Shown one piece after another: positions 1 through 64,000 of a stretch of 64,000 bases of DNA. A program made the position numbers and the translations under genes. The notes under the pieces are model-generated. The model worked only from the letters and a program-made list of their open reading frames with translations. It had not been told where the DNA came from and did not search any database. This stretch comes from Sphingopyxis jiangsuensis (GTDB lineage: Bacteria; Pseudomonadota; Alphaproteobacteria; Sphingomonadales; Sphingomonadaceae), in contig NZ_JAERPO010000003.1 in the NCBI RefSeq assembly GCF_016734905.1, positions 97,038 to 161,037 of the forward strand, in the 5' to 3' direction. Positions within the stretch are counted from its first letter, which is position 1; every line of letters begins with the position of its first letter.

Positions 1-8
1 CCCTAGGG

Positions 9-1451
9 TCAGGCGGTGCCGCCGACGGTGAGCCCGCTGACCAGCAAGGTCGGCTGGCCGACGCCCGCGGGGACGCTTTGCCCGCCCTTGCCGCAGATGC
101 CGATGCCTTCGTCGATCGCCATGTCGTTGCCGATGCCTGTAACCTTGGTCAGCACGCTCGGCCCGTCGCCGATCAAGGTCGCGCCCTTGATCGGGTCGCC
201 AAGCTTGCCGTCCTTGATCTTGTAGGCTTCGGTGCAGCTGAAAACGAACTTGCCCGACACGATGTCGACCTGCCCGCCGCCAAAGCTCTTGGCGAAAATG
301 CCGTTCTTCACGCGGCTCAGCAGTTCGGAGGGATCGTCGTGGCCGCCGCGCATGAAGGTGTTGGTCATCCGCGGCATCGGCGCATGGGCAAAGCTTTCGC
401 GGCGCCCGTTGCCCGTCGGTTCGACCCCCATCAGCCGCGCGTTGAGCCGGTCCTGCATATAGCCCTTCAATATGCCGTCCTCGATCAGCACGGTCTCGCG
501 CGTCGGGGTGCCTTCGTCGTCGATCGACAGCGAGCCGCGGCGACCGCCGCCCACCGGGCTTGCCATTGCGCCATCGTCGACCACCGTCACGCCGGGTGCG
601 GCGACGCGTTCGCCGATGCGGCCCGAAAAGGCACTCGTTCCCTTGCGGTTGAAATCGCCTTCGAGCCCGTGGCCGACCGCTTCGTGAAGCAGGACACCGG
701 GCCAGCCGGGGCCGAGCAGCACGGTCATTTCGCCCGCCGGCGCGTCGACCGCGCGCAGATTGACGAGCGCCTGCGCCAGCGCTTCGTCGATCGCGCGGTT
801 CCACTGCGCTTCCTCGAACAGATGATCGTACATATAGCGACCGCCGAGGCCGAAATAGCCGCTCTCGCGCCGTCCGTTTTCCTCGACCACAATGCTGACG
901 TTCAGCCGCACGAGCGGCCGGATGTCGGTCGCGAGGAAGCCGTCGGCGCGGACGATCTCGACGACCGACCAGCTGCCGGCAAGGCTGACCGACACCTGGA
1001 CGATGCGCGGATCGCGCGCGCGCGCCGCGGCATCGATTTGCTGGCAGAGCGCGACCTTCTTGGCGAAGGGGACGAGGTCGAGCGGGTTCGCCTCGTCATA
1101 CAGGTGGCGGTTGGTGCGCGGCGGCGGCGGCGCGTGCGGCGCCTTCGCGGGGTCGAGCAGCGCCAGCGTCTCGGCGGCGCGTCGGATTGCGCCCGCGCTG
1201 ATGTCGCTGGCGTGCGCAAAGCCCGTCATTTCGCCCGACACCGCGCGCAGGCCGAAGCCCGCGTCGGTCGAATAGTCGGCGGTCTTGAGGCGGCCGTCGT
1301 CGAAGCCGAAGCTCTCGGTCGCGCGATATTGCAGGTAGAGTTCGCCATCGTCGGCCCTCGCCAGCGCCTCGCGCGTCAGCTGCTGCGCCAAATCGGGGTC
1401 GAGCGCATCGGTGCGATAGAGGAAGCGGCGAGGATCGGTGAGGCTTGTCAT
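9..1451 (-). CDS. tldD: TldD family metalloprotease
   Basis: Encodes a 480-residue protein of the TldD/PmbA family. TldD and TldE form a cytosolic metalloprotease that trims peptides such as microcin precursors and, in other bacteria, affects DNA gyrase poisoning. The metal-binding HExxxH motif is visible at residues 256-261 (HEAVGH), and the C-terminus has the family's glycine-rich ending. I took the ATG at 1451 because the open frame upstream of it is arginine-rich and unlike the family. The length matches typical TldD. The stop lies in a CTAGGGTCAGG motif that recurs at other gene ends in this window. No tldE partner is in view. Confidence 0.93.
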   Translation of the reverse strand: MTSLTDPRRFLYRTDALDPDLAQQLTREALARADDGELYLQYRATESFGFDDGRLKTADYSTDAGFGLRAVSGEMTGFAHASDISAGAIRRAAETLALLDPAKAPHAPPPPRTNRHLYDEANPLDLVPFAKKVALCQQIDAAARARDPRIVQVSVSLAGSWSVVEIVRADGFLATDIRPLVRLNVSIVVEENGRRESGYFGLGGRYMYDHLFEEAQWNRAIDEALAQALVNLRAVDAPAGEMTVLLGPGWPGVLLHEAVGHGLEGDFNRKGTSAFSGRIGERVAAPGVTVVDDGAMASPVGGGRRGSLSIDDEGTPTRETVLIEDGILKGYMQDRLNARLMGVEPTGNGRRESFAHAPMPRMTNTFMRGGHDDPSELLSRVKNGIFAKSFGGGQVDIVSGKFVFSCTEAYKIKDGKLGDPIKGATLIGDGPSVLTKVTGIGNDMAIDEGIGICGKGGQSVPAGVGQPTLLVSGLTVGGTA

Positions 1452-1525
1452 TTGCGCGATATAGGCACGGGGGCGTGGTTGCGCAAAGTCGCCTTGACGC
1501 TTTTGTGCGATCTCCGCCCCGCGCC

Positions 1526-3055
1526 TCAGCGATAGGCGTCGCGCAATTCGCGCTTGAGCACCTTGCCGATGGGGCTGCGCGGCAGCTCGGCGACAGTGCG
1601 AATCGCGCTCAATCGCTGAGTCTTGCCGACCTTTGCGTTGCAGTCGGCGCGCACCGCCCCGGCATCGGCGCCGGGGACCAGAACGACGAAGGCGACGGGG
1701 GTCTCGCCCCACTCCTCGCTCGGCATCCCGACCACCGCGGCCTCGACGACGCGTTCGTCTGCGAGCAGGATGGCCTCGAGATCGCTCGGATAGATGTTGA
1801 ACCCGCCCGAGATGATCATGTCCTTCGCGCGGTCCATCAGGGTCAGGAAGCCGTCCTCGTCGAAGCGTCCGATGTCGCCGTGGCGATAGAAGAGATTCCC
1901 CTCGGCATCGCGCCAGTGCATCGCCTGCGTCGCATCGGGGCGGTTGTTGTATCCCGTCATCATCGCCGGACTGCGCCCGACGATTTCGCCGACCTCGCCC
2001 TGCGGCAGTTCGTTGCCCGCCTCGTCGATGACCTTGGCGATATGACCCGGCGCGGGCTGGCCGACGGTGTGGAGCTTGTCGGGATATTTATGCGCTTCGA
2101 GCAAAAAGGCCGCGCCGCCCTCGGTCATGCCGTAGATTTCGACGAGCCCGCCGGGCCAGCGTTTCAAAATGTCGGCCTTGAGCGCGGCGGGGAAGGGCGC
2201 CGAGGTGCAATATTTCATGACAAAGCTCGACAGGTCGAAGCGGTCGAAATCGTCGAGCGCCATGATGCGGCGATACTGGACGGGGACGAGCATCGTGTTG
2301 GTCGCGCGCTCGCGCTCGGCAAGTTCGAGGAAGCCGCGTGCGTCGAACTTTTTCATCAGCACGACGCGCCCGCCCGACCCGACCGTGGGCATGAAGCTTG
2401 CCATCGTCGTGTTCGAATAGAGCGGCGTCGACAGGATCGTCACCGCGCCGTGGCCATAGGCGGGCGCGCCGCGGACGATATGCTGCCAGCGCATCGCATG
2501 GCTTTGCACGATGCCCTTCGGCGTGCCGGTCGTCCCCGACGAATAGATGATGTTGAAGCCGTCTTCGGGCGCGACTGCGACCGGCGCAGGGCGCGCGCCG
2601 GGGGCGGCCATCCATGCCGAAAGCCGCGTGCCCGCGTCGCTTTCGTCCATCGCGATGCGATCGGACGCCCGCACATCCTGCCCCGCAAGGCTCGCGGCGG
2701 CAGCGCTGTCGAGGAAGAGGTGGCGCGCGCCGGTGTCGGCGATCATCGCCGCCATCTGCTCGCCGGTCGCGCTGTTGGTAATCAGCCCCGCGACGCCGCC
2801 GGCGCGGAGGGTGCCGAGAATGACCGCCACCTGCTCGACGCTGTTGAGCCCCGCAATCGCCGTGCGGTCGCCCTTCGCAAAGCCATCGGCCTGCAGGCGC
2901 GTCGCGATTCGGTCGGTGAGCGCGTCGAGTTCGGCCCAGCTCAGGCGCCGTTCGGGGTCCGCCGCCGCTACGGCATCGGGGCGCTCGACGGCGTGCGCGC
3001 GGACGAGGTCGGGCAGGGTGGCGAAAGCGCTTTCGAGCATGGCGGTGCTGGTCAT
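1526..3055 (-). CDS. Class I AMP-dependent acyl-CoA synthetase/ligase
   Basis: A 509-residue adenylate-forming enzyme expected to activate a carboxylic acid to its acyl-AMP and then acyl-CoA in the cytosol. The nucleotide-binding signature YSSGTTGTPKG is at residues 171-181. Downstream are the YGMTEGG motif, the hinge region (RHGDIGRFDEDGFL) and the C-terminal lysine motif SPIGKVLKREL. ATG at 3055 gives a normal N-terminus. It is transcribed divergently from another acyl-CoA synthetase at 3202. The substrate cannot be read from the sequence; a medium- or long-chain fatty acid or an aromatic or steroid side-chain acid are all possible. Confidence 0.9.
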   Translation of the reverse strand: MTSTAMLESAFATLPDLVRAHAVERPDAVAAADPERRLSWAELDALTDRIATRLQADGFAKGDRTAIAGLNSVEQVAVILGTLRAGGVAGLITNSATGEQMAAMIADTGARHLFLDSAAAASLAGQDVRASDRIAMDESDAGTRLSAWMAAPGARPAPVAVAPEDGFNIIYSSGTTGTPKGIVQSHAMRWQHIVRGAPAYGHGAVTILSTPLYSNTTMASFMPTVGSGGRVVLMKKFDARGFLELAERERATNTMLVPVQYRRIMALDDFDRFDLSSFVMKYCTSAPFPAALKADILKRWPGGLVEIYGMTEGGAAFLLEAHKYPDKLHTVGQPAPGHIAKVIDEAGNELPQGEVGEIVGRSPAMMTGYNNRPDATQAMHWRDAEGNLFYRHGDIGRFDEDGFLTLMDRAKDMIISGGFNIYPSDLEAILLADERVVEAAVVGMPSEEWGETPVAFVVLVPGADAGAVRADCNAKVGKTQRLSAIRTVAELPRSPIGKVLKRELRDAYR

Positions 3056-3201
3056 CGCATCGGGGTAGCACAGCAATATCTGCGCGCAATGGCGCCCCAT
3101 CGCATTCGGCGGCGCACGCCGGGGCCGCCTCGCTTGACCAAAAGTTTCAGTCCGCTACTCATTTGGCGACACGATAAACATGATTCCGGAGACGATGCCC
3201 G
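3056..3201. promoter_or_regulatory. Divergent intergenic region between two acyl-CoA synthetase genes
   Basis: This 146-base gap separates two divergently transcribed acyl-CoA synthetases and must carry promoters for both. Its right half is less GC-rich than its surroundings. I see no convincing operator palindrome. The boundaries are simply the two start codons. Confidence 0.4.
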
Positions 3202-4743
3202 ATGCACCCTTCTGTCCACGCGCAAACGCATCCCGACAAACCGGCGGTGATCGTCGCGGAGACCGGCGAGACGCTGAGCTATGCCGAACTCGATGCCTTG
3301 TCGAACCGCGCCGCGCAGCTGTTTCGCGCGCGGGGGCTGGGGCATGAGGATGTCGTTGCCTTCATGCTCGACAACACGCCGCGCTATTACGGACTGACCT
3401 GGGGCGCGCAGCGCGCGGGGCTGCGCTATGTCTGCATCTCGTCACGGCTGACGCAGGACGAGACCGACTATATCCTCGAAAATTCGGGGGCAAAGCTGCT
3501 CGTCGTATCGGCGAGCCTCGCGCCCGCGGCGCTCGAACTGGAGACGACGATCGCGCGCTTCTCGATGGGAGGGGAGATTGCGGGCTGGCCGGCGATCGAG
3601 GAGGCGCTTGCCGCAATGCCTTCCGAGCGGATCGCCGACGAACGCGCCGGAGTCGACATGCTCTATTCGTCGGGGACGACGGGGCGGCCCAAGGGGGTCA
3701 AGGTTCCCTTGCCCGAGGAGCGCGCAATCGATGCGCCCAACAGCCTCGTCATGCTGGCGGCGGCGGCGTTTGGCATCGGTCCCGACAGCATCTATCTGTC
3801 GCCCGCGCCGCTCTATCATGCCGCGCCGCTGCGCTGGTCGATGACGATCCACCGGCTCGGCGGGACGGTCGTGCTGATGAAGAAATTCGACCCCGAAGGC
3901 GCGCTTGCCGCGATCGAGACCTATCGCTGCAACAGCGCGCAGTTCGTGCCGACCCATTTCGTGCGGATGCTCAAGCTGCCCGAAGCGGTGCGCGCGAAAT
4001 ATGACGTGTCGTCGATGAAGGGCGCAATCCACGCGGCCGCGCCGTGTCCGGTGCCGGTCAAGCAGGCGATGATCGACTGGTGGGGTCCGGTGCTGCTCGA
4101 ATATTATGCGGGATCGGAAGGCAATGGCATGACCTTCGCATCGAGCGCCGACTGGCTCGCGCACAAGGGGACCGTCGGGCGTCCGCTCAACGGCGCGGTG
4201 CATATCATGGCCGAGGACAAGGAAAGCGAGCTGCCTGCCGGTGAGGAGGGCATCGTCTTTTTCGAAAGCGAGAATGTTTTCGAGTATCACGACGATCCCG
4301 AAAAGACGGCGGCGAGCCGCAACAGCCGCGGCTGGACGACGCTCGGCGATGTCGGAAAGGTCGACGCCGACGGGTTCCTCTACCTCACCGACCGCAAGAG
4401 CTTCATGATCATTTCGGGCGGGGTGAACATTTATCCCCAGGAGATTGAGAATCATCTGGTGACGCACCCGAAGGTCGCCGACGTTGCGGTCGTCGGCGGC
4501 CCGCACGAGGAGATGGGCGAGGAAGTGATCGCCGTCATCCAGCTCTCGGACATGGCCGACGCGACCGACGCCTTTCGCGACGAACTGGTCGCCTTTGCGC
4601 GCCAGAAGCTGTCGGGGATCAAAATCCCGCGCCGGATCGATTTCGTCGAAGCCCTGCCGCGGCATGACACGGGCAAGCTCTACAAGCGCCTGCTCCGCGA
4701 CAAATATTGGGAGAAGGCGAAGGCCGAAGGCGTAAGCGCGTGA
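3202..4743 (+). CDS. Acyl-CoA synthetase (AMP-binding family)
   Basis: A 513-residue adenylate-forming CoA ligase. The AMP-binding motif YSSGTTGRPKG is at residues 155-165, followed by a YYAGSEGNG acyl-binding segment, the TLGDVGKVDADGFLYLTDR hinge and the catalytic-lysine region HDTGKLYKRLLRD near the C-terminus. It starts a tight three-gene operon: its TGA overlaps the GTG of the next gene, which in turn overlaps a crotonase. That context suggests activation of an acid that is then hydrated or isomerised in a beta-oxidation-like pathway. It is only distantly related to the divergent ligase at 1526-3055. Confidence 0.92.
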   Translation: MHPSVHAQTHPDKPAVIVAETGETLSYAELDALSNRAAQLFRARGLGHEDVVAFMLDNTPRYYGLTWGAQRAGLRYVCISSRLTQDETDYILENSGAKLLVVSASLAPAALELETTIARFSMGGEIAGWPAIEEALAAMPSERIADERAGVDMLYSSGTTGRPKGVKVPLPEERAIDAPNSLVMLAAAAFGIGPDSIYLSPAPLYHAAPLRWSMTIHRLGGTVVLMKKFDPEGALAAIETYRCNSAQFVPTHFVRMLKLPEAVRAKYDVSSMKGAIHAAAPCPVPVKQAMIDWWGPVLLEYYAGSEGNGMTFASSADWLAHKGTVGRPLNGAVHIMAEDKESELPAGEEGIVFFESENVFEYHDDPEKTAASRNSRGWTTLGDVGKVDADGFLYLTDRKSFMIISGGVNIYPQEIENHLVTHPKVADVAVVGGPHEEMGEEVIAVIQLSDMADATDAFRDELVAFARQKLSGIKIPRRIDFVEALPRHDTGKLYKRLLRDKYWEKAKAEGVSA

Positions 4744-5357
4744 CCGATCGGGTCGAGTTCTTTTTTGACCTGTCGTCGCCCTGGACGTGCCTTGCCTTTC
4801 ACAACCTGCCTGCGCTGCTCGAGCGGACGGGCGCGAGCGCACGCTATCGCCCGATCCTGGTCGGCGGGGTGTTCAATGCCGTCAATCCGGCGGTCTATGC
4901 CGCGCGCGAACAGGCCGACAACCGGCGGCTCGCGCATAGCTGGAAGGTGCTGAAGGACTGGGCGCGCCTTGCGGGCGTGCCGATGAACTTTCCGTCAGAA
5001 TGGCATCCGGCCAAGAGCGTCGCGGCGATGCGCTTCTGCTGCGCTCTGGAGGATGACCAGGCGGCGCTGGTGCGCTTTGCGCGCGGCGCCTTTGCGAGCT
5101 ATTTCGGCGCGCAGGAGAATCTCGACGACCCCGCGGTGTTGATCGCGGTTGCCGATTCCGCGGGGCTCGACGGTGCAGCGGTCGCCCAGGCTGCGGTGGG
5201 CGACGACGCCAAGGCGCGGCTGCGCGCCAACACCGACGAGTTGATCGCGCGCGGCGGCTATGGATCGCCAACGATCTTCGTCGACGGCGACGACATGTAT
5301 TTCGGAAACGACCAGCTCCCGCTCGTAGAGGCGGCGCTTGAAAGGACTCTCCCATGA
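4740..5357 (+). CDS. DsbA-like / 2-hydroxychromene-2-carboxylate isomerase family protein
   Basis: A 205-residue thioredoxin-fold protein of the kappa-GST / 2-hydroxychromene-2-carboxylate isomerase family. The N-terminus carries the FFFDLSSPWTCLAF segment, whose serine occupies the glutathione-activating position, and a GSPTIFV cis-proline loop lies near the C-terminus. Family members use glutathione to isomerise aromatic catabolic intermediates. I chose the GTG at 4740 because it overlaps the TGA of the preceding ligase (GTGA) and places the conserved N-terminus correctly; no internal ATG would. Neighbours are an acyl-CoA synthetase and a crotonase, so an aromatic or alicyclic acid pathway is plausible but not shown. 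Confidence 0.88.
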   Translation: MTDRVEFFFDLSSPWTCLAFHNLPALLERTGASARYRPILVGGVFNAVNPAVYAAREQADNRRLAHSWKVLKDWARLAGVPMNFPSEWHPAKSVAAMRFCCALEDDQAALVRFARGAFASYFGAQENLDDPAVLIAVADSAGLDGAAVAQAAVGDDAKARLRANTDELIARGGYGSPTIFVDGDDMYFGNDQLPLVEAALERTLP

Positions 5358-6157
5358 AGGACCGCATTTCGATCACCATGCTGGAGGACGGCATCGCCGA
5401 CGTCCGGCTGATCCGCGCCGACAAGATGAACGCGCTCGACGGCGCGATGTGGGAGGCGCTCGCCGAGGCGATCGACACGCTGAAGGCCACCGACGGGCTG
5501 CGCGTCGTCGTGCTGTCGGGCGAGGGGCGCGCCTTTTGCGCGGGACTCGACCTCTCCAGCCTGTCGGCCGACCGCGATCCGGGCGCGAGCAGCGCGGGCG
5601 GCAGCCTGTCCGACCGCACCAAGGGGATTGCGAATAACGCCCAATATGTCGCCTGGGGCTGGCGCGAACTTCCCGTTCCGGTCATCGCGGCCGTGCATGG
5701 CGTCGCATTCGGCGCGGGCAGCCAGATCATGGCGGCGGCGGACATCCGCATCGTCCATCCCGACACGCGGATTGCGATCATGGAAATGCGCTGGGGCCTC
5801 GTCCCCGACGTCGGGGGCATGGCGCTGTGGCGCACGCAGGTCGCCGACGATGTGCTGCGCGAGATGATCTATACCAACCGCGAATTCAACGGGAGCGAGG
5901 CGAAGCTGCTCGGTTTCGCGACGCATGTCTCCGACGAGCCGCTGGCGCATGCGATGGATCTCGCCCGCGCGATTGCGGGCAAGAATCCCCATGCGGTCCG
6001 CGGTGCGAAGCGGCTGTGCAACATGCTGGGCCACGCGAGCGACGCCGAAATCCTGCAGGCCGAAAGCGACGAGCAGGTCAAGGTCATCCGCACCCCCAAC
6101 CAGATCGAGGCGGTGATGGCGCACATGCAGAAACGCGCGCCAAACTTCGTCGATTAG
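5354..6157 (+). CDS. Enoyl-CoA hydratase/isomerase (crotonase) family protein
   Basis: A 267-residue crotonase-fold enzyme. The oxyanion-hole segments are FCAGLDLSS (residues 61-69) and GVAFGAGSQ (116-124), and the acidic catalytic region is MEMRWGLVPDVGG, with Glu144 and Asp152 in the usual positions. It probably hydrates or isomerises an enoyl-CoA made by the pathway of the two upstream genes. Its ATG overlaps the preceding TGA (ATGA), which indicates translational coupling. Its stop overlaps the stop of the convergent ATP12 gene. The precise reaction within this large family cannot be assigned from motifs. Confidence 0.92.
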   Translation: MKDRISITMLEDGIADVRLIRADKMNALDGAMWEALAEAIDTLKATDGLRVVVLSGEGRAFCAGLDLSSLSADRDPGASSAGGSLSDRTKGIANNAQYVAWGWRELPVPVIAAVHGVAFGAGSQIMAAADIRIVHPDTRIAIMEMRWGLVPDVGGMALWRTQVADDVLREMIYTNREFNGSEAKLLGFATHVSDEPLAHAMDLARAIAGKNPHAVRGAKRLCNMLGHASDAEILQAESDEQVKVIRTPNQIEAVMAHMQKRAPNFVD

Positions 6158-6849
6158 ACTGCCAGCAACTCCAGAAACCGCACCGCATTGTTCCAGTCGC
6201 GCTGTTTCGCGGCGCGCGCCTTTTGCGCGTCGCTGTCGGCGCCCCAGCGGCGTTCCTGATAAAGTTCGTCAAGGGTGACAGCGGACCATAGGATATCGGC
6301 ATCGAAAGCCCGTTCGATCAGCGCGAGACCTGCGACGAGCGAGCCACCGATGGTGACGAGCGGCGCCAATGGCGCGAGCCGAAACGGCGTTTGCGCGAGC
6401 ACGGCGTCCCGCAACGCAGCCAATGTCGCCGGGGGCTGGTCGACCGGCAGCACGCCCTGCGCGAGGTTGAACTCCACGCCATAGCGCGACTCGGCCCATG
6501 CAAGCAGCGGGTTCCAGCTTGCCGCCTGCTCGGCCTGAAGCGCGGCGTCGCGGTCATCGCGGTAGCAGAAAAGGTCGCTTTCGGCATAAGCGGCAATCGG
6601 TGCGGCAAAGGCGCGGGGGTCGGGAAGCGCAAGGTCGATCGCGGCATTGGCGATGCCGGTCATCGGCATGCGCGCTGGATCGAGCGTGTCGCCTTGCACG
6701 TCCCATTCGGCGACGATGGCCTGCGCGAGCGCCTCGCTTGGTACCGACAGCGGCGCACGGCCCGGGGTGCGCACCGGCCGCTCGTCGAGCGCGATACTCC
6801 AGCCGTCCGGTTCGCGGACGGCGGCGGCGGCCTTCCAGAACCGCTTCAC
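6154..6849 (-). CDS. ATP12 family chaperone for F1-ATPase assembly
   Basis: A 231-residue protein of the ATP12 family, the chaperone that binds the F1 alpha subunit during ATP synthase assembly in mitochondria and alphaproteobacteria. The diagnostic core is present: acidic residues and DLFCYR around the middle of the protein, and the ALLAWAES-like and LDELYQERRWG segments in the C-terminal half. I set the start at the GTG at 6849, which overlaps the TGA of the upstream small membrane protein (GTGA); the protein then begins VKRFWK as in homologues. It is co-transcribed with the gene at 6846-7082. Confidence 0.9.
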   Translation of the reverse strand: MKRFWKAAAAVREPDGWSIALDERPVRTPGRAPLSVPSEALAQAIVAEWDVQGDTLDPARMPMTGIANAAIDLALPDPRAFAAPIAAYAESDLFCYRDDRDAALQAEQAASWNPLLAWAESRYGVEFNLAQGVLPVDQPPATLAALRDAVLAQTPFRLAPLAPLVTIGGSLVAGLALIERAFDADILWSAVTLDELYQERRWGADSDAQKARAAKQRDWNNAVRFLELLAV

Positions 6850-7082
6850 AGGTCGCGCGGCGAACGCCAGCGGCGTGCAAGGATTTTCGGCATGACCGCA
6901 AAATCGAAGGCGCCGACGAGAACAACGGCGACCCCGATCCAACGGTCGGTTGGCTGACCCGCCAGTTCAATGCCGCCGCGGATAAGGACAAAACCTGCCA
7001 GCACCAGAATTGCGCCCATGATGCGCATGCTGGATAGCGCCACAAAGCGCTTTTTGGCGAGGGCGTCGTCGGTCTGGGTCAT
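6846..7082 (-). CDS. Small two-helix membrane protein of unknown function
   Basis: A 78-residue protein with two predicted membrane helices (about residues 20-40 and 46-65), separated by a short polar turn, and a basic C-terminal tail. It lies between a PaiB-type gene and an ATP12 gene. It overlaps the latter by four bases and its start overlaps the PaiB-like stop, so the three form one translationally coupled unit. I do not recognise a functional family. The conserved coupling to ATP12 suggests a link with ATP synthase biogenesis, which is inference only. Confidence 0.75.
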   Translation of the reverse strand: MTQTDDALAKKRFVALSSMRIMGAILVLAGFVLIRGGIELAGQPTDRWIGVAVVLVGAFDFAVMPKILARRWRSPRDL

Positions 7083-7702
7083 GCGCTCTCCCTAGCGCCG
7101 CCAAGCTGGCGTATCAAATGTGCGAGTGCGCCGTGGCCCGACGCCTCGATCCCCGCCGCGACGCGTTCGCGTTCGTCGGGCGATTTATTCTGCGACAGTT
7201 TCAGCGTCGGCCGCCACGCGGTGATGCGCATTTCGAACCCGACAATCGCACCCGTCATCTTGGCGAACAGCGCGGGTTCCATCTTGGCCCGTGTCCACGG
7301 CGGGTTTTCGCCGATCCGGGCCTCATGGAGCGCCGAAAGGTCATCAAGCATCGCGACGAGCCCCGCGTCGTCGAGCTTGCGAACCTCGCCTTCCATTTCG
7401 ATTGCGACATAATTCCATGTCGGTACCATCTTGTCGGCGGCGGCGTACCAATTGGCGCTGACATAAGCGTCAGGACCCTGCACGACCGCGAGCAATGTTC
7501 CGCCGTCGATATGTTTGGCGAGCGCATTGCCGCGCGAGATGTGAAAGCGCAGCGTCGCGTTGTCGTCGCCGAGCAGCACGGGCGCGTGCGCGACGCGCGG
7601 GCCGTCGGGACTCGCAGCGAACAAGGCGGCAAAGCCGATCTCGCGTACGAACATGGGTGCAAGCTGGTCATCCTTGGGCCGAAAAATCTGGTTGGGGTGC
7701 AT
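7079..7702 (-). CDS. PaiB-type FMN-binding protein
   Basis: A 207-residue member of the PaiB family, split-barrel FMN-binding proteins originally described as negative transcriptional regulators in Bacillus. Characteristic segments are the N-terminal MHPNQIF and the FHISRGNALAKH and VQGPDAYVSANWY flavin-site regions, followed by TWNYVAIEMEG. The start overlaps the upstream pseudouridine synthase stop and its stop overlaps the next start, so it belongs to a run of at least five minus-strand genes from CrcB to ATP12. No DNA-binding domain is evident, so a regulatory role is uncertain. Confidence 0.9.
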   Translation of the reverse strand: MHPNQIFRPKDDQLAPMFVREIGFAALFAASPDGPRVAHAPVLLGDDNATLRFHISRGNALAKHIDGGTLLAVVQGPDAYVSANWYAAADKMVPTWNYVAIEMEGEVRKLDDAGLVAMLDDLSALHEARIGENPPWTRAKMEPALFAKMTGAIVGFEMRITAWRPTLKLSQNKSPDERERVAAGIEASGHGALAHLIRQLGGARESA

Positions 7703-8901
7703 CAGCGTGTCTTTCGGGGGCCGGGTTTGCGCGCGCCGGGCTTGGCGGGGCCGCGGCGGGCCGGGGGCTTTCCGGTCTTTGCTTTGGGTTTGCCGACATT
7801 GTCGGTGGGCTTGCTCGTTGCGGTGCGTCCGCGGCGTTCGCCGCGGCGCGCCTTGCGGATCTGTTTGCTGTGCGCCTTGGCGGCGGCCTTCATCGCTGCC
7901 TTGGGGGCGGGCCCCCGTTCCTCTTCATCGGTGTGGATGTCGCCGAGCAGCAGGTCGAAGCCCAGCGCGTCGAGGCTCGCGGCGAAATGTTCGGGCAGGT
8001 CGGCGGTGACGTCGAGCTGGCCGCCGTCGGGATGATCGATCCGCAACCGTCGGCTGTGGAGGTGCAGCTTGCGGCTGATCGTGCCGGTCAGGAACGCACC
8101 CTTGCCTCCATATTTGCCGTCGCCGACGATCGGATGGCCGATCGCCGCCATATGGACGCGCAACTGATGCGTGCGCCCGGTGAGCGGTTGCAACTCGACC
8201 CACGCCGCACTGTTCCCCGCGCGTTCGATGACGCGATAGCGCGTTTTCGACGGCAGGCCGCTGTCGTGCACATGCATCTTCTCGCCGCCCGAACCGGGCT
8301 GTTTGGCAAGCGGCAGGTCGATCTCGCCCTGCGCAATGTCGGGGACGCCGACGACGATCGCCCAATAGGTTTTCTTGGCGCTACGGTTCGAGAAGCTCTT
8401 GGCGAACCAGGCGGCGGCGCGCGGCGTGCGTGCGACGAGCAGCGCCCCCGATGTGTCCTTGTCGAGCCGGTGGACGAGCTTGGGACGCACGGGGGCATCA
8501 TATTTGAAGGCGTCGAGCAAGCCGTCGACATGCGCGTCGGTCTTTGTCCCGCCCTGCGTCGCGAGGCCGGGAGGCTTGTTGAGCACCAATGCGCTCGCGT
8601 CGCGGTGGACGAGCATCGATTCGGCGAGTGCGACGTCGGCGTCGGTCAGCGGACGGTCCTTGCGCGCGGGTGGCGCCGTGCGTTCGACCGGCGGCGTAGG
8701 CATGGCGAGCGTTTGCCCTGCAGCAATCCTGTCCGACACGTCGGCCTTTTGCCCGTCGAGCGTGAGCTGCCCCGACCGCGCCCAGCGCGCGAGCAGGGCA
8801 TGCGGGGTTCCCGGCCGGTGCCGTTTGAACCAGCGGTCGAGCCGGATGCCGTCATCCTCTTCGCCGATGGTCGCGCCGTCCATTTTCGTGCCGCCGCTCA
8901 T
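7702..8901 (-). CDS. RluA-family 23S rRNA/tRNA pseudouridine synthase with S4 domain
   Basis: A 399-residue pseudouridine synthase. An S4 RNA-binding domain occupies roughly residues 15-75. The catalytic motif HRLDKDTSG at 144-152 carries the essential Asp147, and the GRTHQLRVH motif follows. This is the RluC/RluD subgroup. The last 80 or so residues form a lysine-, arginine-, alanine- and proline-rich basic tail that normal RluC proteins lack; such tails are seen in several sphingomonad RNA-binding proteins and may aid ribosome binding. The ATG at 8901 overlaps the CrcB stop. Which uridine is modified cannot be told. Confidence 0.92.
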   Translation of the reverse strand: MSGGTKMDGATIGEEDDGIRLDRWFKRHRPGTPHALLARWARSGQLTLDGQKADVSDRIAAGQTLAMPTPPVERTAPPARKDRPLTDADVALAESMLVHRDASALVLNKPPGLATQGGTKTDAHVDGLLDAFKYDAPVRPKLVHRLDKDTSGALLVARTPRAAAWFAKSFSNRSAKKTYWAIVVGVPDIAQGEIDLPLAKQPGSGGEKMHVHDSGLPSKTRYRVIERAGNSAAWVELQPLTGRTHQLRVHMAAIGHPIVGDGKYGGKGAFLTGTISRKLHLHSRRLRIDHPDGGQLDVTADLPEHFAASLDALGFDLLLGDIHTDEEERGPAPKAAMKAAAKAHSKQIRKARRGERRGRTATSKPTDNVGKPKAKTGKPPARRGPAKPGARKPGPRKTR

Positions 8902-9275
8902 GCCGGCACCTGCCGCATCACCAGCATGCCGATCCCGCAGGCCATGATCGCTCCGGCGACCGACGCGACTGCATAGGCCACCGCCTGCGCAGTCTGGCCA
9001 CGCTCGAAGAGCAGCCAGAATTCCATGCTGAACGACGAAAAGGTCGTGAAACCTCCCAGGAGGCCGACGCCGAGGAACAGCCGCGCCGCTTCGGTCGCTC
9101 CGCTGCGCGCGAAATGGCCGATCAGCAGCCCCATCGCCAGGCTGCCCCCGATATTCACCGCGAGCGTCCACCATGGAAAGCCGGGGCCGAGCCGCGCAAG
9201 CATCGCATAGCCGACCAAATGCCGCGCGCCCGCGCCTATCGCGCCGCCGACCATCACTGGGAAAAGCCCGTTCAT
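8898..9275 (-). CDS. crcB: Fluoride exporter CrcB/Fluc
   Basis: A 125-residue, four-helix inner-membrane protein of the Fluc family, dual-topology dimeric channels that export fluoride. The signature GGFTTFSSFS is present around residues 74-83, preceded by the conserved asparagine in the NIGGSLAMG helix. It is the first gene of the minus-strand run ending at ATP12 and overlaps the pseudouridine synthase start by four bases. I see no fluoride riboswitch pseudoknot in the short upstream gap. Confidence 0.95.
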   Translation of the reverse strand: MNGLFPVMVGGAIGAGARHLVGYAMLARLGPGFPWWTLAVNIGGSLAMGLLIGHFARSGATEAARLFLGVGLLGGFTTFSSFSMEFWLLFERGQTAQAVAYAVASVAGAIMACGIGMLVMRQVPA

Positions 9276-9322
9276 CCCGCCGCCCTAGCCCGAAAGATCG
9301 CGCGCGAAAAGCATCGCCATCA

Positions 9323-9919
9323 TTATTCGCGCGCAGCCTTTGCCGACGAAGCTTGCCGTGCCCGCCAATCGGAGGGGCGAAGGAAATCGCCTTGCCAGAC
9401 GCCGCGCCGTTGGGCCTGCGCGGCGGCTTCTTCGGCCAGATAGTCGTCGCTCGTCGCAACGGCCCAGCCCCGGCGGACTATTTCGGCGCCGATGTCGACG
9501 CCGTCGGGCGCGGTTCGGGTCCGACATTGTGCCAGGGTGCGCCCATAATTGTCCTTGGCCAGGAAGCGGCAATGCAGCGCGCCGCGCCCGACGATCTGCT
9601 GCAGCGCGTCGCGCGCCTCGATGCCGCACGGCCAGTCGACGCGCTGGCGCGAGCAGGATTGGCGATACTCGACCGCATCGATTCCACGCAGGCGTACGGC
9701 CAGAGCGCGGCCGTCATACCGGATAATCAGGCTGTCGCCGTCGACGATGCGGATCGGCGCGACGGTTTCGACCGGTTCGGGATTCCGCGTCCAAATGAGC
9801 GCGAGCATCGCCGCCAGCAGCAACAGCGCACCCGTCGCCCGCAGCCGCCGGCGCCAACGCAATCGGGGTACGGACAATCGCATAGCGCGGCGACTGGCCG
9901 CAGCCCGCATCGATGGCAA
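9323..9919 (-). CDS. Thermonuclease (SNase)-like protein, membrane-anchored or secreted
   Basis: A 198-residue protein with a basic N-terminus and one hydrophobic helix (about residues 29-44), then a staphylococcal-nuclease OB-fold domain. The core includes IVDGDSL, LRGIDAVE and CRFLAKDNYGRTLAQC, which supply the expected Asp, Arg and Glu positions for calcium-dependent nucleolysis. The helix may be an uncleaved anchor or a signal peptide. An alternative ATG at 9883 would remove only basic residues. Several cysteines in the exported domain could form disulfides. Confidence 0.85.
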   Translation of the reverse strand: MPSMRAAASRRAMRLSVPRLRWRRRLRATGALLLLAAMLALIWTRNPEPVETVAPIRIVDGDSLIIRYDGRALAVRLRGIDAVEYRQSCSRQRVDWPCGIEARDALQQIVGRGALHCRFLAKDNYGRTLAQCRTRTAPDGVDIGAEIVRRGWAVATSDDYLAEEAAAQAQRRGVWQGDFLRPSDWRARQASSAKAARE

Positions 9920-10117
9920 GCATCAAATGGGATTGACGATGAGAACAAATCGTGTCCAAAATGGAGTGACGCTGAACGCGCTGGTCGGACGCATGGCGAC
10001 GATCAGCGCCTCTTTGGTCCGATTTGGCGACAAAGAGGAGCGAACAGGATGCGGTTGACACCGCATTGACGACATAGTGGTGTCAGGGTGGAGCGAATGA
10101 TGGGGGAGGGCGCTGGA

Positions 10118-11152
10118 ATGGAGCAATTGGTGGATCTGCAATCCGAGGCACGGTCGCTGCGGTATCCGGCCAGTCTCGAATTGAAATCCGGCATGCGACA
10201 GTGGGACGAGCCGGACGTCGGGGCGGCCCCCTTGTTGTTCGTCGGGCCGCACGACGAATTTGCGGCGCCGGATGCTTTTGGGGGCGTCCGGCTCGCTGCG
10301 GCCGTCGCGCCGGTGCAGGCGGCCGGGTGGATCAGGCAAATGGCGCGGGTCGACATCGTTTGGCTCGCCGCGTCCGAATCGATCGAGAACGAATTGCTGA
10401 CCGAACTATGCGATGCAGCGGCGGCGCGGGGGTGCAGACTGGTCTGCGAAACAACCATGGCGGCGCTCGACCGTGTCGTCGCGCTGGTCCCCGACGCGCT
10501 CCGTGCGGAATTTCTGGTCGACGCCGACGCGGCCGACCGGCTTGCCGCGATCGCCGCAGTCCGCGCGCCGCGTCAACTTGTCGTCTGCGACGTCGCGCGC
10601 GATGCGGCGATGGAGCGGATCGATCGCTTGCAGGAAGAGGTGGCGCGGATTTCGCGGATGCTCGGCGACATCGCGAGCCAGGGTGGTCTCAGCGGGACGC
10701 CGGCGGCAGCTTCTTCGGCAAGCCACGAAGAATATAGTGGATTTGCAGGCGGCGTGCGGTCGCCGCTGCGCGATTTCGCCGCCATGCCGCGAAGCTTCGT
10801 CCCCGAAGACCGTGCGCTCGACCGTCAGCGTGCAAAGTTGGTGCGCCGGATGATCCGGCAACGGCGGATGCGCGAGCAATATTTCCCGGCCGACCTGTTC
10901 GCCGACCCGGCGTGGGACATGCTGCTCGATCTCTATGCCGCGCGGCTCGAACGTCAGCCGGTATCGGTATCGAGCCTGTGCATCGCCGCCGCGGTTCCCG
11001 CAACGACCGCGCTGCGCTGGATCAAGACAATGACCGACGCGGGCCTGTTCCTGCGCGAGGCCGACCCCGATGACGGACGGCGCATCTTCATCGCGCTCGC
11101 CGAGGGCGCGTTCGACGCGATGGCGCGCTTTTTCGAGGCGCTCGACGAGTAA
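10118..11152 (+). CDS. Two-part regulator with C-terminal MarR-like winged helix
   Basis: A 344-residue protein. Residues from about 255 onward form a MarR-like winged helix (a helical start with basic residues, then SVSSLCIAAAVPATTALRW and the DDGRR wing). The N-terminal 180 residues look like an alpha/beta fold with receiver-like beta strands but no clear phospho-acceptor set. A short predicted coiled coil (about 175-195) links the parts. I chose the ATG at 10118 because GGAGG lies 8 bases upstream; earlier in-frame starts have no such site. It is monocistronic and stands just before tRNA-Val. The ligand and target are unknown. Confidence 0.75.
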   Translation: MEQLVDLQSEARSLRYPASLELKSGMRQWDEPDVGAAPLLFVGPHDEFAAPDAFGGVRLAAAVAPVQAAGWIRQMARVDIVWLAASESIENELLTELCDAAAARGCRLVCETTMAALDRVVALVPDALRAEFLVDADAADRLAAIAAVRAPRQLVVCDVARDAAMERIDRLQEEVARISRMLGDIASQGGLSGTPAAASSASHEEYSGFAGGVRSPLRDFAAMPRSFVPEDRALDRQRAKLVRRMIRQRRMREQYFPADLFADPAWDMLLDLYAARLERQPVSVSSLCIAAAVPATTALRWIKTMTDAGLFLREADPDDGRRIFIALAEGAFDAMARFFEALDE

Positions 11153-11204
11153 GCAGCGGCTTGCCAGCGCCGTCCGGCTGTGGCAGGGGCGCGCTTCCCT
11201 TTGG

Positions 11205-11280
11205 GGGCGCTTAGCTCAGTTGGTAGAGCATCTCGTTTACACCGAGAGGGTCGGCGGTTCGAGCCCGTCAGCGCCCACCA
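11205..11280 (+). tRNA. tRNA-Val (anticodon UAC)
   Basis: A 76-base tRNA with encoded CCA. The acceptor stem GGGCGCT pairs with AGCGCCC, the D arm is GCTC/GAGC, and the anticodon stem TCTCG/CGAGA encloses the loop TTTACAC, giving anticodon UAC. The T arm is complete. Confidence 0.97.
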
Positions 11281-11306
11281 TGTGCGGAAGGCCACGTCCC
11301 TGAAAT

Positions 11307-11588
11307 TCAGCGCTGCTCGCGCTCGATCGCCTCGACGGCGTCCTTGGCTTCGGCCAGCCCCATGCCCGTCTGTTCGCGCATCCGCTTGATCGCCTCGATC
11401 TTGCGGCCAAGGCGGAGGAGGACGATGATTTCGGCCTCATCGATGTCGCTGCTGGTCGCGCGCGGCGGCGCGAGCCGGGCGGGCGGCGGTGTGGTCAGGT
11501 CGCGCCGGTCGCCGCCGCGACGCTGGAGAGCGAGCGTCAGCGCAATGCCCGCGACAAGGCCGAGGACGAAAAGGATCAATGCGCCCAT
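11307..11588 (-). CDS. Membrane-anchored protein with ribosomal L7/L12 C-terminal-like domain
   Basis: A 93-residue protein with one N-terminal membrane helix (residues 3-20), a proline-rich linker and a C-terminal segment with the L7/L12 helix pattern (a conserved IKRMREQTGMGLAEAKDAVE). In ribosomal L7/L12 this helix pair recruits GTPase factors. Here it is tethered to the membrane with the domain presumably in the cytosol. It is a recognised but uncharacterised architecture in several bacteria. It lies between tRNA-Val and aconitase and is probably expressed on its own or after acnA. Confidence 0.8.
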   Translation of the reverse strand: MGALILFVLGLVAGIALTLALQRRGGDRRDLTTPPPARLAPPRATSSDIDEAEIIVLLRLGRKIEAIKRMREQTGMGLAEAKDAVEAIEREQR

Positions 11589-11604
11589 CGTCCTCGCCTA
11601 TGCC

Positions 11605-14280
<2,676 letters not shown>

Positions 14281-14441
14281 GTGCAGTTTCCCTGTTCGGG
14301 CGCGGCGGGGAATGACGGACGCCGGCCCGTTTCAGGAGAGCGGGGCAAGCGGAGTCGCGCGCGCGGTTTGTGTTGGCGACGCCTTACGCCGGGGGCGGGG
14401 AATTGCAAGGGGGGTGGGGGATGGGAGGGCTTCGACCGAAG

Positions 14442-15668
14442 TCATTTCTTCAGAAGACGCATATCGGCGATAAAGCTTTCGAGTGACTGGAGGTGGGGTT
14501 GGACGGATCTGGGAAATTTCTCCGTCAGACCTTCAGGGACGACGAGTCGCACACCCGCTCCGGTCATTTCGCGAAACTGACTTTCGGATACACCCTCTTG
14601 CAACGTGAGGAGGTGCTTTGCGGGAATCCTGTCCGCTTCGTTGAGTATCTGTCGCCATCGATCACGGCAGGTCGTTTTGACTGCGAGCATCTTCAACCGC
14701 TCACTTGGAAAGGTAGAGTCGTGATAAGCCTCGGCCGAAGGAAACAGAAAGTCGGGGCGTTTTCCGGGTTCAGACTCAGGCTGATGAACAAAATCGGCGC
14801 CCTCGATCATCCGTTCTTCGATAAAAATCTCGCGCGTATGCAGTTCAAGAGAACGCCCCGATCTTGCCTTGCGGCGTTGCAGGATGGTTTGCGCGCGGGA
14901 GACAAAGCTGTCGACGTTTTGAAAGCCCGCCTTGATGAACGGAAGTTCGATCGCCTCTTCAACGCTCAGGAAGATTTCATACTCGCACTCCCGGCGGCGA
15001 AGCAGTCTCCGGTCCGGATTGAGAGTGCTATCTGAGCGGAGTTCGACAGCCTTGTGAATAATCTCGCGACTACTTGGAAACTTGGTCAGCCAAGGGGTAG
15101 GAATCTCGTGGCTTTGAAGCCAGCAACTAGCGCGAACCGGAGGCTTATTGAACAAATGTCCCTGCTGAGGGGGCCAAGTCATCCATCTTCCAGGTTCTAC
15201 AGGGCCAACACGGTCCTCGACTAATTCTTCCTCGATTTCGTCCCGGCAAACCCAAGCATGGCAAATAGCCTGTTCGGACGAGGAGGGCATTTTGAATGCG
15301 AATATCGTAAGTGCGCCTGTACTTTCGGGATCGAGCAAGGCTGACGCGCTACCACCGAAGCCCGTCAATCTGGTTTCGTTTCGGCCTCCCGTGGCATTTC
15401 CGTGGAACTTGTTGTTGTACCATATCGCCCGAACGTTCCGGTGGTCGGCATGGGAATCCAAGTATAAATCAAAATGAACGTCGGGATTCTTTATCTCTTG
15501 GCGAGCGAGGGATGGGAAAAAACCGAAAAGGACTTCACGGGGAAAATACGGCCCCGCTTGGTGGCTTCCGTTGGCGAGCGTATCGTTCCCTGAAAGGCGC
15601 TTGATGTACCAAGTGAAATTGGCGCCGCTATGTTCATCCAACCATTCGACGATGTCACCGATCGGCAT
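14442..15668 (-). CDS. EcoRII-type type II restriction endonuclease
   Basis: A 408-residue endonuclease of the EcoRII family, close to EcoRII's length. The N-terminal effector DNA-binding domain (about residues 1-180) includes SGNDTLANGSHQAGPYFPRE. The C-terminal catalytic domain (about 200-400) has RPDFLFPS with Asp306 and VKTTCRDRWRQ with Lys331, the family's PD...xK-type active site. EcoRII is a type IIE enzyme cutting CCWGG; the same specificity is inferred here from family and from the adjacent Dcm-like methylase. The start overlaps the vsr stop by 14 bases, so it is the third gene of the operon. Base composition is lower in GC than its neighbours, which suggests acquisition. Confidence 0.9.
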   Translation of the reverse strand: MPIGDIVEWLDEHSGANFTWYIKRLSGNDTLANGSHQAGPYFPREVLFGFFPSLARQEIKNPDVHFDLYLDSHADHRNVRAIWYNNKFHGNATGGRNETRLTGFGGSASALLDPESTGALTIFAFKMPSSSEQAICHAWVCRDEIEEELVEDRVGPVEPGRWMTWPPQQGHLFNKPPVRASCWLQSHEIPTPWLTKFPSSREIIHKAVELRSDSTLNPDRRLLRRRECEYEIFLSVEEAIELPFIKAGFQNVDSFVSRAQTILQRRKARSGRSLELHTREIFIEERMIEGADFVHQPESEPGKRPDFLFPSAEAYHDSTFPSERLKMLAVKTTCRDRWRQILNEADRIPAKHLLTLQEGVSESQFREMTGAGVRLVVPEGLTEKFPRSVQPHLQSLESFIADMRLLKK

Positions 15669-16125
15669 TTGCCATTCCCCGAATTTCCATGTCGCCCGGT
15701 TTCTCCCGTAGCCAATGATCGATAAGGTCGGCTACCATTTGTATGCCCAGTCTCTCTTTTCCTTTGAGTGAACACTCCCACACAGTGAGTACGCGCCACC
15801 CGAGAGATCGCAGATTCTCGATTGTCTCCCTGTCGCGTTCTTTATTTCGTCCGATCTTCTCGTTCCAAAACTCACGCTTGGTCGAAGGCAGTTTGAAAAG
15901 CGGGCAATCGTGGCCATGCCAGAAACAGCCATGGACGAGAATTACGGCCTTCCATTTGGACAAGACAATATCGGGTTTGCCGGGAAGGTCCCTTGAATGA
16001 AGTCGGAAGCGAAACCCCGAAGCGTGAAGGGCCCGACGAACTGCAAGCTCAGGTTGGGTGTTTTTCGACCTTATTTCGCCCATCATCCGGCTTCGTGTTG
16101 CCGGATCAACTATGTCACCCGGCAA
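15655..16125 (-). CDS. vsr: Very short patch repair endonuclease
   Basis: A 156-residue Vsr endonuclease. It nicks 5' of the mismatched T in T:G mispairs left when 5-methylcytosine made by Dcm-type enzymes deaminates. The N-terminal RSRMMGEIRSKNTQPE motif and the catalytic GKPDIVLSKWK segment (Asp51) with HGCFWHGHDC zinc and active-site residues are intact. The gene overlaps the methylase end by 11 bases and the endonuclease start by 14, so it is translationally coupled to both. This is the normal companion of a CCWGG methylase. Confidence 0.96.
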   Translation of the reverse strand: MPGDIVDPATRSRMMGEIRSKNTQPELAVRRALHASGFRFRLHSRDLPGKPDIVLSKWKAVILVHGCFWHGHDCPLFKLPSTKREFWNEKIGRNKERDRETIENLRSLGWRVLTVWECSLKGKERLGIQMVADLIDHWLREKPGDMEIRGMANADR

Positions 16126-17386
16126 GCGACATCTCTTCTAAGCCTGTCGGCCTTTCTGTCTCCTCATGTGACCCGGTGAGCCAAGGCCTCATGTGGGCCG
16201 CTACCGCTTCAACCACAGGCACGACGACAGCGTTTCCAAACTGTCGGTATGCTTGAGTGTCCGAGACGGGGATAATGAAATCCTGACCGTCAGGCTTGTC
16301 AAAGCCCATCAGCCTCGAACATTCACGAGGAGTCAGCCGGCGTGGGTTCTTCCCATCCTGTCTCACCAGAATTTCCGATCCATCCTTGTAGTAACGAGCT
16401 GACAGCGTCCGAGCTATGTCGTCTGGTCCAACCAAGCCGAAGCCAAAGCCGTTTCCTGCCGCTCTATGCTTGGCGGCGTAGCCCTGCAGATAGCTCCACA
16501 GATGGTCAGTGAGTGTGTATTTCTCGGAAACAGAGCCAATATTTCCTTTCGTGTAAGGCGCCTCCGGCGCCTCGCTGCCGTCCTCTGGATGCAGAATGCT
16601 TCCGAGCCTCGGCCCTGCAAATGCGTCAGGGAGTTCAAGATCGTCGAATGAAAAATCCATTTTATCGCGAAATCCGACGATGAAAATTCTCTCTCTCTGT
16701 TGTGGAACAAGAGACTTAGAATTTATGACTTTCCAATAGACATCGTAACCTAGATCTTTGGTCAGCGTATCGTAAATAATCTCGAAAGTGCGCCCCTTAT
16801 CGTGGTTCACTAGGTTCTTAACATTCTCCAGTAGAAATGCTTTGGGACGTCGGTGTTCGATGATCTTCGCTACATTGAAGAATAAGGTGCCCTGAGTTTG
16901 ATCGAGAAAGCCGTGAGGCCGATTCAAGGCATTCTTTTTTGACACTCCGGCGATGGAAAAGGGCTGACACGGAAAGCCGGCCAATAGCAGATCGTGCTCG
17001 GGAATCTCGTCGAGCGGCACCTGGGTGATATCACCTCTCACATCGTGGTCGCAGTCGTAGTTGGCCAAGTAGGTCCGTTGCGAATGCTTGTCCCATTCGC
17101 TCGTGAACACACATTTTCCACCCAACGGTTCAAAGCCACGGCGAAGCCCGCCGATTCCAGCGAACAAGTCTATGAAGCGGAAAGCCGGGTTTTCGGCGGG
17201 AGCAGGGCGGAAGTTTTCCGAACGGTCATGCAGGAGTTGGACGGCCGCCTTCCTTGGTTCGGTTTCGCCATTCTCCCATCGATAAACGGTTCGCTTTGAA
17301 AAACCTGCCACATCTGCCACTTGGTCTATCGACATCCCTGCGCGTTGACGTAGCAAAGAAAACTCGGTGTCGGCGTTATTCTGCAT
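16115..17386 (-). CDS. dcm: DNA (cytosine-5-)-methyltransferase, Dcm/M.EcoRII type, with N-terminal HTH
   Basis: A 423-residue C5-cytosine methylase. An XRE-like helix-turn-helix occupies about residues 8-55. The catalytic motifs follow in order: I (FIDLFAGIGG), IV (GFPCQPFSIAG, nucleophilic Cys), VI (ENVKNL), VIII (QQRERIFIVGF), a recognition region with TLSARYYKDGSEIL, then IX and X (RLMGF, QFGNAVVVPV). The recognition region resembles Dcm, so CCWGG is the likely target. N-terminal HTH extensions in related methylases repress their own operon, so autoregulation is likely. It is the first gene of the three-gene R-M-repair operon. Confidence 0.94.
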   Translation of the reverse strand: MQNNADTEFSLLRQRAGMSIDQVADVAGFSKRTVYRWENGETEPRKAAVQLLHDRSENFRPAPAENPAFRFIDLFAGIGGLRRGFEPLGGKCVFTSEWDKHSQRTYLANYDCDHDVRGDITQVPLDEIPEHDLLLAGFPCQPFSIAGVSKKNALNRPHGFLDQTQGTLFFNVAKIIEHRRPKAFLLENVKNLVNHDKGRTFEIIYDTLTKDLGYDVYWKVINSKSLVPQQRERIFIVGFRDKMDFSFDDLELPDAFAGPRLGSILHPEDGSEAPEAPYTKGNIGSVSEKYTLTDHLWSYLQGYAAKHRAAGNGFGFGLVGPDDIARTLSARYYKDGSEILVRQDGKNPRRLTPRECSRLMGFDKPDGQDFIIPVSDTQAYRQFGNAVVVPVVEAVAAHMRPWLTGSHEETERPTGLEEMSLAG

Positions 17387-17552
17387 TCGGCGCTCCCTGG
17401 GTCGATTTTTGCCACTGTGGCGTACATCTTCCCGGTTGGCAAGAACATAACGTGAATATATTACTGGCTAGAGTTTAAGGACCCTTTCCTACATTATCCA
17501 AATAGGTTCAAAATAGCTCTGATTCATTCCAAGTGATTCGGGAGGTTGAGCT
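17387..17552. promoter_or_regulatory. AT-rich divergent region upstream of dcm and a terminase-like gene
   Basis: This 166-base gap is clearly more AT-rich than the genome. It must contain the R-M operon promoter on the minus strand and the promoter of the gene at 17553 on the plus strand. A 14-base string, CCCTTTCCTACATT (17482-17495), recurs at 34522-34535 upstream of another small gene. No precise operator for the Dcm HTH could be defined. Confidence 0.4.
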
Positions 17553-18515
17553 ATGGCGCGTGTGGTGGAGCGCGGTGCGCGGGGGAAATCGGGGGTGTCC
17601 AAGCGTGGTGTGGGTGAGGATGCCCTCCCCGCGGCGGCTAGCGGGCAAGCCCGCAAGCCTCGCTGCCCCTCCCGCAAGCGGGAGGGGGTCAAGGCGGGGC
17701 GGGAGGGGAGCAAGGCGGGCGGCGATGCCGGGGCCAGGCACTCCAATCCCCTGATGCCGGGGCTGCGCGTGCGCAGCGACGGGTGGACGGCGGCGCGGAC
17801 GCGGGTGTTCCTTGCGACGCTGGCGCGCACCGGGTGCATCACCGACGCGGCGCGGGTGGCGGGGGTCAGCACGACCTCCGTCAACCGCTCGCGCGCGCTG
17901 TTCGCGCCGTTCGACAAGGCGTGCGAGGAGGCGATCGCCAAGGCGCTGCGCGGGCTGGAGGCGGTCGCGTACGAGCGCGCGGTCGAGGGGCGCGAGATGG
18001 TGATCCTGCGGGGCGGCAAGGAGGTCGAGCGGCGGATCGTGCCGTCGGATTCGATCCTCGGGCTGCTCATCAAGCGCGGCGACCTCAAGAACGGGAAGAA
18101 TGTCCATCTGACCCCCGAAGAGGCCAAGGCCTATGTCCTGCCCGAGGCGGTGCAGCACCGCTTTCTATCGCGCGAGGAATTTTTCCGCGGGGTCACGTTC
18201 GACAAGGGGCCAAAGGGCGGCAAATGCGCGCGCCCGACCGCCGACGAAACCGACGCCGAAATCCTGCGCCGCATCGCGATCATCGAACGCTCGCGCAGCC
18301 GCGAGGACCTGAACGCCGGATGCTGCCGCATGTGCGGCCAGCCGATCGGCGCGGTCGGGCGCGCGGTGCTGGAGGCCAAGGCGACTCAGGTGATCGCGCC
18401 GCGCGACCCGGTGTGGACCGTGTCGCCGCGCGTTGCCGACCATCGCATGGCCGACGATGACGGCGGCGACGACGATGACGACGTCGAGGGCGACGGTCCG
18501 GACCCCGCCGCCTGA
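17553..18515 (+). CDS. Solitary terminase-small-subunit-like HTH protein
   Basis: A 320-residue protein. Residues about 70-120 form a helix-turn-helix resembling phage/GTA small terminases (GCITDAARVAGVSTTSVNRSR). Near residue 230 it contains RPTADETDAEILRRIAIIE, almost the same as RPSAEETDAEILRRIAIIE in the GTA small-subunit gene at 34794, so the two are related. Residues about 27-45 are encoded by a copy of a genomic palindromic repeat that entered the frame without breaking it. The C-terminus is acidic (many Asp). GGGAGG lies 6 bases before the ATG. No other phage gene is adjacent. A role in GTA packaging or regulation is possible but unproven. Confidence 0.75.
   Translation: MARVVERGARGKSGVSKRGVGEDALPAAASGQARKPRCPSRKREGVKAGREGSKAGGDAGARHSNPLMPGLRVRSDGWTAARTRVFLATLARTGCITDAARVAGVSTTSVNRSRALFAPFDKACEEAIAKALRGLEAVAYERAVEGREMVILRGGKEVERRIVPSDSILGLLIKRGDLKNGKNVHLTPEEAKAYVLPEAVQHRFLSREEFFRGVTFDKGPKGGKCARPTADETDAEILRRIAIIERSRSREDLNAGCCRMCGQPIGAVGRAVLEAKATQVIAPRDPVWTVSPRVADHRMADDDGGDDDDDVEGDGPDPAA
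17631..17688 (+). repeat. Palindromic genomic repeat inside a coding sequence
   Basis: GC-rich sequence ending CCCCTCCCGCAAGCGGGAGG, matching the repeat at 60669-60796 in order and spelling (a CTAGC...GCAAG...CTCGCTGCCCCTCCC core). It lies within codons of the gene at 17553 and stays in frame. Confidence 0.75.
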
Positions 18516-18589
18516 GCGCTGCGTTCGCGATTGCGCGCGCCGCGACTTGCTGCCACGCTTGGCGCGGCCGGGGATCGAGAGGAGATATT

Positions 18590-19081
18590 ATGCAGACGAT
18601 GAAACGGGCGCTGCTGGTGGCGGCGATGACGGGGGCTGCGATGACGGGAATGGGAGGCGCGATGGCCGCGCCGGCGCTGGCGGGCGAGCCGACGACGGTG
18701 CTGATGCCCGAAGACCCGCGCGCGCGGGCGTTCCAGGAAGAGTTCGGCTATGCCGATGCGGTGATCGCGGGCGACACCATCTATCTGTCGGGGGTCGTCG
18801 CGGGGCCGCGCGAGGGCGACGACGGGCTGGAGCCGGGGTTCGAGCGGGCGTTTCAGCGGATCGGCGCGACCCTGGCGCGCGCGGGCGCGAGCTGGGCCGA
18901 CGTCGTCGACCTCACGACCTTTCACACCGACCTGCGCGGGTCGATCGACGCGCTGGCGGCGGTCAAGAACCGCCATGTGAAGGCGCCCTTTCCGGCGTGG
19001 ACCGCGATCGGCGTCAGCGCGCTTTACGACCCGAATGCGGTCGTCGAGATCAAGGTGGTAGCGCGGCGCGCGCAGCGCTGA
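18590..19081 (+). CDS. Exported RidA-family protein
   Basis: A 163-residue protein with an N-terminal signal peptide (basic start, hydrophobic and alanine-rich core, cleavage likely after AMAAPALAG near residue 30) followed by a RidA/YjgF domain. RidA proteins deaminate reactive enamine or imine intermediates; the exported subgroup is poorly characterised. The core IYLSGVVAGPR and the C-terminal PAWTAIGVSALYDPNAVVEIKVVA are recognisable, but the arginine normally found near RidA's C-terminus is not clearly conserved, so catalytic activity is uncertain. It is convergent with a LacI-type gene. Confidence 0.85.
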   Translation: MQTMKRALLVAAMTGAAMTGMGGAMAAPALAGEPTTVLMPEDPRARAFQEEFGYADAVIAGDTIYLSGVVAGPREGDDGLEPGFERAFQRIGATLARAGASWADVVDLTTFHTDLRGSIDALAAVKNRHVKAPFPAWTAIGVSALYDPNAVVEIKVVARRAQR

Positions 19082-19088
19082 GCCGCGC

Positions 19089-20105
19089 TCAGGCGGTGCC
19101 GCGCCGCGCGAGGCGGACGGGGATGCGCGTTCCGCCGAGCCGGTGGTCGTCATCCTCGAGCGCCATCGCGACGAGCGCCTCGCCCGCGGCGTCGAGGTCG
19201 GGCTCGAGCGTCGTCAGCGCCGGGTCGGCGAGCGTGCCCGCGCGGATGCCGTCGAAGCCGATGAGCGCGACGTCGCCCGGCACGCTGCGCCCCGCATCCT
19301 TGAGCCCCTGAAGCACGCCGAGCGCGAGCATGTCGCTGGCGGCGAAGATCGCGTCGGTGTCGGGATGCGCGTCGAGCAGCGCGCGCGCCGCGGCGACCCC
19401 CTGCGCATGGCGGTCGGCGCCGGCGGGCGGCGAGACGATCGCGGGGGTGATGCCGTGCGCGGCGAGCGCGGCGGCGAACCCGTCGCGCCGCTCGTCGAAC
19501 TGGCGCTGCGGCGAGCGCTGCGGGCCGACGAAGGCCGGGCGGCGGCGGCCGGTCGCGACCAGATGCTCGGCGGCGATGCGCCCGCCCGCGTCATTGTCGC
19601 TGCGCATCCAGTGAAAGGGATCGCCGGGGCTGCCCCAGCACACGAATTCGAGCCCCGACGCCTGCGCCTCGGCGAAATAGTCCCACGCCGCGCGGTTGCT
19701 GGTCGTGCCGATGACGATCATCGCGTCGGCAAGCCCCGAGGCGACGAAATCGGCGCGGAAATTGGCGGGACTTTCCTGGAAGCTGACGAGCAGGTTGAAG
19801 CCGCGCGCCGACGTCGCGGCGGCGATGCTGCCGAGGAGCGCGAAGTAGAAGGGGTTGATCGCGCTGCGATCCTCGCCGGGGCGGCAGATGGTGACGAGCG
19901 CGAGCGTCTCGCTGCTCTTGAGGCGCAGCGACGAGGCGTGGCGGTCGACGACATAGCCAAGCTCGCGCGCAGCCGCCGACACGCGGGCGCGCGTCTCGGC
20001 ATTGACGCCGGGGCTGCCGCGCAGCGCGCGCGACACGGTCGATTGCGACACGCCCGCGCGCTCGGCGACGTCGAAGCTGGTCGGGCGCAGCATGCGTGCG
20101 GTCAC
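19089..20105 (-). CDS. LacI family transcriptional regulator
   Basis: A 338-residue LacI/GalR regulator. The N-terminal HTH has the classic pattern (SFDVAERAGVSQSTVSRALRG, within the first 30 residues) with a hinge helix, then a periplasmic-binding-protein-like effector domain ending about residue 335. I kept the GTG at 20105 because GGGAGG lies upstream at a reasonable distance; an ATG four codons later is the alternative. No sugar catabolic operon is adjacent, so its regulon is not evident. Confidence 0.92.
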   Translation of the reverse strand: MTARMLRPTSFDVAERAGVSQSTVSRALRGSPGVNAETRARVSAAARELGYVVDRHASSLRLKSSETLALVTICRPGEDRSAINPFYFALLGSIAAATSARGFNLLVSFQESPANFRADFVASGLADAMIVIGTTSNRAAWDYFAEAQASGLEFVCWGSPGDPFHWMRSDNDAGGRIAAEHLVATGRRRPAFVGPQRSPQRQFDERRDGFAAALAAHGITPAIVSPPAGADRHAQGVAAARALLDAHPDTDAIFAASDMLALGVLQGLKDAGRSVPGDVALIGFDGIRAGTLADPALTTLEPDLDAAGEALVAMALEDDDHRLGGTRIPVRLARRGTA

Positions 20106-20155
20106 CTATATCGTCCTCCCCTGTCGCCAGTCTCTTGCCGCGGGGGTCGGGATTG

Positions 20156-21784
20156 TCAATCGGCAGCGGGTGCGTCGGGCCAGCGGATGACGATCGACAG
20201 GCTGCGATCGGCGGCGCTCCGCTCCCAACTGCCCTTGAGCTGACGCTCGATCATCGAGCGGATGAACTGCGTCCCGAAGCTTTCGCGCGCGACGTCGGGG
20301 GTGGTGGCGAGCCCGGTCTCCGTCCAGCGCAGCACGACCTCGCCCTCGCCGCGCGACCAGTCGACCGCGAGCGCGCCGGTGCCCGACAGCGCGCCATATT
20401 TGATGCTGTTGGTCACAAATTCGTGGATCGCGAGCGAAATCGCCTGCGCGCCCTCCTCGTCGAGCAGCACCGCAGGGCCGTCGACGGCGCGGAGCCTTTC
20501 CTCGTTCCAGCCCGCGAGTTCGAGTTCGCGGTGGACGATCGCCGAAAGCTCGACCGCGTCGACCGTTCCGGTCACCAGCATCTGCTTGGCGTCGGACAGC
20601 GCGCGCAACCGGCCGTCGAAGCGCACCTCGAAATCGTCGAGACCCTTTGATTCGCGCAAGGTGATCCGCGCGAGCGCGCCGATCCGCGCGAAGGCGTTTT
20701 TCATCCGGTGCGCCATTTCGCCGATCATCAGTTCGCGATCGTCGGCGTGGCGGGCCTTTTCCTCGGCGAGCGCCTGCGCCGCGCCGACGCGCCGCTGCTG
20801 CATCCGGTGCAACTGGGTCGCGAGCAGCGCCAGCGCGAGCCCGAAGAGGAAGATCGCCACCGGCCGCCCGATCCGTTCGAGGATGCGGCCATAGGAAATC
20901 CGCATCGTCCATTCGCGGTCGGCGACGCGCAGCCGCCGTTCCTCGACATCCCAGCCCATGCGGCCGTGGCGGAACACCGGCATCGCCGCGGGGCCGTCGC
21001 CGGCGTAAATCTCGATCCCCTCGATTGCATCGAGCTGCGCGCCGAGCACCGCGGTCATCAGATCCCCGGTACGGAAAGGGGCATAGACAAAGGCTTCGAT
21101 GGGGCGCGTCCCGGTGTCGCCGGTGACGGTTTCCGGCCGGGTGGCGTCCGGCGGCAGATCCCGGTCGGCATAGACCGGGATATAGACGAGAAAGCCGGGC
21201 TGCTTGTGCGCAAGCCCCTTTTCCTGGACGAGCTGGACGATGCCGCTCGCGGCGGGTTGGCCGGTGCGCCACGCGCGCCGCATCGCCTCGCGCCGCACCG
21301 GCTCGCTGAACATATCATATCCGAGCGCATTGTCCCGCCGCGGGTTCGCGGGTTCGACGAGCACGATCGGAAAGCCGATCGGCTGGTCGGTCGTCGGCCA
21401 GACCGATATGTCCCTGCCGTAATTTTCGCGCAGCATCACTTCGGCCGCCGCAGGGGTATCCTGCCGGATTGCAATTGCGATCCCGATACCCTCCATCCCC
21501 GGCGCGCGCTGTTGCGGGCGGAGCGCGGCGAGATAGGCGCGGATTCCCGGCCCGCTGGACGTCGTGTCGGATTGATAGAGGGCGCGGACGCCTTCGAGCA
21601 CCGCAATATGGTCGCGAAGTCGCTGGTTGACCTGAATGGCCACGCGGTCGGCGCGGGCCGAATCCTCTGCCTTGTTGTAAAGGAAGCTCGCCGTCGCGGC
21701 GGCAATCGTCGCGAGCAGGATGAGGATGCCGACAAAACGGACCAGCACGGCCAACAGCCGGTCTGCCCAGGTCGAAGGGCGCAT
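20156..21784 (-). CDS. CHASE-domain sensor histidine kinase (HisKA_2/HWE type)
   Basis: A 542-residue membrane sensor kinase. One transmembrane helix is at about residues 13-33 and a second at about 308-326; between them is an extracytoplasmic CHASE domain (residues 70-280, including LEGVRALYQSD and YVIPVYADR-like segments). The cytosolic part has a dimerisation/phospho-acceptor region with GEMAHRMKNAFARIGALA, the HisKA_2/HWE pattern, and an ATPase domain with an N box (HEFVTNSIKYGAL). Such kinases often feed the alphaproteobacterial general stress response, but no PhyR/NepR genes are nearby and no response regulator is adjacent. The ATG at 21784 begins the hydrophobic N-terminus. Confidence 0.9.
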   Translation of the reverse strand: MRPSTWADRLLAVLVRFVGILILLATIAAATASFLYNKAEDSARADRVAIQVNQRLRDHIAVLEGVRALYQSDTTSSGPGIRAYLAALRPQQRAPGMEGIGIAIAIRQDTPAAAEVMLRENYGRDISVWPTTDQPIGFPIVLVEPANPRRDNALGYDMFSEPVRREAMRRAWRTGQPAASGIVQLVQEKGLAHKQPGFLVYIPVYADRDLPPDATRPETVTGDTGTRPIEAFVYAPFRTGDLMTAVLGAQLDAIEGIEIYAGDGPAAMPVFRHGRMGWDVEERRLRVADREWTMRISYGRILERIGRPVAIFLFGLALALLATQLHRMQQRRVGAAQALAEEKARHADDRELMIGEMAHRMKNAFARIGALARITLRESKGLDDFEVRFDGRLRALSDAKQMLVTGTVDAVELSAIVHRELELAGWNEERLRAVDGPAVLLDEEGAQAISLAIHEFVTNSIKYGALSGTGALAVDWSRGEGEVVLRWTETGLATTPDVARESFGTQFIRSMIERQLKGSWERSAADRSLSIVIRWPDAPAAD

Positions 21785-21953
21785 TGTTGGAGTCCTGCCT
21801 GATTGCTGCCGCAGCAGCGTCCCCCCTCCGGCCGTGGTTGTTCCATGCGCACGGGGCGAACGCAAGCGGATTCAGACCTCTGGAAACGCATGTGATTATG
21901 GTTGCAGTCTGCAACCTTTTTTCTATGGTGCGGCGTCAAAAGGAGAAGTCGCA

Positions 21954-22604
21954 ATGATTGTTTACGGGTCTATCGTGTCGCCGTTCGTTCGCAAGCTGAT
22001 CGCCTATCTGGGCGAGAAGGGGCTGGCGTTCGAGCTCAAGGGCGTGGGGATCGGCGATCCCGACCCGGGGTTCCGCGCGGCGTCGCCGCTGGGAAAGATG
22101 CCCGCGATCGACGATGACGGCTATCTGCTCGCCGATTCGAGCGCGATCATCCACTATCTGGAGGCGAAGCACCCCGAACCCGCGTTGATCCCGGCCGATC
22201 CCGCCGAGCGCGGACAGGTCATCTGGTGGGACGAGTTTGCCGACACGGTGTTCGCGGCGTGCGGCGGCAAGATGTTCTTCAACCGCATCGTCGCGCCGAA
22301 ATTCCTGCAGCGCGAAGGCGACCTTGCCGCCGCGGCGGAGGCGGAAACGGTCGAACTGCCCAAGCTGCTAGACTATCTGGAAAGCGCGATCCCCGACAGC
22401 GGATTTCTGGTCGGCGACCGGCTGACGATCGCCGACCTGGCGGTCGTGTCGCCGCTGGTGAACCTGCGCCACTGCGGAAGCTGCATCGACGCGGCGACGC
22501 ACCCGCGCATCGCCAAATGGAGCGAAGCCATCCTCGCGCGCCCGAGCATGGCGCCGTGGGTCGCAAAGGAAGAACGGATGATGGCGAAGGTGCTCGCGGC
22601 CTGA
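21954..22604 (+). CDS. Glutathione S-transferase family protein
   Basis: A 216-residue GST. The N-terminal thioredoxin fold shows YGSIVSPFVRKLIAYLGEKG, the KMPAIDDDGYLLADSSAIIHYLE glutathione-binding cis-Pro and Ser elements, then an all-helical domain with FLVGDRLTIADLAV. AGGAG lies a few bases before the ATG. The probable role is conjugation or reduction of electrophiles in the cytosol; the substrate is unknown. It is followed by a genomic repeat and a convergent ABC-F gene. Confidence 0.93.
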   Translation: MIVYGSIVSPFVRKLIAYLGEKGLAFELKGVGIGDPDPGFRAASPLGKMPAIDDDGYLLADSSAIIHYLEAKHPEPALIPADPAERGQVIWWDEFADTVFAACGGKMFFNRIVAPKFLQREGDLAAAAEAETVELPKLLDYLESAIPDSGFLVGDRLTIADLAVVSPLVNLRHCGSCIDAATHPRIAKWSEAILARPSMAPWVAKEERMMAKVLAA

Positions 22605-22619
22605 GCGGCCGCGGCGCCC

Positions 22620-22728
22620 GATCCTCCCTGCGGCATAGCCGTGGGGAGGGCGCTGCCGTTGCGTCAGTCGCCCCTCCGTCAGCGCTGCGCGCTGCCACCT
22701 CCCCATCGCTGCGCGACAGGGAGGATTT
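22620..22728. repeat. Intergenic palindromic repeat (GATCCTCCC family)
   Basis: Begins GATCCTCCCTG and ends GACAGGGAGGATT, with an internal GTCAGCG...CGCTGCC region. The same boundaries and internal order occur at 38931-39070 and 42387-42524, with a partial copy at 55367-55409. Confidence 0.85.
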
Positions 22729-22761
22729 AGCAGCAGCTTCCCACCCCGCCGTCTTGTCCGG

Positions 22762-24354
22762 CTAAACGCCCAGCGCGACCTCGCGGGTGATGCCGATGGC
22801 GGCCAGGAAGGCGGGGTCGTGGCTGACGACGAGGAGCGCGCCGTCATAGGCCGCGAGGCCGGATTCGATGGCGGCGAGCGTGTCGAGGTCGAGGTGGTTG
22901 CCGGGTTCGTCGAGGATCAGAAGCTGCGGCGGTTGCGGTGCGCCCAGCGTGCAGGCGAGGCCGGCGCGCAGCATCTGGCCGCCGCTGAGCGTCCCGACGA
23001 TGCGGTCGGCGGCGTCGGCGCGAAAGCGGAAACGGGCGAGCGCGGCGCGGCACTGGTTGTTCGTCGTGCCGGGATTGATCGCGAGGAAATTGTCGGCAAT
23101 CGACCGCGCCGGGTCGAGCAGCGACACGCGCTGGTCGAACATTGCGAAGGGCACGCGCGTATCGACGCGTCCCGACCAGGGCGCGAGCGTTCCCGCGACG
23201 AGCGCGAGCAGGGTCGATTTTCCCGAGCCGTTGGGACCGGTGATCGCGATGCGTTCGGGGCCGGTGACGGTGAGCGTGACGTCATGGACGACCGGCTGTT
23301 CCGCGGCATAGCCCGCGGTCACCGAATCGAGTTCGAGCACGGTGCGCGACGCCGGCAGGCCGGTCGGGGCGAGCCCCGCCGACAGCGGGTCGATGATCTC
23401 TATCCGGTCGCGCGCCGCGGCGAGCGCGGCCTCGGCATCGGCGCGCTGGCGCTCGGCGAGGCGGCTGTTCGCGCCCGCGCTTTCCTCGGCGCGCTGCTTG
23501 CGCGCGCCGATCAGGATCCGCGGCATGTCGCCGCGCGCCGCCTTGCGCCGCCCGCCGGCATCGCGGCGGTCCTGGCGCTCGGTCGCGGCCTGCGCCTGGC
23601 GGCGGACCAGATCGGCCTGTTTTTCGGCGGCGGCGAGCCGGGCGTCGGCCGCCGCGTCCTCGACCGCCTTGCGCGCGCGATAGGCGCTCCAGCCGCCGCC
23701 GTAGCGCGCCGCGCCGTTGCCGGTCAGTTCGACGATCGCATCCATTTCCTCGAGCAATTCGCGGTCGTGGCTGACGACAATCGCGCCGCCGGTCCAGTTT
23801 GCGAGAAGGTCGCGGACGGCGCGGCGCCCGTCGCGGTCGAGATTGTTCGTCGGTTCGTCGAGAAGCAGGAAATCGGGCTGCGCAAAGATGGCGGCCGCAA
23901 GCGCGGCGCGCGTCCGCTGCCCGCCCGACAGCGACAGGAGCCGCGTGTCGGCGGCGAGCGCGGCAAGCCCGACGCCGGCGAGCGCCTCGTCGAGCCGCGC
24001 CTCGAGCGTCCAGTCGGCGTCGGCGATGTCGTCGAGGCTCGCGGTGCCCGCCTCTGCCCTGCGGAGCAGCGCGAGCGCTTCGCGCACGCCGAACAGGTCG
24101 GCGACGGTGGCGTCGGGCGCCACCTGAACATCCTGATGGACGATGGCGATGGTGCCGCCGATCGCGACACTGCCCGCGCTCGGGCGCAGATCGCCGGTCA
24201 GCAGGCGCAGCAGCGTCGATTTGCCGACGCCGTTGCGCCCGACGATGCCGGTGCGTTCGCGCGGAAACTGAAGGTCTAGGTCCGAAAGGACGGCGCGGCC
24301 GTCAGGCGCGGTCCAACCGAGACGGGCGAGGGTGATCGAAGCGGGGGCAGACAT
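22762..24354 (-). CDS. ABC-F family ATPase
   Basis: A 530-residue protein with two ABC ATPase domains and no membrane segments, the ABC-F layout. Walker A sites are GRNGVGKST and GPNGSGKST; signature motifs are LSGGQRTR and LSGGQMLR; Walker B motifs are LLLDEPTNNLD and LILDEPGNHLD. A charged, helical linker rich in Gln, Arg and Ala lies around residues 230-290. ABC-F proteins act on the ribosome, in translation or antibiotic protection. The ATG at 24354 was preferred over an upstream TTG. Confidence 0.9.
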   Translation of the reverse strand: MSAPASITLARLGWTAPDGRAVLSDLDLQFPRERTGIVGRNGVGKSTLLRLLTGDLRPSAGSVAIGGTIAIVHQDVQVAPDATVADLFGVREALALLRRAEAGTASLDDIADADWTLEARLDEALAGVGLAALAADTRLLSLSGGQRTRAALAAAIFAQPDFLLLDEPTNNLDRDGRRAVRDLLANWTGGAIVVSHDRELLEEMDAIVELTGNGAARYGGGWSAYRARKAVEDAAADARLAAAEKQADLVRRQAQAATERQDRRDAGGRRKAARGDMPRILIGARKQRAEESAGANSRLAERQRADAEAALAAARDRIEIIDPLSAGLAPTGLPASRTVLELDSVTAGYAAEQPVVHDVTLTVTGPERIAITGPNGSGKSTLLALVAGTLAPWSGRVDTRVPFAMFDQRVSLLDPARSIADNFLAINPGTTNNQCRAALARFRFRADAADRIVGTLSGGQMLRAGLACTLGAPQPPQLLILDEPGNHLDLDTLAAIESGLAAYDGALLVVSHDPAFLAAIGITREVALGV

Positions 24355-24484
24355 GGACAAGATCTTTCACGGCGGCAAGGCGGTGCGGCGTTGCTGTCGG
24401 TGTCTTGTCCATTGTTCGGGCTCCGTGCGCGGGGAGCAGCCGTTTACCGCGGCTTGTCGACCGAGGCAAGCGCGGCGGCCGGGG

Positions 24485-25150
24485 TCAGAGTTCGATGACG
24501 ATCCGCACCTTTTCGGACGCGGTGCCGAGCGCGCGCGCAATCTGTTCGCGGCTGCGGTCGATCAGGTCCTGCAGCCGTTCGGGAGCCGGGTCGCCGAGCA
24601 GTTCGGACACGGGCACCCCGAGCAGTTCGGCGAGCGCCGCGATGCGGTTGTTCTTGGGCCGCGCACGCCCCTTTTCCCATCCCGAGATCGACGGCGCGCT
24701 GACGCCCATCCGGTCGGCGAGTTCGGCCTGGCTCAACCCCTTGGCGGCGCGAAGCCGCTGGAGGCGGGCGCCGAAGCGCTCGGCGAGCGGCGAGGGTTCG
24801 TCGCTGTCGAAATGAAGGTCGGCGCCAACCGCGCTGCGCAGCTCCGCCGCGCTGAGCGTCGCCGGCGAGACGGGCGATTCGAACTCGCAGCCGAACAGCC
24901 GGCCGCTGGCCCAGATGGTGCGCGCCGGGATCGCCCCGGCGTGCGGCAGTTCGATCTCGATCCGCTCGCCGACCGCAAGCCGCACGTCGCTTTCGACGAG
25001 CAACCCGGTTTCGGAGATATTGTGGATCAGGACCTCGATTCCCGCGCCCGTTTCCTTGACGCCCTGCGCTACGAGACTGAGCCTGCGGCGCGCGCTGAAC
25101 CTTTGGTCGGCCGTCGCGGACGATTGTTCGAGGAATCCGGGGATAGACAT
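24485..25150 (-). CDS. PilZ domain - XRE helix-turn-helix fusion protein (paralogue 1)
   Basis: A 221-residue protein. The N-terminal PilZ domain (residues 15-110) carries an arginine-rich entry (RFSARRR) and HNISETGLLVES, close to the RxxxR and (D/N)xSxxG c-di-GMP-binding signatures. An XRE-type HTH occupies about 125-185 (LRAAKGLSQAELADRMGVSAPSISGWEKG). The C-terminal helix is unassigned. c-di-GMP-controlled DNA binding is a reasonable inference. It is a tandem paralogue of 25349-26020 on the same strand. The start was chosen to align with that paralogue; an ATG nine bases upstream is possible. Confidence 0.85.
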   Translation of the reverse strand: MSIPGFLEQSSATADQRFSARRRLSLVAQGVKETGAGIEVLIHNISETGLLVESDVRLAVGERIEIELPHAGAIPARTIWASGRLFGCEFESPVSPATLSAAELRSAVGADLHFDSDEPSPLAERFGARLQRLRAAKGLSQAELADRMGVSAPSISGWEKGRARPKNNRIAALAELLGVPVSELLGDPAPERLQDLIDRSREQIARALGTASEKVRIVIEL

Positions 25151-25348
25151 GGGGGACATATGTCGGCTGCGCACAGTTAAAAAAATGTTATCGGATCGAA
25201 CGAAAATGACGCGCGGCGGCGTCTTGGCGTCAGATTTGTACACAAGAGAATTGCTTCATGCGCCAGCGTGATGCGCTTCGACGCCCCGCGGACGCGATGG
25301 GCCGAAGCGTTCGGGGGCGAACGCCGCGGGGTTGTACGCGCGTCGGCG

Positions 25349-26020
25349 CTACAGGTCGATCCGGATCCGTACGAGGTCGATGCCAACCCCTGCCGCCGCG
25401 GCAATTTCTTTCCGGCAGCGGTCGAGCACGTCGTGCAGCCTGTCGGGCGAGGGCGCGCCTTCGAGTTCGGCGAGCGACACGCCGAGCAGTTCGGCCAGCG
25501 CCGCCAGCCGGTCGGGCTTCGGACGCGCGCGCCCCTTTTCCCATCCCGATATCGACGGCGTCCGCACCCCGAGCCGCTGCGCGACATCGGACTGGCTCAG
25601 CCCCTTGACGACGCGCAGCTGGCGCAGCCGCGACCCGAACTGCAACGCTTCGGGCGAAGGCTGGGCGTCGTTGCCGAGGCCGGCGCCGAGATCGGTGCCG
25701 ACCGCGCTGCGCAGCTCGGCCGCACTCAGCGCTGCCTGCGAGATCGGGGTGTCGAAGCGGCAGCCGAAAAGGCGGCCATTGGTCCAGATGACCTTGGCGG
25801 CAACCGGACCGGCGTGCGGCAGTTCGAGGTCGATCGGCTCGCCGATCGCCAGCGCCGCCTCGCTTTCGATGAGCAGCCCGCTTGTCGATATGTCGTGGAG
25901 GAGGGCGGCTATTCCGACGCCGTCCTGGACACCCTGAACCTCGAGCCGCAATTTGCGGCGAGCACTGCTGCGACTGCCCGCGCTGAGCGCCGGTTCGTCG
26001 AGAAAGGCGGAAATCGACAT
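25349..26020 (-). CDS. PilZ domain - XRE helix-turn-helix fusion protein (paralogue 2)
   Basis: A 223-residue protein with the same architecture as its downstream neighbour. The PilZ domain includes RSSARRKL and HDISTSGLLIES, the full DxSxxG motif, followed by ELPHAG and GRLFGCRFDTP. The HTH has VVKGLSQSDVAQRLGVRTPSISGW. The identical AALSAAELRSAVG-type linker in both proteins shows they arose by duplication. The two genes are separated by about 200 bases with an AT-rich stretch, so the downstream copy may have its own promoter. Confidence 0.85.
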   Translation of the reverse strand: MSISAFLDEPALSAGSRSSARRKLRLEVQGVQDGVGIAALLHDISTSGLLIESEAALAIGEPIDLELPHAGPVAAKVIWTNGRLFGCRFDTPISQAALSAAELRSAVGTDLGAGLGNDAQPSPEALQFGSRLRQLRVVKGLSQSDVAQRLGVRTPSISGWEKGRARPKPDRLAALAELLGVSLAELEGAPSPDRLHDVLDRCRKEIAAAAGVGIDLVRIRIDL

Positions 26021-26106
26021 GGCGCCATGTCGGTCGCGGAAGATTAAGACTTTCCAAACTTGTTGGGTTAAACAGGATGAACCGAGGGAAAGCACCAACA
26101 GGATCG

Positions 26107-27832
<1,726 letters not shown>

Positions 27833-27989
27833 TTTCCTCCGCAAGGGGCGGTATCGCGGTTTCGTCTTGCCCGCCCTGTCGTTCGGCCATTGGACGAACG
27901 GCGGCGCGCATTGGTCGAAGGGCATTTGGGATTGGCGCGCGCGACGGGCAGCGCGCGCCATCCCCGTTCTTCGGCAAGGAATAAAGACA

Positions 27990-30134
27990 ATGTGCAGTTC
28001 AATCGCCGGTTCCGGCCTCGGGCGGGACAGGCGCTGCGCAACGCGGTTGGCGCTGATGGCCGGCGCGATCGCATCGGCCACGGCGTCGATGACGGCGCTC
28101 GCGCAGGAAGCGGCCGCGAATGGCGATATTCCGCCCGCCGAAGGCACGCCCGCCGCCGCGGGAAGCGGCCTGACGCGGCAGGTTTTCGCCCCCGTCGATT
28201 TCGCGCGCTACGCCCCCAAAAATGCCTATGACATGCTGGCGCAGATCCCCGGCTTCACGATCCGCGACAACGAGCAGCTGCGCGGATTGGGGCAGGCGAC
28301 GGGCAATGTGCTGTTCAACGGCGAGCGGCCGTCGAACAAGGCCGACGACATGTTCACCCAATTGTCGCGCATCCCCGCGGGCAATGTCGAACGCATCGAG
28401 GTCGTCGACGGCGCGAGCCTCGACATTCCCGGCCTGTCGGGACAGGTCGCCAATATCATCTATCGCGCCGGCGGGCTGTCGGGCCAGTTTTCGTGGCGGC
28501 CGCAGTTTCGCGCGCACCACACCGACCCCCTGCTGACGCGCGGCGACATTTCGCTGCGCGGGCGCAGCGGCGAGGTCGAATATGAGGCGTCGCTGAGCAA
28601 TCTTGAGTCGGCACGCAGCGGCGCGGGCGGGCTGACCTTGATCCGCAACGGCGCGGGCGATGTCGTCGAGCGGCGCGACGATGTCTGGGACACGCATTAT
28701 GACACGCCCAAGCTCGCCGGCCGTATCACCTGGGACCCCGCGGGCGACACGGTCGCCAATTTCGGCGGCCATTACCAACGCAAATATGATCGCTATCGCG
28801 AAGACGGGCTGCGCGTCGCGCCCGGCCTGCCCGACCGCTTTCGCACCGTTCGCGAGAAATCCGACAGCTGGAATTACGAGCTGGGCGGCGATTACCAGTT
28901 CGGGGCCGGGCCGGGGAAGCTCAAGCTGATCGGGCTGCGCCGTTTCTCGCGCGAGCCCTATGCGCTGGAAGTCGTGACGACCCCCGCCGACGGGTCGACC
29001 GTGACCGGCGACCGTTTCGCGCAAACGGGCGACCTTGGCGAGACGATCGCGCGCGGCGAATATCAATGGCGGATGCTGGGCGGCGACTGGCAGCTGTCGG
29101 GCGAGGCGGCGTTCAACACGCTCGACAATGTCGCGTCGATCGCCGTGCTCGACCCGTCGGGACGCTTCGTCGACGTGCCGTTCGAGGGCGGCACCGGCGG
29201 CGTGAAAGAGGACCGTTATGAAGGGCTGTTGAGCTTTGGCCGCAAGCTGACCGACAAGCTGTCGTTCCAGCTGACCGCGGGCGCCGAACATTCGACGATC
29301 GTGCAGACGGGCGTCAACGGCCTGCAACGCAGCTTTTTCCGGCCCAAGGGGTCGCTGACGCTCGCCTGGGCGCCGGCGAGCGATTTCGACGCGTCGCTCA
29401 AACTGCGGCGGCGCGTGCTGCAACTGTCGTTCTACGACTTTCTCGCGCGCGCCTTCCTTAACGACGGCAACCAGAATGTCAGCAACAACGAACTGCGCCC
29501 GCAGCAGGACTGGAGCGTCGAGGGTGAGATCAACAAGAAGATCGGCCCGTGGGGATCGACCAAGCTGATCTTCATCTATCGCGACGTCGAGGACCGCGTC
29601 GACATCATCCCCGTCGGCGATGGCGAGGCGGTCGGCAATATCGCCAAGTCGACCGCGGGGGCGGTGAACTGGACGTCGACCTTCAACCTCGACCCCGCGG
29701 GGCTGAAGGGGATGAAGCTCGACACGACATTCCTGTTCCAGAAATCGTCGCTGCGCGACCCCTTCACCGGCGAGAAGCGGCAGTGGAACCGCTTCACCGA
29801 CACGGTGATCGAGGCGGCGCTGCGCCACGATATTCCGAGCAGCGACTGGGCGTGGGGCGCCAATGCCCATTACACCCACAACCAGCCCGCCTATCGCCGG
29901 CAGGAGGTCGACCGCATATGGGAAGGGCCCGTGTTCGCCGACGTCTTTGTCGAGCATAAGGATGTGTTGGGGCTGACGGTGCGCGCGACGGTGGCGAATA
30001 TATTGAACGCGCGCTCGCGCCGCGACCGCACCGTCTATACCGGCGTGCGCGGCGCGAGCCCGATCGCCTTCGTCGAGGACCGCAACCGCATGATCGGGCC
30101 GATCTTCTCCTTTTCGGTGCGGGGGAATATCTAG
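27990..30134 (+). CDS. TonB-dependent outer-membrane receptor
   Basis: A 714-residue receptor. A signal peptide (about residues 1-40, ending near TALAQ) precedes a plug domain with YDMLAQIPGFTIRDNEQLRGLG and VERIEVVDGASLDIPGLSGQVANI, and a large C-terminal beta-barrel ending with an aromatic-rich final strand (PIFSFSVRGNI). It imports a ligand across the outer membrane using TonB energy. No TonB, ExbB or siderophore genes are adjacent. The ligand is unknown. Its TAG stop forms part of a CTAGGGTC/GACCCTAG palindrome at 30131-30148. Confidence 0.92.
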   Translation: MCSSIAGSGLGRDRRCATRLALMAGAIASATASMTALAQEAAANGDIPPAEGTPAAAGSGLTRQVFAPVDFARYAPKNAYDMLAQIPGFTIRDNEQLRGLGQATGNVLFNGERPSNKADDMFTQLSRIPAGNVERIEVVDGASLDIPGLSGQVANIIYRAGGLSGQFSWRPQFRAHHTDPLLTRGDISLRGRSGEVEYEASLSNLESARSGAGGLTLIRNGAGDVVERRDDVWDTHYDTPKLAGRITWDPAGDTVANFGGHYQRKYDRYREDGLRVAPGLPDRFRTVREKSDSWNYELGGDYQFGAGPGKLKLIGLRRFSREPYALEVVTTPADGSTVTGDRFAQTGDLGETIARGEYQWRMLGGDWQLSGEAAFNTLDNVASIAVLDPSGRFVDVPFEGGTGGVKEDRYEGLLSFGRKLTDKLSFQLTAGAEHSTIVQTGVNGLQRSFFRPKGSLTLAWAPASDFDASLKLRRRVLQLSFYDFLARAFLNDGNQNVSNNELRPQQDWSVEGEINKKIGPWGSTKLIFIYRDVEDRVDIIPVGDGEAVGNIAKSTAGAVNWTSTFNLDPAGLKGMKLDTTFLFQKSSLRDPFTGEKRQWNRFTDTVIEAALRHDIPSSDWAWGANAHYTHNQPAYRRQEVDRIWEGPVFADVFVEHKDVLGLTVRATVANILNARSRRDRTVYTGVRGASPIAFVEDRNRMIGPIFSFSVRGNI

Positions 30135-30148
30135 GGTCCTGACCCTAG
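30131..30148. repeat. CTAGGGTC/GACCCTAG palindrome at a gene 3' end
   Basis: Two 8-base arms separated by CT form a perfect inverted repeat that includes the stop codon of the TonB receptor gene. Related motifs occur at 3-13, 41261-41276 and at both ends of the element at 62679-62946. Confidence 0.7.
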
Positions 30149-30254
30149 GATCGGGCTGGCGGGGCGTGTGGGGGGCGGCCGCCCGCGCCCCATATGCCGG
30201 ATTTCCTTCGGCTTTCACCGCGCCTGCGCTATGGACGGGTCGAGGGAGCCCGCC

Positions 30255-31253
30255 ATGCACAAGCTGTTGCCGTTGCTGTTCTTTGCCGCCTCGCCTGCCG
30301 CCGCGCAGCAGGCCGGGGCGCCGGTCATCGACATGCACGCGCACGCCTATACGGTCGATTTCGTCGCGGGGGCGAGCATCTGTCCGGGGAGCAGCGGGGT
30401 GCCGATCCCGACGGTCGACCCGCGCGACGCATTCGATCCCGTCGAGCTGTCGCGCTGCGCCGCGCCGATCGCCGCGCCCGCGACCGACGCCGCGTTGATG
30501 GACGAGAGCATCGCCGCGATGCGGCGCTTCAATATCCGCCGCGCGGTGACGTCGGGCGATCCCGACAGCGTCGCGAAATGGCGCGCCGCGGCGCCCGACC
30601 TGATCGTGCCCGCGCTGGGGTTCGGCGCGTCGGAGCCGGTGAGCGTCGAAACGCTGACCGCGCTCGCGGACGAAGGGCGGCTCGCGGTGCTCGGCGAAAG
30701 CTTTACCCAATATCGCGGTATCCGCGCCGACGATCCGCAGTGGGAGGCATATTGGGCCTTTGCCGAGGCAAGGGACATTCCGGTCGGGCTGCACCTGGGC
30801 GAAGGGCCGCCCGCGACCGCGCGCTTTCCGGGATATGAAAGCTATCGCGCCAGCCTGACCTCTCCCTTCCAGCTCGAGGCGGTGCTGCACGCGCATCCGA
30901 AGCTGCGCCTCTATGTCATGCATTATGCCTCGCCGCTGGTCGACGAGATGATCGCGATGATGTACGCGCACCCCAATCTGTACGTCGATATTTCGGCCAA
31001 TGTCGGGATGGCGCCGCGCGCGCAGTTTTACGACCATCTGAAACGGATGGTCGACGCCGGGTTCGGCAAGCGGATCATGTGGGGATCGGACCAGATGCAG
31101 TGGCCGGGGATCATCGGCGAAAGCGTCGCGTCGATCGAAGAAGCGCCCTTCCTGACCGCCGAGCAGCGGCGCGACATATTCTATAACAATGCCGCGCGCT
31201 TCCTGCGCCTGTCGCCCGAGGAGATCGCGCGCGACCACGCCCCGCGCGACTAG
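30255..31253 (+). CDS. Secreted amidohydrolase-like metal-dependent hydrolase
   Basis: A 332-residue protein with a signal peptide (MHKLLPLLFFAASPAAAQ) followed by an amidohydrolase-2 TIM barrel. The metal-binding VIDMHAHAY motif is close to the mature N-terminus, a GLHLGEGP histidine lies mid-protein, and YVMHYASPLV and IMWGSDQMQWP supply later His and Asp ligands. GGGAG sits 8 bases before the ATG. Family members are decarboxylases or hydrolases; export to the periplasm is notable. The substrate is unknown. Confidence 0.88.
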   Translation: MHKLLPLLFFAASPAAAQQAGAPVIDMHAHAYTVDFVAGASICPGSSGVPIPTVDPRDAFDPVELSRCAAPIAAPATDAALMDESIAAMRRFNIRRAVTSGDPDSVAKWRAAAPDLIVPALGFGASEPVSVETLTALADEGRLAVLGESFTQYRGIRADDPQWEAYWAFAEARDIPVGLHLGEGPPATARFPGYESYRASLTSPFQLEAVLHAHPKLRLYVMHYASPLVDEMIAMMYAHPNLYVDISANVGMAPRAQFYDHLKRMVDAGFGKRIMWGSDQMQWPGIIGESVASIEEAPFLTAEQRRDIFYNNAARFLRLSPEEIARDHAPRD

Positions 31254-31268
31254 CGGCGATGGCGAACG

Positions 31269-31287
31269 AATAACCATATAGGTTATT
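31269..31287. promoter_or_regulatory. AT-rich palindrome upstream of the GTA insertion point
   Basis: AATAACC and GGTTATT are perfect 7-base inverted arms around ATATA, in a local AT-rich stretch with a TTGACA hexamer at 31293-31298. It looks like a dimeric regulator's site. Before the transposon inserted, this region stood about 90-100 bases upstream of the GTA small-terminase start. Confidence 0.45.
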
Positions 31288-31316
31288 TTCTATTGACATC
31301 GTAACGCTGATATGGC

Positions 31317-31324
31317 ACAAGTGT
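31317..31324. repeat. Left 8-bp target-site duplication (ACAAGTGT)
   Basis: ACAAGTGT directly abuts the left terminal repeat and is repeated at 34712-34719 directly after the right terminal repeat. Eight bases is the duplication length of IS1595-family elements. Confidence 0.9.
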
Positions 31325-31348
31325 GGCGTATATGTAGTTTACAAACCC
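31325..31348. repeat. Left terminal inverted repeat of the IS1595-type element
   Basis: 24 bases starting GGCGTATATGTAG and ending ACAAACCC, the exact reverse complement of 34688-34711. Confidence 0.93.
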
Positions 31349-31391
31349 AACCGGATCGGCTATAGAATGTGCATCAACGGAGCACATCACC

Positions 31392-32345
31392 ATGTCGGTT
31401 CTTTCTTCCCCTTATTTCCACGACGAAGCCAAGGCTTTCGAGCATCTGGAAAGCATCGTTTGGGCTGGCGGCGTAGTCTGCCCGCATTGCGGTGTTGTGG
31501 GCGGTCGCGTCTATGACCTGTCAGGTGTCCGCTCGAAGCCGAGCAAGAAGAACCCTGAGGGCGTCGTCCGTCACGGCCTGAAAAAATGTGGCGAGTGCCG
31601 CAAGCAGTTCACCGTCAAGGTCGGCACTGTTTTCGAGCACGCCCGTATGCCGCTCCACAAGATGCTACAGGCCGTTCACCTGATCGCGTCGAGCAAGAAG
31701 GGTATCAGCGCCCACCAGCTCGCCCGCGTTCTGGAGGTCCAGTATAAGACCGCATGGTTCCTCGCCCACCGTATCCGCGAAGCCATGCGCTCGGGCGATC
31801 TGGCTACTCCGTTCGGTTCGGGCGGTGGCGCCGTGGAGGTCGATGAAACCTATTTCGGCGTCAAGTCGGGCCGTCGCGGTGCGAAGGCTGGCACGGCTCA
31901 CAAGTTCGGCGTTCTGGCGCTCGTGGACCGCGACAGCGGCACCATGCGTTCGTTCACCTTCGACAAGTTCCGCGCCGACGAGGTTCACCCCATCGTCCTG
32001 AATAACATCGCCCGCGAAGCCCGTTTGATGACCGACGAAGCGAAGATGTATAAGAAGATTGGCCGCGACTTTGCCGAGCATGGCACGACCCTCCACGGCG
32101 CTCGCCAGTATGTCGATTACAGCGACCGCACCATTCACACGAACACCGTTGAAGGCGCGTTCTCGATTTTCAAGCGCGGCATGAAGGGCGTTTATCAGCA
32201 CTGTGGCGAGCAGCATTTGCACCGCTACCTTGCCGAGTTTGAGTTCCGCTACAACACGCGCGAAGCGAACGGCATTGATGATCGCGGTCGGGCTGTCGAA
32301 GCGGTGCGGGGCATCGTTGGCAAGCGCCTGACATACGCATCGTAG
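31392..32345 (+). CDS. IS1595-family transposase
   Basis: A 317-residue transposase. An N-terminal zinc ribbon has cysteines at residues 30, 33, 66 and 69. The DDE-type catalytic core is recognised by VEVDETYFG (Asp151), LMTDEAKMY (Asp215) and HTNTVEGAFSIFKRG (Asn251, Glu254), the DDN/E arrangement of the IS1595 group, and ends with the EFEFRYNTRE block. Length is normal and no frameshift is present. Start ATG at 31392. It moves the element that also carries the passenger genes downstream. Confidence 0.95.
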   Translation: MSVLSSPYFHDEAKAFEHLESIVWAGGVVCPHCGVVGGRVYDLSGVRSKPSKKNPEGVVRHGLKKCGECRKQFTVKVGTVFEHARMPLHKMLQAVHLIASSKKGISAHQLARVLEVQYKTAWFLAHRIREAMRSGDLATPFGSGGGAVEVDETYFGVKSGRRGAKAGTAHKFGVLALVDRDSGTMRSFTFDKFRADEVHPIVLNNIAREARLMTDEAKMYKKIGRDFAEHGTTLHGARQYVDYSDRTIHTNTVEGAFSIFKRGMKGVYQHCGEQHLHRYLAEFEFRYNTREANGIDDRGRAVEAVRGIVGKRLTYAS

Positions 32346-32584
32346 ATTCTTTCCAAAAGTTTGATGGAAAGCGCGCGTGAAAATGCGCTGAAATCGTCGG
32401 CGAATCGTTCACGGAAGCGTTCGGTGAACGTCTCACGTCAATGGACAATGAAGCGACGATGGCTTTGACAACGAATCAAAGCGGTCATCTATCAACAGGA
32501 TTGACGTGATTTGTTTACGCGTATCGCGTAAATCGGCGATGGAAGTGAGAACATCCCGCCAAGGTATCTGCCTTCCGCTATGCG
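32346..32584. other. Non-coding stretch inside the transposon
   Basis: After the transposase stop there are about 240 bases with no credible gene. The sequence is AT-richer than the host and contains a run of imperfect GAACG/CGTTC-like repeats (around 32385-32435). It leads to the tRNA-like sequence at 32585. Confidence 0.5.
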
Positions 32585-32658
32585 CGCCCTCGGCTGGACT
32601 CGAACCAGCAGCCGGGGACCTACGAAGAACCTGCTCTATCCAGTTGAGCTACGAGGGC
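32585..32658 (-). tRNA. Degenerate tRNA-like sequence (canonical spacing, mispaired anticodon stem)
   Basis: On the minus strand the acceptor stem GCCCTCG/CGAGGGC, D arm GCTC/GAGC and T arm GCTGG/CCAGC around TTCGAGT are perfect and the spacing is exactly that of a tRNA. The anticodon stem (GGTTC against GTCCC) has two mismatches, and the loop TTCGTAG would give anticodon CGU. No CCA is encoded. It resembles arginine-type tRNAs overall. It may be a decaying gene or a tRNA mimic; charging and function are doubtful. Confidence 0.55.
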
Positions 32659-32665
32659 CACACAG

Positions 32666-32700
32666 CAAAAAACGCCGGGAGTTAGCGCTCCCGGCGTTTT
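32666..32700. terminator. Bidirectional Rho-independent terminator
   Basis: A perfect 11-bp stem (AACGCCGGGAG with CTCCCGGCGTT) around a short loop, flanked by A-runs on the left and T-runs on the right, so it can stop transcription both ways. It ends the winged-helix gene on the minus strand. Confidence 0.88.
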
Positions 32701-32705
32701 CAATG

Positions 32706-33101
32706 TTAGCTTACGGCGCGAAGCCCCCCAACGTCACTAAAAGGGTTTGGGCGCGGCGCAAACTTCTTCTCGTAGTAGCGTTCGCCCTCGTAGACGAGCG
32801 CACCGTCCCCTTTGAGGCGGGACAGAATAGACCCCACGGTATCCTTTGCTACCGTCGGGACTTGCGCCCTGATGGCGGCATCAACCTCAGCGGTAGTCGC
32901 ACCACTCTCGCCAGCCGCCTTCATATAATCTAGGACGAGAGGCTTAATGCTCGGCGAGCGCTGCCTAACGGGTTTTGCGGGGGCGTCATCGCCTAGCAGT
33001 TCGATCAGCAACTTCTCCTGGATGCGAAGTTCGTCGATCTGCTTGCGAACGGCTTCTAGCTTCGCTTTGATTTTCATTTGTTGCTCTTTCGCGGTTGCCA
33101 T
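32706..33101 (-). CDS. Passenger winged-helix-like protein
   Basis: A 131-residue protein. Residues 1-45 form a lysine- and glutamate-rich coiled coil (MATAKEQQMKIKAKLEAV and following). Residues about 52-115 look like a winged helix (PLVLDYMKAAGESGATTAEV, then VGSILSRLKGDGALVYEGERYY). AAAGGA lies 8 bases before the ATG. The gene follows the tRNA-Leu-like sequence by 25 bases on the same strand and ends at a strong terminator, so the two are likely co-transcribed. It may be a small DNA-binding protein of the element; the function is unknown. Confidence 0.75.
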   Translation of the reverse strand: MATAKEQQMKIKAKLEAVRKQIDELRIQEKLLIELLGDDAPAKPVRQRSPSIKPLVLDYMKAAGESGATTAEVDAAIRAQVPTVAKDTVGSILSRLKGDGALVYEGERYYEKKFAPRPNPFSDVGGLRAVS

Positions 33102-33126
33102 GTCAGATTCCTTTGAAAGTGAGACT

Positions 33127-33214
33127 TGGTGCCCGCAGGGGGACTCGAACCCCCACATCCCGCCAAGGATTTCGGTTTTAAAGACCGCTGCGTCTACCAT
33201 TCCGCCATGCGGGC
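33127..33214 (-). tRNA. tRNA-Leu-like gene with UUA anticodon (candidate ochre suppressor)
   Basis: An 88-base class II tRNA with encoded CCA and discriminator A. The acceptor stem GCCCGCA/TGCGGGC and T stem GGGGG/CCCCC are perfect; the D arm GCG/CGC holds GG; the long variable arm pairs ATCC with GGAT. The anticodon stem GCGGT/ACCGA (one mismatch at its base) encloses CTTTAAA, so the anticodon reads UUA, which pairs with the UAA stop codon. In ordinary bacterial tRNA-Leu(UAA) the loop would be CTTAAAA or TTTAAAA. Whether it is charged and active is unproven. Confidence 0.75.
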
Positions 33215-33292
33215 ACAGCATCTTGATAGCGCCTGATTGATAGCTGTGAAAGTAGACGAATCAAATGCAGGACGGAAGGAGTGAAAATTGCG

Positions 33293-33439
33293 ATGAGTCG
33301 AAAGGAAACGACGTCTCAGCTTGAAAAATTCAAGGAAGCTGCGCGTGATTTGGAAACCGACGACGACCCTGAACGCTTTGACGAGCGCCTAGGACGAATG
33401 GTCAAGCAAAAGCCGACAAAGAAGGGCAAGGCCGACTAA
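33293..33439 (+). CDS. Small charged passenger protein
   Basis: A 48-residue, highly charged protein (starts MSRKETTSQLEKFKEAARDL, then an acidic DDDPERFDERLGRM patch and a basic tail). GGAG lies about 10 bases before the ATG. Similar small proteins are common in alphaproteobacterial genomes without known function. It is convergent with the putative toxin gene, overlapping it by four bases at the stops. It is shorter than usual annotation limits but has a plausible start and composition. Confidence 0.6.
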   Translation: MSRKETTSQLEKFKEAARDLETDDDPERFDERLGRMVKQKPTKKGKAD

Positions 33440-33972
33440 TCCACTGGATAAATCTCGTGCTTAGGGTCATACCATAGGACGTGAAACTCGCCGACGATCC
33501 GGAATCCCCACAGGCGAGGCAGGTTGCCAAGGCGAAACCGATAGATTGTGTCGGCGCTGTGCTTCAGTTCGACTAGGCGGTATTGGGCTTCTTCGGTGAT
33601 GCTTGCCACCTCCATAGGGTGGTGCATCCTGTGGCCGGTGTCGCTAGTTTGCGCCTCGACCTCGTGCCAGCGCAATTTGGCAAATTCACTTAGCTTGGGG
33701 AGGATTGTTTCATTCCAGCATTCGTCGGTCCATGCTCGCGGCGTCCCTGAATCCCACGCTCCTTCGATATCTGGACTTTCGCAACTCCACGTTACCGTTA
33801 GGTTGTAAATGGAGCCTGGATTGACCCCCACACGGACTGCCTTGGGACGATCTTTAGCATATTCAGAGCGCACCTCATGGTCTCTCGGCTCCGCTCTCAG
33901 GCGAGCCGATTTTAGCTCCTGTTGTGCCAGCTTTTTATGCTCGCGCGCGAGCCTTGCCTCGCGCTTGGTCAT
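33436..33972 (-). CDS. Putative toxin linked to a Panacea-domain antitoxin
   Basis: A 178-residue protein of no family I can name with certainty. The N-terminus is a basic helix (KREARLAREHKKLAQQELK). The C-terminal third has the pattern YRFRLGNLPRLWGFRIVGEFHVLWYDPKHEIYP, like small toxin or nuclease-like modules that end in a WxDPxH motif. It begins five bases after the stop of the antitoxin gene on the same strand, the usual arrangement of PanA-PanT pairs. A toxin role is therefore inferred from partnership, not from catalytic residues. Confidence 0.6.
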   Translation of the reverse strand: MTKREARLAREHKKLAQQELKSARLRAEPRDHEVRSEYAKDRPKAVRVGVNPGSIYNLTVTWSCESPDIEGAWDSGTPRAWTDECWNETILPKLSEFAKLRWHEVEAQTSDTGHRMHHPMEVASITEEAQYRLVELKHSADTIYRFRLGNLPRLWGFRIVGEFHVLWYDPKHEIYPVD

Positions 33973-33977
33973 CAGCG

Positions 33978-34430
33978 TCAGGCTACTACGATTTCGTCCG
34001 ACGCAATGTCATTAGGCCCCAACGCCGAATAATATTCCATTAGCGCGTAAGGCGTAATTTCAGTGTTCTGCGCTTTCGCGTAAGCGTCTTTCCACGGGTC
34101 CTCCATGTGCGTAAGGTCGCTCAACCATTGAGCATCCTTATCGCCATAAAATCCCAGAATAAGATCAACCGTTTCGCGTTGGGCAGGGTTTAATCTATCG
34201 GCATCACCGCCGCTGATTGCGGACACGCGAAAGCGTCCCTGCGTCGCCACCCACAGATCACGGACAACAGGGCCGTTTTTCCACGCCTCAATGCGCTCCG
34301 GAAAGAGCACATCATCGTCCCAAACAATAGACCATGCCTGACTGTAGTATACCAGCTTTTGAAGCTTCATCGTGGTCATGGGGCCGTGCGCGGCGAGAAT
34401 ATACTGCGCCACATCGAATACAGACGGCAT
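33978..34430 (-). CDS. Panacea-domain (SocA/DUF4065-like) antitoxin
   Basis: A 150-residue protein with the Panacea domain found in SocA of Caulobacter and in PanA antitoxins. Diagnostic segments are VFDVAQYILAAHGPMTTMKLQKLVYYSQAW, quoted here in shortened form as TTMKLQKLVYYSQAW, and ERIEAWKNGPVVRDLW. These domains neutralise diverse toxins by direct binding. I set the start at the ATG at 34430, where GGAAGGGA lies 8-9 bases upstream and the domain begins immediately. It is the first gene of a two-gene operon with the putative toxin. Confidence 0.85.
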   Translation of the reverse strand: MPSVFDVAQYILAAHGPMTTMKLQKLVYYSQAWSIVWDDDVLFPERIEAWKNGPVVRDLWVATQGRFRVSAISGGDADRLNPAQRETVDLILGFYGDKDAQWLSDLTHMEDPWKDAYAKAQNTEITPYALMEYYSALGPNDIASDEIVVA

Positions 34431-34559
34431 ACCAATATCCCTTCCTTGGTGGCGGCATACATAGTTTGTTCTCACCAATCCGTAAAGACGGACGAAATTT
34501 TGAGACTCCAACATCACCACCCCCTTTCCTACATTCCCGCGCCATGCGACCGTGAGGGG

Positions 34560-34685
34560 ATGAAGCGCGAACCAAAATGGAAAACCCGAGCCTTGGCGAT
34601 TGAGTTCTGGCTTGCCGCTGCCTTTGTCGCCGGATCATTCGTTGCGGGGCTTGTTTCTGCGGTTCGTTACCTGATCGGCGGGTGA
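34560..34685 (+). CDS. Possible 41-residue membrane protein at the transposon end
   Basis: A short frame (starts MKREPKWKTRALAIEFWL) with a basic N-terminus and one strong membrane helix (about residues 14-36, rich in Ala, Val and Phe). It ends three bases before the right terminal repeat. GAGGGG is immediately before the ATG, too close for ideal initiation. It may be a real tiny gene driven by the AT-rich segment that contains CCCTTTCCTACATT, or chance. Confidence 0.35.
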   Translation: MKREPKWKTRALAIEFWLAAAFVAGSFVAGLVSAVRYLIGG

Positions 34686-34687
34686 GC

Positions 34688-34711
34688 GGGTTTGTAAACT
34701 ACATATACGCC
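34688..34711. repeat. Right terminal inverted repeat of the IS1595-type element
   Basis: 24 bases from GGGTTTGTAAAC to TATACGCC, the exact reverse complement of the left repeat at 31325-31348. Confidence 0.93.
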
Positions 34712-34719
34712 ACAAGTGT
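34712..34719. repeat. Right 8-bp target-site duplication (ACAAGTGT)
   Basis: Identical to 31317-31324, immediately outside the right terminal repeat. Confidence 0.9.
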
Positions 34720-34793
34720 CACATCATGAAGAATTGCGATTCGGGCCGGCGCCTTTCGGGGTGCGCGGCCCGATTGCTTTTGGAGGGCGGGCG

Positions 34794-35324
34794 ATGGCAT
34801 CGGACACAGGCGGCGAGTGCAAGCGCGACTGCCCGCGCGCGTTGGTGCGGGGCGAATGCGTGACGCGGTTCCGCGAGATCGGCGAAACGCAGCGGCGGCT
34901 GTTCATCGAGGTGCTGGGCGAATGCTGCAACGTGCGCCATGCCGCTGCGGTTGCGGGATTTGCCCATTCGGCGGCGTACAAGCTGCGCCGCGTCGACCGC
35001 GACTTTGCCGACGCGTGGCAGGCGGCGCTCGAAAGCGGTTATGCGCGGCTGGAAATGGCGCTTGTCGAGCGCGCCATCGACACGATCGAGAAATTGAACG
35101 GCGGCGACGACGGCACGCCGTTGCCGCCCGTCGGCGCGATGACGGTCGCGCAGGCGATGGACGTGATGGCGAAGCACCGCGCGAGCGTCGAGGGCGGGCG
35201 CGCCAAGCGCGTCCGGCTGAACATCCATGCGCGGCCGAGCGCCGAGGAAACCGATGCCGAGATCCTGCGGCGCATCGCGATCATCGAGGCGCAGCGCGCC
35301 GCGCCGAAAGGAAAGGAGCGGTGA
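34794..35324 (+). CDS. GTA small terminase-like subunit (gp1-like)
   Basis: A 176-residue protein with an N-terminal HTH (residues 30-75, including VRHAAAVAGFAHSAAYKLRR), a helical middle and the C-terminal signature RPSAEETDAEILRRIAIIE. Small terminases recognise DNA and hand it to the large subunit; GTAs package host DNA with little specificity. GGAGG lies 7 bases before the ATG. Its stop overlaps the start of the large terminase gene. A related solitary gene is at 17553-18515. The transposon lies 75 bases upstream. Confidence 0.85.
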   Translation: MASDTGGECKRDCPRALVRGECVTRFREIGETQRRLFIEVLGECCNVRHAAAVAGFAHSAAYKLRRVDRDFADAWQAALESGYARLEMALVERAIDTIEKLNGGDDGTPLPPVGAMTVAQAMDVMAKHRASVEGGRAKRVRLNIHARPSAEETDAEILRRIAIIEAQRAAPKGKER

Positions 35325-36673
35325 CGAAGCGCTGGGCCGCGCGGCTGGAACTGCGCGAAGGCGAGACGATCCTCGACCGCTTGCTCAAACTGGAAGCCGA
35401 AGAGCGCGGAAAGCTGCTGCGCGACATGCCGCGCAAATATGTGCAGGAACTGCACGACCGCTGGTATCAATGGGCGCACGACGGGCAGCGCGAGCCACCG
35501 GGCGACTGGCCGGTGTGGCTGATCCGCGCCGGGCGCGGGTTCGGCAAGACCCGCGCGGGCGCCGAATGGGTGAGCGAGGTTGCGCGCAGCGTGCCCGGCG
35601 CACGGATCGCGCTGGTCGCCGCGAACGAGGCCGACGGTATCCGCGTGATGATCGAGGGGCCGAGCGGGCTGCTCGGCGTCGCGCGCACCGACGAAGGGCC
35701 CAAATGGCGCGAGCGGATGCGCCAACTGCATTTCGACAGCGGCGCGATCGCGACGCTCTATTCGGCGGGCACGCCCGAGAATTTGCGCGGTCCCGAACAT
35801 CATGCGGCCTGGTGCGACGAACTGGCCAAATGGGGGCAGCGCGGCGAGGCGGCGTGGGACAATCTGATGCTGGGGATGCGGCTGGGCGACACGCCGCGCG
35901 TCCTGGTGACCACGACGCCGCGCCCGGTGCCGCTGATGCGCAAGGTCGAAGCGCTGCCGGGATGCGTGACGACATTGGGGCGGACATCGGAAAACCCGCA
36001 CCTGCCCGCGAGCTTCGTCGCGCACATGATCGCGCAATATGGCGGCACGCGGCTGGGGCGGCAGGAGCTCGACGGCGAGATGCTGGAGGATGTCGAGGGC
36101 GCGCTGTGGAGCCGCGCGCTGATCGAGCGCTGCCGCGTCGATGCGGACGCGGCGGCGAAGCCCGTGCGCGTCGTGATCGGCGTCGATCCGCCCGCGACGC
36201 GGCGGGGCGATGCGTGCGGGATTGTCGTCGCGGCGCTGCTGCGCGACGGCCGCGTCGCGGTGGTCGAGGATGCGAGCGTCGCAAAGGCCGCGCCGCACGT
36301 CTGGGCGCAGGCGGTGGCAAGCGCCGCGGCGCGCTGGAACGCCGACCGCGTGGTCGCCGAGAGCAATATGGGCGGCGAGATGGTCGCCGCGGTGCTCGCG
36401 CAGGCCGATGTGACGCTGCCGGTGCGCGCGGTGCACGCGAGCGTCGGCAAGGCGCGGCGGGCGGAACCGGTGGCGCTCGCCTATGAGCGCGGGCAGGTGG
36501 TCCATGCGGGGGCGTTCGCGGCGCTCGAGGACGAGCTTTGCGGGATGCAGATCGGCGGCGGCTATGCGGGGCCGGGGAGGTCGCCGGATCGGGCCGATGC
36601 CTGCGTGTGGGCGGTCGCGGCGCTGCGCGAGGGGTTGGCGAAAGGACGGGCGCCGGGGGTGCGGGTGGTTTGA
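35321..36673 (+). CDS. GTA large terminase (gp2-like) DNA-packaging ATPase/nuclease
   Basis: A 450-residue HK97/GTA-type large terminase. The ATPase has Walker A IRAGRGFGKTRAG (about residues 66-78) and Walker B-like AAWCDELAKWG. The nuclease part begins with VIGVDPPATRRGDACGIVV, with the metal-binding Asp, and includes a later ESNMGG acidic site and RADACVWA. The GTG start overlaps the TGA of the small subunit gene (GTGA), showing coupling. It drives DNA into GTA heads and cuts it. It is followed by a repeat-flanked nuclease remnant before the portal gene. Confidence 0.95.
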   Translation: MTKRWAARLELREGETILDRLLKLEAEERGKLLRDMPRKYVQELHDRWYQWAHDGQREPPGDWPVWLIRAGRGFGKTRAGAEWVSEVARSVPGARIALVAANEADGIRVMIEGPSGLLGVARTDEGPKWRERMRQLHFDSGAIATLYSAGTPENLRGPEHHAAWCDELAKWGQRGEAAWDNLMLGMRLGDTPRVLVTTTPRPVPLMRKVEALPGCVTTLGRTSENPHLPASFVAHMIAQYGGTRLGRQELDGEMLEDVEGALWSRALIERCRVDADAAAKPVRVVIGVDPPATRRGDACGIVVAALLRDGRVAVVEDASVAKAAPHVWAQAVASAAARWNADRVVAESNMGGEMVAAVLAQADVTLPVRAVHASVGKARRAEPVALAYERGQVVHAGAFAALEDELCGMQIGGGYAGPGRSPDRADACVWAVAALREGLAKGRAPGVRVV

Positions 36674-36690
36674 GCTTGTTGCTAGCTGGA

Positions 36691-36728
36691 AAGCGGGACC
36701 CCGGGTCAAGCCCGGGGTGACGTGGGTT
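36691..36728. repeat. Direct repeat copy 1 (GGACCCCGGGTC family)
   Basis: A 38-base sequence identical to 36886-36923, built on a CCCCGGGTCAAGCCCGGGG palindrome followed by TGACGTGGGTT. This family also appears at 38069-38144 and 59015-59090. Confidence 0.85.
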
Positions 36729-36879
36729 GAACCGCCTCGTTTGGGCAGAGCGCGGCGATGATATTGCGCTGTGCATCGCGCAGGAGAAGCGGATCAAGCG
36801 GTGGCATAGGGCATGGAAATTCGAGCTGATCGAACGGGGCAATCCCGATTGGCTGGATTTATTCGACGTGCTGGTTTGA
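36727..36879 (+). pseudogene. GIY-YIG nuclease C-terminal remnant
   Basis: Fifty codons in one open frame resemble the C-terminus of small GIY-YIG nucleases (the segments ALCIAQEKRIKRWHRAWKFE and NPDWLDLFDVLV, ending in TGA). The N-terminal half with the GIY-YIG motif is missing and there is no start codon of its own. It lies exactly between two identical 38-base repeats within the GTA cluster. It looks like the residue of an insertion that was partly deleted. Confidence 0.75.
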
Positions 36880-36885
36880 AAATAG

Positions 36886-36923
36886 AAGCGGGACCCCGGG
36901 TCAAGCCCGGGGTGACGTGGGTT
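36886..36923. repeat. Direct repeat copy 2 (GGACCCCGGGTC family)
   Basis: Identical to 36691-36728 over 38 bases. It lies just upstream of the portal gene's ribosome-binding site. Confidence 0.85.
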
Positions 36924-36954
36924 TTTGTCCAGGGCGCAGCGTAGGGAGATCATC

Positions 36955-38115
36955 ATGAACTGGTTTGGCCGGAAGGCTGCGCAGGGGGCTGCGCGGCCCC
37001 AATTGTCGCGCGTGTATGGGAGCTGGTCGGCGCCCGCGCCCTTGTCGTTCGAGGCGCAGGTTCGCGAGGGGTATCTTTCCAATGCGATCGTCCAGCGGGC
37101 GGTGCGGCTGGTGGCCGAGGCGGCGGGTTCGGCGCCGTTGGAGGCGAGCGATCCGGCGCTGGAGCGGCTGGTCGGTGCGACGTCGGGCGGGCAGGGGCTG
37201 GTCGAGACGCTCGCGGCGCAATTGCTGCTCCACGGCAATGGCTATGTGCAGATATTGACCGACGGCGCGGGGGCGCCCGCCGAGCTGTTCGCGCTGCGCC
37301 CCGAGCGGGTGACGGTCGAGGCCGACGCGCGCGGCTGGCCCGTCGCCTATCGCTACAAGGCGGGGGGCGAGACGGTGGTGCTGGCCGCCGAGGATGGCGC
37401 GGGGCGGCCCGCGGTGGTGCATGTGAAGGCGCTGCACCCGCTCGACGATCATTATGGCGCGGGGTGCCTGGGCGCGGCGGCGGGCGCGATCGCCGCGCAT
37501 AATGCGGCGGCCAGATGGAATGCGGCGTTGCTGGAGAATGCGGCGCGGCCGTCGGGGGCGCTCGTGCACGACCCCGGCGACAAGGGGGTGCCGCTGTCGG
37601 CCGAGCAGGTCGAGCGGCTGCGCGAGGAACTGGCGGAGAGCTTTTCGGGGAGCGCCAATGCGGGGCGGCCGCTGCTGCTCGAAGGCGGGTTGAAGTGGCA
37701 GGCGCTGTCGCTGTCGCCCGCCGAGATGGATTTCCTGGCGCTGAAGGATGCGAGCGCGCGCGAAATTGCCATGGCGTTCGGGGTGCCGCCGATGCTGCTC
37801 GGCCTGCCGGGCGACGCGACCTATGCCAATTATCGCGAGGCAAACCGCGCGCTGTGGCGGCTGACGGTGCTGCCGCTGTGCGCGAAGATATTGGGGGCGG
37901 TGGCGCAGGGGCTGGCGGGGTGGTTCGAGGGGGCCGAACTGCGCGTCGATCTGAACAAGGTGCCGGCGATGGCCGCCGACCGGATGGCGCTGTGGCGCGA
38001 GGTGTCGGCGGCCGACTGGCTGACGGCGGACGAGAAGAAGGTTTTGCTGGGGGTGGGCTCGACCGATCCGTCACCCCGGGCTCGACCCGGGGTCCCGCTC
38101 AGCGACGGGGAATAG
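36955..38115 (+). CDS. GTA portal protein (gp3-like)
   Basis: A 386-residue HK97-family portal protein that forms the dodecameric DNA gate of the head. Recognisable regions are the N-terminal MNWFGRK, LLLHGNGYVQIL, and the C-terminal core with AREIAMAFGVPPMLLGLPGDATYANYREANR (quoted in shortened form as GVPPMLLGLPGDATYANYRE). GGGAG precedes the ATG. The last 18 or so residues (from STDPSPRARPG) are encoded by an inverted genomic repeat, and the stop codon lies inside it. Confidence 0.93.
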   Translation: MNWFGRKAAQGAARPQLSRVYGSWSAPAPLSFEAQVREGYLSNAIVQRAVRLVAEAAGSAPLEASDPALERLVGATSGGQGLVETLAAQLLLHGNGYVQILTDGAGAPAELFALRPERVTVEADARGWPVAYRYKAGGETVVLAAEDGAGRPAVVHVKALHPLDDHYGAGCLGAAAGAIAAHNAAARWNAALLENAARPSGALVHDPGDKGVPLSAEQVERLREELAESFSGSANAGRPLLLEGGLKWQALSLSPAEMDFLALKDASAREIAMAFGVPPMLLGLPGDATYANYREANRALWRLTVLPLCAKILGAVAQGLAGWFEGAELRVDLNKVPAMAADRMALWREVSAADWLTADEKKVLLGVGSTDPSPRARPGVPLSDGE

Positions 38116-38144
38116 CGGGACCCCGGGTCGAGCCCGGGGTGACG
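38069..38144. repeat. Inverted pair of GGACCCCGGGTC repeats across the portal stop
   Basis: 38069-38099 and 38114-38144 are 31-base perfect inverted arms around a 14-base loop. The left arm encodes the portal's C-terminal tail; the loop and right arm contain the stop and lead to the next ribosome-binding site. A strong hairpin in the mRNA is expected. Confidence 0.88.
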
Positions 38145-38160
38145 AAGAGGAGATTTGAAC

Positions 38161-38478
38161 ATGGACGAGGAAGAGGCGCTGGCGCGGTTGATCGCGCTGG
38201 CGGGGACAGGCGTGGCCGGTGCGCCCGATGCGGCGTTGCTGCGCGCGGTGGTCGAGGAGGCGAGCGAGCTGGGGGCGCGGCGGGCGCTCGCGCGGCTGGG
38301 GCTCGCCGACGAGGCGGCGCGCGGCGACATCGACGATCTGCGCCAGCTGCTCGGCGCGTGGCGCGACGCGAAGAAGAGCGCGTGGAAGGCGGCGGTCGAC
38401 TGGGCGGTGCGCGGGATGCTGGCGCTGCTGGTGGTCGGGCTGGCGGTGAAGATGGGGCTGCCGGGGTTGCTGAAGTGA
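38161..38478 (+). CDS. Small helical/membrane GTA-cluster protein (DUF6127-like)
   Basis: A 105-residue protein with an amphipathic helical N-terminal part (MDEEEALARLIALAG, then an EEASELGARRALARLGL segment) and one C-terminal membrane helix (about residues 83-101). Similar small proteins occupy this place, between portal and protease, in sphingomonad GTA-like clusters; I believe this is DUF6127. GAGGAG lies upstream of the ATG. The stop overlaps the GTG of the protease. Its role is unknown; RcGTA has a small gp3.5 at the same position. Confidence 0.8.
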   Translation: MDEEEALARLIALAGTGVAGAPDAALLRAVVEEASELGARRALARLGLADEAARGDIDDLRQLLGAWRDAKKSAWKAAVDWAVRGMLALLVVGLAVKMGLPGLLK

Positions 38479-38924
38479 GGGCGATCGGTGCCGCTGCCCA
38501 CCCGCCGACCCCCTCCCGCCTGCGGGAGGGGGAGGTTCGGTTCGCGGGCTATGCGTCGGTGTTCGACCGGGTCGATCGCGGGGGCGATGTGGTGCGCGCG
38601 GGGGCGTTTGCGGCGAGTTTGCGCGAAGCGCGCGCGGTGCCCTTGCTGTGGCAGCATCGGCCGGGTGCGGTGATCGGCGCGATCGAGGCATTGGCGGAGG
38701 ATGCGCGCGGGCTGCGCGTGGTGGCGCGGGTGACGCATCCGACGGCGGCGCGGCTGGTCGCGCGCGGGGCGCTGACGGGATTGTCGTTCGGATATCGGGT
38801 GCGCGCGGCGCGCGGGGCGCGGCCGCGCGAGCTGCTGGCGCTCGATCTGGTCGAGGTGAGTTTGGTGGCGATGCCGATGCAGCCGCTGGCGCGGGTGGTG
38901 GGGGTGGAGGATCGCAGGTCGTGA
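38475..38924 (+). CDS. GTA prohead protease (gp4-like, HK97 family)
   Basis: A 149-residue HK97-type prohead protease that matures the capsid. The fold is recognised by FAGYASVFDRVDRGGDVVRAGAF, shortened to FAGYASVFDRVDRGGD, then LWQHRP with the catalytic His, and GLSFGYRV with the catalytic Ser region. I set the start at the GTG overlapping the preceding stop. Residues about 9-18 (HPPTPSRLREGE) derive from a CCCCCTCCCGCC...GGGAGGGGG genomic palindrome at 38509-38532, so the N-terminus has been remodelled by a repeat. Confidence 0.9.
   Translation: MRAIGAAAHPPTPSRLREGEVRFAGYASVFDRVDRGGDVVRAGAFAASLREARAVPLLWQHRPGAVIGAIEALAEDARGLRVVARVTHPTAARLVARGALTGLSFGYRVRAARGARPRELLALDLVEVSLVAMPMQPLARVVGVEDRRS
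38509..38532. repeat. Short palindromic repeat in the protease N-terminus
   Basis: CCCCCTCCCGCC followed by TGCGGGAGGGGG, an inverted repeat read in frame by the protease gene. It belongs to the same CCCTCCCGC...GCGGGAGGG family as 17631-17688. Confidence 0.7.
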
Positions 38925-38930
38925 TTTGGT

Positions 38931-39070
38931 GATCCTCCCCATCGACTTGCGATGGGGAGGTGGCAGTGGCGTAGCCGCTGACGGAGGGGCGATGGCGCCG
39001 ACGTTGCCGCCCCTCCACCACGCCCTTTGGGCGCGGTCCCCCTCCCCATCGCAAGTCGATGGGGAGGATT
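38931..39070. repeat. Intergenic palindromic repeat (GATCCTCCC family) before the capsid gene
   Basis: About 140 bases starting GATCCTCCCCATCGACTTGC and ending with GCAAGTCGATGGGGAGGATT, which are exact inverted ends. It separates protease and capsid genes. Confidence 0.88.
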
Positions 39071-39091
39071 TTTTTTGAAGGAGTGACGGGC

Positions 39092-40234
39092 ATGGAAGTG
39101 GATATGGAAGTGAAGGCCGATGCGCTCGACGGCGCGTTCGATGCGGTGCTGGCGGCGGAGGCGGTCGACGAGCTGAAGGCGTCGGTCGCGGCGCTGCGGC
39201 GCCAAGTCGATGCGCAGGCGGTCGCGGCGTCGCGGTTGCCGCTCGACGGGGCGAAGGCGGCCGATCCGGCGCGCGATGCCTTTGTCGAACGCTATCTGCG
39301 GCGCGGGCTCGATGCGGGGGTCGAGATGAAAAGCCTGTCGGGGGCGAGCGGCGGCGAGGGCGGCTATGCGGTGCCGCGCGAGATCGACACCAGCATCGCC
39401 GCGACGTTGAAGGCGCTGTCGCCGATCCGCAGCATCGCGAGCGTCGTCCAGACGGGGACGAGCGGGTATCGCAAGCTGGTCGCGACGGGATCGACCGGCG
39501 CGGGCTGGGTCGGCGAGACGGCGGCGCGCCCCGAAACGGCGACGCGCAGCCTTGCCGAAATCGCGCCGCCGTCGGGCGAGCTGTACGCCAATCCGGCGGC
39601 GAGCCAGGCGATGCTCGACGATGCGATGTTCGACGTCGAGGACTGGCTGGCGGGTGAAATCGCGCGCGAGTTCGCGGTCGCCGAGGGGACGGCGTTCGTG
39701 AGCGGCAACGGCACGAACCGGCCCAAGGGCTTCCTGTCCTATGCGACGACGAACGAGGGCGATGCGGCGCGCGCGTTCGGCACGCTCCAGCACCTCGCGA
39801 CGGGAAGCGCGGGGGCGTTTCCCGCGTCGAACCCGCAGGACAAGCTGGTCGAACTGGTCCATGCGCTGAAGCCCCCCTATCGCCAGGGCGCGGTATGGGT
39901 GATGAATTCGGACACGCTCGCGCGTATCCGCAAATTCAAGACGGCGGACGGCGCGTTCGTGTGGCAGCCGGGGCTGGTCGAGGGGCAGGCGGCGACGCTG
40001 CTGGGCTATCCGGTGATCGAGGCCGAGGACATGCCCGACGTCGCGGCGAACAGCCTGTCGATCGCCTTCGGCAATTTCCGCGCCGGTTACCTGATCGCCG
40101 ACCGCGGCGAGACGCGCATCCTGCGCGATCCGTTCAGCAACAAGCCTTTTGTGCATTTCTATGCAACCAAAAGGGTCGGCGGTGCGATCATCGATTCGAA
40201 TGCCGTCAAGCTGATGAAGTTCGCCGCCAGCTGA
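39092..40234 (+). CDS. GTA major capsid protein (gp5-like, HK97 fold)
   Basis: A 380-residue HK97-fold major capsid protein. The N-terminal 90 residues are helical and charged, the scaffolding-like delta region removed by the prohead protease. The mature part begins near LSGASGGEGGYAVPREID and includes AGWVGETAARPET and the C-terminal HFYATKRVGGAIIDSNAVKL. AAGGAG precedes the ATG at 9 bases. It forms the GTA head. High expression is expected since hundreds of copies are needed per particle. Confidence 0.95.
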   Translation: MEVDMEVKADALDGAFDAVLAAEAVDELKASVAALRRQVDAQAVAASRLPLDGAKAADPARDAFVERYLRRGLDAGVEMKSLSGASGGEGGYAVPREIDTSIAATLKALSPIRSIASVVQTGTSGYRKLVATGSTGAGWVGETAARPETATRSLAEIAPPSGELYANPAASQAMLDDAMFDVEDWLAGEIAREFAVAEGTAFVSGNGTNRPKGFLSYATTNEGDAARAFGTLQHLATGSAGAFPASNPQDKLVELVHALKPPYRQGAVWVMNSDTLARIRKFKTADGAFVWQPGLVEGQAATLLGYPVIEAEDMPDVAANSLSIAFGNFRAGYLIADRGETRILRDPFSNKPFVHFYATKRVGGAIIDSNAVKLMKFAAS

Positions 40235-40337
40235 GCTGGCGCGCGATGGGCGCCCGGCTGCCGTCCCCCCTTTCGGACGCAGCCGGGCGCCAAGCAGCAC
40301 GGGCTTTGCTTTCCAACGACAGACTGAAGGACTTGCC

Positions 40338-40871
40338 ATGACGATGATGGCGATACCGGTCGCGCTCGACGACGCGCGCGCCTGGTTGCGGCTGGGCGCG
40401 GCGGGCGACGATGCGATCGTCGAACGGCTGGTGCGCACGGCCACGAATATCTGCGAGGCCTTTACCGGCCAATGGCTTGTAATCCGCGCGGGCGAGGAGC
40501 GCGTTGCGGTGCGCGGAGGCATCGCTGCGCTGCGCGCGCGTCCGGTCATCGGGATAGACGAAGCAGCGCTGATTGCCGCGGACGGGAGCGAGATTGCGCT
40601 CGACCCGGACAAATACCGGACGGTCATCGGCCCCGACGGCGACGCAGCGATCCGCATCGACGATCCGCAGGGAGCAGGACAAGTGCGCATCGGCTTTCGC
40701 GCCGGGATCGCCGCAGCGGCGGAGAATGTGCCCGAGGCGATCCGGCACGGCATATTGCGGATGACGCAGCATCTTTATGCCGCGCGCGACGATGTGCAGG
40801 CGTCGCCGCCCGCGGCGATTGCGGCGCTATGGCAGCCGTGGCGGCGCATCGGCCTGGGCGGCGCGCGATGA
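40338..40871 (+). CDS. GTA head-tail connector (gp6-like)
   Basis: A 177-residue protein of the phage gp6-like head-tail connector family, which sits below the portal. The N-terminus (VALDDARAWLRLGAAGDDAIVERLV, shortened to LDDARAWLRLGAAGDD) and the ATNICEAFTGQWL helix are typical, followed by a beta-rich middle and a C-terminal helix pair. Its stop overlaps the next start (ATGA). The gap of about 100 bases after the capsid gene has no further gene. Confidence 0.9.
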   Translation: MTMMAIPVALDDARAWLRLGAAGDDAIVERLVRTATNICEAFTGQWLVIRAGEERVAVRGGIAALRARPVIGIDEAALIAADGSEIALDPDKYRTVIGPDGDAAIRIDDPQGAGQVRIGFRAGIAAAAENVPEAIRHGILRMTQHLYAARDDVQASPPAAIAALWQPWRRIGLGGAR

Positions 40872-41263
40872 GCGGTGCGGAACAGGTCGTGCGGATGCGG
40901 GCGTTGAACCTGCTGGCGGACGATCCCGCGTTGCGCACCTTCGTCCACGGGGTGTTCGACGGAACGCCGCCGCGCGCGAACATCCCCTATGTGTCGGTCG
41001 GCGCGGCCGAGGGAAACGACTGGGGGACGAAGGACCGGGCGGGGCGCGAGGTCCGGTTGACCGTGACGCTCGTCGGTGCCGGCGAAGGGCCGGTCGGCGA
41101 TGCAGCCGCGCGCATCGAGGCGGCTCTGGCCGGATTGCGCGGTGCGGCGGGCGGCTGGTCGATCGTCAGCGTGCGGCCGGTGCGGACACGCTTCAGCCAT
41201 GCGCGCGACGGCGGCTGGCGGCACGAACTGGTCGTCCGGTGCCGCTGTCTCGCGGGGCTTTAG
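40868..41263 (+). CDS. GTA DUF3168 tail terminator-like protein (gp8-like)
   Basis: A 131-residue DUF3168 protein, corresponding to RcGTA gp8, the tail terminator. Features are LNLLADDPALRTFVHGVFDG, the IPYVSVGAAEGNDWGTKDRAG loop (shortened to PYVSVGAAEGNDW) and the EVRLTVTLV strand. It directly follows gp6 with an ATGA overlap, leaving no room for a gp7 gene. Its TAG stop is part of a TAGGGTCAGGGCCCTA palindrome shared with the convergent gene. Confidence 0.88.
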   Translation: MSGAEQVVRMRALNLLADDPALRTFVHGVFDGTPPRANIPYVSVGAAEGNDWGTKDRAGREVRLTVTLVGAGEGPVGDAAARIEAALAGLRGAAGGWSIVSVRPVRTRFSHARDGGWRHELVVRCRCLAGL

Positions 41264-41276
41264 GGTCAGGGCCCTA
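41261..41276. repeat. TAGGGTCAGGGCCCTA palindrome carrying two convergent stop codons
   Basis: The left TAG ends the gp8-like gene and the right CTA (TAG on the minus strand) ends the reverse-strand gene. The sequence matches the ends of the element at 62679-62946. Confidence 0.7.
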
Positions 41277-41606
41277 GCCGGGGCGCGTGCCGGTGTCGCT
41301 GTAATCCTTGAATTTCTCGCTGAAATTCGCGTGATAATCCTCGACCTGCAGATCGGCGTTTTCGGTCGCATCGGCGGTCGAATCGCCGCTCGCGCGGTTG
41401 AGCGCGATGACTGCGGCATGGAAGGCGCCGCGCTCTGCGGTGCAGATCGATTTCAGCCCCATTTCGAATTCGGTCGGCGATTTCTTGTCGTCGAGCGACT
41501 TCAGCATGTGCGTGTTCAGGCATTTGGTGAAGACAACCCGCGTGCGGTCGACCGTCGCGCTCGGTGTCTGGACCATCATCGCCAGGACGATTGTCGTCAT
41601 AAGCAT
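41274..41606 (-). CDS. Reverse-strand small secreted protein inside the GTA cluster
   Basis: A 110-residue protein with a short signal peptide (MLMTTIVLAMMVQTPSA) and a small acidic domain with two cysteines (TKCLNTHMLKSLDDK and KSICTAERG) that could form a disulfide. GGGGAG lies 7 bases before the ATG at 41606. I do not know its function; similar sequences occur in sphingomonads. It is the only gene on the opposite strand in the cluster and would act in the periplasm. It separates gp8 and gp9. Confidence 0.75.
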   Translation of the reverse strand: MLMTTIVLAMMVQTPSATVDRTRVVFTKCLNTHMLKSLDDKKSPTEFEMGLKSICTAERGAFHAAVIALNRASGDSTADATENADLQVEDYHANFSEKFKDYSDTGTRPG

Positions 41607-41654
41607 CCCGTTACTCCCCAGTTCCGGATGTTCTTGTCCAAAGGAGAATAAACC

Positions 41655-42062
41655 ATGGCCGTCGAAAATGGGAGCGCCTTTCTGCTCAAGGTCGGCGACG
41701 GCGCGGCGCCGCCCGCCTATGCCACCGTCGCGGGGCTGCGCACGACGCAGCTGTCGGTGAACGGCGAGGCGGTGAACGTCACGACCAAGGATTCGGGCGG
41801 CTGGCGCGAATTGCTGTCGGGCGCGGGGGTGCGGTCGGTGTCGGTGAGCGCGGCGGGGATCTTTACCGGATCGGACGCCGAGGCGCGGCTGCGCGGACAT
41901 GCGCTGGCGGGCACGATCGACGATTATGAGCTGAGTTTCGAGAGCGGCGAACGGATGCAGGGGCGCTTCCTCGTCACGCGGCTCGACTATGCCGGCGATT
42001 ATAATGGCGAGCGGCAATATACGCTGAACCTCGAATCGAGCGGTCCGGTGGTGAGCCTGTGA
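41655..42062 (+). CDS. GTA major tail tube protein (gp9-like)
   Basis: A 135-residue tail tube protein of the TP901-1/GTA gp9 type. It starts MAVENGSAFLLKVGDG and has the VAGLRTTQLSVNGEAVNVTTKDSGGWRELL region (shortened to TTQLSVNGEAVNVTTKDSG) typical of tube proteins, then strands ending YTLNLESSGPV. AAAGGAG precedes the ATG. Its TGA overlaps the next GTG. It polymerises to form the tail tube. Confidence 0.93.
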   Translation: MAVENGSAFLLKVGDGAAPPAYATVAGLRTTQLSVNGEAVNVTTKDSGGWRELLSGAGVRSVSVSAAGIFTGSDAEARLRGHALAGTIDDYELSFESGERMQGRFLVTRLDYAGDYNGERQYTLNLESSGPVVSL

Positions 42063-42373
42063 GCGGCGCGGCGAATGCGATGCGCGGCGAGGCGGAGCTG
42101 CGCGTGGGCGATGCGTGCCTCGTCCTGCGGCCGAGCTTTGCGGCGCTGGTCGCGGCGGAGACCGAGCTGGGGCCGTTGTTCGCGCTGATCGAGCGCGCGG
42201 CGGACGGACGGCTGGCGCTGGGCGAGCTTGCGGCGCTGTTCTGGCATTGCGTGAAGGAGCGGCCCGACGGGCTGACGCGCGACGCGATCGGCGAGGCGGT
42301 GGTGGCAGCGGGGCTGGCGGCGGTGACGCCGGCGCTGCGCGTGCTGATCGGGCAGATCTTGCAGGGGCGGTGA
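42059..42373 (+). CDS. GTA gp10-like protein (tail assembly chaperone family)
   Basis: A 104-residue member of the GTA gp10 family (GTA TAC). Features are GEAELRVGDACLVLRPSFAALVAAE and a C-terminal helical part with GLAAVTPALRVLIGQIL. The GTG start overlaps the stop of the tube gene. In RcGTA, gp10 and the following small gene act together with the tape measure in tail assembly. A repeat of about 140 bases separates it from that next gene. Confidence 0.88.
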   Translation: MSGAANAMRGEAELRVGDACLVLRPSFAALVAAETELGPLFALIERAADGRLALGELAALFWHCVKERPDGLTRDAIGEAVVAAGLAAVTPALRVLIGQILQGR

Positions 42374-42386
42374 GGGGTGGAGGAGC

Positions 42387-42524
42387 GATCCTCCCTGTGC
42401 CGCAGGCATGGGGAGGGGGACCGCCGCGAAGCGGTGGTGGAGGGGCCGTGATGTCGTGCCATTCGCCCCTCCGTCAGCGGCTTTGCCGCTGCCACCTCCC
42501 CATCGCTGCGCGACAGGGAGGATT
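42387..42524. repeat. Intergenic palindromic repeat (GATCCTCCC family) providing a ribosome-binding site
   Basis: About 138 bases from GATCCTCCCTG to GACAGGGAGGATT. Its terminal GGGAGG stands 8-13 bases before the GTG of the next gene and is the only Shine-Dalgarno there. Confidence 0.85.
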
Positions 42525-42527
42525 ACT

Positions 42528-42740
42528 GTGTCTGATCCTGGGTTTGGCGTCTCGGCGGTCCGGTTGCTCGGCACGATGGCGCGCATTGCGGGGTGGCGGC
42601 CCGAAGAGTTCTGGGCGGCGACGCCGGCCGATGTTGCGGCGGTGCTGGGCGGGTGGCGCGACGAGGAGGCGGGCGGTGCGGGGGTCGACCGCGCGGCGCT
42701 GGGCGCGATGATGGAGAGCTTTCCCGATGGACGAGTTTGA
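42528..42740 (+). CDS. GTA phage tail assembly chaperone (gp10.1-like)
   Basis: A 70-residue protein of the GTA tail assembly chaperone family (DUF2376-like). The sequence AVRLLGTMARIAGWRPEEFW and the C-terminal LGAMMESFPDG are typical. The start is a GTG and the Shine-Dalgarno is the end of the preceding genomic repeat. It overlaps the tape-measure gene by 14 bases; in many phages this junction uses overlap or frameshift to link chaperone and tape-measure production. Confidence 0.85.
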   Translation: MSDPGFGVSAVRLLGTMARIAGWRPEEFWAATPADVAAVLGGWRDEEAGGAGVDRAALGAMMESFPDGRV

Positions 42741-43296
42741 CGAGATGCGCGTGTCGGTGCGCGCCGACACGGGGGCGTTCCGGCGCGACATCGCCGCGAT
42801 GCGCGCCGCGATGGAGGGGCCGCTGGCGCAGGGCGCCGACGCGGCGGGGCGCGCGATCGAGCGGTCGCTGGCGCGCGCGATCACGAGCGGCAAGCTGGGG
42901 TTCGAGGATCTGAAGCGGCTCGCGCTGTCGGTGATGGCCGATATTGCGCGCGCCGCCGTTGCGAACGCCGTTGCGGGCGGCGGCCAGCAGGGCGGTGGGG
43001 GCGGCGGGCTGGCGTCGCTCGGCGCGTCGCTCGCGCTCGCGCTGTTCGGGGCGCCGGGGCGCGCGACGGGCGGGCCGGTGAGCGCCGGGCGCGCCTATCG
43101 CGTCGGCGAGCGCGGCCCCGAATATTTCGTGCCGACCGCGAGCGGCCGGATCGAGCCTGCGGGCGCGGCAACGCGCAACATCGCGATCACGGTCAATGTG
43201 CGGGGCGAGGCGGGGGCCGATCCGCAGCGGCTGGCGCAGACGGGACGGCAGCTTGCGCGCGCGGTGCGGCGCGCCGTGGCGGCGGGGGAGGAGTGA
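42727..43296 (+). CDS. GTA tape-measure-like protein (gp11-like), short
   Basis: A 189-residue tape-measure family protein. The N-terminus is helical (VSVRADTGAFRRDIAAMRAAM), then a glycine-rich hydrophobic stretch (GGGGGGLASLGASLALALFG), then the C-terminal GERGPEYFVPTASGRIEP motif common to such proteins. Tape measures set tail length; at under 200 residues this one predicts a short tail, as in other GTAs. Its stop overlaps the gp12 start. Confidence 0.88.
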   Translation: MDEFDEMRVSVRADTGAFRRDIAAMRAAMEGPLAQGADAAGRAIERSLARAITSGKLGFEDLKRLALSVMADIARAAVANAVAGGGQQGGGGGGLASLGASLALALFGAPGRATGGPVSAGRAYRVGERGPEYFVPTASGRIEPAGAATRNIAITVNVRGEAGADPQRLAQTGRQLARAVRRAVAAGEE

Positions 43297-45629
43297 TGGG
43301 CTGGGCGCTGGTGGCGAAGGCCGAGCCGCATCATCGCAGGAGCTGGGTCAAACGCTTCGACCCGCGTTTCTGGACGGTCGATTTCGCGCGGCCGATGATG
43401 GCGAGCGCGGTGACGATGGCGCCCGACGCGCTGCGCGTCGATGCGGTTTTCTATAACCGGCACGATCTGGCGGGGCTGATCTGGGAAGCCGAGGACCGCT
43501 GGGACCATCCGCTGCTCGCCTATGAAACGCGGCGTGATTTCCGGAACACGCAGCTTAGCTTTCGCTGGCGGTCGGGCGGGGTGAAGCCGCTCGACGCGCT
43601 GCACGGGCCGACGCTGACGATCGAGGGGCGCGACGCGGCGGGAAACCCGCGCGCCTGGTATGTGAGGCTGTGGAATTATGCGGCGGGGAGCGGCGAGGAT
43701 GCTGTCGTCACGCTGGATTTCGACGCGCTCGACGGCGGCTTTGCGCTGCCGGGCGAGGCCGATCCGGTGTGGGCGGGCGATGTCGACCGCATGTTCATTT
43801 CGCTGGTGCCGCCCGCTTATGACGGGAGCGCGGGGGTGCTGGCGGTGCCCGTCGAGGGCTGGGCCGAGATGAGCGGCATAGCCTGCTCGGGGTCGGGGTC
43901 GGTGCTCGCGATCGGCGATGCGGTGCTGCCCGAGACGGCGCTCGGCATGACCAACGGCTATGACGATTGCTATCATCTGACCCCCGCGCGCGTCGTGCGG
44001 CAGATCGTCCAGCTCGGCTATCGCGGCGATGTCGTCCATTATGTCGGGATGAGCCATTATATGCGGCTCGAGCCGCTGGGCGGCGGCCATTATGTGAGCC
44101 TGGCGGGCGGGACGCTCGCGAGCCCGTGCGCCGCGTGGCACGCGGCGCTGGCGGCGGCGTGCCGCGATGCCGGGCTGGGGATCATCTGGTCGCTGTCGTA
44201 CGAAGTGTTCGACGCCTATTGCTGGAACGACTGGAAGCAGCGCGACGCATCGGGCGCCCCGGCGCTGACGGGGTGGGAGCCGCCCTCGACCCTGCTGTCG
44301 CCCGCCAATGCGGCGGCGATGGGATATTTGCAGCTCGTCGCGCGCGCCTTTGTCGGACTCGCGCGCGATGCGGGGCTGGCGGTGAAGTTCCAGGTCGGCG
44401 AGCCCTGGTGGTGGACCAATGCGGGCGGGCAGCTTTGCGCCTATGACGCGGCGACGAGCGCGGCGCTCGGCGCTGCGAGCGTCGCGATTCCCGATGTGCG
44501 CGGGCCGCAGGACGGCGCGGTGTGCGCGATGCTCGACGCGCTCGGGGCGCTGCTCGCGACGTCGACCGCTGCGCTCGTCGCGGCGGCGCGCGACGAGGCG
44601 GGGGCGGCGTGGGCAGTTGGGACGGGGAGCCATTTGCTCGTCTTCCTGCCGACTGCGCTCGACCCCGACGCGCCCGAGCTGCGCCGCGCCAATGTGCCGC
44701 TCGGCTGGGCGACGCCGGCGTTCGATGTGCTCCAGCTCGAGGATTATGACTGGGTGACCGCGGGGCGCGGCGCCGAGACGGCGGGCGCGCGGACGGCGAT
44801 GACCGTGCGGCTCGGCTATCCGGTCGCCGGGCAGCATTATTTCGCGGGCTTCGTGCTGAACGCGGCGGATCGCGCGCAATGGGCGCCGATTGCCGACGCC
44901 GCCGATGCCGCGCGGCGCGCGGGGGTGGCGCGCGCCTTCGTCTGGGCGCTGCCGCAGGTCGCGCGCGACGGTTTTGTGAGCTTTGACGGGGAGGATGAGG
45001 TGCAGGCTTTCGATCCGGTCGACTTTCCGCTCGCCATCGGGCGCGAGGCGGTGGCGGCAACCGAATTTTCGACGCAGATCATAAGCTCGCCTGCGGGGCA
45101 CGAGCAGCGCGCGAGCGAGTGGGCCGAGGCGCGGATGCGCTATGACGCGGGGCCGGGGGTGCGGTCCGAAGCCGATGTGCGGACGCTCGCCGATTTCTTT
45201 CGCGCGCGGCGCGGGGCGGCGCGGGCGTTCCGCTTTCGCGACCCCTTCGACCAGAGTTCGGCGGCCGACGGCGGGCTGCCCGGACCCGGCGACCAATGGC
45301 TCGGCGACGGTGACGGGGTGCGGCGCGGCTTTGCGCTGGTGAAGCGGTACGGCGACGGCGCGGCGGTGCAGGAGCGGCGGATCGCGCTGCCGGTCACGGG
45401 AAGCGTGCGCGTGTCGGTGGCCGGGATCGAGACGGCGGCGTTCGTGGTCACGGAGGCGGGCGAGGTGCTGCTCGACGCGCCGCCGCCCACAGGCGCGGCG
45501 GTGCGCGCGGGGTTCCGCTTCGACGTGCCGGTGCGCTTTGCCGAGGACCGGCTCGAGGTCAGCCGCGCGACCTTCCTTGCGGGCGAGCTGGCGAGCGTGC
45601 CGCTGGTCGAGGTGCGCGCGCCATGGTGA
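43293..45629 (+). CDS. GTA gp12-like baseplate protein fused to a long N-terminal TIM-barrel-like domain
   Basis: A 778-residue protein. The C-terminal 210 residues are DUF2460, the distal-tail gp12 family (PLAIGREAVAATEFSTQIIS, then RTLADFFRARRGAARAFRFRD). The preceding 560 residues look like an N-terminal beta domain followed by a glycosidase-like TIM barrel (IIWSLSYEVFDAYCWNDWKQ, KFQVGEPWWWTN, VLQLEDYDW), resembling non-contractile tail sheath proteins. Ordinary RcGTA gp12 has only the DUF2460 part. Start is GTG 43293 or ATG 43296. It probably forms part of the tail tip or decorates the tail. Confidence 0.85.
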   Translation: MMGWALVAKAEPHHRRSWVKRFDPRFWTVDFARPMMASAVTMAPDALRVDAVFYNRHDLAGLIWEAEDRWDHPLLAYETRRDFRNTQLSFRWRSGGVKPLDALHGPTLTIEGRDAAGNPRAWYVRLWNYAAGSGEDAVVTLDFDALDGGFALPGEADPVWAGDVDRMFISLVPPAYDGSAGVLAVPVEGWAEMSGIACSGSGSVLAIGDAVLPETALGMTNGYDDCYHLTPARVVRQIVQLGYRGDVVHYVGMSHYMRLEPLGGGHYVSLAGGTLASPCAAWHAALAAACRDAGLGIIWSLSYEVFDAYCWNDWKQRDASGAPALTGWEPPSTLLSPANAAAMGYLQLVARAFVGLARDAGLAVKFQVGEPWWWTNAGGQLCAYDAATSAALGAASVAIPDVRGPQDGAVCAMLDALGALLATSTAALVAAARDEAGAAWAVGTGSHLLVFLPTALDPDAPELRRANVPLGWATPAFDVLQLEDYDWVTAGRGAETAGARTAMTVRLGYPVAGQHYFAGFVLNAADRAQWAPIADAADAARRAGVARAFVWALPQVARDGFVSFDGEDEVQAFDPVDFPLAIGREAVAATEFSTQIISSPAGHEQRASEWAEARMRYDAGPGVRSEADVRTLADFFRARRGAARAFRFRDPFDQSSAADGGLPGPGDQWLGDGDGVRRGFALVKRYGDGAAVQERRIALPVTGSVRVSVAGIETAAFVVTEAGEVLLDAPPPTGAAVRAGFRFDVPVRFAEDRLEVSRATFLAGELASVPLVEVRAPW

Positions 45630-46447
45630 CGGCGGCGCCCGACTGGCTGCGCGAGGAAGTGGTGACGCTCGCCTGGTGCTGGCGGCTGTCGCGGCGCGAC
45701 GGGGTCGTCATCGGGCTGACGTCGCACGACCGCGACCTTGCCATCGACGGGCTCGTCTATCGCGCCGCGCCGGGGATGAAGCCGTCGGCGCTCGAAACGC
45801 GCGATGCGATCGAGGCCGAGACGATGGACCTGGGCGGCGCGGTGACGAGCGATGCGATTGCCGCGCGCGACCTTGATGCGGGACGCTGGGACGGGGCCGA
45901 GATGACGCTGTTCGTGACCGACTGGACCGCGCCGGGTGCCGCGCCGATCACGGTCGCGCGCGGGTCGCTGGGCGCGGTCGAGCGGCGCGGCGCGGCGTTC
46001 ACGGCGGAATTGCAGGGGGTGACGCGCTGGCTCGACGCGCCGGCCTGTCCCGCGACCTCGCCCTCGTGCCGCGCGGCGCTTGGCGACCGGGCGTGCCGCG
46101 TCGACCTCGCGCCGCGGACGCATGTGCGGCGCGTGGTCGCGGTCACGGGGCGGTCGGTGACGCTCGATGCGCCGGTTGCGGCGGGGGCGATGACCTATGG
46201 CGCGCTGATGTGGATGGCGGGCACGAATTGCGGGATCGAGGTGCCGGTGATGGCGAGCGAGGGGGCGGTGTTGCACCTCGCCGAGGCACCGCCGGCGATG
46301 CCCGAATTGCCGGTGCGCGTGCGGCTGGTCGAGGGGTGCGACAAGCAGCTTGCGACGTGCCGCGACCGTTTTGGCAATGCGGTGAATTTCCGGGGCGAGG
46401 CGCATTTGCCGGGCAATGATCTGCTCACGCGCTATCCGGGTGGCTGA
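45623..46447 (+). CDS. GTA DUF2163 baseplate hub protein (gp13-like)
   Basis: A 274-residue DUF2163 protein, the counterpart of RcGTA gp13, an iron-sulfur-containing hub protein. The C-terminal signature EGCDKQLATCRDRFGNAVNF and RGEAHLPGNDLL is intact, with cysteines that would coordinate the cluster, and further cysteines lie at CPATSPSCRAALGDRACRVD. It overlaps gp12 by seven bases and gp14 by eight. It acts in the tail tip. Confidence 0.92.
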   Translation: MVTAAPDWLREEVVTLAWCWRLSRRDGVVIGLTSHDRDLAIDGLVYRAAPGMKPSALETRDAIEAETMDLGGAVTSDAIAARDLDAGRWDGAEMTLFVTDWTAPGAAPITVARGSLGAVERRGAAFTAELQGVTRWLDAPACPATSPSCRAALGDRACRVDLAPRTHVRRVVAVTGRSVTLDAPVAAGAMTYGALMWMAGTNCGIEVPVMASEGAVLHLAEAPPAMPELPVRVRLVEGCDKQLATCRDRFGNAVNFRGEAHLPGNDLLTRYPGG

Positions 46448-46850
46448 GGTCGGGGTTCGGGCCTTTGCAGCGGCGCGGGCCCTGGTCGGGGTACGGTTCC
46501 GCCCGCAGGGGTGCGAGCCGGCGACGGGGCTCGACTGCGCAGGGCTGGTGTGGGCGGCCTATGCCGCTGCGGGGGTGCGGCTGGTGCGCCCGCGCGCCTA
46601 TCCGCTGCGCGGGTGGAGTCGCGAACGGATCGAGGCGGCGCTGCGGGCGGCGGGGTTTGCCGCGGTTGAAGGCGGCGCGCGAGCGGGCGACGTGGCGCTG
46701 ATCGCGCTGCCCGCGGGGCAATTTCATCTGGCGCTGACGGGGCCGGAGAGCCTGGTTCACGCGCATGCGGGGCTGCGGCGCGTGGTCGAGACGCCGCTGG
46801 AGGCGTCCGATGGCGCGGCGCGGCGCTGGCGGCTGCGCGGCGACGATTGA
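46440..46850 (+). CDS. GTA NlpC/P60 peptidase (gp14-like)
   Basis: A 136-residue NlpC/P60-fold cell-wall peptidase. The catalytic cysteine is in TGLDCAGLVWAAY and the histidine in QFHLALTGPESLVHAH. In RcGTA, gp14 is a tail-associated peptidase that helps penetrate peptidoglycan. The GTG start at 46440 overlaps the gp13 gene. A short gap with GAGGAG leads to gp15. Confidence 0.9.
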   Translation: MAEVGVRAFAAARALVGVRFRPQGCEPATGLDCAGLVWAAYAAAGVRLVRPRAYPLRGWSRERIEAALRAAGFAAVEGGARAGDVALIALPAGQFHLALTGPESLVHAHAGLRRVVETPLEASDGAARRWRLRGDD

Positions 46851-46861
46851 GGGAGAGGATC

Positions 46862-49033
46862 ATGGCAACTCTGGTGCTGACGGTGGTCGGCGGCATCGTC
46901 GGCGGTCCCGTCGGCGCGGCAATCGGCGCGGCGGTCGGGCAGCAGGTCGATGCGGCGATCTTCAAGCCCAAGGGGCGCGAGGGGCCGCGGCTCGCCGACC
47001 TGCGCGTGCAGGCGTCAACCTATGGCCAGCATGTCCCGATGCTGTTCGGGACGATGCGCGTCGCGGGGAGCGTGATCTGGGCGACCGACCTGATCGAGCA
47101 CCGGAACAAGCGCGGCGGCGGCAAGGGGCGGCCGTCGACGACCGAATATAGCTATACGGTGTCGATCGCGGTCGCGCTGTCGTCGCGGCCGATCCGGGCG
47201 ATCCGGCGTATCTGGGCCGACGGCAATCTGCTGCGCGGCGCGAGCGGGACGTTCAAGGAACGCTGCACCTTTCGCTGGCATGGCGGCGGCGAAGACCAGC
47301 CGGTCGACCCGCTCGTCGCGTCGGCGGTGGGGCTTGCGTCGGCGAGCGCCTTTCGCGGCCTCGCCTATGCGGTGTTCGAGGATCTGGAGCTGGGCGCGTT
47401 CGGCAACCGCATCCCGGCGCTGACCTTTGAAGTCGAGGCCGATGCGGGCGATGTCGACGCGGGGCTGGTCGCGGCGGCGCTGACGGGAGAGGACGGGCGC
47501 GTTGCGGGGAACTGGCCCTTTGCGGGCTATGCCGCGTCGGGCGACGGCGTGCGCGACGCGCTGGCGCCGCTGTTCGAGGCCGACGCGACGCGGCTCGTGA
47601 GTGCGGGCGCGGCGTGGCAGCTTGCGCCCGCCGAGGCGACCGGCGATCCAGCGCCGCTCGCCGCCTATACCGAAGCGCGGCGCGCGGGGGCAGCCGATGA
47701 GGCGGCCGAACGGCGGCGCGTACCGCTCGCGTCGCTGCCGGCGTCGATCCGGCTGCGCCACTATGAACCGGCGCGCGACTATCAACTGGGGCAGCAGGCG
47801 GCGGCGGTAGCGGGCGGCGGGGTGCGCGAGGAGCGTATCGACCTGCCCGCGGCATTGGGGGCGGCGTCGGCGCGCGCGCTGGCGCAAAAGCTTGCCGCAG
47901 CGGCAAGCGACGGGCGCGAGACGCTGGTCGTGCGCGGCGATCTGGCGGCGCTCGCCTTGCCCGTGGGCGGGTTGGTTGCGGCAGCAGAGGGTGGAATCTG
48001 GCGGCTGGCGGCGCGCACGGTGCGCGACGGCGAAATTGCGCTGGAGTTGCGGCGTCATGCGCCGGTTCCGACAACGCCGGTCGCGGCAGACCCGGGCCAA
48101 CCGGTCGCGGCGCCCGACTGGCCCGACGCCGACGGCGTGGTGCGGTTGTTCGACCTTCCGAGCATCGACGGACAGGCCGCGACGGCGCCGCGCATCCTTG
48201 TCGCAGCGGCGGGGAGCAACGACGGGTGGCGCGGCGCCGACGGCTGGTTCGTCGCGGCGCCGGGGAGCGAGCCGGTCGCGCTCGGGACGATTCGGCCGGC
48301 GGCGGCGCTTGGTGCGCTTTCGGCGCCGCTCGGCGCGGGAAGCGCATGGATATTCGACGCGGCGAACGGTGCGACCGCGGCATTGGTCAATCCGGCGATG
48401 ACGCTCGAATCGATCGACGATTTCGCGCTGCTCGGCGGCGCCAACCGCGCGATGATCGGCGACGAGCTGATCCAGTTCGGCGATGCCGAGCCGCTTGGCC
48501 CCGGATTGTGGCGATTGTCGCGCCTGCTGCGCGGCCGGGCAGGGACGGAGGCGGTGGCGCATCCGGCGGGGACGCCGTTCGTGCTTCTCGACGATACCGC
48601 GCTGCTGGCGCTGCCCGATGCCCTCGCGCGGTTCGCCGAATCTTCCGATGCGACCCTGCACTGGGCGGCGCGGGGCGCGGTCGACATGACGGTCGAGGCG
48701 GTGCCGGGAAGCGCCGCCGCGCTGCGCCCGCTCGCCCCCGTTCACGGTCGCATCCGCACCGACGGCGGAGGGATGGTGGTCGAATGGATACGCCGAAGCC
48801 GCGCCGACACCGGATGGCGCGACGCGGTCGATCTGCCGCCTGGCGAAGCGGCCGCCGCGTGGCGCGTCACACTCGACCCGCCCGCGCCGGGCGTCGGCCC
48901 GTGGTCCGTGTCGGAGCCCCGGCTGGAAATCGGCGCGGCGGCTATGGCCGGGGTCGCACCGGGGACCGCCATCGAGGTGCGGCAGGTCGGCGATTTCGGC
49001 CTGTCGCTGCCGCTGCGCATGCCCTTGACCTGA
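46862..49033 (+). CDS. GTA host-specificity/tail-tip megatron protein (gp15-like), short form
   Basis: A 723-residue tail-tip protein of the GTA gp15 / phage J family. The N-terminus is hydrophobic and glycine-rich (VVGGIVGGPVGAAIGAAVGQ), followed by the ASTYGQHVPMLFGTMRVAG block, a hub-like region and fibronectin-like C-terminal strands. RcGTA gp15 is roughly 1300 residues and carries a TIM-barrel-like domain that I do not see here. GAGAGGATC precedes the ATG. It probably contacts the recipient cell. Confidence 0.88.
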   Translation: MATLVLTVVGGIVGGPVGAAIGAAVGQQVDAAIFKPKGREGPRLADLRVQASTYGQHVPMLFGTMRVAGSVIWATDLIEHRNKRGGGKGRPSTTEYSYTVSIAVALSSRPIRAIRRIWADGNLLRGASGTFKERCTFRWHGGGEDQPVDPLVASAVGLASASAFRGLAYAVFEDLELGAFGNRIPALTFEVEADAGDVDAGLVAAALTGEDGRVAGNWPFAGYAASGDGVRDALAPLFEADATRLVSAGAAWQLAPAEATGDPAPLAAYTEARRAGAADEAAERRRVPLASLPASIRLRHYEPARDYQLGQQAAAVAGGGVREERIDLPAALGAASARALAQKLAAAASDGRETLVVRGDLAALALPVGGLVAAAEGGIWRLAARTVRDGEIALELRRHAPVPTTPVAADPGQPVAAPDWPDADGVVRLFDLPSIDGQAATAPRILVAAAGSNDGWRGADGWFVAAPGSEPVALGTIRPAAALGALSAPLGAGSAWIFDAANGATAALVNPAMTLESIDDFALLGGANRAMIGDELIQFGDAEPLGPGLWRLSRLLRGRAGTEAVAHPAGTPFVLLDDTALLALPDALARFAESSDATLHWAARGAVDMTVEAVPGSAAALRPLAPVHGRIRTDGGGMVVEWIRRSRADTGWRDAVDLPPGEAAAAWRVTLDPPAPGVGPWSVSEPRLEIGAAAMAGVAPGTAIEVRQVGDFGLSLPLRMPLT

Positions 49034-49044
49034 AAGGAAACTTC

Positions 49045-49497
49045 ATGACCGACTTGTCCGCAACACCGCGCCTGTCGCTGCCGCTGCTCGCGACCGCGCA
49101 GGCGCAAAAGGAAGTCACGCACAACGAGGCGCTGGTGTTGATCGATGCGCTCGTGCAAATGGCCGTGGTCGACGGACCGCAATCCGACCCACCGGCGGCG
49201 CCGACGCCCGGCGATGCCTGGCTTGTCGGGGCCGCGGCCACCGGCGCCTGGGCGGGGCAGGACATGACGATCGCCATCTGGACCGCCGGCGGGTGGCGAT
49301 TCGTCGTGCCACGCGCCGGCATGCGGGCTGCACGCCTTTCGGACGGGGTGATGCTTCGCTTCGCTGCCGGTTTATGGGTGGCGCCCGACAGCGTCGCCGT
49401 ACCTGTCGGCGGCGCAACAGTCGACGACGAGGCGCGCGCCGCAATAGCGGCCGTGATTTTGGCGCTTGCCGCGCAGGGTCTTATGATACCAAGCTGA
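49045..49497 (+). CDS. DUF2793 protein at the GTA cluster end
   Basis: A 150-residue protein. The N-terminal 110 residues are DUF2793 (TPRLSLPLLATAQAQKEVTH, then GDAWLVGAAATGAWAGQDMT), a module common at the end of GTA clusters and in phage tail fibres. A short hydrophobic C-terminal helix follows. AAAGGAA lies before the ATG. It may form a head spike or fibre, or bind capsule, as proposed for GTA fibres. It is the last gene of the cluster. Confidence 0.88.
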   Translation: MTDLSATPRLSLPLLATAQAQKEVTHNEALVLIDALVQMAVVDGPQSDPPAAPTPGDAWLVGAAATGAWAGQDMTIAIWTAGGWRFVVPRAGMRAARLSDGVMLRFAAGLWVAPDSVAVPVGGATVDDEARAAIAAVILALAAQGLMIPS

Positions 49498-49627
49498 TTT
49501 TGCATTACTTGACCTATAAACTGCGACTTTTTGGCAACAGATTAACGATTTGTTGGCTTGCACGGAACCAAAGGCAGGGGTAGGACGTCTGACGAGACGT
49601 AAATCTCAATTGAAAGGGGAATTTATT

Positions 49628-50743
49628 ATGAGGAAGCTTGCCGTCGCAGTGGCGTTGGCCTCCACTGCCCTTGCGTCGCCAGCATTGGCGCGCGACAACT
49701 CCTGGTATGTCGGTGTTGGGGCAGGTGTGACGATCGTCGAGGACATGGACCTTGATATCGCAACCTTCAACAACGCTGGCACGCTGGACCATCGCACCGG
49801 CTATGACGCAGAAGGCGTTGTCGGCTATGATTTCGGCCCGTTCCGCGCCGAAGTCGAAGTCAGCTGGCGCGAAGCCGACATCAAGTCGGGCCGCTTCGTC
49901 ACTCCGGGCATCCCGAGCCAAGCGAACGGCACTGGTTCGTTCGTCGGCTCGACCGACCTGAACGGCGACTCGAACGCGCTCAGCTTCATGGTCAACGGTT
50001 TGCTGGACTTCGGTCCCGACGATGGTCTGCAGGGCTTTGTCGGCGGTGGCGCCGGTATCTCGCGCGTTTCGGTCGAGCCGGTCTTCGCCGGTCCGTTCAT
50101 CGACGATTCGGACACGGGCTTTGCCTGGCAGGCGCTCGCGGGTATCCGCGCACCGCTCAGCAGCAACTGGGACGTCGGCCTGAAGTATCGCTTCTTCAAC
50201 GCCAGCGGCCTCGACTTCGTCGATCAGGCTGGCCGCGACGTTTCGACGCGCTTCCGGTCGCACTCGATCCTCGGCACGCTGACGTACAACTTCGGTGGAG
50301 CGGAACCGCCGCCGCCGCCGGCTCCGCCGCCGCCGCCGCCTCCCCCGCCGCCTCCGCCTCCGCCGCCGCCGCCGCCGCCGGTCGTGCAGTGCGAGCCTGG
50401 GCCGTACATCGTGTATTTCGACTGGGATCAGTCGAACATCACGCCGGAAGCGGCTTCGACGCTCGACAATGCGATCAGCGCCTACAACCGCGGTTGCACG
50501 GGTACGCAGGTCATGCTCGCCGGTCACACCGACCGTTCGGGTTCGGCACGCTACAACGTCGGTCTGTCGGAACGCCGCAACGCGTCGGTCCGCAGCTATC
50601 TGACGGCCCGCGGCATTGCCGACGGTTCGATCAGCTCGGAAGCGTTCGGCGAAACGCGTCCGGCTGTTGCGACCGCCGACGGCGTCCGCAACGACCAGAA
50701 CCGTCGCGTGGAAATCACTTACGGTCCGAACTCGGGCATGTAA
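49628..50743 (+). CDS. OmpA family outer-membrane protein with polyproline linker
   Basis: A 371-residue protein. A signal peptide (MRKLAVAVALASTALASPALA) precedes an eight-stranded beta-barrel (about residues 25-225, including VGVGAGVTIVEDMD and YNFGG), a run of more than 20 prolines (about 228-255) and a C-terminal OmpA peptidoglycan-binding domain with YIVYFDWDQSNIT and LAGHTDRSGS. It anchors outer membrane to cell wall. Its codons are biased toward T at third positions compared with its neighbours, as in highly expressed genes. AAGGGG lies upstream, and an intrinsic terminator follows. Confidence 0.95.
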   Translation: MRKLAVAVALASTALASPALARDNSWYVGVGAGVTIVEDMDLDIATFNNAGTLDHRTGYDAEGVVGYDFGPFRAEVEVSWREADIKSGRFVTPGIPSQANGTGSFVGSTDLNGDSNALSFMVNGLLDFGPDDGLQGFVGGGAGISRVSVEPVFAGPFIDDSDTGFAWQALAGIRAPLSSNWDVGLKYRFFNASGLDFVDQAGRDVSTRFRSHSILGTLTYNFGGAEPPPPPAPPPPPPPPPPPPPPPPPPPVVQCEPGPYIVYFDWDQSNITPEAASTLDNAISAYNRGCTGTQVMLAGHTDRSGSARYNVGLSERRNASVRSYLTARGIADGSISSEAFGETRPAVATADGVRNDQNRRVEITYGPNSGM

Positions 50744-50782
50744 GACCGGTTTCCATTCCCGACGGGGACTGGAAGAAAAGAG

Positions 50783-50813
50783 GGGCGGTACCGAAAGGTG
50801 CCGCCCTTTCTTT
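50783..50813 (+). terminator. Rho-independent terminator after the OmpA gene
   Basis: GGGCGGTACC and GGTGCCGCCC form a 10-bp stem (one G-T pair) with a GAAA loop, followed by TTTCTTT. Confidence 0.9.
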
Positions 50814-51036
50814 ATGCGTGCGCTGTTCGTTGGCGCGTGCGTCAAGCGCCGCGACACATTGATCGCCGCGCTGCCAGCCGCGCTGCTTATTCATTTGGCA
50901 GCGTGGTAAAAATGTTATATCGTCTCAATGCCGGTGAGGAGCGGTCGCGACTGTCGCGGAAGCGTCGCCGGTTGCACGACGCCGCGGACGCCGGCGACAG
51001 CGCGCCGCGGCCCGTGCCCGAAAGGGAGAGAGCGCC

Positions 51037-51459
51037 ATGCGCAAGCGCCGCAGCATTTTCCGTGCCGATCCGAACGCCAGCCCCGACATCAACACGACGC
51101 CGCTGATCGACGTCATGCTCGTGATGTTGGTGATGTTCGTCATCACCATCCCGGCCCCGACGCATGTCGTCGACATCACATTGCCTTCGGGTGGTCCCGA
51201 TATTCCCGTCGCCGACGAGAATCGGGTGACGATCGACACGGCCGATGTCATCCGCTGGAACGACGAGGCGGTGGATGTTGCGGAGCTGGGCATGCTGGTC
51301 AAGCGCGCGTCAGAGCGCGCGCAGCCCGCCGCGATCCTGCTCGAACCCGATGCCCGCGCGCGCTATTTGCGCGTCGACCAGGCAATCGGGGCGATCCGCC
51401 GCAACGGCGCGAAATCGGTCGGCTTTCCCGGTATCCACCAGTATCGCGACAGCATCTAA
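51037..51459 (+). CDS. ExbD/TolR-type biopolymer transport protein
   Basis: A 140-residue protein with one membrane helix (about residues 23-40, DVMLVMLVMFVIT) that carries the conserved Asp25, and a periplasmic ExbD/TolR domain. With ExbB or TolQ it uses the proton gradient to energise TonB or Tol. No exbB or tonB is adjacent, so it stands alone. About 290 bases upstream of it, after the OmpA terminator, show no gene. It ends shortly before a convergent DUF1993 gene. Confidence 0.9.
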   Translation: MRKRRSIFRADPNASPDINTTPLIDVMLVMLVMFVITIPAPTHVVDITLPSGGPDIPVADENRVTIDTADVIRWNDEAVDVAELGMLVKRASERAQPAAILLEPDARARYLRVDQAIGAIRRNGAKSVGFPGIHQYRDSI

Positions 51460-51490
51460 TCTGTCGCGCGTGCGGCCCGCGCCGGTCGAT

Positions 51491-52027
51491 TCAGGACGCC
51501 GGAGCGGTGCCGGGGCGCAGATATTGCATCATATAGCCGACATAGTCGGCCTTGCCGAGCGGGACGCCCATATGGCGCAGAACCGCATAGGCGGCGACGA
51601 GGTGGAAGTAGAATTGCGGCTGCGCCCAGTCGCGGACATAGGTCGCCGCGGTCATGTCGAACGCCATCCCGTTGGGGAGGGTGAAGCCGACCGCGCGATC
51701 AGGGTCTGCGTCGAGCGCGGCACGGTCGACGGTTTCGAGCCAGCCGAGGCTGTCGGCAATCTGCTGCTGAAGGCCCGCGAAATCGGCGGCATCCTCCTCG
51801 AACGCCGGGGCACCGGTCGCCCCCAGCCGCGTCGGCGACTGAAGCGCCTGGAGGCAGGAAAAGCGAACCTGCGCCGCGAGCGGGAACATGTCGGGGGCAA
51901 TCCGCGCGGCAAGCAGTTGCAACTCGCCGACGCCATTGTCCTTGCCCCACGCCAGCGCCTTGTCGAGCTGCGCCGACAACGCGCGCAGGCCGTTGGCGTA
52001 AGCAGGGACGGTCGATTCATAGAGCAT
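51491..52027 (-). CDS. DUF1993 family protein
   Basis: A 178-residue all-helical protein of the DUF1993 family, related to DinB-like helical bundles. Typical segments are the N-terminal PAYANGLRALSAQLDKA, FPLAAQVRFSCLQALQS and the C-terminal FYFHLVAAYAVLRHMGVPLGK. The function is unknown; no catalytic motif can be seen. It lies downstream of the ABC exporter gene on the same strand, 14 bases away, and is probably co-transcribed with it. Confidence 0.88.
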   Translation of the reverse strand: MLYESTVPAYANGLRALSAQLDKALAWGKDNGVGELQLLAARIAPDMFPLAAQVRFSCLQALQSPTRLGATGAPAFEEDAADFAGLQQQIADSLGWLETVDRAALDADPDRAVGFTLPNGMAFDMTAATYVRDWAQPQFYFHLVAAYAVLRHMGVPLGKADYVGYMMQYLRPGTAPAS

Positions 52028-52041
52028 GATGTGTCCTTTGG

Positions 52042-53850
52042 TCAGGCGACGAGATTGTCCTGGAACTGCAGCCGCGCGAGCCGCGCATAGAGGCCGTCGG
52101 CGGCGACGAGGTCATCGTGGCGCCCCTCCTCGACGATGCGGCCTTCGTCCATGACGACGATGCGGTCGGCCGCACGCACGGTCGCGAGGCGGTGCGCGAT
52201 GACGATGGTCGTGCGGTCGTGCATCAGCGCTTCGAGTGCGTCCTGAACGAGCCGTTCGGACTCGGCGTCGAGTGCCGAAGTCGCCTCGTCGAGCAGCAAC
52301 AGCGGTGCGCGGCGCAGCAGCGCGCGGGCGATCGCGACGCGTTGGCGCTGGCCGCCCGACAGCCGCGCGCCGCCCTCGCCCATGAAGGTGTCGAGCCCGT
52401 CGGGAAGCTTGCGCAGAAACTCCTCGGCATTCGCCGCGCGTGCCGCGGCCCACAGCTCGTCGTCATCGGCGTCCCAATTGCCGTAGCGCAGATTGTCGCG
52501 CGCCGACGCCGCGAAGATCACCGTTTCCTGCGGCACCATGGCGATCCGCGCGCGAATGTCGGCGGGGTCGGCCGCGGTGAGCGGAACGCCGTCGAGGCGG
52601 ATCTCGCCCGCCTGCGGGTCGTAGAAGCGCTCGGCGAGCTGGAAGAGCGTCGACTTGCCTGCGCCCGACGGGCCGACGATCGCGACGGTCTCGCGCGGGC
52701 GGATGCCGAGCGTGAAGTCGTGGAGCGCGGGCGCATCGGGGCGCGTCGGATAGCGGAATTCGACGCGCTCGAATTCGAGCGTGCCGAGCGGCGGTACCGG
52801 GAAGGCGCGCGGCGCGGCGGGCACCGAAATATCGGGTTCGGCGACGAGCAGCTCGTTGAGCCGCTCGGCGGCGCCCGCGGCGCGGAGCAGGTCGCCATAG
52901 ACTTCGGTGAGCGCGCCGAATGCACCCGCGACAAGCCCGCCGGTGAGCACGAAGGCCGCGATGGTGCCGCCGGTGATCGTCCCCGCCGCGACCCCCGCCG
53001 CGCCGTACCAGAGCAGCGTCGTGATCGCGCCGAAGAGCAGCCCGATGACGATCGCGGTCATCACCGCGCGCAGGCGGATGCGGCGGCGCGCGGTCGCGAA
53101 ATTCGCCTCGACCGCGCCGGCGAACCGCTCGGCTTCGCGCCCTTCCTGTCCGAACGCCTGGACGATCTTCATCGCGCCGAGCTGTTCGGCGGTCGTCGCG
53201 CCGATGTCTGCGACGCGGTCCTGGCTCGACCGCGACACCTTCTGAAGGCGGCGGCCGAGCAGGACGATCGGCAGGATGATGATGGGAATGCCGAGCAAGA
53301 TGCCGCCGGTGAGCTTGGGCGAGAGCGAGAAGAGATAGATGATGCCGCCGATGCCCATGACGGTGTTGCGGAGCGCGACCGAGACGGTGGTGCCGACGAT
53401 CTGTTCGATGATCGCGGTATCCGACGTCATGCGCGAGGCGATTTCGGACGGCCGGTTTTCCTCGAAAAAGCCGGGGGCGAGCCGCAGCAGGTTGCGCTGA
53501 ACCGCCTGCCGGATGTCGGCAACGGTCCGCTCGCCGACCCACGACACGAAATAGAAGCGCACCGCGGTCGCGAGCGCGAGCAGGACGACGATCAGGTAGA
53601 AGAGGCGGAAATGCGGCGCGACGTCGCCGCCACCCGCGACGAAGCCGCTGTCGATCATCTCCTTGAACTGCCACGGGATCGCGAGCGTCGCGAGCGCGGC
53701 GACGCCGAGCGCGATTGCCGCAATCAGGATCTGGAGCGGATAATCGCTCGCAAAATGCCACACCATGCGCAGGCTGCCGAGCTTTCGCGGCCGCGAATCC
53801 TGCACGGGGGAGGGGGCGGGCGGGGCGGGTTGTTCGGTTGTTGTCGCCAT
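52042..53850 (-). CDS. ABC transporter, fused permease-ATPase (exporter type)
   Basis: A 602-residue half-transporter. The N-terminal 320 residues hold six membrane helices of the ABC exporter fold. The ATPase has Walker A GPSGAGKST, Q-loop VPQETVIF, signature LSGGQRQR and Walker B LLLLDEATSALD. As a homodimer it would export lipids, peptides or drugs; MsbA- or ATM1-like members share this architecture and I cannot choose among them. The N-terminal 25 residues are proline-rich. Start ATG at 53850. Confidence 0.93.
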   Translation of the reverse strand: MATTTEQPAPPAPSPVQDSRPRKLGSLRMVWHFASDYPLQILIAAIALGVAALATLAIPWQFKEMIDSGFVAGGGDVAPHFRLFYLIVVLLALATAVRFYFVSWVGERTVADIRQAVQRNLLRLAPGFFEENRPSEIASRMTSDTAIIEQIVGTTVSVALRNTVMGIGGIIYLFSLSPKLTGGILLGIPIIILPIVLLGRRLQKVSRSSQDRVADIGATTAEQLGAMKIVQAFGQEGREAERFAGAVEANFATARRRIRLRAVMTAIVIGLLFGAITTLLWYGAAGVAAGTITGGTIAAFVLTGGLVAGAFGALTEVYGDLLRAAGAAERLNELLVAEPDISVPAAPRAFPVPPLGTLEFERVEFRYPTRPDAPALHDFTLGIRPRETVAIVGPSGAGKSTLFQLAERFYDPQAGEIRLDGVPLTAADPADIRARIAMVPQETVIFAASARDNLRYGNWDADDDELWAAARAANAEEFLRKLPDGLDTFMGEGGARLSGGQRQRVAIARALLRRAPLLLLDEATSALDAESERLVQDALEALMHDRTTIVIAHRLATVRAADRIVVMDEGRIVEEGRHDDLVAADGLYARLARLQFQDNLVA

Positions 53851-54023
53851 CGGTCATCGCCCTAGCAGCCCGTCCGCAGCCGCTCAACGCCGCAGAATCG
53901 CGCCCTGCTTCAAGCGCTTTGAAGCCCAGCCAAATGATGCGTTGCACAATGACACCGATGGCCTAGGATGCCCGCCAACACGCGGCGCCGTCAGAGCGCC
54001 GGAGACGGACGCAAGGAATATCG

Positions 54024-55244
54024 ATGCTGTATCACGCATTTGAAATGCAGAAGAGCTGGCTTGCCGGCGCGAGCGCGCTGGCGACCGCGGGCGCGCAGGT
54101 CATGCAACATCCCGCCAACCCGCTCGGCTATTTCGGCGGCAGCCCCGCCTTCGCCTCGGCGCTCGAGGTGTTCGCGCACGCCGCGGCGCCGCGCGGCAAA
54201 CCGCGCTTCGACCTGTACGACACCGTCGTCGATGGCGAGACGGTGCGCGTGACCGAGGCGGTCGAGGCGCGCAAGCCCTTTGGCCAGCTCAAGCATTTCA
54301 AGCACAAGGGCACGAAGGATGCGCCCAAGCTGCTGATCGTCGCGCCGATGTCGGGCCATTATGCGACGCTGCTGCGCGGCACGGTCGAGCGCATGCTGCC
54401 AGGCCATGACGTGTGGATCACCGACTGGCGCGACGCGCGCAACGTCCCGCTCGAGGACGGGCATTTCGACCTCGACGATTATATCGACTATATCATCGGC
54501 TGGCTCGAGCATATCGGGCCGGGCGCGCATATGCTCGCGGTGTGCCAGCCGTCGGTGCCGAGCTATGCCGCCGCGGCGATCATGGCGGCGGCAAAGCATA
54601 AATGCCGCCCGCGCACGCTGACGATGATGGGCGGGCCGATCGACACGCGCAAGGCGCCGACCGCGGTCAACCAGCATGCGACAACGCGCCCCTATGCCTG
54701 GTTCCAGGAAAATGTCATCGCAACCGTCCCCGCTTATTATCCGGGCGCGGGGCGCCGCGTCTATCCGGGCTTCCTGCAACTCGCGGGCTTCATGTCGATG
54801 AACCTCGGCAATCATATGACGAGCCATTGGGAGATGTTCAAACATCTGGTCGACGGCGACGACGAGAGCGCGGACAAGACCAAGGAATTCTATGACGAAT
54901 ACCGCGCGGTCTGCGACATGACCGCCGAATTCTACCTGCAGACGGTCGACGCGGTGTTCCAGCGCCACCTGCTGCCCAAGGGCGAATTGCTGCATCGCGG
55001 CAAGCCGGTCGACCTCAATGCGATCGAGGATATTGCGCTGCTCGCGATCGAGGGCGAGCGCGACGATATTTCGGGGATCGGCCAGACCAAGGCGGCGCTG
55101 ACGCTCGCCAAGTCGCTGCCCGCCGCGAAGAAGAAATATCTGATGGCGAAGGGCGTCGGCCATTATGGCATCTTCAACGGCCGCAAATGGCGCGAGGAAA
55201 TTGCGCCGGTGGTTGAGGCGTGGATTTGCGGTAACGGCGGGTAG
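54024..55244 (+). CDS. phaZ: Intracellular polyhydroxyalkanoate (PHB) depolymerase
   Basis: A 406-residue PhaZ-type intracellular PHB depolymerase. The catalytic nucleophile is the cysteine in LAVCQPSVPS (Cys174), which replaces the lipase-box serine in this family; a later EGERDDISG aspartate and the KGVGHYGIF histidine complete the triad. It degrades stored PHB granules to oligomers or monomers. The thiolase at 59466 belongs to the same metabolic area. GCAAGGAATATCG precedes the ATG. Confidence 0.95.
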   Translation: MLYHAFEMQKSWLAGASALATAGAQVMQHPANPLGYFGGSPAFASALEVFAHAAAPRGKPRFDLYDTVVDGETVRVTEAVEARKPFGQLKHFKHKGTKDAPKLLIVAPMSGHYATLLRGTVERMLPGHDVWITDWRDARNVPLEDGHFDLDDYIDYIIGWLEHIGPGAHMLAVCQPSVPSYAAAAIMAAAKHKCRPRTLTMMGGPIDTRKAPTAVNQHATTRPYAWFQENVIATVPAYYPGAGRRVYPGFLQLAGFMSMNLGNHMTSHWEMFKHLVDGDDESADKTKEFYDEYRAVCDMTAEFYLQTVDAVFQRHLLPKGELLHRGKPVDLNAIEDIALLAIEGERDDISGIGQTKAALTLAKSLPAAKKKYLMAKGVGHYGIFNGRKWREEIAPVVEAWICGNGG

Positions 55245-55261
55245 GGGCGGCGGTCCAGCAC

Positions 55262-55336
55262 CCGGAATCCCGGACTTGATCCGGGCTCCATAGCAGCGCC
55301 GAAATCATGGGTCCCGGATCAGGTCCGGGATGACGA
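55262..55336. repeat. Inverted CCCGGAT-type intergenic repeat
   Basis: Left arm CGGAATCCCGGACTTGATCC and right arm GGTCCCGGATCAGGTCCGG form an imperfect inverted pair that ends in GGGATGACGA. Similar hairpins lie at 57024-57102 and 59015-59090. Confidence 0.75.
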
Positions 55337-55366
55337 AAGGCGGGAAACGACCGGTTGCGGCCATCA

Positions 55367-55409
55367 GATCCTCCCTGTGCCGCAGGCATGGGGAGGGGGG
55401 GAGGGGCAG
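55367..55409. repeat. Truncated copy of the GATCCTCCC-family repeat
   Basis: Shares its first 30 or so bases with 42387 onward (GATCCTCCCTGTGCCGCAGG) and then ends. Confidence 0.7.
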
Positions 55410-55443
55410 ACACCTACCCCTTCGTAGCCATAGCGCCGTGCCT

Positions 55444-55839
55444 TCAATGCACCGGCGCGACCCGGACGCTCCAATAGACGATGTAGAGGATCGCGGCCCA
55501 GGCGAGCAGCACCATCGCCATGCCGGCGCGGCTTGAGGGGTGTTTGCTGGCGGCTGCGGCGACGGCGTGGAATTCGCTCCATAGCGCGCGCGGGATCAGG
55601 CGGCGGACGAGGATCAATCCGGCGGGGACGAGGATCAGGTCGTCGATCCAGCCGAGCACGGGGATGAAATCGGGGACGAGGTCGATCGGCGACAGCGCAT
55701 AGGCCGCGGCCGCGAGCGCGATCAGCCGCGCGGGCCAGGGCGTGCGCGGGTCGCGGGCGGCGAGCCAGGCGGCGTGCGCCTCGACCGCGAGGCGGCGGCC
55801 GAAATCGGCGATGCGTTCGGAAAGGGATTTGCCCGGCAT
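55444..55839 (-). CDS. YkvA-like (DUF1232) membrane protein
   Basis: A 131-residue protein with the DUF1232 core (WPARLIALAAAAYALSPIDL followed by VPDFIPVLGWIDDLI) and a second hydrophobic helix near the C-terminus. The motif SPIDLVPDFIP is diagnostic. The function is unknown, although the family is widespread and membrane-bound. The ATG at 55839 gives a charged N-terminal helix. It is divergent from the epimerase gene with a repeat between them. Confidence 0.88.
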   Translation of the reverse strand: MPGKSLSERIADFGRRLAVEAHAAWLAARDPRTPWPARLIALAAAAYALSPIDLVPDFIPVLGWIDDLILVPAGLILVRRLIPRALWSEFHAVAAAASKHPSSRAGMAMVLLAWAAILYIVYWSVRVAPVH

Positions 55840-55862
55840 GGCGGCACCATAGAAGGTTTGTC

Positions 55863-55960
55863 CGTCATTGCGAGCGAAGCGAAGCAATCTCCAGCCGCCG
55901 CGATAGCACCGTCATCGAGACTGGAGATTGCCGCGTCGCCTGCGGCTCCTCGCAATGACG
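55863..55960. repeat. Inverted repeat CGTCATTGCGAG...CTCGCAATGACG
   Basis: Outer arms CGTCATTGCGAG and CTCGCAATGACG and inner arms AATCTCCAG and CTGGAGATT pair to make a hairpin. It separates divergent genes and is typical of widespread proteobacterial intergenic repeats. Confidence 0.85.
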
Positions 55961-55997
55961 ATATTGTGGGACGGCGGTCTTCGCCTATGATCCGTTC

Positions 55998-56990
55998 ATG
56001 GCTATCCAACTGAAAAGCGCGCGCGTCGAGCGCTGGCCCGTGACGGGGAGCTTCGTCACCAGCCGCGGCGCCAAGGAACATGTCGACGTCATCGTCGCCG
56101 AGATCGAGGGCAGGGGCGAGGTCGGGCGCGGCGAGGGGACGCCCGTCTATTATCTGGGCGAGGACGCGACGGGGTGCCGCGACGAGATTTTGCGGGTCGC
56201 GTCGCTGATCGCCGACCTGGAGGCCGCCGAGGCGCGCGCGGCGGTTCAGGAAATGATGGCGGCGGGGGCGGCGCGCAACGCGCTCGACTGCGCGCTGTGG
56301 GACCTCGAGGCAAAGCAGCGCGGGATGCGGCTGTGGCAACTCGCGGGGTGCGACGGTGCGCCGACCGCGCGGCTGACCGCCTTCACCATCTCGCACGGAC
56401 GGCCGGGCGAGATGGCCGAGGCCGCGGCGACCGCGGCCGCCGACGGATACCGGCTGCTCAAGGTCAAGCTGACCGGCGACGACGACCGGCTCCGCGTCAC
56501 GGCGGTGCGCAAGGGCGCGCCCGACGCGCGGCTGATCGTCGATGCCAACGAAAGCTGGGGACAGGTCGATATCTTGAGCGAGGCCGAGGCGCTGTCCGAC
56601 CTGGGCGTCGAGATGATCGAACAGCCGGTGCCGGTCGGCGCCGATGCCCTGCTCGACCCCATTTACGCGCCGATCCCCTTCATCGCCGACGAAAGCTGCC
56701 ACACCGCCGCCGACGTCGCGCGGATCGGCGCCTTTTACGACGGCGTGAACATCAAGCTCGACAAGGCGGGCGGGTTGACCGAGGCGCTGCGCCTTGCCGA
56801 TGCGGCGGACGCGGCCGGGCTGTCGATCATGGTCGGATGCATGCTGTGCACGAGCCTGGCGATCGCGCCGGCGTTCGTGCTCGCGCAGCGCGCGCGCTGG
56901 GTCGACCTCGACGGTCCCGCGCTGCTCGCGCGCGACCGCGAGGGCGGGTTTGAGTTTCGCGAAGGGCAGGTCGCACCGCGCGTGGGGTGA
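55998..56990 (+). CDS. Enolase-superfamily dipeptide epimerase-like enzyme
   Basis: A 330-residue enolase-superfamily protein of the mandelate racemase/muconate lactonising group, most like L-Ala-D/L-Glu epimerases or DgcA. The capping domain is residues 1-115; the barrel has the catalytic LLKVKLTG (KxK lysine), metal ligands in LIVDANESW, IEQPVP and ADESCH, and a second lysine in NIKLDKAGGL. It may recycle murein dipeptides or racemise N-acyl-glutamate. Exact substrate assignment needs its active-site loop to be compared with known enzymes. Confidence 0.9.
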   Translation: MAIQLKSARVERWPVTGSFVTSRGAKEHVDVIVAEIEGRGEVGRGEGTPVYYLGEDATGCRDEILRVASLIADLEAAEARAAVQEMMAAGAARNALDCALWDLEAKQRGMRLWQLAGCDGAPTARLTAFTISHGRPGEMAEAAATAAADGYRLLKVKLTGDDDRLRVTAVRKGAPDARLIVDANESWGQVDILSEAEALSDLGVEMIEQPVPVGADALLDPIYAPIPFIADESCHTAADVARIGAFYDGVNIKLDKAGGLTEALRLADAADAAGLSIMVGCMLCTSLAIAPAFVLAQRARWVDLDGPALLARDREGGFEFREGQVAPRVG

Positions 56991-57023
56991 GGACGCCCCG
57001 GACGTCATATGGGTTTCGTAAAT

Positions 57024-57102
57024 CGTCATCCCGGCGAAGGCCGGGATCTCGACCTCGCGATTTGTCGCACCGGCGAGATTCCGGCCTACGCTGGAATGAC
57101 GA
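57024..57102. repeat. Inverted CGTCATCCCGGC-type intergenic repeat
   Basis: Starts CGTCATCCCGGCGAAGGCCGG and ends CTGGAATGACG; the arms are partly complementary. A common alphaproteobacterial intergenic repeat type. Confidence 0.75.
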
Positions 57103-57115
57103 TCGATGAGGTGGG

Positions 57116-57580
57116 CTAGAGCGCCACTTCGGCGTGCTGGCCGAGGTCGCCTTCCTTCATCGTCATGCCGGTCGCGAGCTTGAACATGCCCTTGATGCCC
57201 GCGTCGGCGGTCCAGATTTCGGCGTCGTCGAGGTCGAAGCGCAGCAGCAGCAGCTTGGGGTCGTCCTTGCCGCCCTCGTACCACGCCGCGACGCCGTTGC
57301 TCCACAGCTTGTCGAGAACCGCGCGATCGGTTTCGGGGCGCAGCGTTCCCGAAATGCAGGCGAAGAGGTCGTGGCCCTTTGCCGCGAACTGCGCCATCGC
57401 GGGGCCGCCGCCCGCGAGGCGGTTGTCGGTCGCGGTGAAAAACCAGAAGGCGCTGTTCGCATCCTTGTCGAGCTGCGCGCGCATCGGGATATGGTGCGCG
57501 CGCTCGCCAGTCTGGCCGACCATGACATTGGGGCTGTCGGCGAGTTCTTTCCAGAACCGCTTCTTGATATCGTCGCTCAT
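57116..57580 (-). CDS. Pyridoxamine 5'-phosphate oxidase-like general stress protein
   Basis: A 154-residue split-barrel flavin-binding protein of the PPOX-like general stress family. The region HIPMRAQLDKDANSAFWFFTA and RPETDRAVLDKLWSNGVAAW are characteristic, and LLLLRFDLDDAEIW forms the last strand. Relatives bind FMN or FAD and are induced by stress, but their substrates are unclear. The gene is monocistronic in appearance. Confidence 0.9.
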   Translation of the reverse strand: MSDDIKKRFWKELADSPNVMVGQTGERAHHIPMRAQLDKDANSAFWFFTATDNRLAGGGPAMAQFAAKGHDLFACISGTLRPETDRAVLDKLWSNGVAAWYEGGKDDPKLLLLRFDLDDAEIWTADAGIKGMFKLATGMTMKEGDLGQHAEVAL

Positions 57581-57643
57581 GGGGGGACTCCTTTCGGTTG
57601 GTTCAAGGAGTCAACGCGGCGCCGCGCCATATGTTGCTCCGCC

Positions 57644-58039
57644 TCAGCGCGGGTGGGGGTCGGCGTAGCTCACCACCTCGAACTCGATGCCGTCGGGGTC
57701 GAGGAAATAGAAACGGCGGCCGGGTTCGTAATCGCCGTGGTTGAACGGGGTGAGCCCCGCGGCAGCGACGCGCGCTTCGGTCGCGTCGAGGTCGTCGACC
57801 TGGACGCCGATATGCTGGAGCGGCTCGCCCTTCGGATAGCGCACGCCGGCATGTTCGCCGTCGGGGCCGGTGTAGAGCGCGAGATAGGCGGTGTCGCTGC
57901 CGACATGGATCGTGCGGCCGCCGTGAAGCGAGGGGCCGCGCCAGCGCTCGTTCCAGCCGAAAATGGCGTGCATCAGCGCGGCGCTGCGGTCGGGGTCGCT
58001 GACGGTGATGTTCACATGCTCGATAAAGGGATGCGCCAC
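57644..58039 (-). CDS. VOC (glyoxalase/dioxygenase fold) family protein, likely SoxR target
   Basis: A 131-residue VOC-superfamily protein with two beta-alpha-beta-beta-beta modules. Potential metal ligands are in FIEHVNITVSD, LQHIGVQVDD and FYFLDPDGIEFEVV. The start is a GTG with AGGAG 7 bases upstream. A promoter with a 19-base spacer, typical of MerR-family control, lies upstream and contains a SoxR-box-like sequence; soxR is divergent. The enzyme may detoxify quinones, aldehydes or antibiotics; the reaction is not known. Confidence 0.88.
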   Translation of the reverse strand: MAHPFIEHVNITVSDPDRSAALMHAIFGWNERWRGPSLHGGRTIHVGSDTAYLALYTGPDGEHAGVRYPKGEPLQHIGVQVDDLDATEARVAAAGLTPFNHGDYEPGRRFYFLDPDGIEFEVVSYADPHPR

Positions 58040-58071
58040 GAAAAAACTCCTGATTCGGGTTGACGCAGACA

Positions 58072-58102
58072 GTTATGAAAGTTCAAGTGAGGTTTAGGTC
58101 AA
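58072..58102 (-). promoter_or_regulatory. SoxR-type promoter for the VOC gene
   Basis: On the minus strand a -35 TTGACC (58102-58097) and a -10 CATAAC (58077-58072) are separated by 19 bases, the over-long spacing that MerR-family activators correct. The spacer has CCTCACTTGAACTTT, similar to the SoxR box CCTCAAGTTAACTTGAGG. The divergent soxR gene starts at 58127. Confidence 0.7.
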
Positions 58103-58126
58103 GGGCCAATGACGAAAGGAGCGACG

Positions 58127-58597
58127 ATGCACCGCACCGACCTGATATCGATCGGCGAGCTTGCGGCGCGCACCGGCGTCGCGGTGTCGGCGATCCGCTT
58201 TTACGAGGCGAAGGGGCTGGTCGAGGCGCTGCGCACGCGCGGCGGGCAGCGGCGTTTCCTGCGCGCCGACATCCGCCGCGTCTCGTTCATCCTGATCGCG
58301 CAGCAATTGGGGCTGGCGCTCGAGGAAATCGGCGCCGAACTCGCGCGCCTGCCCGCGGGGCGTACGCCGAATGCGGCCGACTGGGCGCGGATCAGCACCG
58401 GGCTGGGCGCGCGGATCGACGCGCAGATCGCGTCGCTGCAACGGACGCGCGAGCTGCTGGGCAATTGCATCGGCTGTGGGTGCCTGTCGCTGAAGAAATG
58501 CGCGCTCTACAACCCCGGCGACAAGGCGGCGCAGCGCGGCGCGGGGCCGCGTTACCTGCTCGGCGACCGGGCGGGGGAGATTGCCGAGGTGGGGTGA
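58127..58597 (+). CDS. soxR: Redox-sensitive MerR-family activator SoxR
   Basis: A 156-residue SoxR. The N-terminal MerR-type winged HTH (IGELAARTGVAVSAIRFYEAKG) is followed by a dimerisation helix and the [2Fe-2S] ligand set CIGCGCLSLKKC (Cys114, 117, 119 and 125 from this start). Oxidation of the cluster by redox-cycling compounds activates target promoters. AAGGAG is 6 bases before the ATG at 58127, which I prefer over an ATG 18 bases earlier. The adjacent target is the VOC gene. Confidence 0.95.
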   Translation: MHRTDLISIGELAARTGVAVSAIRFYEAKGLVEALRTRGGQRRFLRADIRRVSFILIAQQLGLALEEIGAELARLPAGRTPNAADWARISTGLGARIDAQIASLQRTRELLGNCIGCGCLSLKKCALYNPGDKAAQRGAGPRYLLGDRAGEIAEVG

Positions 58598-58646
58598 GGG
58601 GGCGTTGTTGGGGGCGACAGGTAGGAGGTGGGGAGCGGAATGCTGG

Positions 58647-58931
58647 CTAATTGCTTGCCAACATTTTTCGATAGAGCGCGCCTCTCCCGCCACTGGCATA
58701 TTCCAGTCGAATTCGTCGGTGAGCGAACGCGATCAAAAGCGGCACAACAACCAAACCGATCACTCCGGGAATGACTTCAAGATTCCCACGAAAATCGTGC
58801 CAGAATGCAGTGGCATAGACGAAGCCAAAAAAAATCGAGATGCCAAATGCAAGTCTCTCGCGGCTGATCGACGGACTTCGGAATTGATAACGGAGATAGG
58901 CAAAACGCCAAAATGACCGCCTTAAATCCAT
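58647..58931 (-). CDS. Small membrane protein, hypothetical
   Basis: A 94-residue frame with a basic N-terminus and two membrane helices (about residues 28-45 and 50-68). The region is more AT-rich than its neighbours and the reading frame is the only sizeable one here. No family is recognised and no strong ribosome-binding site stands out, so this is a tentative gene. Confidence 0.45.
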   Translation of the reverse strand: MDLRRSFWRFAYLRYQFRSPSISRERLAFGISIFFGFVYATAFWHDFRGNLEVIPGVIGLVVVPLLIAFAHRRIRLEYASGGRGALYRKMLASN

Positions 58932-59014
58932 AAGATCAACTCGTTGAAGTCGGTATCAGCAACATCAAGATTGCACGAAACAAAATCGGCCGCAATCGGT
59001 CGCCAACGGACATT

Positions 59015-59090
59015 CGTCATCCCGGGCTTGACCCGGGATCCACTGCCTCGACGTTGCGTGAATGGACCCCGGGTCAAGCCCGGGGTGACG
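59015..59090. repeat. Inverted pair of CCCGGGTCAAGCCCGGG-type repeats
   Basis: CGTCATCCCGGGCTTGACCC and GGACCCCGGGTCAAGCCCGG stand as an inverted pair around a 30-base spacer. The right copy matches the direct repeats at 36691 and 36886. Confidence 0.85.
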
Positions 59091-59120
59091 GGAGTGGGCA
59101 GAGGCGGCGATCCGCGCCGC

Positions 59121-59411
59121 TCAAACCGCCTGCAGTGTCTCAATCTCCGGCGCGCCGGCGAGGCAGGGGCCGAGTTTGGCGCCGAGCGTGCGGAAATGGT
59201 CCGATGCGCGGTGCGTCTCGGTCGCGGCCGCGTCGTCATAGCATTCCATGACCTTGTACACGCCCGCCTCGCCTGCCTTGAACAGCCGGTAATAGCTGTT
59301 GCCCGCTTCGTTTGCGCGGACCGCGGCGGCGAGGTCGGCGAAGACGCTCTCGAACTCGGCTTCCTTGCCGGGCTGGACGCGCAGCGTCGCGATGATGCCG
59401 ATGGCGCTCAT
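59121..59411 (-). CDS. Antibiotic biosynthesis monooxygenase (ABM)-fold protein
   Basis: A 96-residue dimeric alpha/beta-barrel protein of the ABM/quinol monooxygenase type (IGIIATLRVQPGKEAEFESV, NSYYRLFKAGEAGVYKVMEC). Relatives oxidise quinols or degrade haem, but many are uncharacterised. I set the start at 59411 (MSAIG), which begins the first strand; the open frame extends five codons upstream. It is separated from the thiolase gene by a terminator. Confidence 0.85.
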   Translation of the reverse strand: MSAIGIIATLRVQPGKEAEFESVFADLAAAVRANEAGNSYYRLFKAGEAGVYKVMECYDDAAATETHRASDHFRTLGAKLGPCLAGAPEIETLQAV

Positions 59412-59424
59412 GGTGTTTTTCCTC

Positions 59425-59456
59425 AAAAGAATGGGCCGGTCCCGAAGGACCGGCCC
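59425..59456 (-). terminator. Rho-independent terminator after the thiolase gene
   Basis: GGGCCGGTCC and GGACCGGCCC form a perfect 10-bp stem with a four-base loop; on the minus strand it is followed by ATTCTTTT. Confidence 0.85.
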
Positions 59457-59465
59457 GCTGGTTGG

Positions 59466-60647
<1,182 letters not shown>

Positions 60648-60668
60648 GATGAATTCCTTCTCTTTCTA

Positions 60669-60796
60669 AGCCCCTCCCAATCAGGAGAGGGGTTGGGTTG
60701 GGGTGTCGCAGGCTGGTGCAAGGCCGCTCGGCCCACCCCGCTGCGACTAGCCAGCAAGCTGGCAAGTCTCGCTGCCCCTCCCCTGAAGGGGAGGGA
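60669..60796. repeat. Intergenic palindromic repeat (CCCCTCCC family)
   Basis: Outer arms CCCCTCCCAATCAGGAGAGG and CTGCCCCTCCCCTGAAGGGG, with an internal CTAGCCAGCAAGCTGGCAAG. It fills the gap between thiolase and MaoC genes and matches the intragenic copy at 17631-17688. Confidence 0.85.
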
Positions 60797-60806
60797 ATAA
60801 GTCACT

Positions 60807-61265
60807 TCATACAAAAAACTGGCTGATCCATTCGGCCATCAGCGCGGGCTTTTCCTCGCCTTCGATTTCGATGGTGAACTCGAGCGTCTGTTGCCACTGG
60901 CCGGGGCGTTTTTCGTCGATTTCGAGCAGCTTGAAATGGCCGCGGACACGCTTTCCCGAGCGGACGGGCGCGAGGAAACGAACCTTGTTGCCGCCATAGT
61001 TGACGCCCATCTTGACGCCCGCGGGGTGCGGACAGTCCGACTTGGCCATCAAGAGCGGAAAGAGCGAGAGCGTGAGGAACCCGTGCGCGATGGTCCCGCC
61101 GAAGGGCGTCAGCCTGGCCCTTTCCTCGTCGACATGGATGAACTGATGGTCGCCGGTGGCGTCGGCGAACTTGTCGATCATCGCCTGATCGACGAGCACC
61201 CATTCGGAGCTGCCGAGCGGCTTGCCGACCAGCTCTTTCATGTCTTGCGGTGCGATTGTAGCCAT
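60807..61265 (-). CDS. MaoC-like (R)-specific enoyl-CoA hydratase family protein
   Basis: A 152-residue hot-dog-fold MaoC dehydratase. The hydratase-2 motif is ATGDHQFIHVD with the catalytic Asp and His, followed by FGGTIAHGFLTL. These enzymes hydrate enoyl-CoA to the (R)-3-hydroxyacyl-CoA, feeding PHA or beta-oxidation. It is the first gene upstream of the thiolase on the same strand, separated by a repeat. Confidence 0.92.
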   Translation of the reverse strand: MATIAPQDMKELVGKPLGSSEWVLVDQAMIDKFADATGDHQFIHVDEERARLTPFGGTIAHGFLTLSLFPLLMAKSDCPHPAGVKMGVNYGGNKVRFLAPVRSGKRVRGHFKLLEIDEKRPGQWQQTLEFTIEIEGEEKPALMAEWISQFFV

Positions 61266-61361
61266 TCGCGCGTCCCCTCAATCTCTCAGGTCGGCAGGGG
61301 TTTTAGGCCCGTCGAACGCGGTTGCACAAGGGCCACGCCCCAGCGCCGCAGAGCCGTAGCG

Positions 61362-62543
61362 TCACTCCTTCAGTGGCTTCTGCGTCTTCATCGTGACGCT
61401 TTCGGCATAGGGGAGAATCATCGTCCCGTCGGGCGCCGCGGTGAAGGTGGTCTGCGTCGGATAGGCGAAGTCATAGCCTGCGCGCGTCATTTCCTCGAAC
61501 AGTCGGATGCCGATTGCGGTGCGCGCGGCGATGACTTCGCCATAGTCGGCGCTCAAAATGTCGGCGACGAGCTCGAAATTGAGGCTCGAGTCGCCGAAGC
61601 CAAGGAAGCTGGAACGGATGAACTCATGTCCCTCGGCCTTCACCTGTTCCTCGAGCAATGCGGGAAGCGCGCGCAGCATCTCGGGCGTCGTCTGATAGAT
61701 GACGCCGATGCCGAACTGGACGCGGCGGCGGTCGAGATGCGCGTAGTTGGTAATCTCCTTTGACAGGAGGTTGGTGTTCGAAATCACGAGCAGCTCGCCG
61801 TTGACCGAGCGCAGATGCGTGCTTTTGAGCCCGATCTTTTCGACCGTCGCGATACTCTCGTCATACTTGATCGTTTCGCCGACGCGGAACGGCCGGTCGA
61901 AGATGATCGAGAGCGACGCGAAGAGGTCGGAAAAAATGCCCTGTGCGGCGAGGCCGATCGCGATCCCGCCGATGCCGAGACCCGCGACGAGGCCGGTGAC
62001 ATTGACCCCCATATTGTCGAGGATGACGATGGCGGCGACCGCGAACAGCGCAACGCTGATGAGTAGACGGATGATCCCCATCGCATTGTGGAGCGTTTCA
62101 TTATGCCCCTCTGCCGCGCGCCGCTGGATCAGCCCCAGCACGATCTCGCGCGCCCAGATCGCGACTTGCAGCACGACCGCGACGGTGAAGACGAGCCGGA
62201 TAATGTCGAGCATGACGGCAGGCGGCTGTGCATAGCCTGCGACTGCACGGATCGCGATGATGGCGAGCACGACCGACTTGGTCTTGTGGATGACCCGGCC
62301 GACGATGTCGGTCAGCGTGAACTCGCCCGGCGCCGCCTGCGCGCGCTTGAGCGCAACGCGGCGCACCATCGATAGCAGCGCATAGATGAGCAGGCCCGCG
62401 CCGATGGCGATCACGATCTGGAGCCAATGGCCCTCCACCCAGGTCACGCTCGATTCCCACCAGCGCCGCAGATCCTCGAGCGGGTCGCCCGGGGTGCGGT
62501 TGGCGGATGCAAAGATGCTGGATGCGTAAAGGGGCAAAATCAC
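61362..62543 (-). CDS. Mechanosensitive ion channel (MscS family)
   Basis: A 393-residue MscS-family channel. Membrane helices lie at about residues 38-60, 82-103, 110-135 and 150-175; the pore helix is VAGLGIGGIAIGLAAQGIFSD-like (shortened to GLGIGGIAIGLAAQG) and the beta domain follows with FDRPFRVGETIKY. The cytosolic C-terminal domain ends near residue 390. It opens under osmotic down-shock to release solutes. An extra N-terminal hydrophobic segment could be a signal or helix. Confidence 0.93.
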   Translation of the reverse strand: MILPLYASSIFASANRTPGDPLEDLRRWWESSVTWVEGHWLQIVIAIGAGLLIYALLSMVRRVALKRAQAAPGEFTLTDIVGRVIHKTKSVVLAIIAIRAVAGYAQPPAVMLDIIRLVFTVAVVLQVAIWAREIVLGLIQRRAAEGHNETLHNAMGIIRLLISVALFAVAAIVILDNMGVNVTGLVAGLGIGGIAIGLAAQGIFSDLFASLSIIFDRPFRVGETIKYDESIATVEKIGLKSTHLRSVNGELLVISNTNLLSKEITNYAHLDRRRVQFGIGVIYQTTPEMLRALPALLEEQVKAEGHEFIRSSFLGFGDSSLNFELVADILSADYGEVIAARTAIGIRLFEEMTRAGYDFAYPTQTTFTAAPDGTMILPYAESVTMKTQKPLKE

Positions 62544-62678
62544 ATTGGTCCTCTGGGTTGGGGGATGGGGCAGGCGTCGCGAAGCGGAGCTGCATCATGG
62601 CGCTCCGGGACGGCGCAGGTCAACAAGTCGCGTGCAAGGCGCGAGAATCGGATTTGCCCTTGGCTCGTCACGTTACAC

Positions 62679-62946
62679 TAGGGTCAGGACCCATTAATTA
62701 CGCGTTCGAGGTTTGAAGCGATTTTGTTCAGTGCGAGGAGGCAAGGCGACGGAATATGTCGATATTTCGAGGCTTGCCGACGAAGCAATGGACAAAATCG
62801 GTCAAATCCCGGAGGGACGCCGAAATGGCTTCGATCTCGGGCCCGTGCGGCCTTGCGGGTAGCGATGCTACCCGCTGCACCCGCCCGGACCCGATATCTT
62901 CGCCATTTCGACGCCTCGAACGCGTAATTAATGGGTCCTGACCCTA
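62679..62946. repeat. 268-bp inverted-repeat element (MITE-like) with nested hairpins
   Basis: Perfect 33-base inverted ends (62679-62711 and 62914-62946), beginning TAGGGTCAGGACCC on the left. Inside are further complementary arms (GAAATGGC...GCCATTTC) and a perfect GCGGGTAGC/GCTACCCGC hairpin around 62857-62877. No protein is encoded and I see no clear target duplication. It could be a miniature transposable element or a structured RNA. It fills most of the 431-base gap between the MscS and O-antigen ligase genes. Confidence 0.8.
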
Positions 62947-62974
62947 AGGTGCGGATACCGAATTTGGTTCCGAT

Positions 62975-64000
62975 TCAATGCGCGGCAGGGGCCGCCCGGC
63001 GAGCGGGCACCTGCGCAGGGCGCGCGGTGAGCGGACGCCATCCGGCTTCGTCCTCACGGCGGCGGCAATAGGTCGATAGTCCCATTTCGAGCGCGAGCAT
63101 CATGTAGATGAAGGGCTGGAAGGCGATGCCGACGAACAATGATCCGACCATATAGACAATATGGCCGTGCTGGAGCGCGGTCGCGAGCGGGGCGATCCAT
63201 TGCTCCTCGGCGCGGCGCGTCTTGAGATAGCGCCGGCGCAATCGCTCCATCTGGACGAGGCCGATCGCATGGAGCAGCAGCCACATTGCGAGCCCCGGAT
63301 AGCCCTGTTCGCCGAGCATTTCGAAATAGCTCGAATGATAGGCGCGCGATTTTTCCTCGTGAACGGTCGGCGTTGCATCCTGCGGCTTGTCCGGGTCATA
63401 GCCGCTGCCCGTCGTTTCGACGCGCAGGTCGTTCTGAATATAGGCTTCGAATCCGCCGCCGAAGGGATTTTCCTTCGCATAGTCCCACGTCCACGCCCAC
63501 ACCGCGACGCGCGTCGAGGCCGACTGGTCGGACTTGTAGCCCTGGATCGTCTCCATCCGCTCGGTGAAGCTTTGCGGCAGGAAGGGGATCGCAGCGAGCG
63601 CCAGCAGTCCCGCGCCGGCCATGTAGAGGAAGCGATATTTGACCGCGCGCAGCGACAGCGCCGCGAGCACGGCAAGGCAGACCAGGCCGGTGCGCGCCTG
63701 CGTCCCCACGGGGAGGAGCATGCACGCAAAGCAGAGCGCGAAGGCAAACAGGCTGACGCGCCAGTCGGGCGGAAAGATGGTGCCGTGGCGGCGATACCAG
63801 AGGATCAGCGGGATGATCGAAATGCCGACGGTCGACATGATCGACCCTTCGTAGAGTCCGTAATTTTCGTTGAGAAGAAGCTGGAGCGAGCCATAGCCGC
63901 CGCCGCCCGCAGCGGTCTTGATCCCCCCGGCGATGGCGATCGACGCGGCCGAGAGCAGCATCACGAGCGCCAGCGCCTCGATCCTGAGTTTCGTCCGCAG
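62975..64000 (-). CDS. O-antigen ligase/polymerase-like membrane protein (partial)
   Basis: At least 341 codons remain open to the window edge, so the N-terminus and its first helices are missing. The visible part has several membrane helices and a large periplasmic loop with NPFGGGFEAYIQNDL and RAYHSSYFEMLGEQGYPGLAMWLLL (shortened to AYHSSYFEMLGEQGYPG), the Wzy_C motif of O-antigen ligase/polymerase proteins. It likely joins or polymerises polysaccharide at the outer face of the inner membrane. An in-frame GTG at 63964 is not needed as a start because the frame continues upstream. Confidence 0.85.
   Translation of the reverse strand: MRTKLRIEALALVMLLSAASIAIAGGIKTAAGGGGYGSLQLLLNENYGLYEGSIMSTVGISIIPLILWYRRHGTIFPPDWRVSLFAFALCFACMLLPVGTQARTGLVCLAVLAALSLRAVKYRFLYMAGAGLLALAAIPFLPQSFTERMETIQGYKSDQSASTRVAVWAWTWDYAKENPFGGGFEAYIQNDLRVETTGSGYDPDKPQDATPTVHEEKSRAYHSSYFEMLGEQGYPGLAMWLLLHAIGLVQMERLRRRYLKTRRAEEQWIAPLATALQHGHIVYMVGSLFVGIAFQPFIYMMLALEMGLSTYCRRREDEAGWRPLTARPAQVPARRAAPAAH

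Follow-up and report, generated by a model that had tools for sequence, protein, structure and literature searches.

A leucine-bodied tRNA with a stop anticodon, linked to a winged-helix gene on an IS1595 transposon of Sphingopyxis, suggests a switchable code-misreading system

In the tRNA-ProX/ProRSx systems of Streptomyces and Kitasatospora (Vargas-Rodriguez 2021, Schuntermann 2023), the body of one amino acid's tRNA carries the anticodons of others. As set out in PMC10365949, tRNA-ProX is a mistranslating bacterial tRNA family that is toxic when expressed in E. coli and has a synthetase of its own as partner; it joins a proline body to Ala, Asn or Thr anticodons beside an adjacent synthetase variant, and two members, tRNA-ProN and -ProA, conferred carbenicillin resistance. 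Ochre suppressors from the laboratory and from phages have a UUA anticodon complementary to UAA on a leucine-type body. Type I toxin-antitoxin systems, also at home on mobile elements, pair an effector transcript with a short complementary RNA; the toxin is a peptide and the antisense RNA acts on its mRNA. In CreTA, a translation-acting RNA toxin, CreT, is reported to sequester tRNA and to be repressed by CreA, an RNA that partly matches the toxin locus and guides Cascade.

We analyzed a window of 64,000 nt (C3:97038-161037) in the 3.13 Mb genome of Sphingopyxis jiangsuensis, in which a preliminary description, made from the sequence alone, had proposed a transposon-borne ochre-suppressor tRNA. 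Our results support that interpretation in part. Like tRNA-ProX, the tRNA combines one body with foreign anticodons, but the module to which it belongs has a leucine body with Stop, Gly or Pro anticodons, a winged-helix (wHTH) gene and an antisense-like tRNA copy, and it travels on transposons and viral contigs. We found neither a proline body nor an adjacent ProRS variant; the ORFs of the element are a transposase, the wHTH gene, a Panacea pair and small ORFs. Unlike known ochre suppressors, the tRNA sits in a conserved, linked module with compensatory changes whose sister tRNAs have anticodons for sense codons, and no recoded genes were found in the window element. A short copy that is complementary to the tRNA and co-varies with it would recall type I systems if it were transcribed in the antisense sense, but the putative effector is a tRNA with a wHTH gene; promoter scores at the copy are weak, and no small hydrophobic peptide is tied to it, the 41-aa hydrophobic ORF at 34560-34685 lying elsewhere in the element. 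The window also differs from CreTA in that the putative effector is itself a tRNA, and neither a Cas protein nor a CRISPR repeat was seen at the module. No such module appeared in the titles and abstract openings that were searched, a set that lacks most subscription papers. The non-cognate anticodon, the neighboring gene for a DNA-binding protein and the antisense-like copy suggest a switchable code-misreading system that is so far undescribed.

The tRNA and its relatives

ARAGORN called a tRNA-Stop with anticodon tta over exactly 33127-33214 on the minus strand and no normal tRNA-Leu(UAA) there, and the Rfam tRNA model matched the same span with 59.3 bits (E 2.8e-10, gathering score 29). Together with the sequence itself, these calls bear out the class II form, encoded CCA, discriminator A, CTTTAAA loop and UUA anticodon that had been described. 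The tRNA has a cloverleaf, a long and pairable variable arm, A73 and a leucine-type D arm, features from which we predict leucine identity, and it presents UUA within a 7-nt loop (CUUUAAA) as an ochre suppressor does. Anticodon-stem pair 27-43 is G-A. That the tRNA is well folded with a paired variable arm, as the preliminary description had it, held up in comparison and not in isolation: single-strand folding was not diagnostic (z -1.13, with 31 of 200 shuffles folding equally well), and the minimum-energy fold is an incomplete cloverleaf. Across 19 wHTH-linked tRNAs aligned with the window, however, cloverleaf pairing was kept in 96.8% of cells, and two-sided changes occurred in 12 of 23 stem pairs. 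None of 500 shuffles reached the pairing or covariation score of this alignment, and slid controls brought pairing down to 33-48%. The structure is therefore supported by comparative evidence rather than by folding energy. Covariation across the 19 relatives rules out a pseudogene, and because of the compensatory changes in the stems, the non-functional decoy that had been offered as an option is unlikely. The host tRNA-Leu(UAA) (L002) has the loop CUUAAAA, which is indeed one base away from that of the window tRNA; since the two are only 75% identical over the aligned part, we ruled out a recent point mutant of the host gene.

Relatives of the tRNA are found in Sphingomonadales, Rhodobacteraceae and Mesorhizobium, where IS1595 elements or viral contigs carry them and a wHTH gene usually lies on their 3′ side. 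A search pattern for leucine-bodied tRNAs with UUUAAA at loop positions 33-38 found 28 stretches (23 on genome contigs, 5 on viral ones), 27 of which ARAGORN called as tRNA-Stop(tta); L047 and L024 are one contig. A wHTH profile match lay within 1.5 kb at 19 of 27 UUA loci, the eight others being L030, L032, L036, L041, L044, L045, L050 and L053. Since UUA was imposed by the pattern, this set can speak for conserved stems but not for a conserved anticodon. A further UUA relative, 82% identical (G021), was found by DNA similarity with no anticodon constraint.

When genomes and viral contigs were searched with the wHTH protein only, so that the anticodon was free, we obtained 13 distinct loci, and at 7 of them (the window, L076, L077, L083, L084, L085 and L086) a class II leucine-bodied tRNA stood directly 5′ of the wHTH gene. 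The anticodons of these seven were UUA in four and Gly(ACC), Gly(UCC) and Pro(UGG) in one each, with no Leu anticodon among them; another Gly(UCC) module, L108, came through an anticodon pattern. All module tRNAs, including those with Gly and Pro anticodons, share the leucine D arm, A73 and a leucine-sized variable arm. The unit is thus a module of non-cognate tRNA-Leu and wHTH gene, and not merely an ochre suppressor: the window tRNA could in principle read UAA, as had been proposed, but with Gly and Pro anticodons among its sisters UAA suppression is not their common purpose. Weaker wHTH matches (L078, L079, L080, L082 and L208) had no tRNA. In L081 (G526), two near-identical tandem class II Ala(UGC) tRNAs (1892-1980 and 2140-2228) lie 3′ of a divergent wHTH gene.

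The same anticodons bear on the idea of a passenger suppressor that serves its carrier, the element or a prophage, by translating UAA codons in the carrier's own genes. UUA is present in 20 of the 25 wHTH-linked loci, most of them fetched by the UUA pattern, and this would fit; the Gly and Pro sisters do not. Nor do the element's own stops: the 21 complete wHTH ORFs end in TGA (16), TAG (3) or TAA (2) and share no extension, and ten transposase genes end in TAG (8) or TAA (2), with possible extensions of 0-81 codons and unrelated lengths. With neither a conserved UAA nor a conserved extension, we rejected readthrough of the element's own genes and regard a passenger suppressor as very unlikely.

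The wHTH-tRNA pair is rare. It occurred in 2 of 396 genomes of the order and 1 of 398 genomes of the phylum, and any wHTH match occurred in 7 of 385 genomes of the class, three of these also at the tRNA pattern; the three genome samples overlap. A leucine-bodied pattern with base 35 other than A gave 11 matches in 9 of 385 genomes, of which ARAGORN backed those in G526, G761, G745, G808 and the window and called no tRNA at four (L089, L092, L093 and L095). This pattern also hit 112 stretches in viral contigs. Eighty of them were taken further, and many proved to be phage-like tRNAs of varied anticodon that lack a wHTH gene. Many class II tRNAs there, of leucine or serine type, have an Asp, Asn, Gly, Gln, Trp or Pro anticodon but no wHTH (L098, L099, L104, L111, L118, L127, L129, L142, L148, L150, L155, L158 and others), so a non-cognate leucine-type tRNA alone is no proof of the module.

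The wHTH partner and the trimmed tRNA copy

The partner gene (32706-33101, minus strand) encodes a 131-aa coiled-coil and winged-helix protein behind the Shine-Dalgarno sequence AAAGGA, and it starts 25 nt 3′ of the tRNA. This spacing was 15-30 nt in 20 of 21 complete modules, the exception being L086, for which the script chose an earlier ATG at 4 nt. A 17-row alignment shows a family of about 130 aa with an N-terminal coiled coil followed by the winged helix. The class assignment is a prediction from an AlphaFold model (mean pLDDT 79.2), for which Foldseek returned generic winged helices only, the best of BlaI/MecI type at E 8.6e-3 and none at or below 1e-3. Scans with Pfam, NCBIfam, PHROGs and PADLOC assigned the protein to no family; a PDB profile search gave a best E of only 0.12, and tblastn with the window protein as single query found no match in plasmid and phage records. 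Upstream of the tRNA lies a putative promoter/operator region (33217-33270, minus strand), with TTGATT-16-TATCAA and a repeated CTATCAA that ends 8 nt before the tRNA. Half-sites of the form TTGAT(A/T) and (A/T)ATCAA precede the tRNA in six of nine sphingomonad-type modules (missing in L024, L046 and L048), and most Rhodobacteraceae modules share, by eye, a ACGCAAATTGC..TTGACT block. Such repeats may be where the wHTH protein represses its own operon.

Downstream of the wHTH gene, at 32541-32585 on the plus strand, we found three blocks complementary to the pre-tRNA. They correspond to the 5′ acceptor/D arm, the variable arm (32551-32564, 14 of 14 positions) and the 3′ flank, and skip the anticodon and T arms. 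When nine elements were searched for repeats, most had the variable arm of their tRNA again downstream of wHTH. Among 21 wHTH-linked modules with at least 800 nt downstream, 19 had such a copy, exact over 12-17 nt in 16 and inexact in 3 (L024, L035 and L040), and none was found in L031 and L085; the count excludes L027, L052 and L054, which are truncated, and L081 with its tandem tRNAs. As controls, the repeat appeared in 1 of 40 unlinked non-cognate tRNAs (L155, 33 nt away) and in 0 of 19 ordinary Leu tRNAs. Over 20 modules, copies had a mean identity of 0.86 to their own tRNA versus 0.67 to the tRNAs of other modules, a match equaled in none of 100,000 permutations. In 19 aligned copies the mean retention was 0.83 for the variable arm, 0.45 for the D arm and 0.11 for the T arm, and all 19 alignment scores exceeded those of their 20 shuffles, with the caveat that the best alignment for L028 lands on a second tRNA and not on the copy. 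Every well-aligned module dropped the T arm and 3′ acceptor and retained the variable arm and 3′ flank.

Partial tRNA copies beside a gene are the usual mark of islands that target tRNA genes, so the repeat could be the att footprint of site-specific integration, or a decayed tRNA duplicate. We consider this highly improbable. The copy is not a contiguous duplication of the tRNA 3′ end, precisely the T arm and 3′ acceptor are missing from it, and no integrase family was matched among the proteins scanned with Pfam, NCBIfam and PHROGs; in a decayed duplicate, moreover, the fastest-changing arm would not have kept its match to the module's tRNA.

Read on the opposite strand, the copy is antisense to the pre-tRNA, and we consider this polarity likely. 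Predicted duplexes were stronger with the module's own pre-tRNA than with permuted partners (0 of 100,000 permutations), although the own duplex ranked first in only 11 of 19 modules, the rest being beaten by close relatives, and the energies permit large bulges. On the antisense side, 7 of 9 sphingomonad-type elements have TTGACG (32501-32506, plus strand, in the window), a possible -35 of the antisense RNA, in a constant position ahead of the copy, with no conserved -10. In 6 of 7 Rhodobacteraceae/Mesorhizobium elements the copy is preceded by TTCACC, after which comes the complement of the tRNA 3′ end. The consensus promoter score on the antisense side was weak, 7.58 of 12 versus 7.14 for shuffled sequence; the sense side scored 6.37 versus 6.55. 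By eye, a G+C-rich hairpin flanked by T runs is visible at 32673-32696, where a terminator scan reported none; in the Rhodobacteraceae type, the T run of the hairpin favors the sense direction.

These signals matter for a reading in which the tRNA acts outside translation, as a leader or as a decoy for LeuRS, an anticodon nuclease or a processing enzyme, with the copy as a sense mini-RNA. The tRNA does lie within the 5′ leader of the wHTH gene, the polarity of the copy depends on weak promoter scores, and a PIN-domain protein is among the cargo of sister elements. However, a leader or a LeuRS decoy need not avoid Leu anticodons, so their absence from all seven loci of the anticodon-free search counts against it, and a sense mini-RNA is opposed by the hairpin just before the copy on the sense strand and by a promoter signal that does not rise above shuffles. 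We therefore judge this reading rather unlikely.

The stretch from the hairpin to the copy is occupied by a second tRNA-like gene, of class I (32584-32658, minus strand; ARAGORN Thr(cgt), Rfam tRNA 47.7 bits), with an imperfect anticodon stem. It is single copy in the host genome, with no other match at E<=0.001. Seven elements have such a gene at this position (the window, L028, L038, L043, L049, L051 and L077), with CGU, GGU or GCU anticodons and often imperfect anticodon stems.

The IS1595 element and its exchangeable cargo

IS1595 family elements consist of a transposase, inverted repeats and an 8-bp target duplication, and may bring passenger genes. The window element has this architecture, with a tRNA-based module in a swapped slot as its passenger. 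It is an intact 3.4-kb element (31325-34711) flanked by 8-bp copies of ACAAGTGT (31317-31324 and 34712-34719). Its terminal inverted repeats (31325-31348, plus strand, and 34688-34711, minus strand) consist of GG and 22 inner bases that are identical at both ends (22 of 22). The 317-aa transposase (31392-32345, plus strand) is of the IS1595 (ISXO2-like) family, a DDE enzyme with a zinc ribbon that matches Pfam PF12762 (1.6e-33) and PF12760 (6.1e-11) and the NCBIfam IS1595 model NF033547 (1.5e-55, 188 bits). The preliminary description was thus right to place the tRNA inside an IS1595-type element, and right to expect similar tRNAs near other such transposases: an IS1595 transposase match lay within 6 kb at 17 of 25 wHTH-linked loci, and paired element ends were found at 10 of 16 testable loci (18 tried).

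In the window's genus, a transposase at least 93% identical is present in 10 of 80 genomes, and only the window and G021 carry the tRNA. The other eight elements (L056, L057, L058, L060, L061, L062, L063 and L064) fill the slot between the transposase and a small ORF with DUF3800 (3), a PIN protein and partner (1), DUF5343 (1) or unassigned genes (3). Absence from all related elements had been named as evidence against the preliminary description; the tRNA is present in relatives, yet these eight same-genus copies hold other cargo and no tRNA. The only Rfam match in the sister elements was a chrB-b RNA in L060 (3818-3865); by eye, L058 has a tRNA-like stretch. The small ORF at the slot (48 aa, 33293-33439, plus strand) is conserved, divergent from the tRNA and also present in elements with other cargo, and it has no Pfam, NCBIfam or PHROGs family; a hydrophobic 41-aa ORF (34560-34685, plus strand) is conserved near the right end. 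The window element has a second cargo (33436-34520, minus strand) that is likely a toxin-antitoxin pair, namely a SocA/Panacea-domain antitoxin-like gene (33978-34520; Pfam PF13274 8e-15, phrog_1281 3e-31) and its 178-aa partner (33436-33972; weak matches to NsnC, PADLOC 2.6e-5, and phrog_8366). Both are also carried, about 85% identical, by the viral contig L051.

The IS1595 copies of the genus share an insertion target, with GATATGGCACAAGTGT at the left flank and/or ATCAAGAATTGCGA at the right (window 31286-31324 and 34712-34760; L024, L057, L058, L060 and L064). The window element is inserted immediately 5′ of a gene that resembles a terminase small subunit (phrog_4044); packaging-like genes come after this gene, and together they are perhaps a gene transfer agent (GTA). 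In the 4.4-kb contig L051, the GTA-side target sequence occurs, inverted, on both element flanks (300-330 and 4008-4045), possibly an assembly effect.

The slot cargo, comprising PIN, DUF3800, DUF5343 and Panacea proteins, looks like toxin-antitoxin or defense genes. This bears on a further reading, that regulated mistranslation is an adaptive trait providing heterogeneity or tolerance to stress and drugs, as proposed for Streptomyces tRNA-ProX. The shared logic of one amino acid's body with the anticodons of others would fit such a trait, as would the carbenicillin resistance from tRNA-ProN and -ProA (PMC10365949). The module, however, pairs its tRNA with no synthetase but with a repressor-like gene plus an antisense-like copy, and the other cargo of the slot would point to toxins or defense. 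An adaptive trait is in our estimation unlikely.

A proposed regulated mistranslation module

A repressor-like partner, an antisense-like copy and toxin-antitoxin- or defense-like slot cargo together favor an effector that is kept silent and would be used for addiction or defense. We give about an even chance to a mobile, repressible, toxin-antitoxin-like mistranslation module. Bacterial LeuRS does not read the anticodon, and because of this a leucine body should be charged with leucine whatever its anticodon, placing leucine at non-leucine codons. In the context of human tRNAs, a review (PMC11415595) describes LeuRS as relying on the acceptor stem. Leucine would then be inserted at UAA stops by the window tRNA, or at Gly and Pro codons by those of the sister modules. 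In a rough set of window ORFs TAA is the stop in 5 of 33, so UAA readthrough would affect a minority of genes.

We propose that the tRNA-wHTH operon would be shut by its own wHTH protein at the repeats 5′ of the tRNA, while a short RNA expressed from the opposite strand of the trimmed copy would pair with the pre-tRNA at its variable arm and 3′ flank. Such an RNA would avoid the T arm common to host tRNAs and block maturation of the module's tRNA. If repression were lost through loss of the element, phage attack or stress, mature tRNA would appear and proteins would be corrupted, with toxicity as the presumed outcome. That the module stands for a new class of mobile toxin-antitoxin or phage-defense system, with a leucine-misinserting tRNA aimed at stop or sense codons according to lineage, a tripartite antisense RNA that reads the variable arm, a wHTH repressor and a place in swappable IS1595 cargo, is a more tentative proposal, which we would sooner doubt than accept.

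If true, misreading of the genetic code would be a weapon of bacterial mobile elements, with a tRNA silenced by antisense RNA, and tRNA would join the toxin-antitoxin world as a toxin. This would explain the odd "suppressor" tRNA calls that recur in genomes and would make deliberate mistranslation testable beyond Streptomyces. For alphaproteobacteria, the tRNAs would also offer nonsense and missense suppressors that insert leucine and are ready for use, and the pairs of variable arm and antisense RNA, if our reading is right, would be a natural set of orthogonal RNA pairs.
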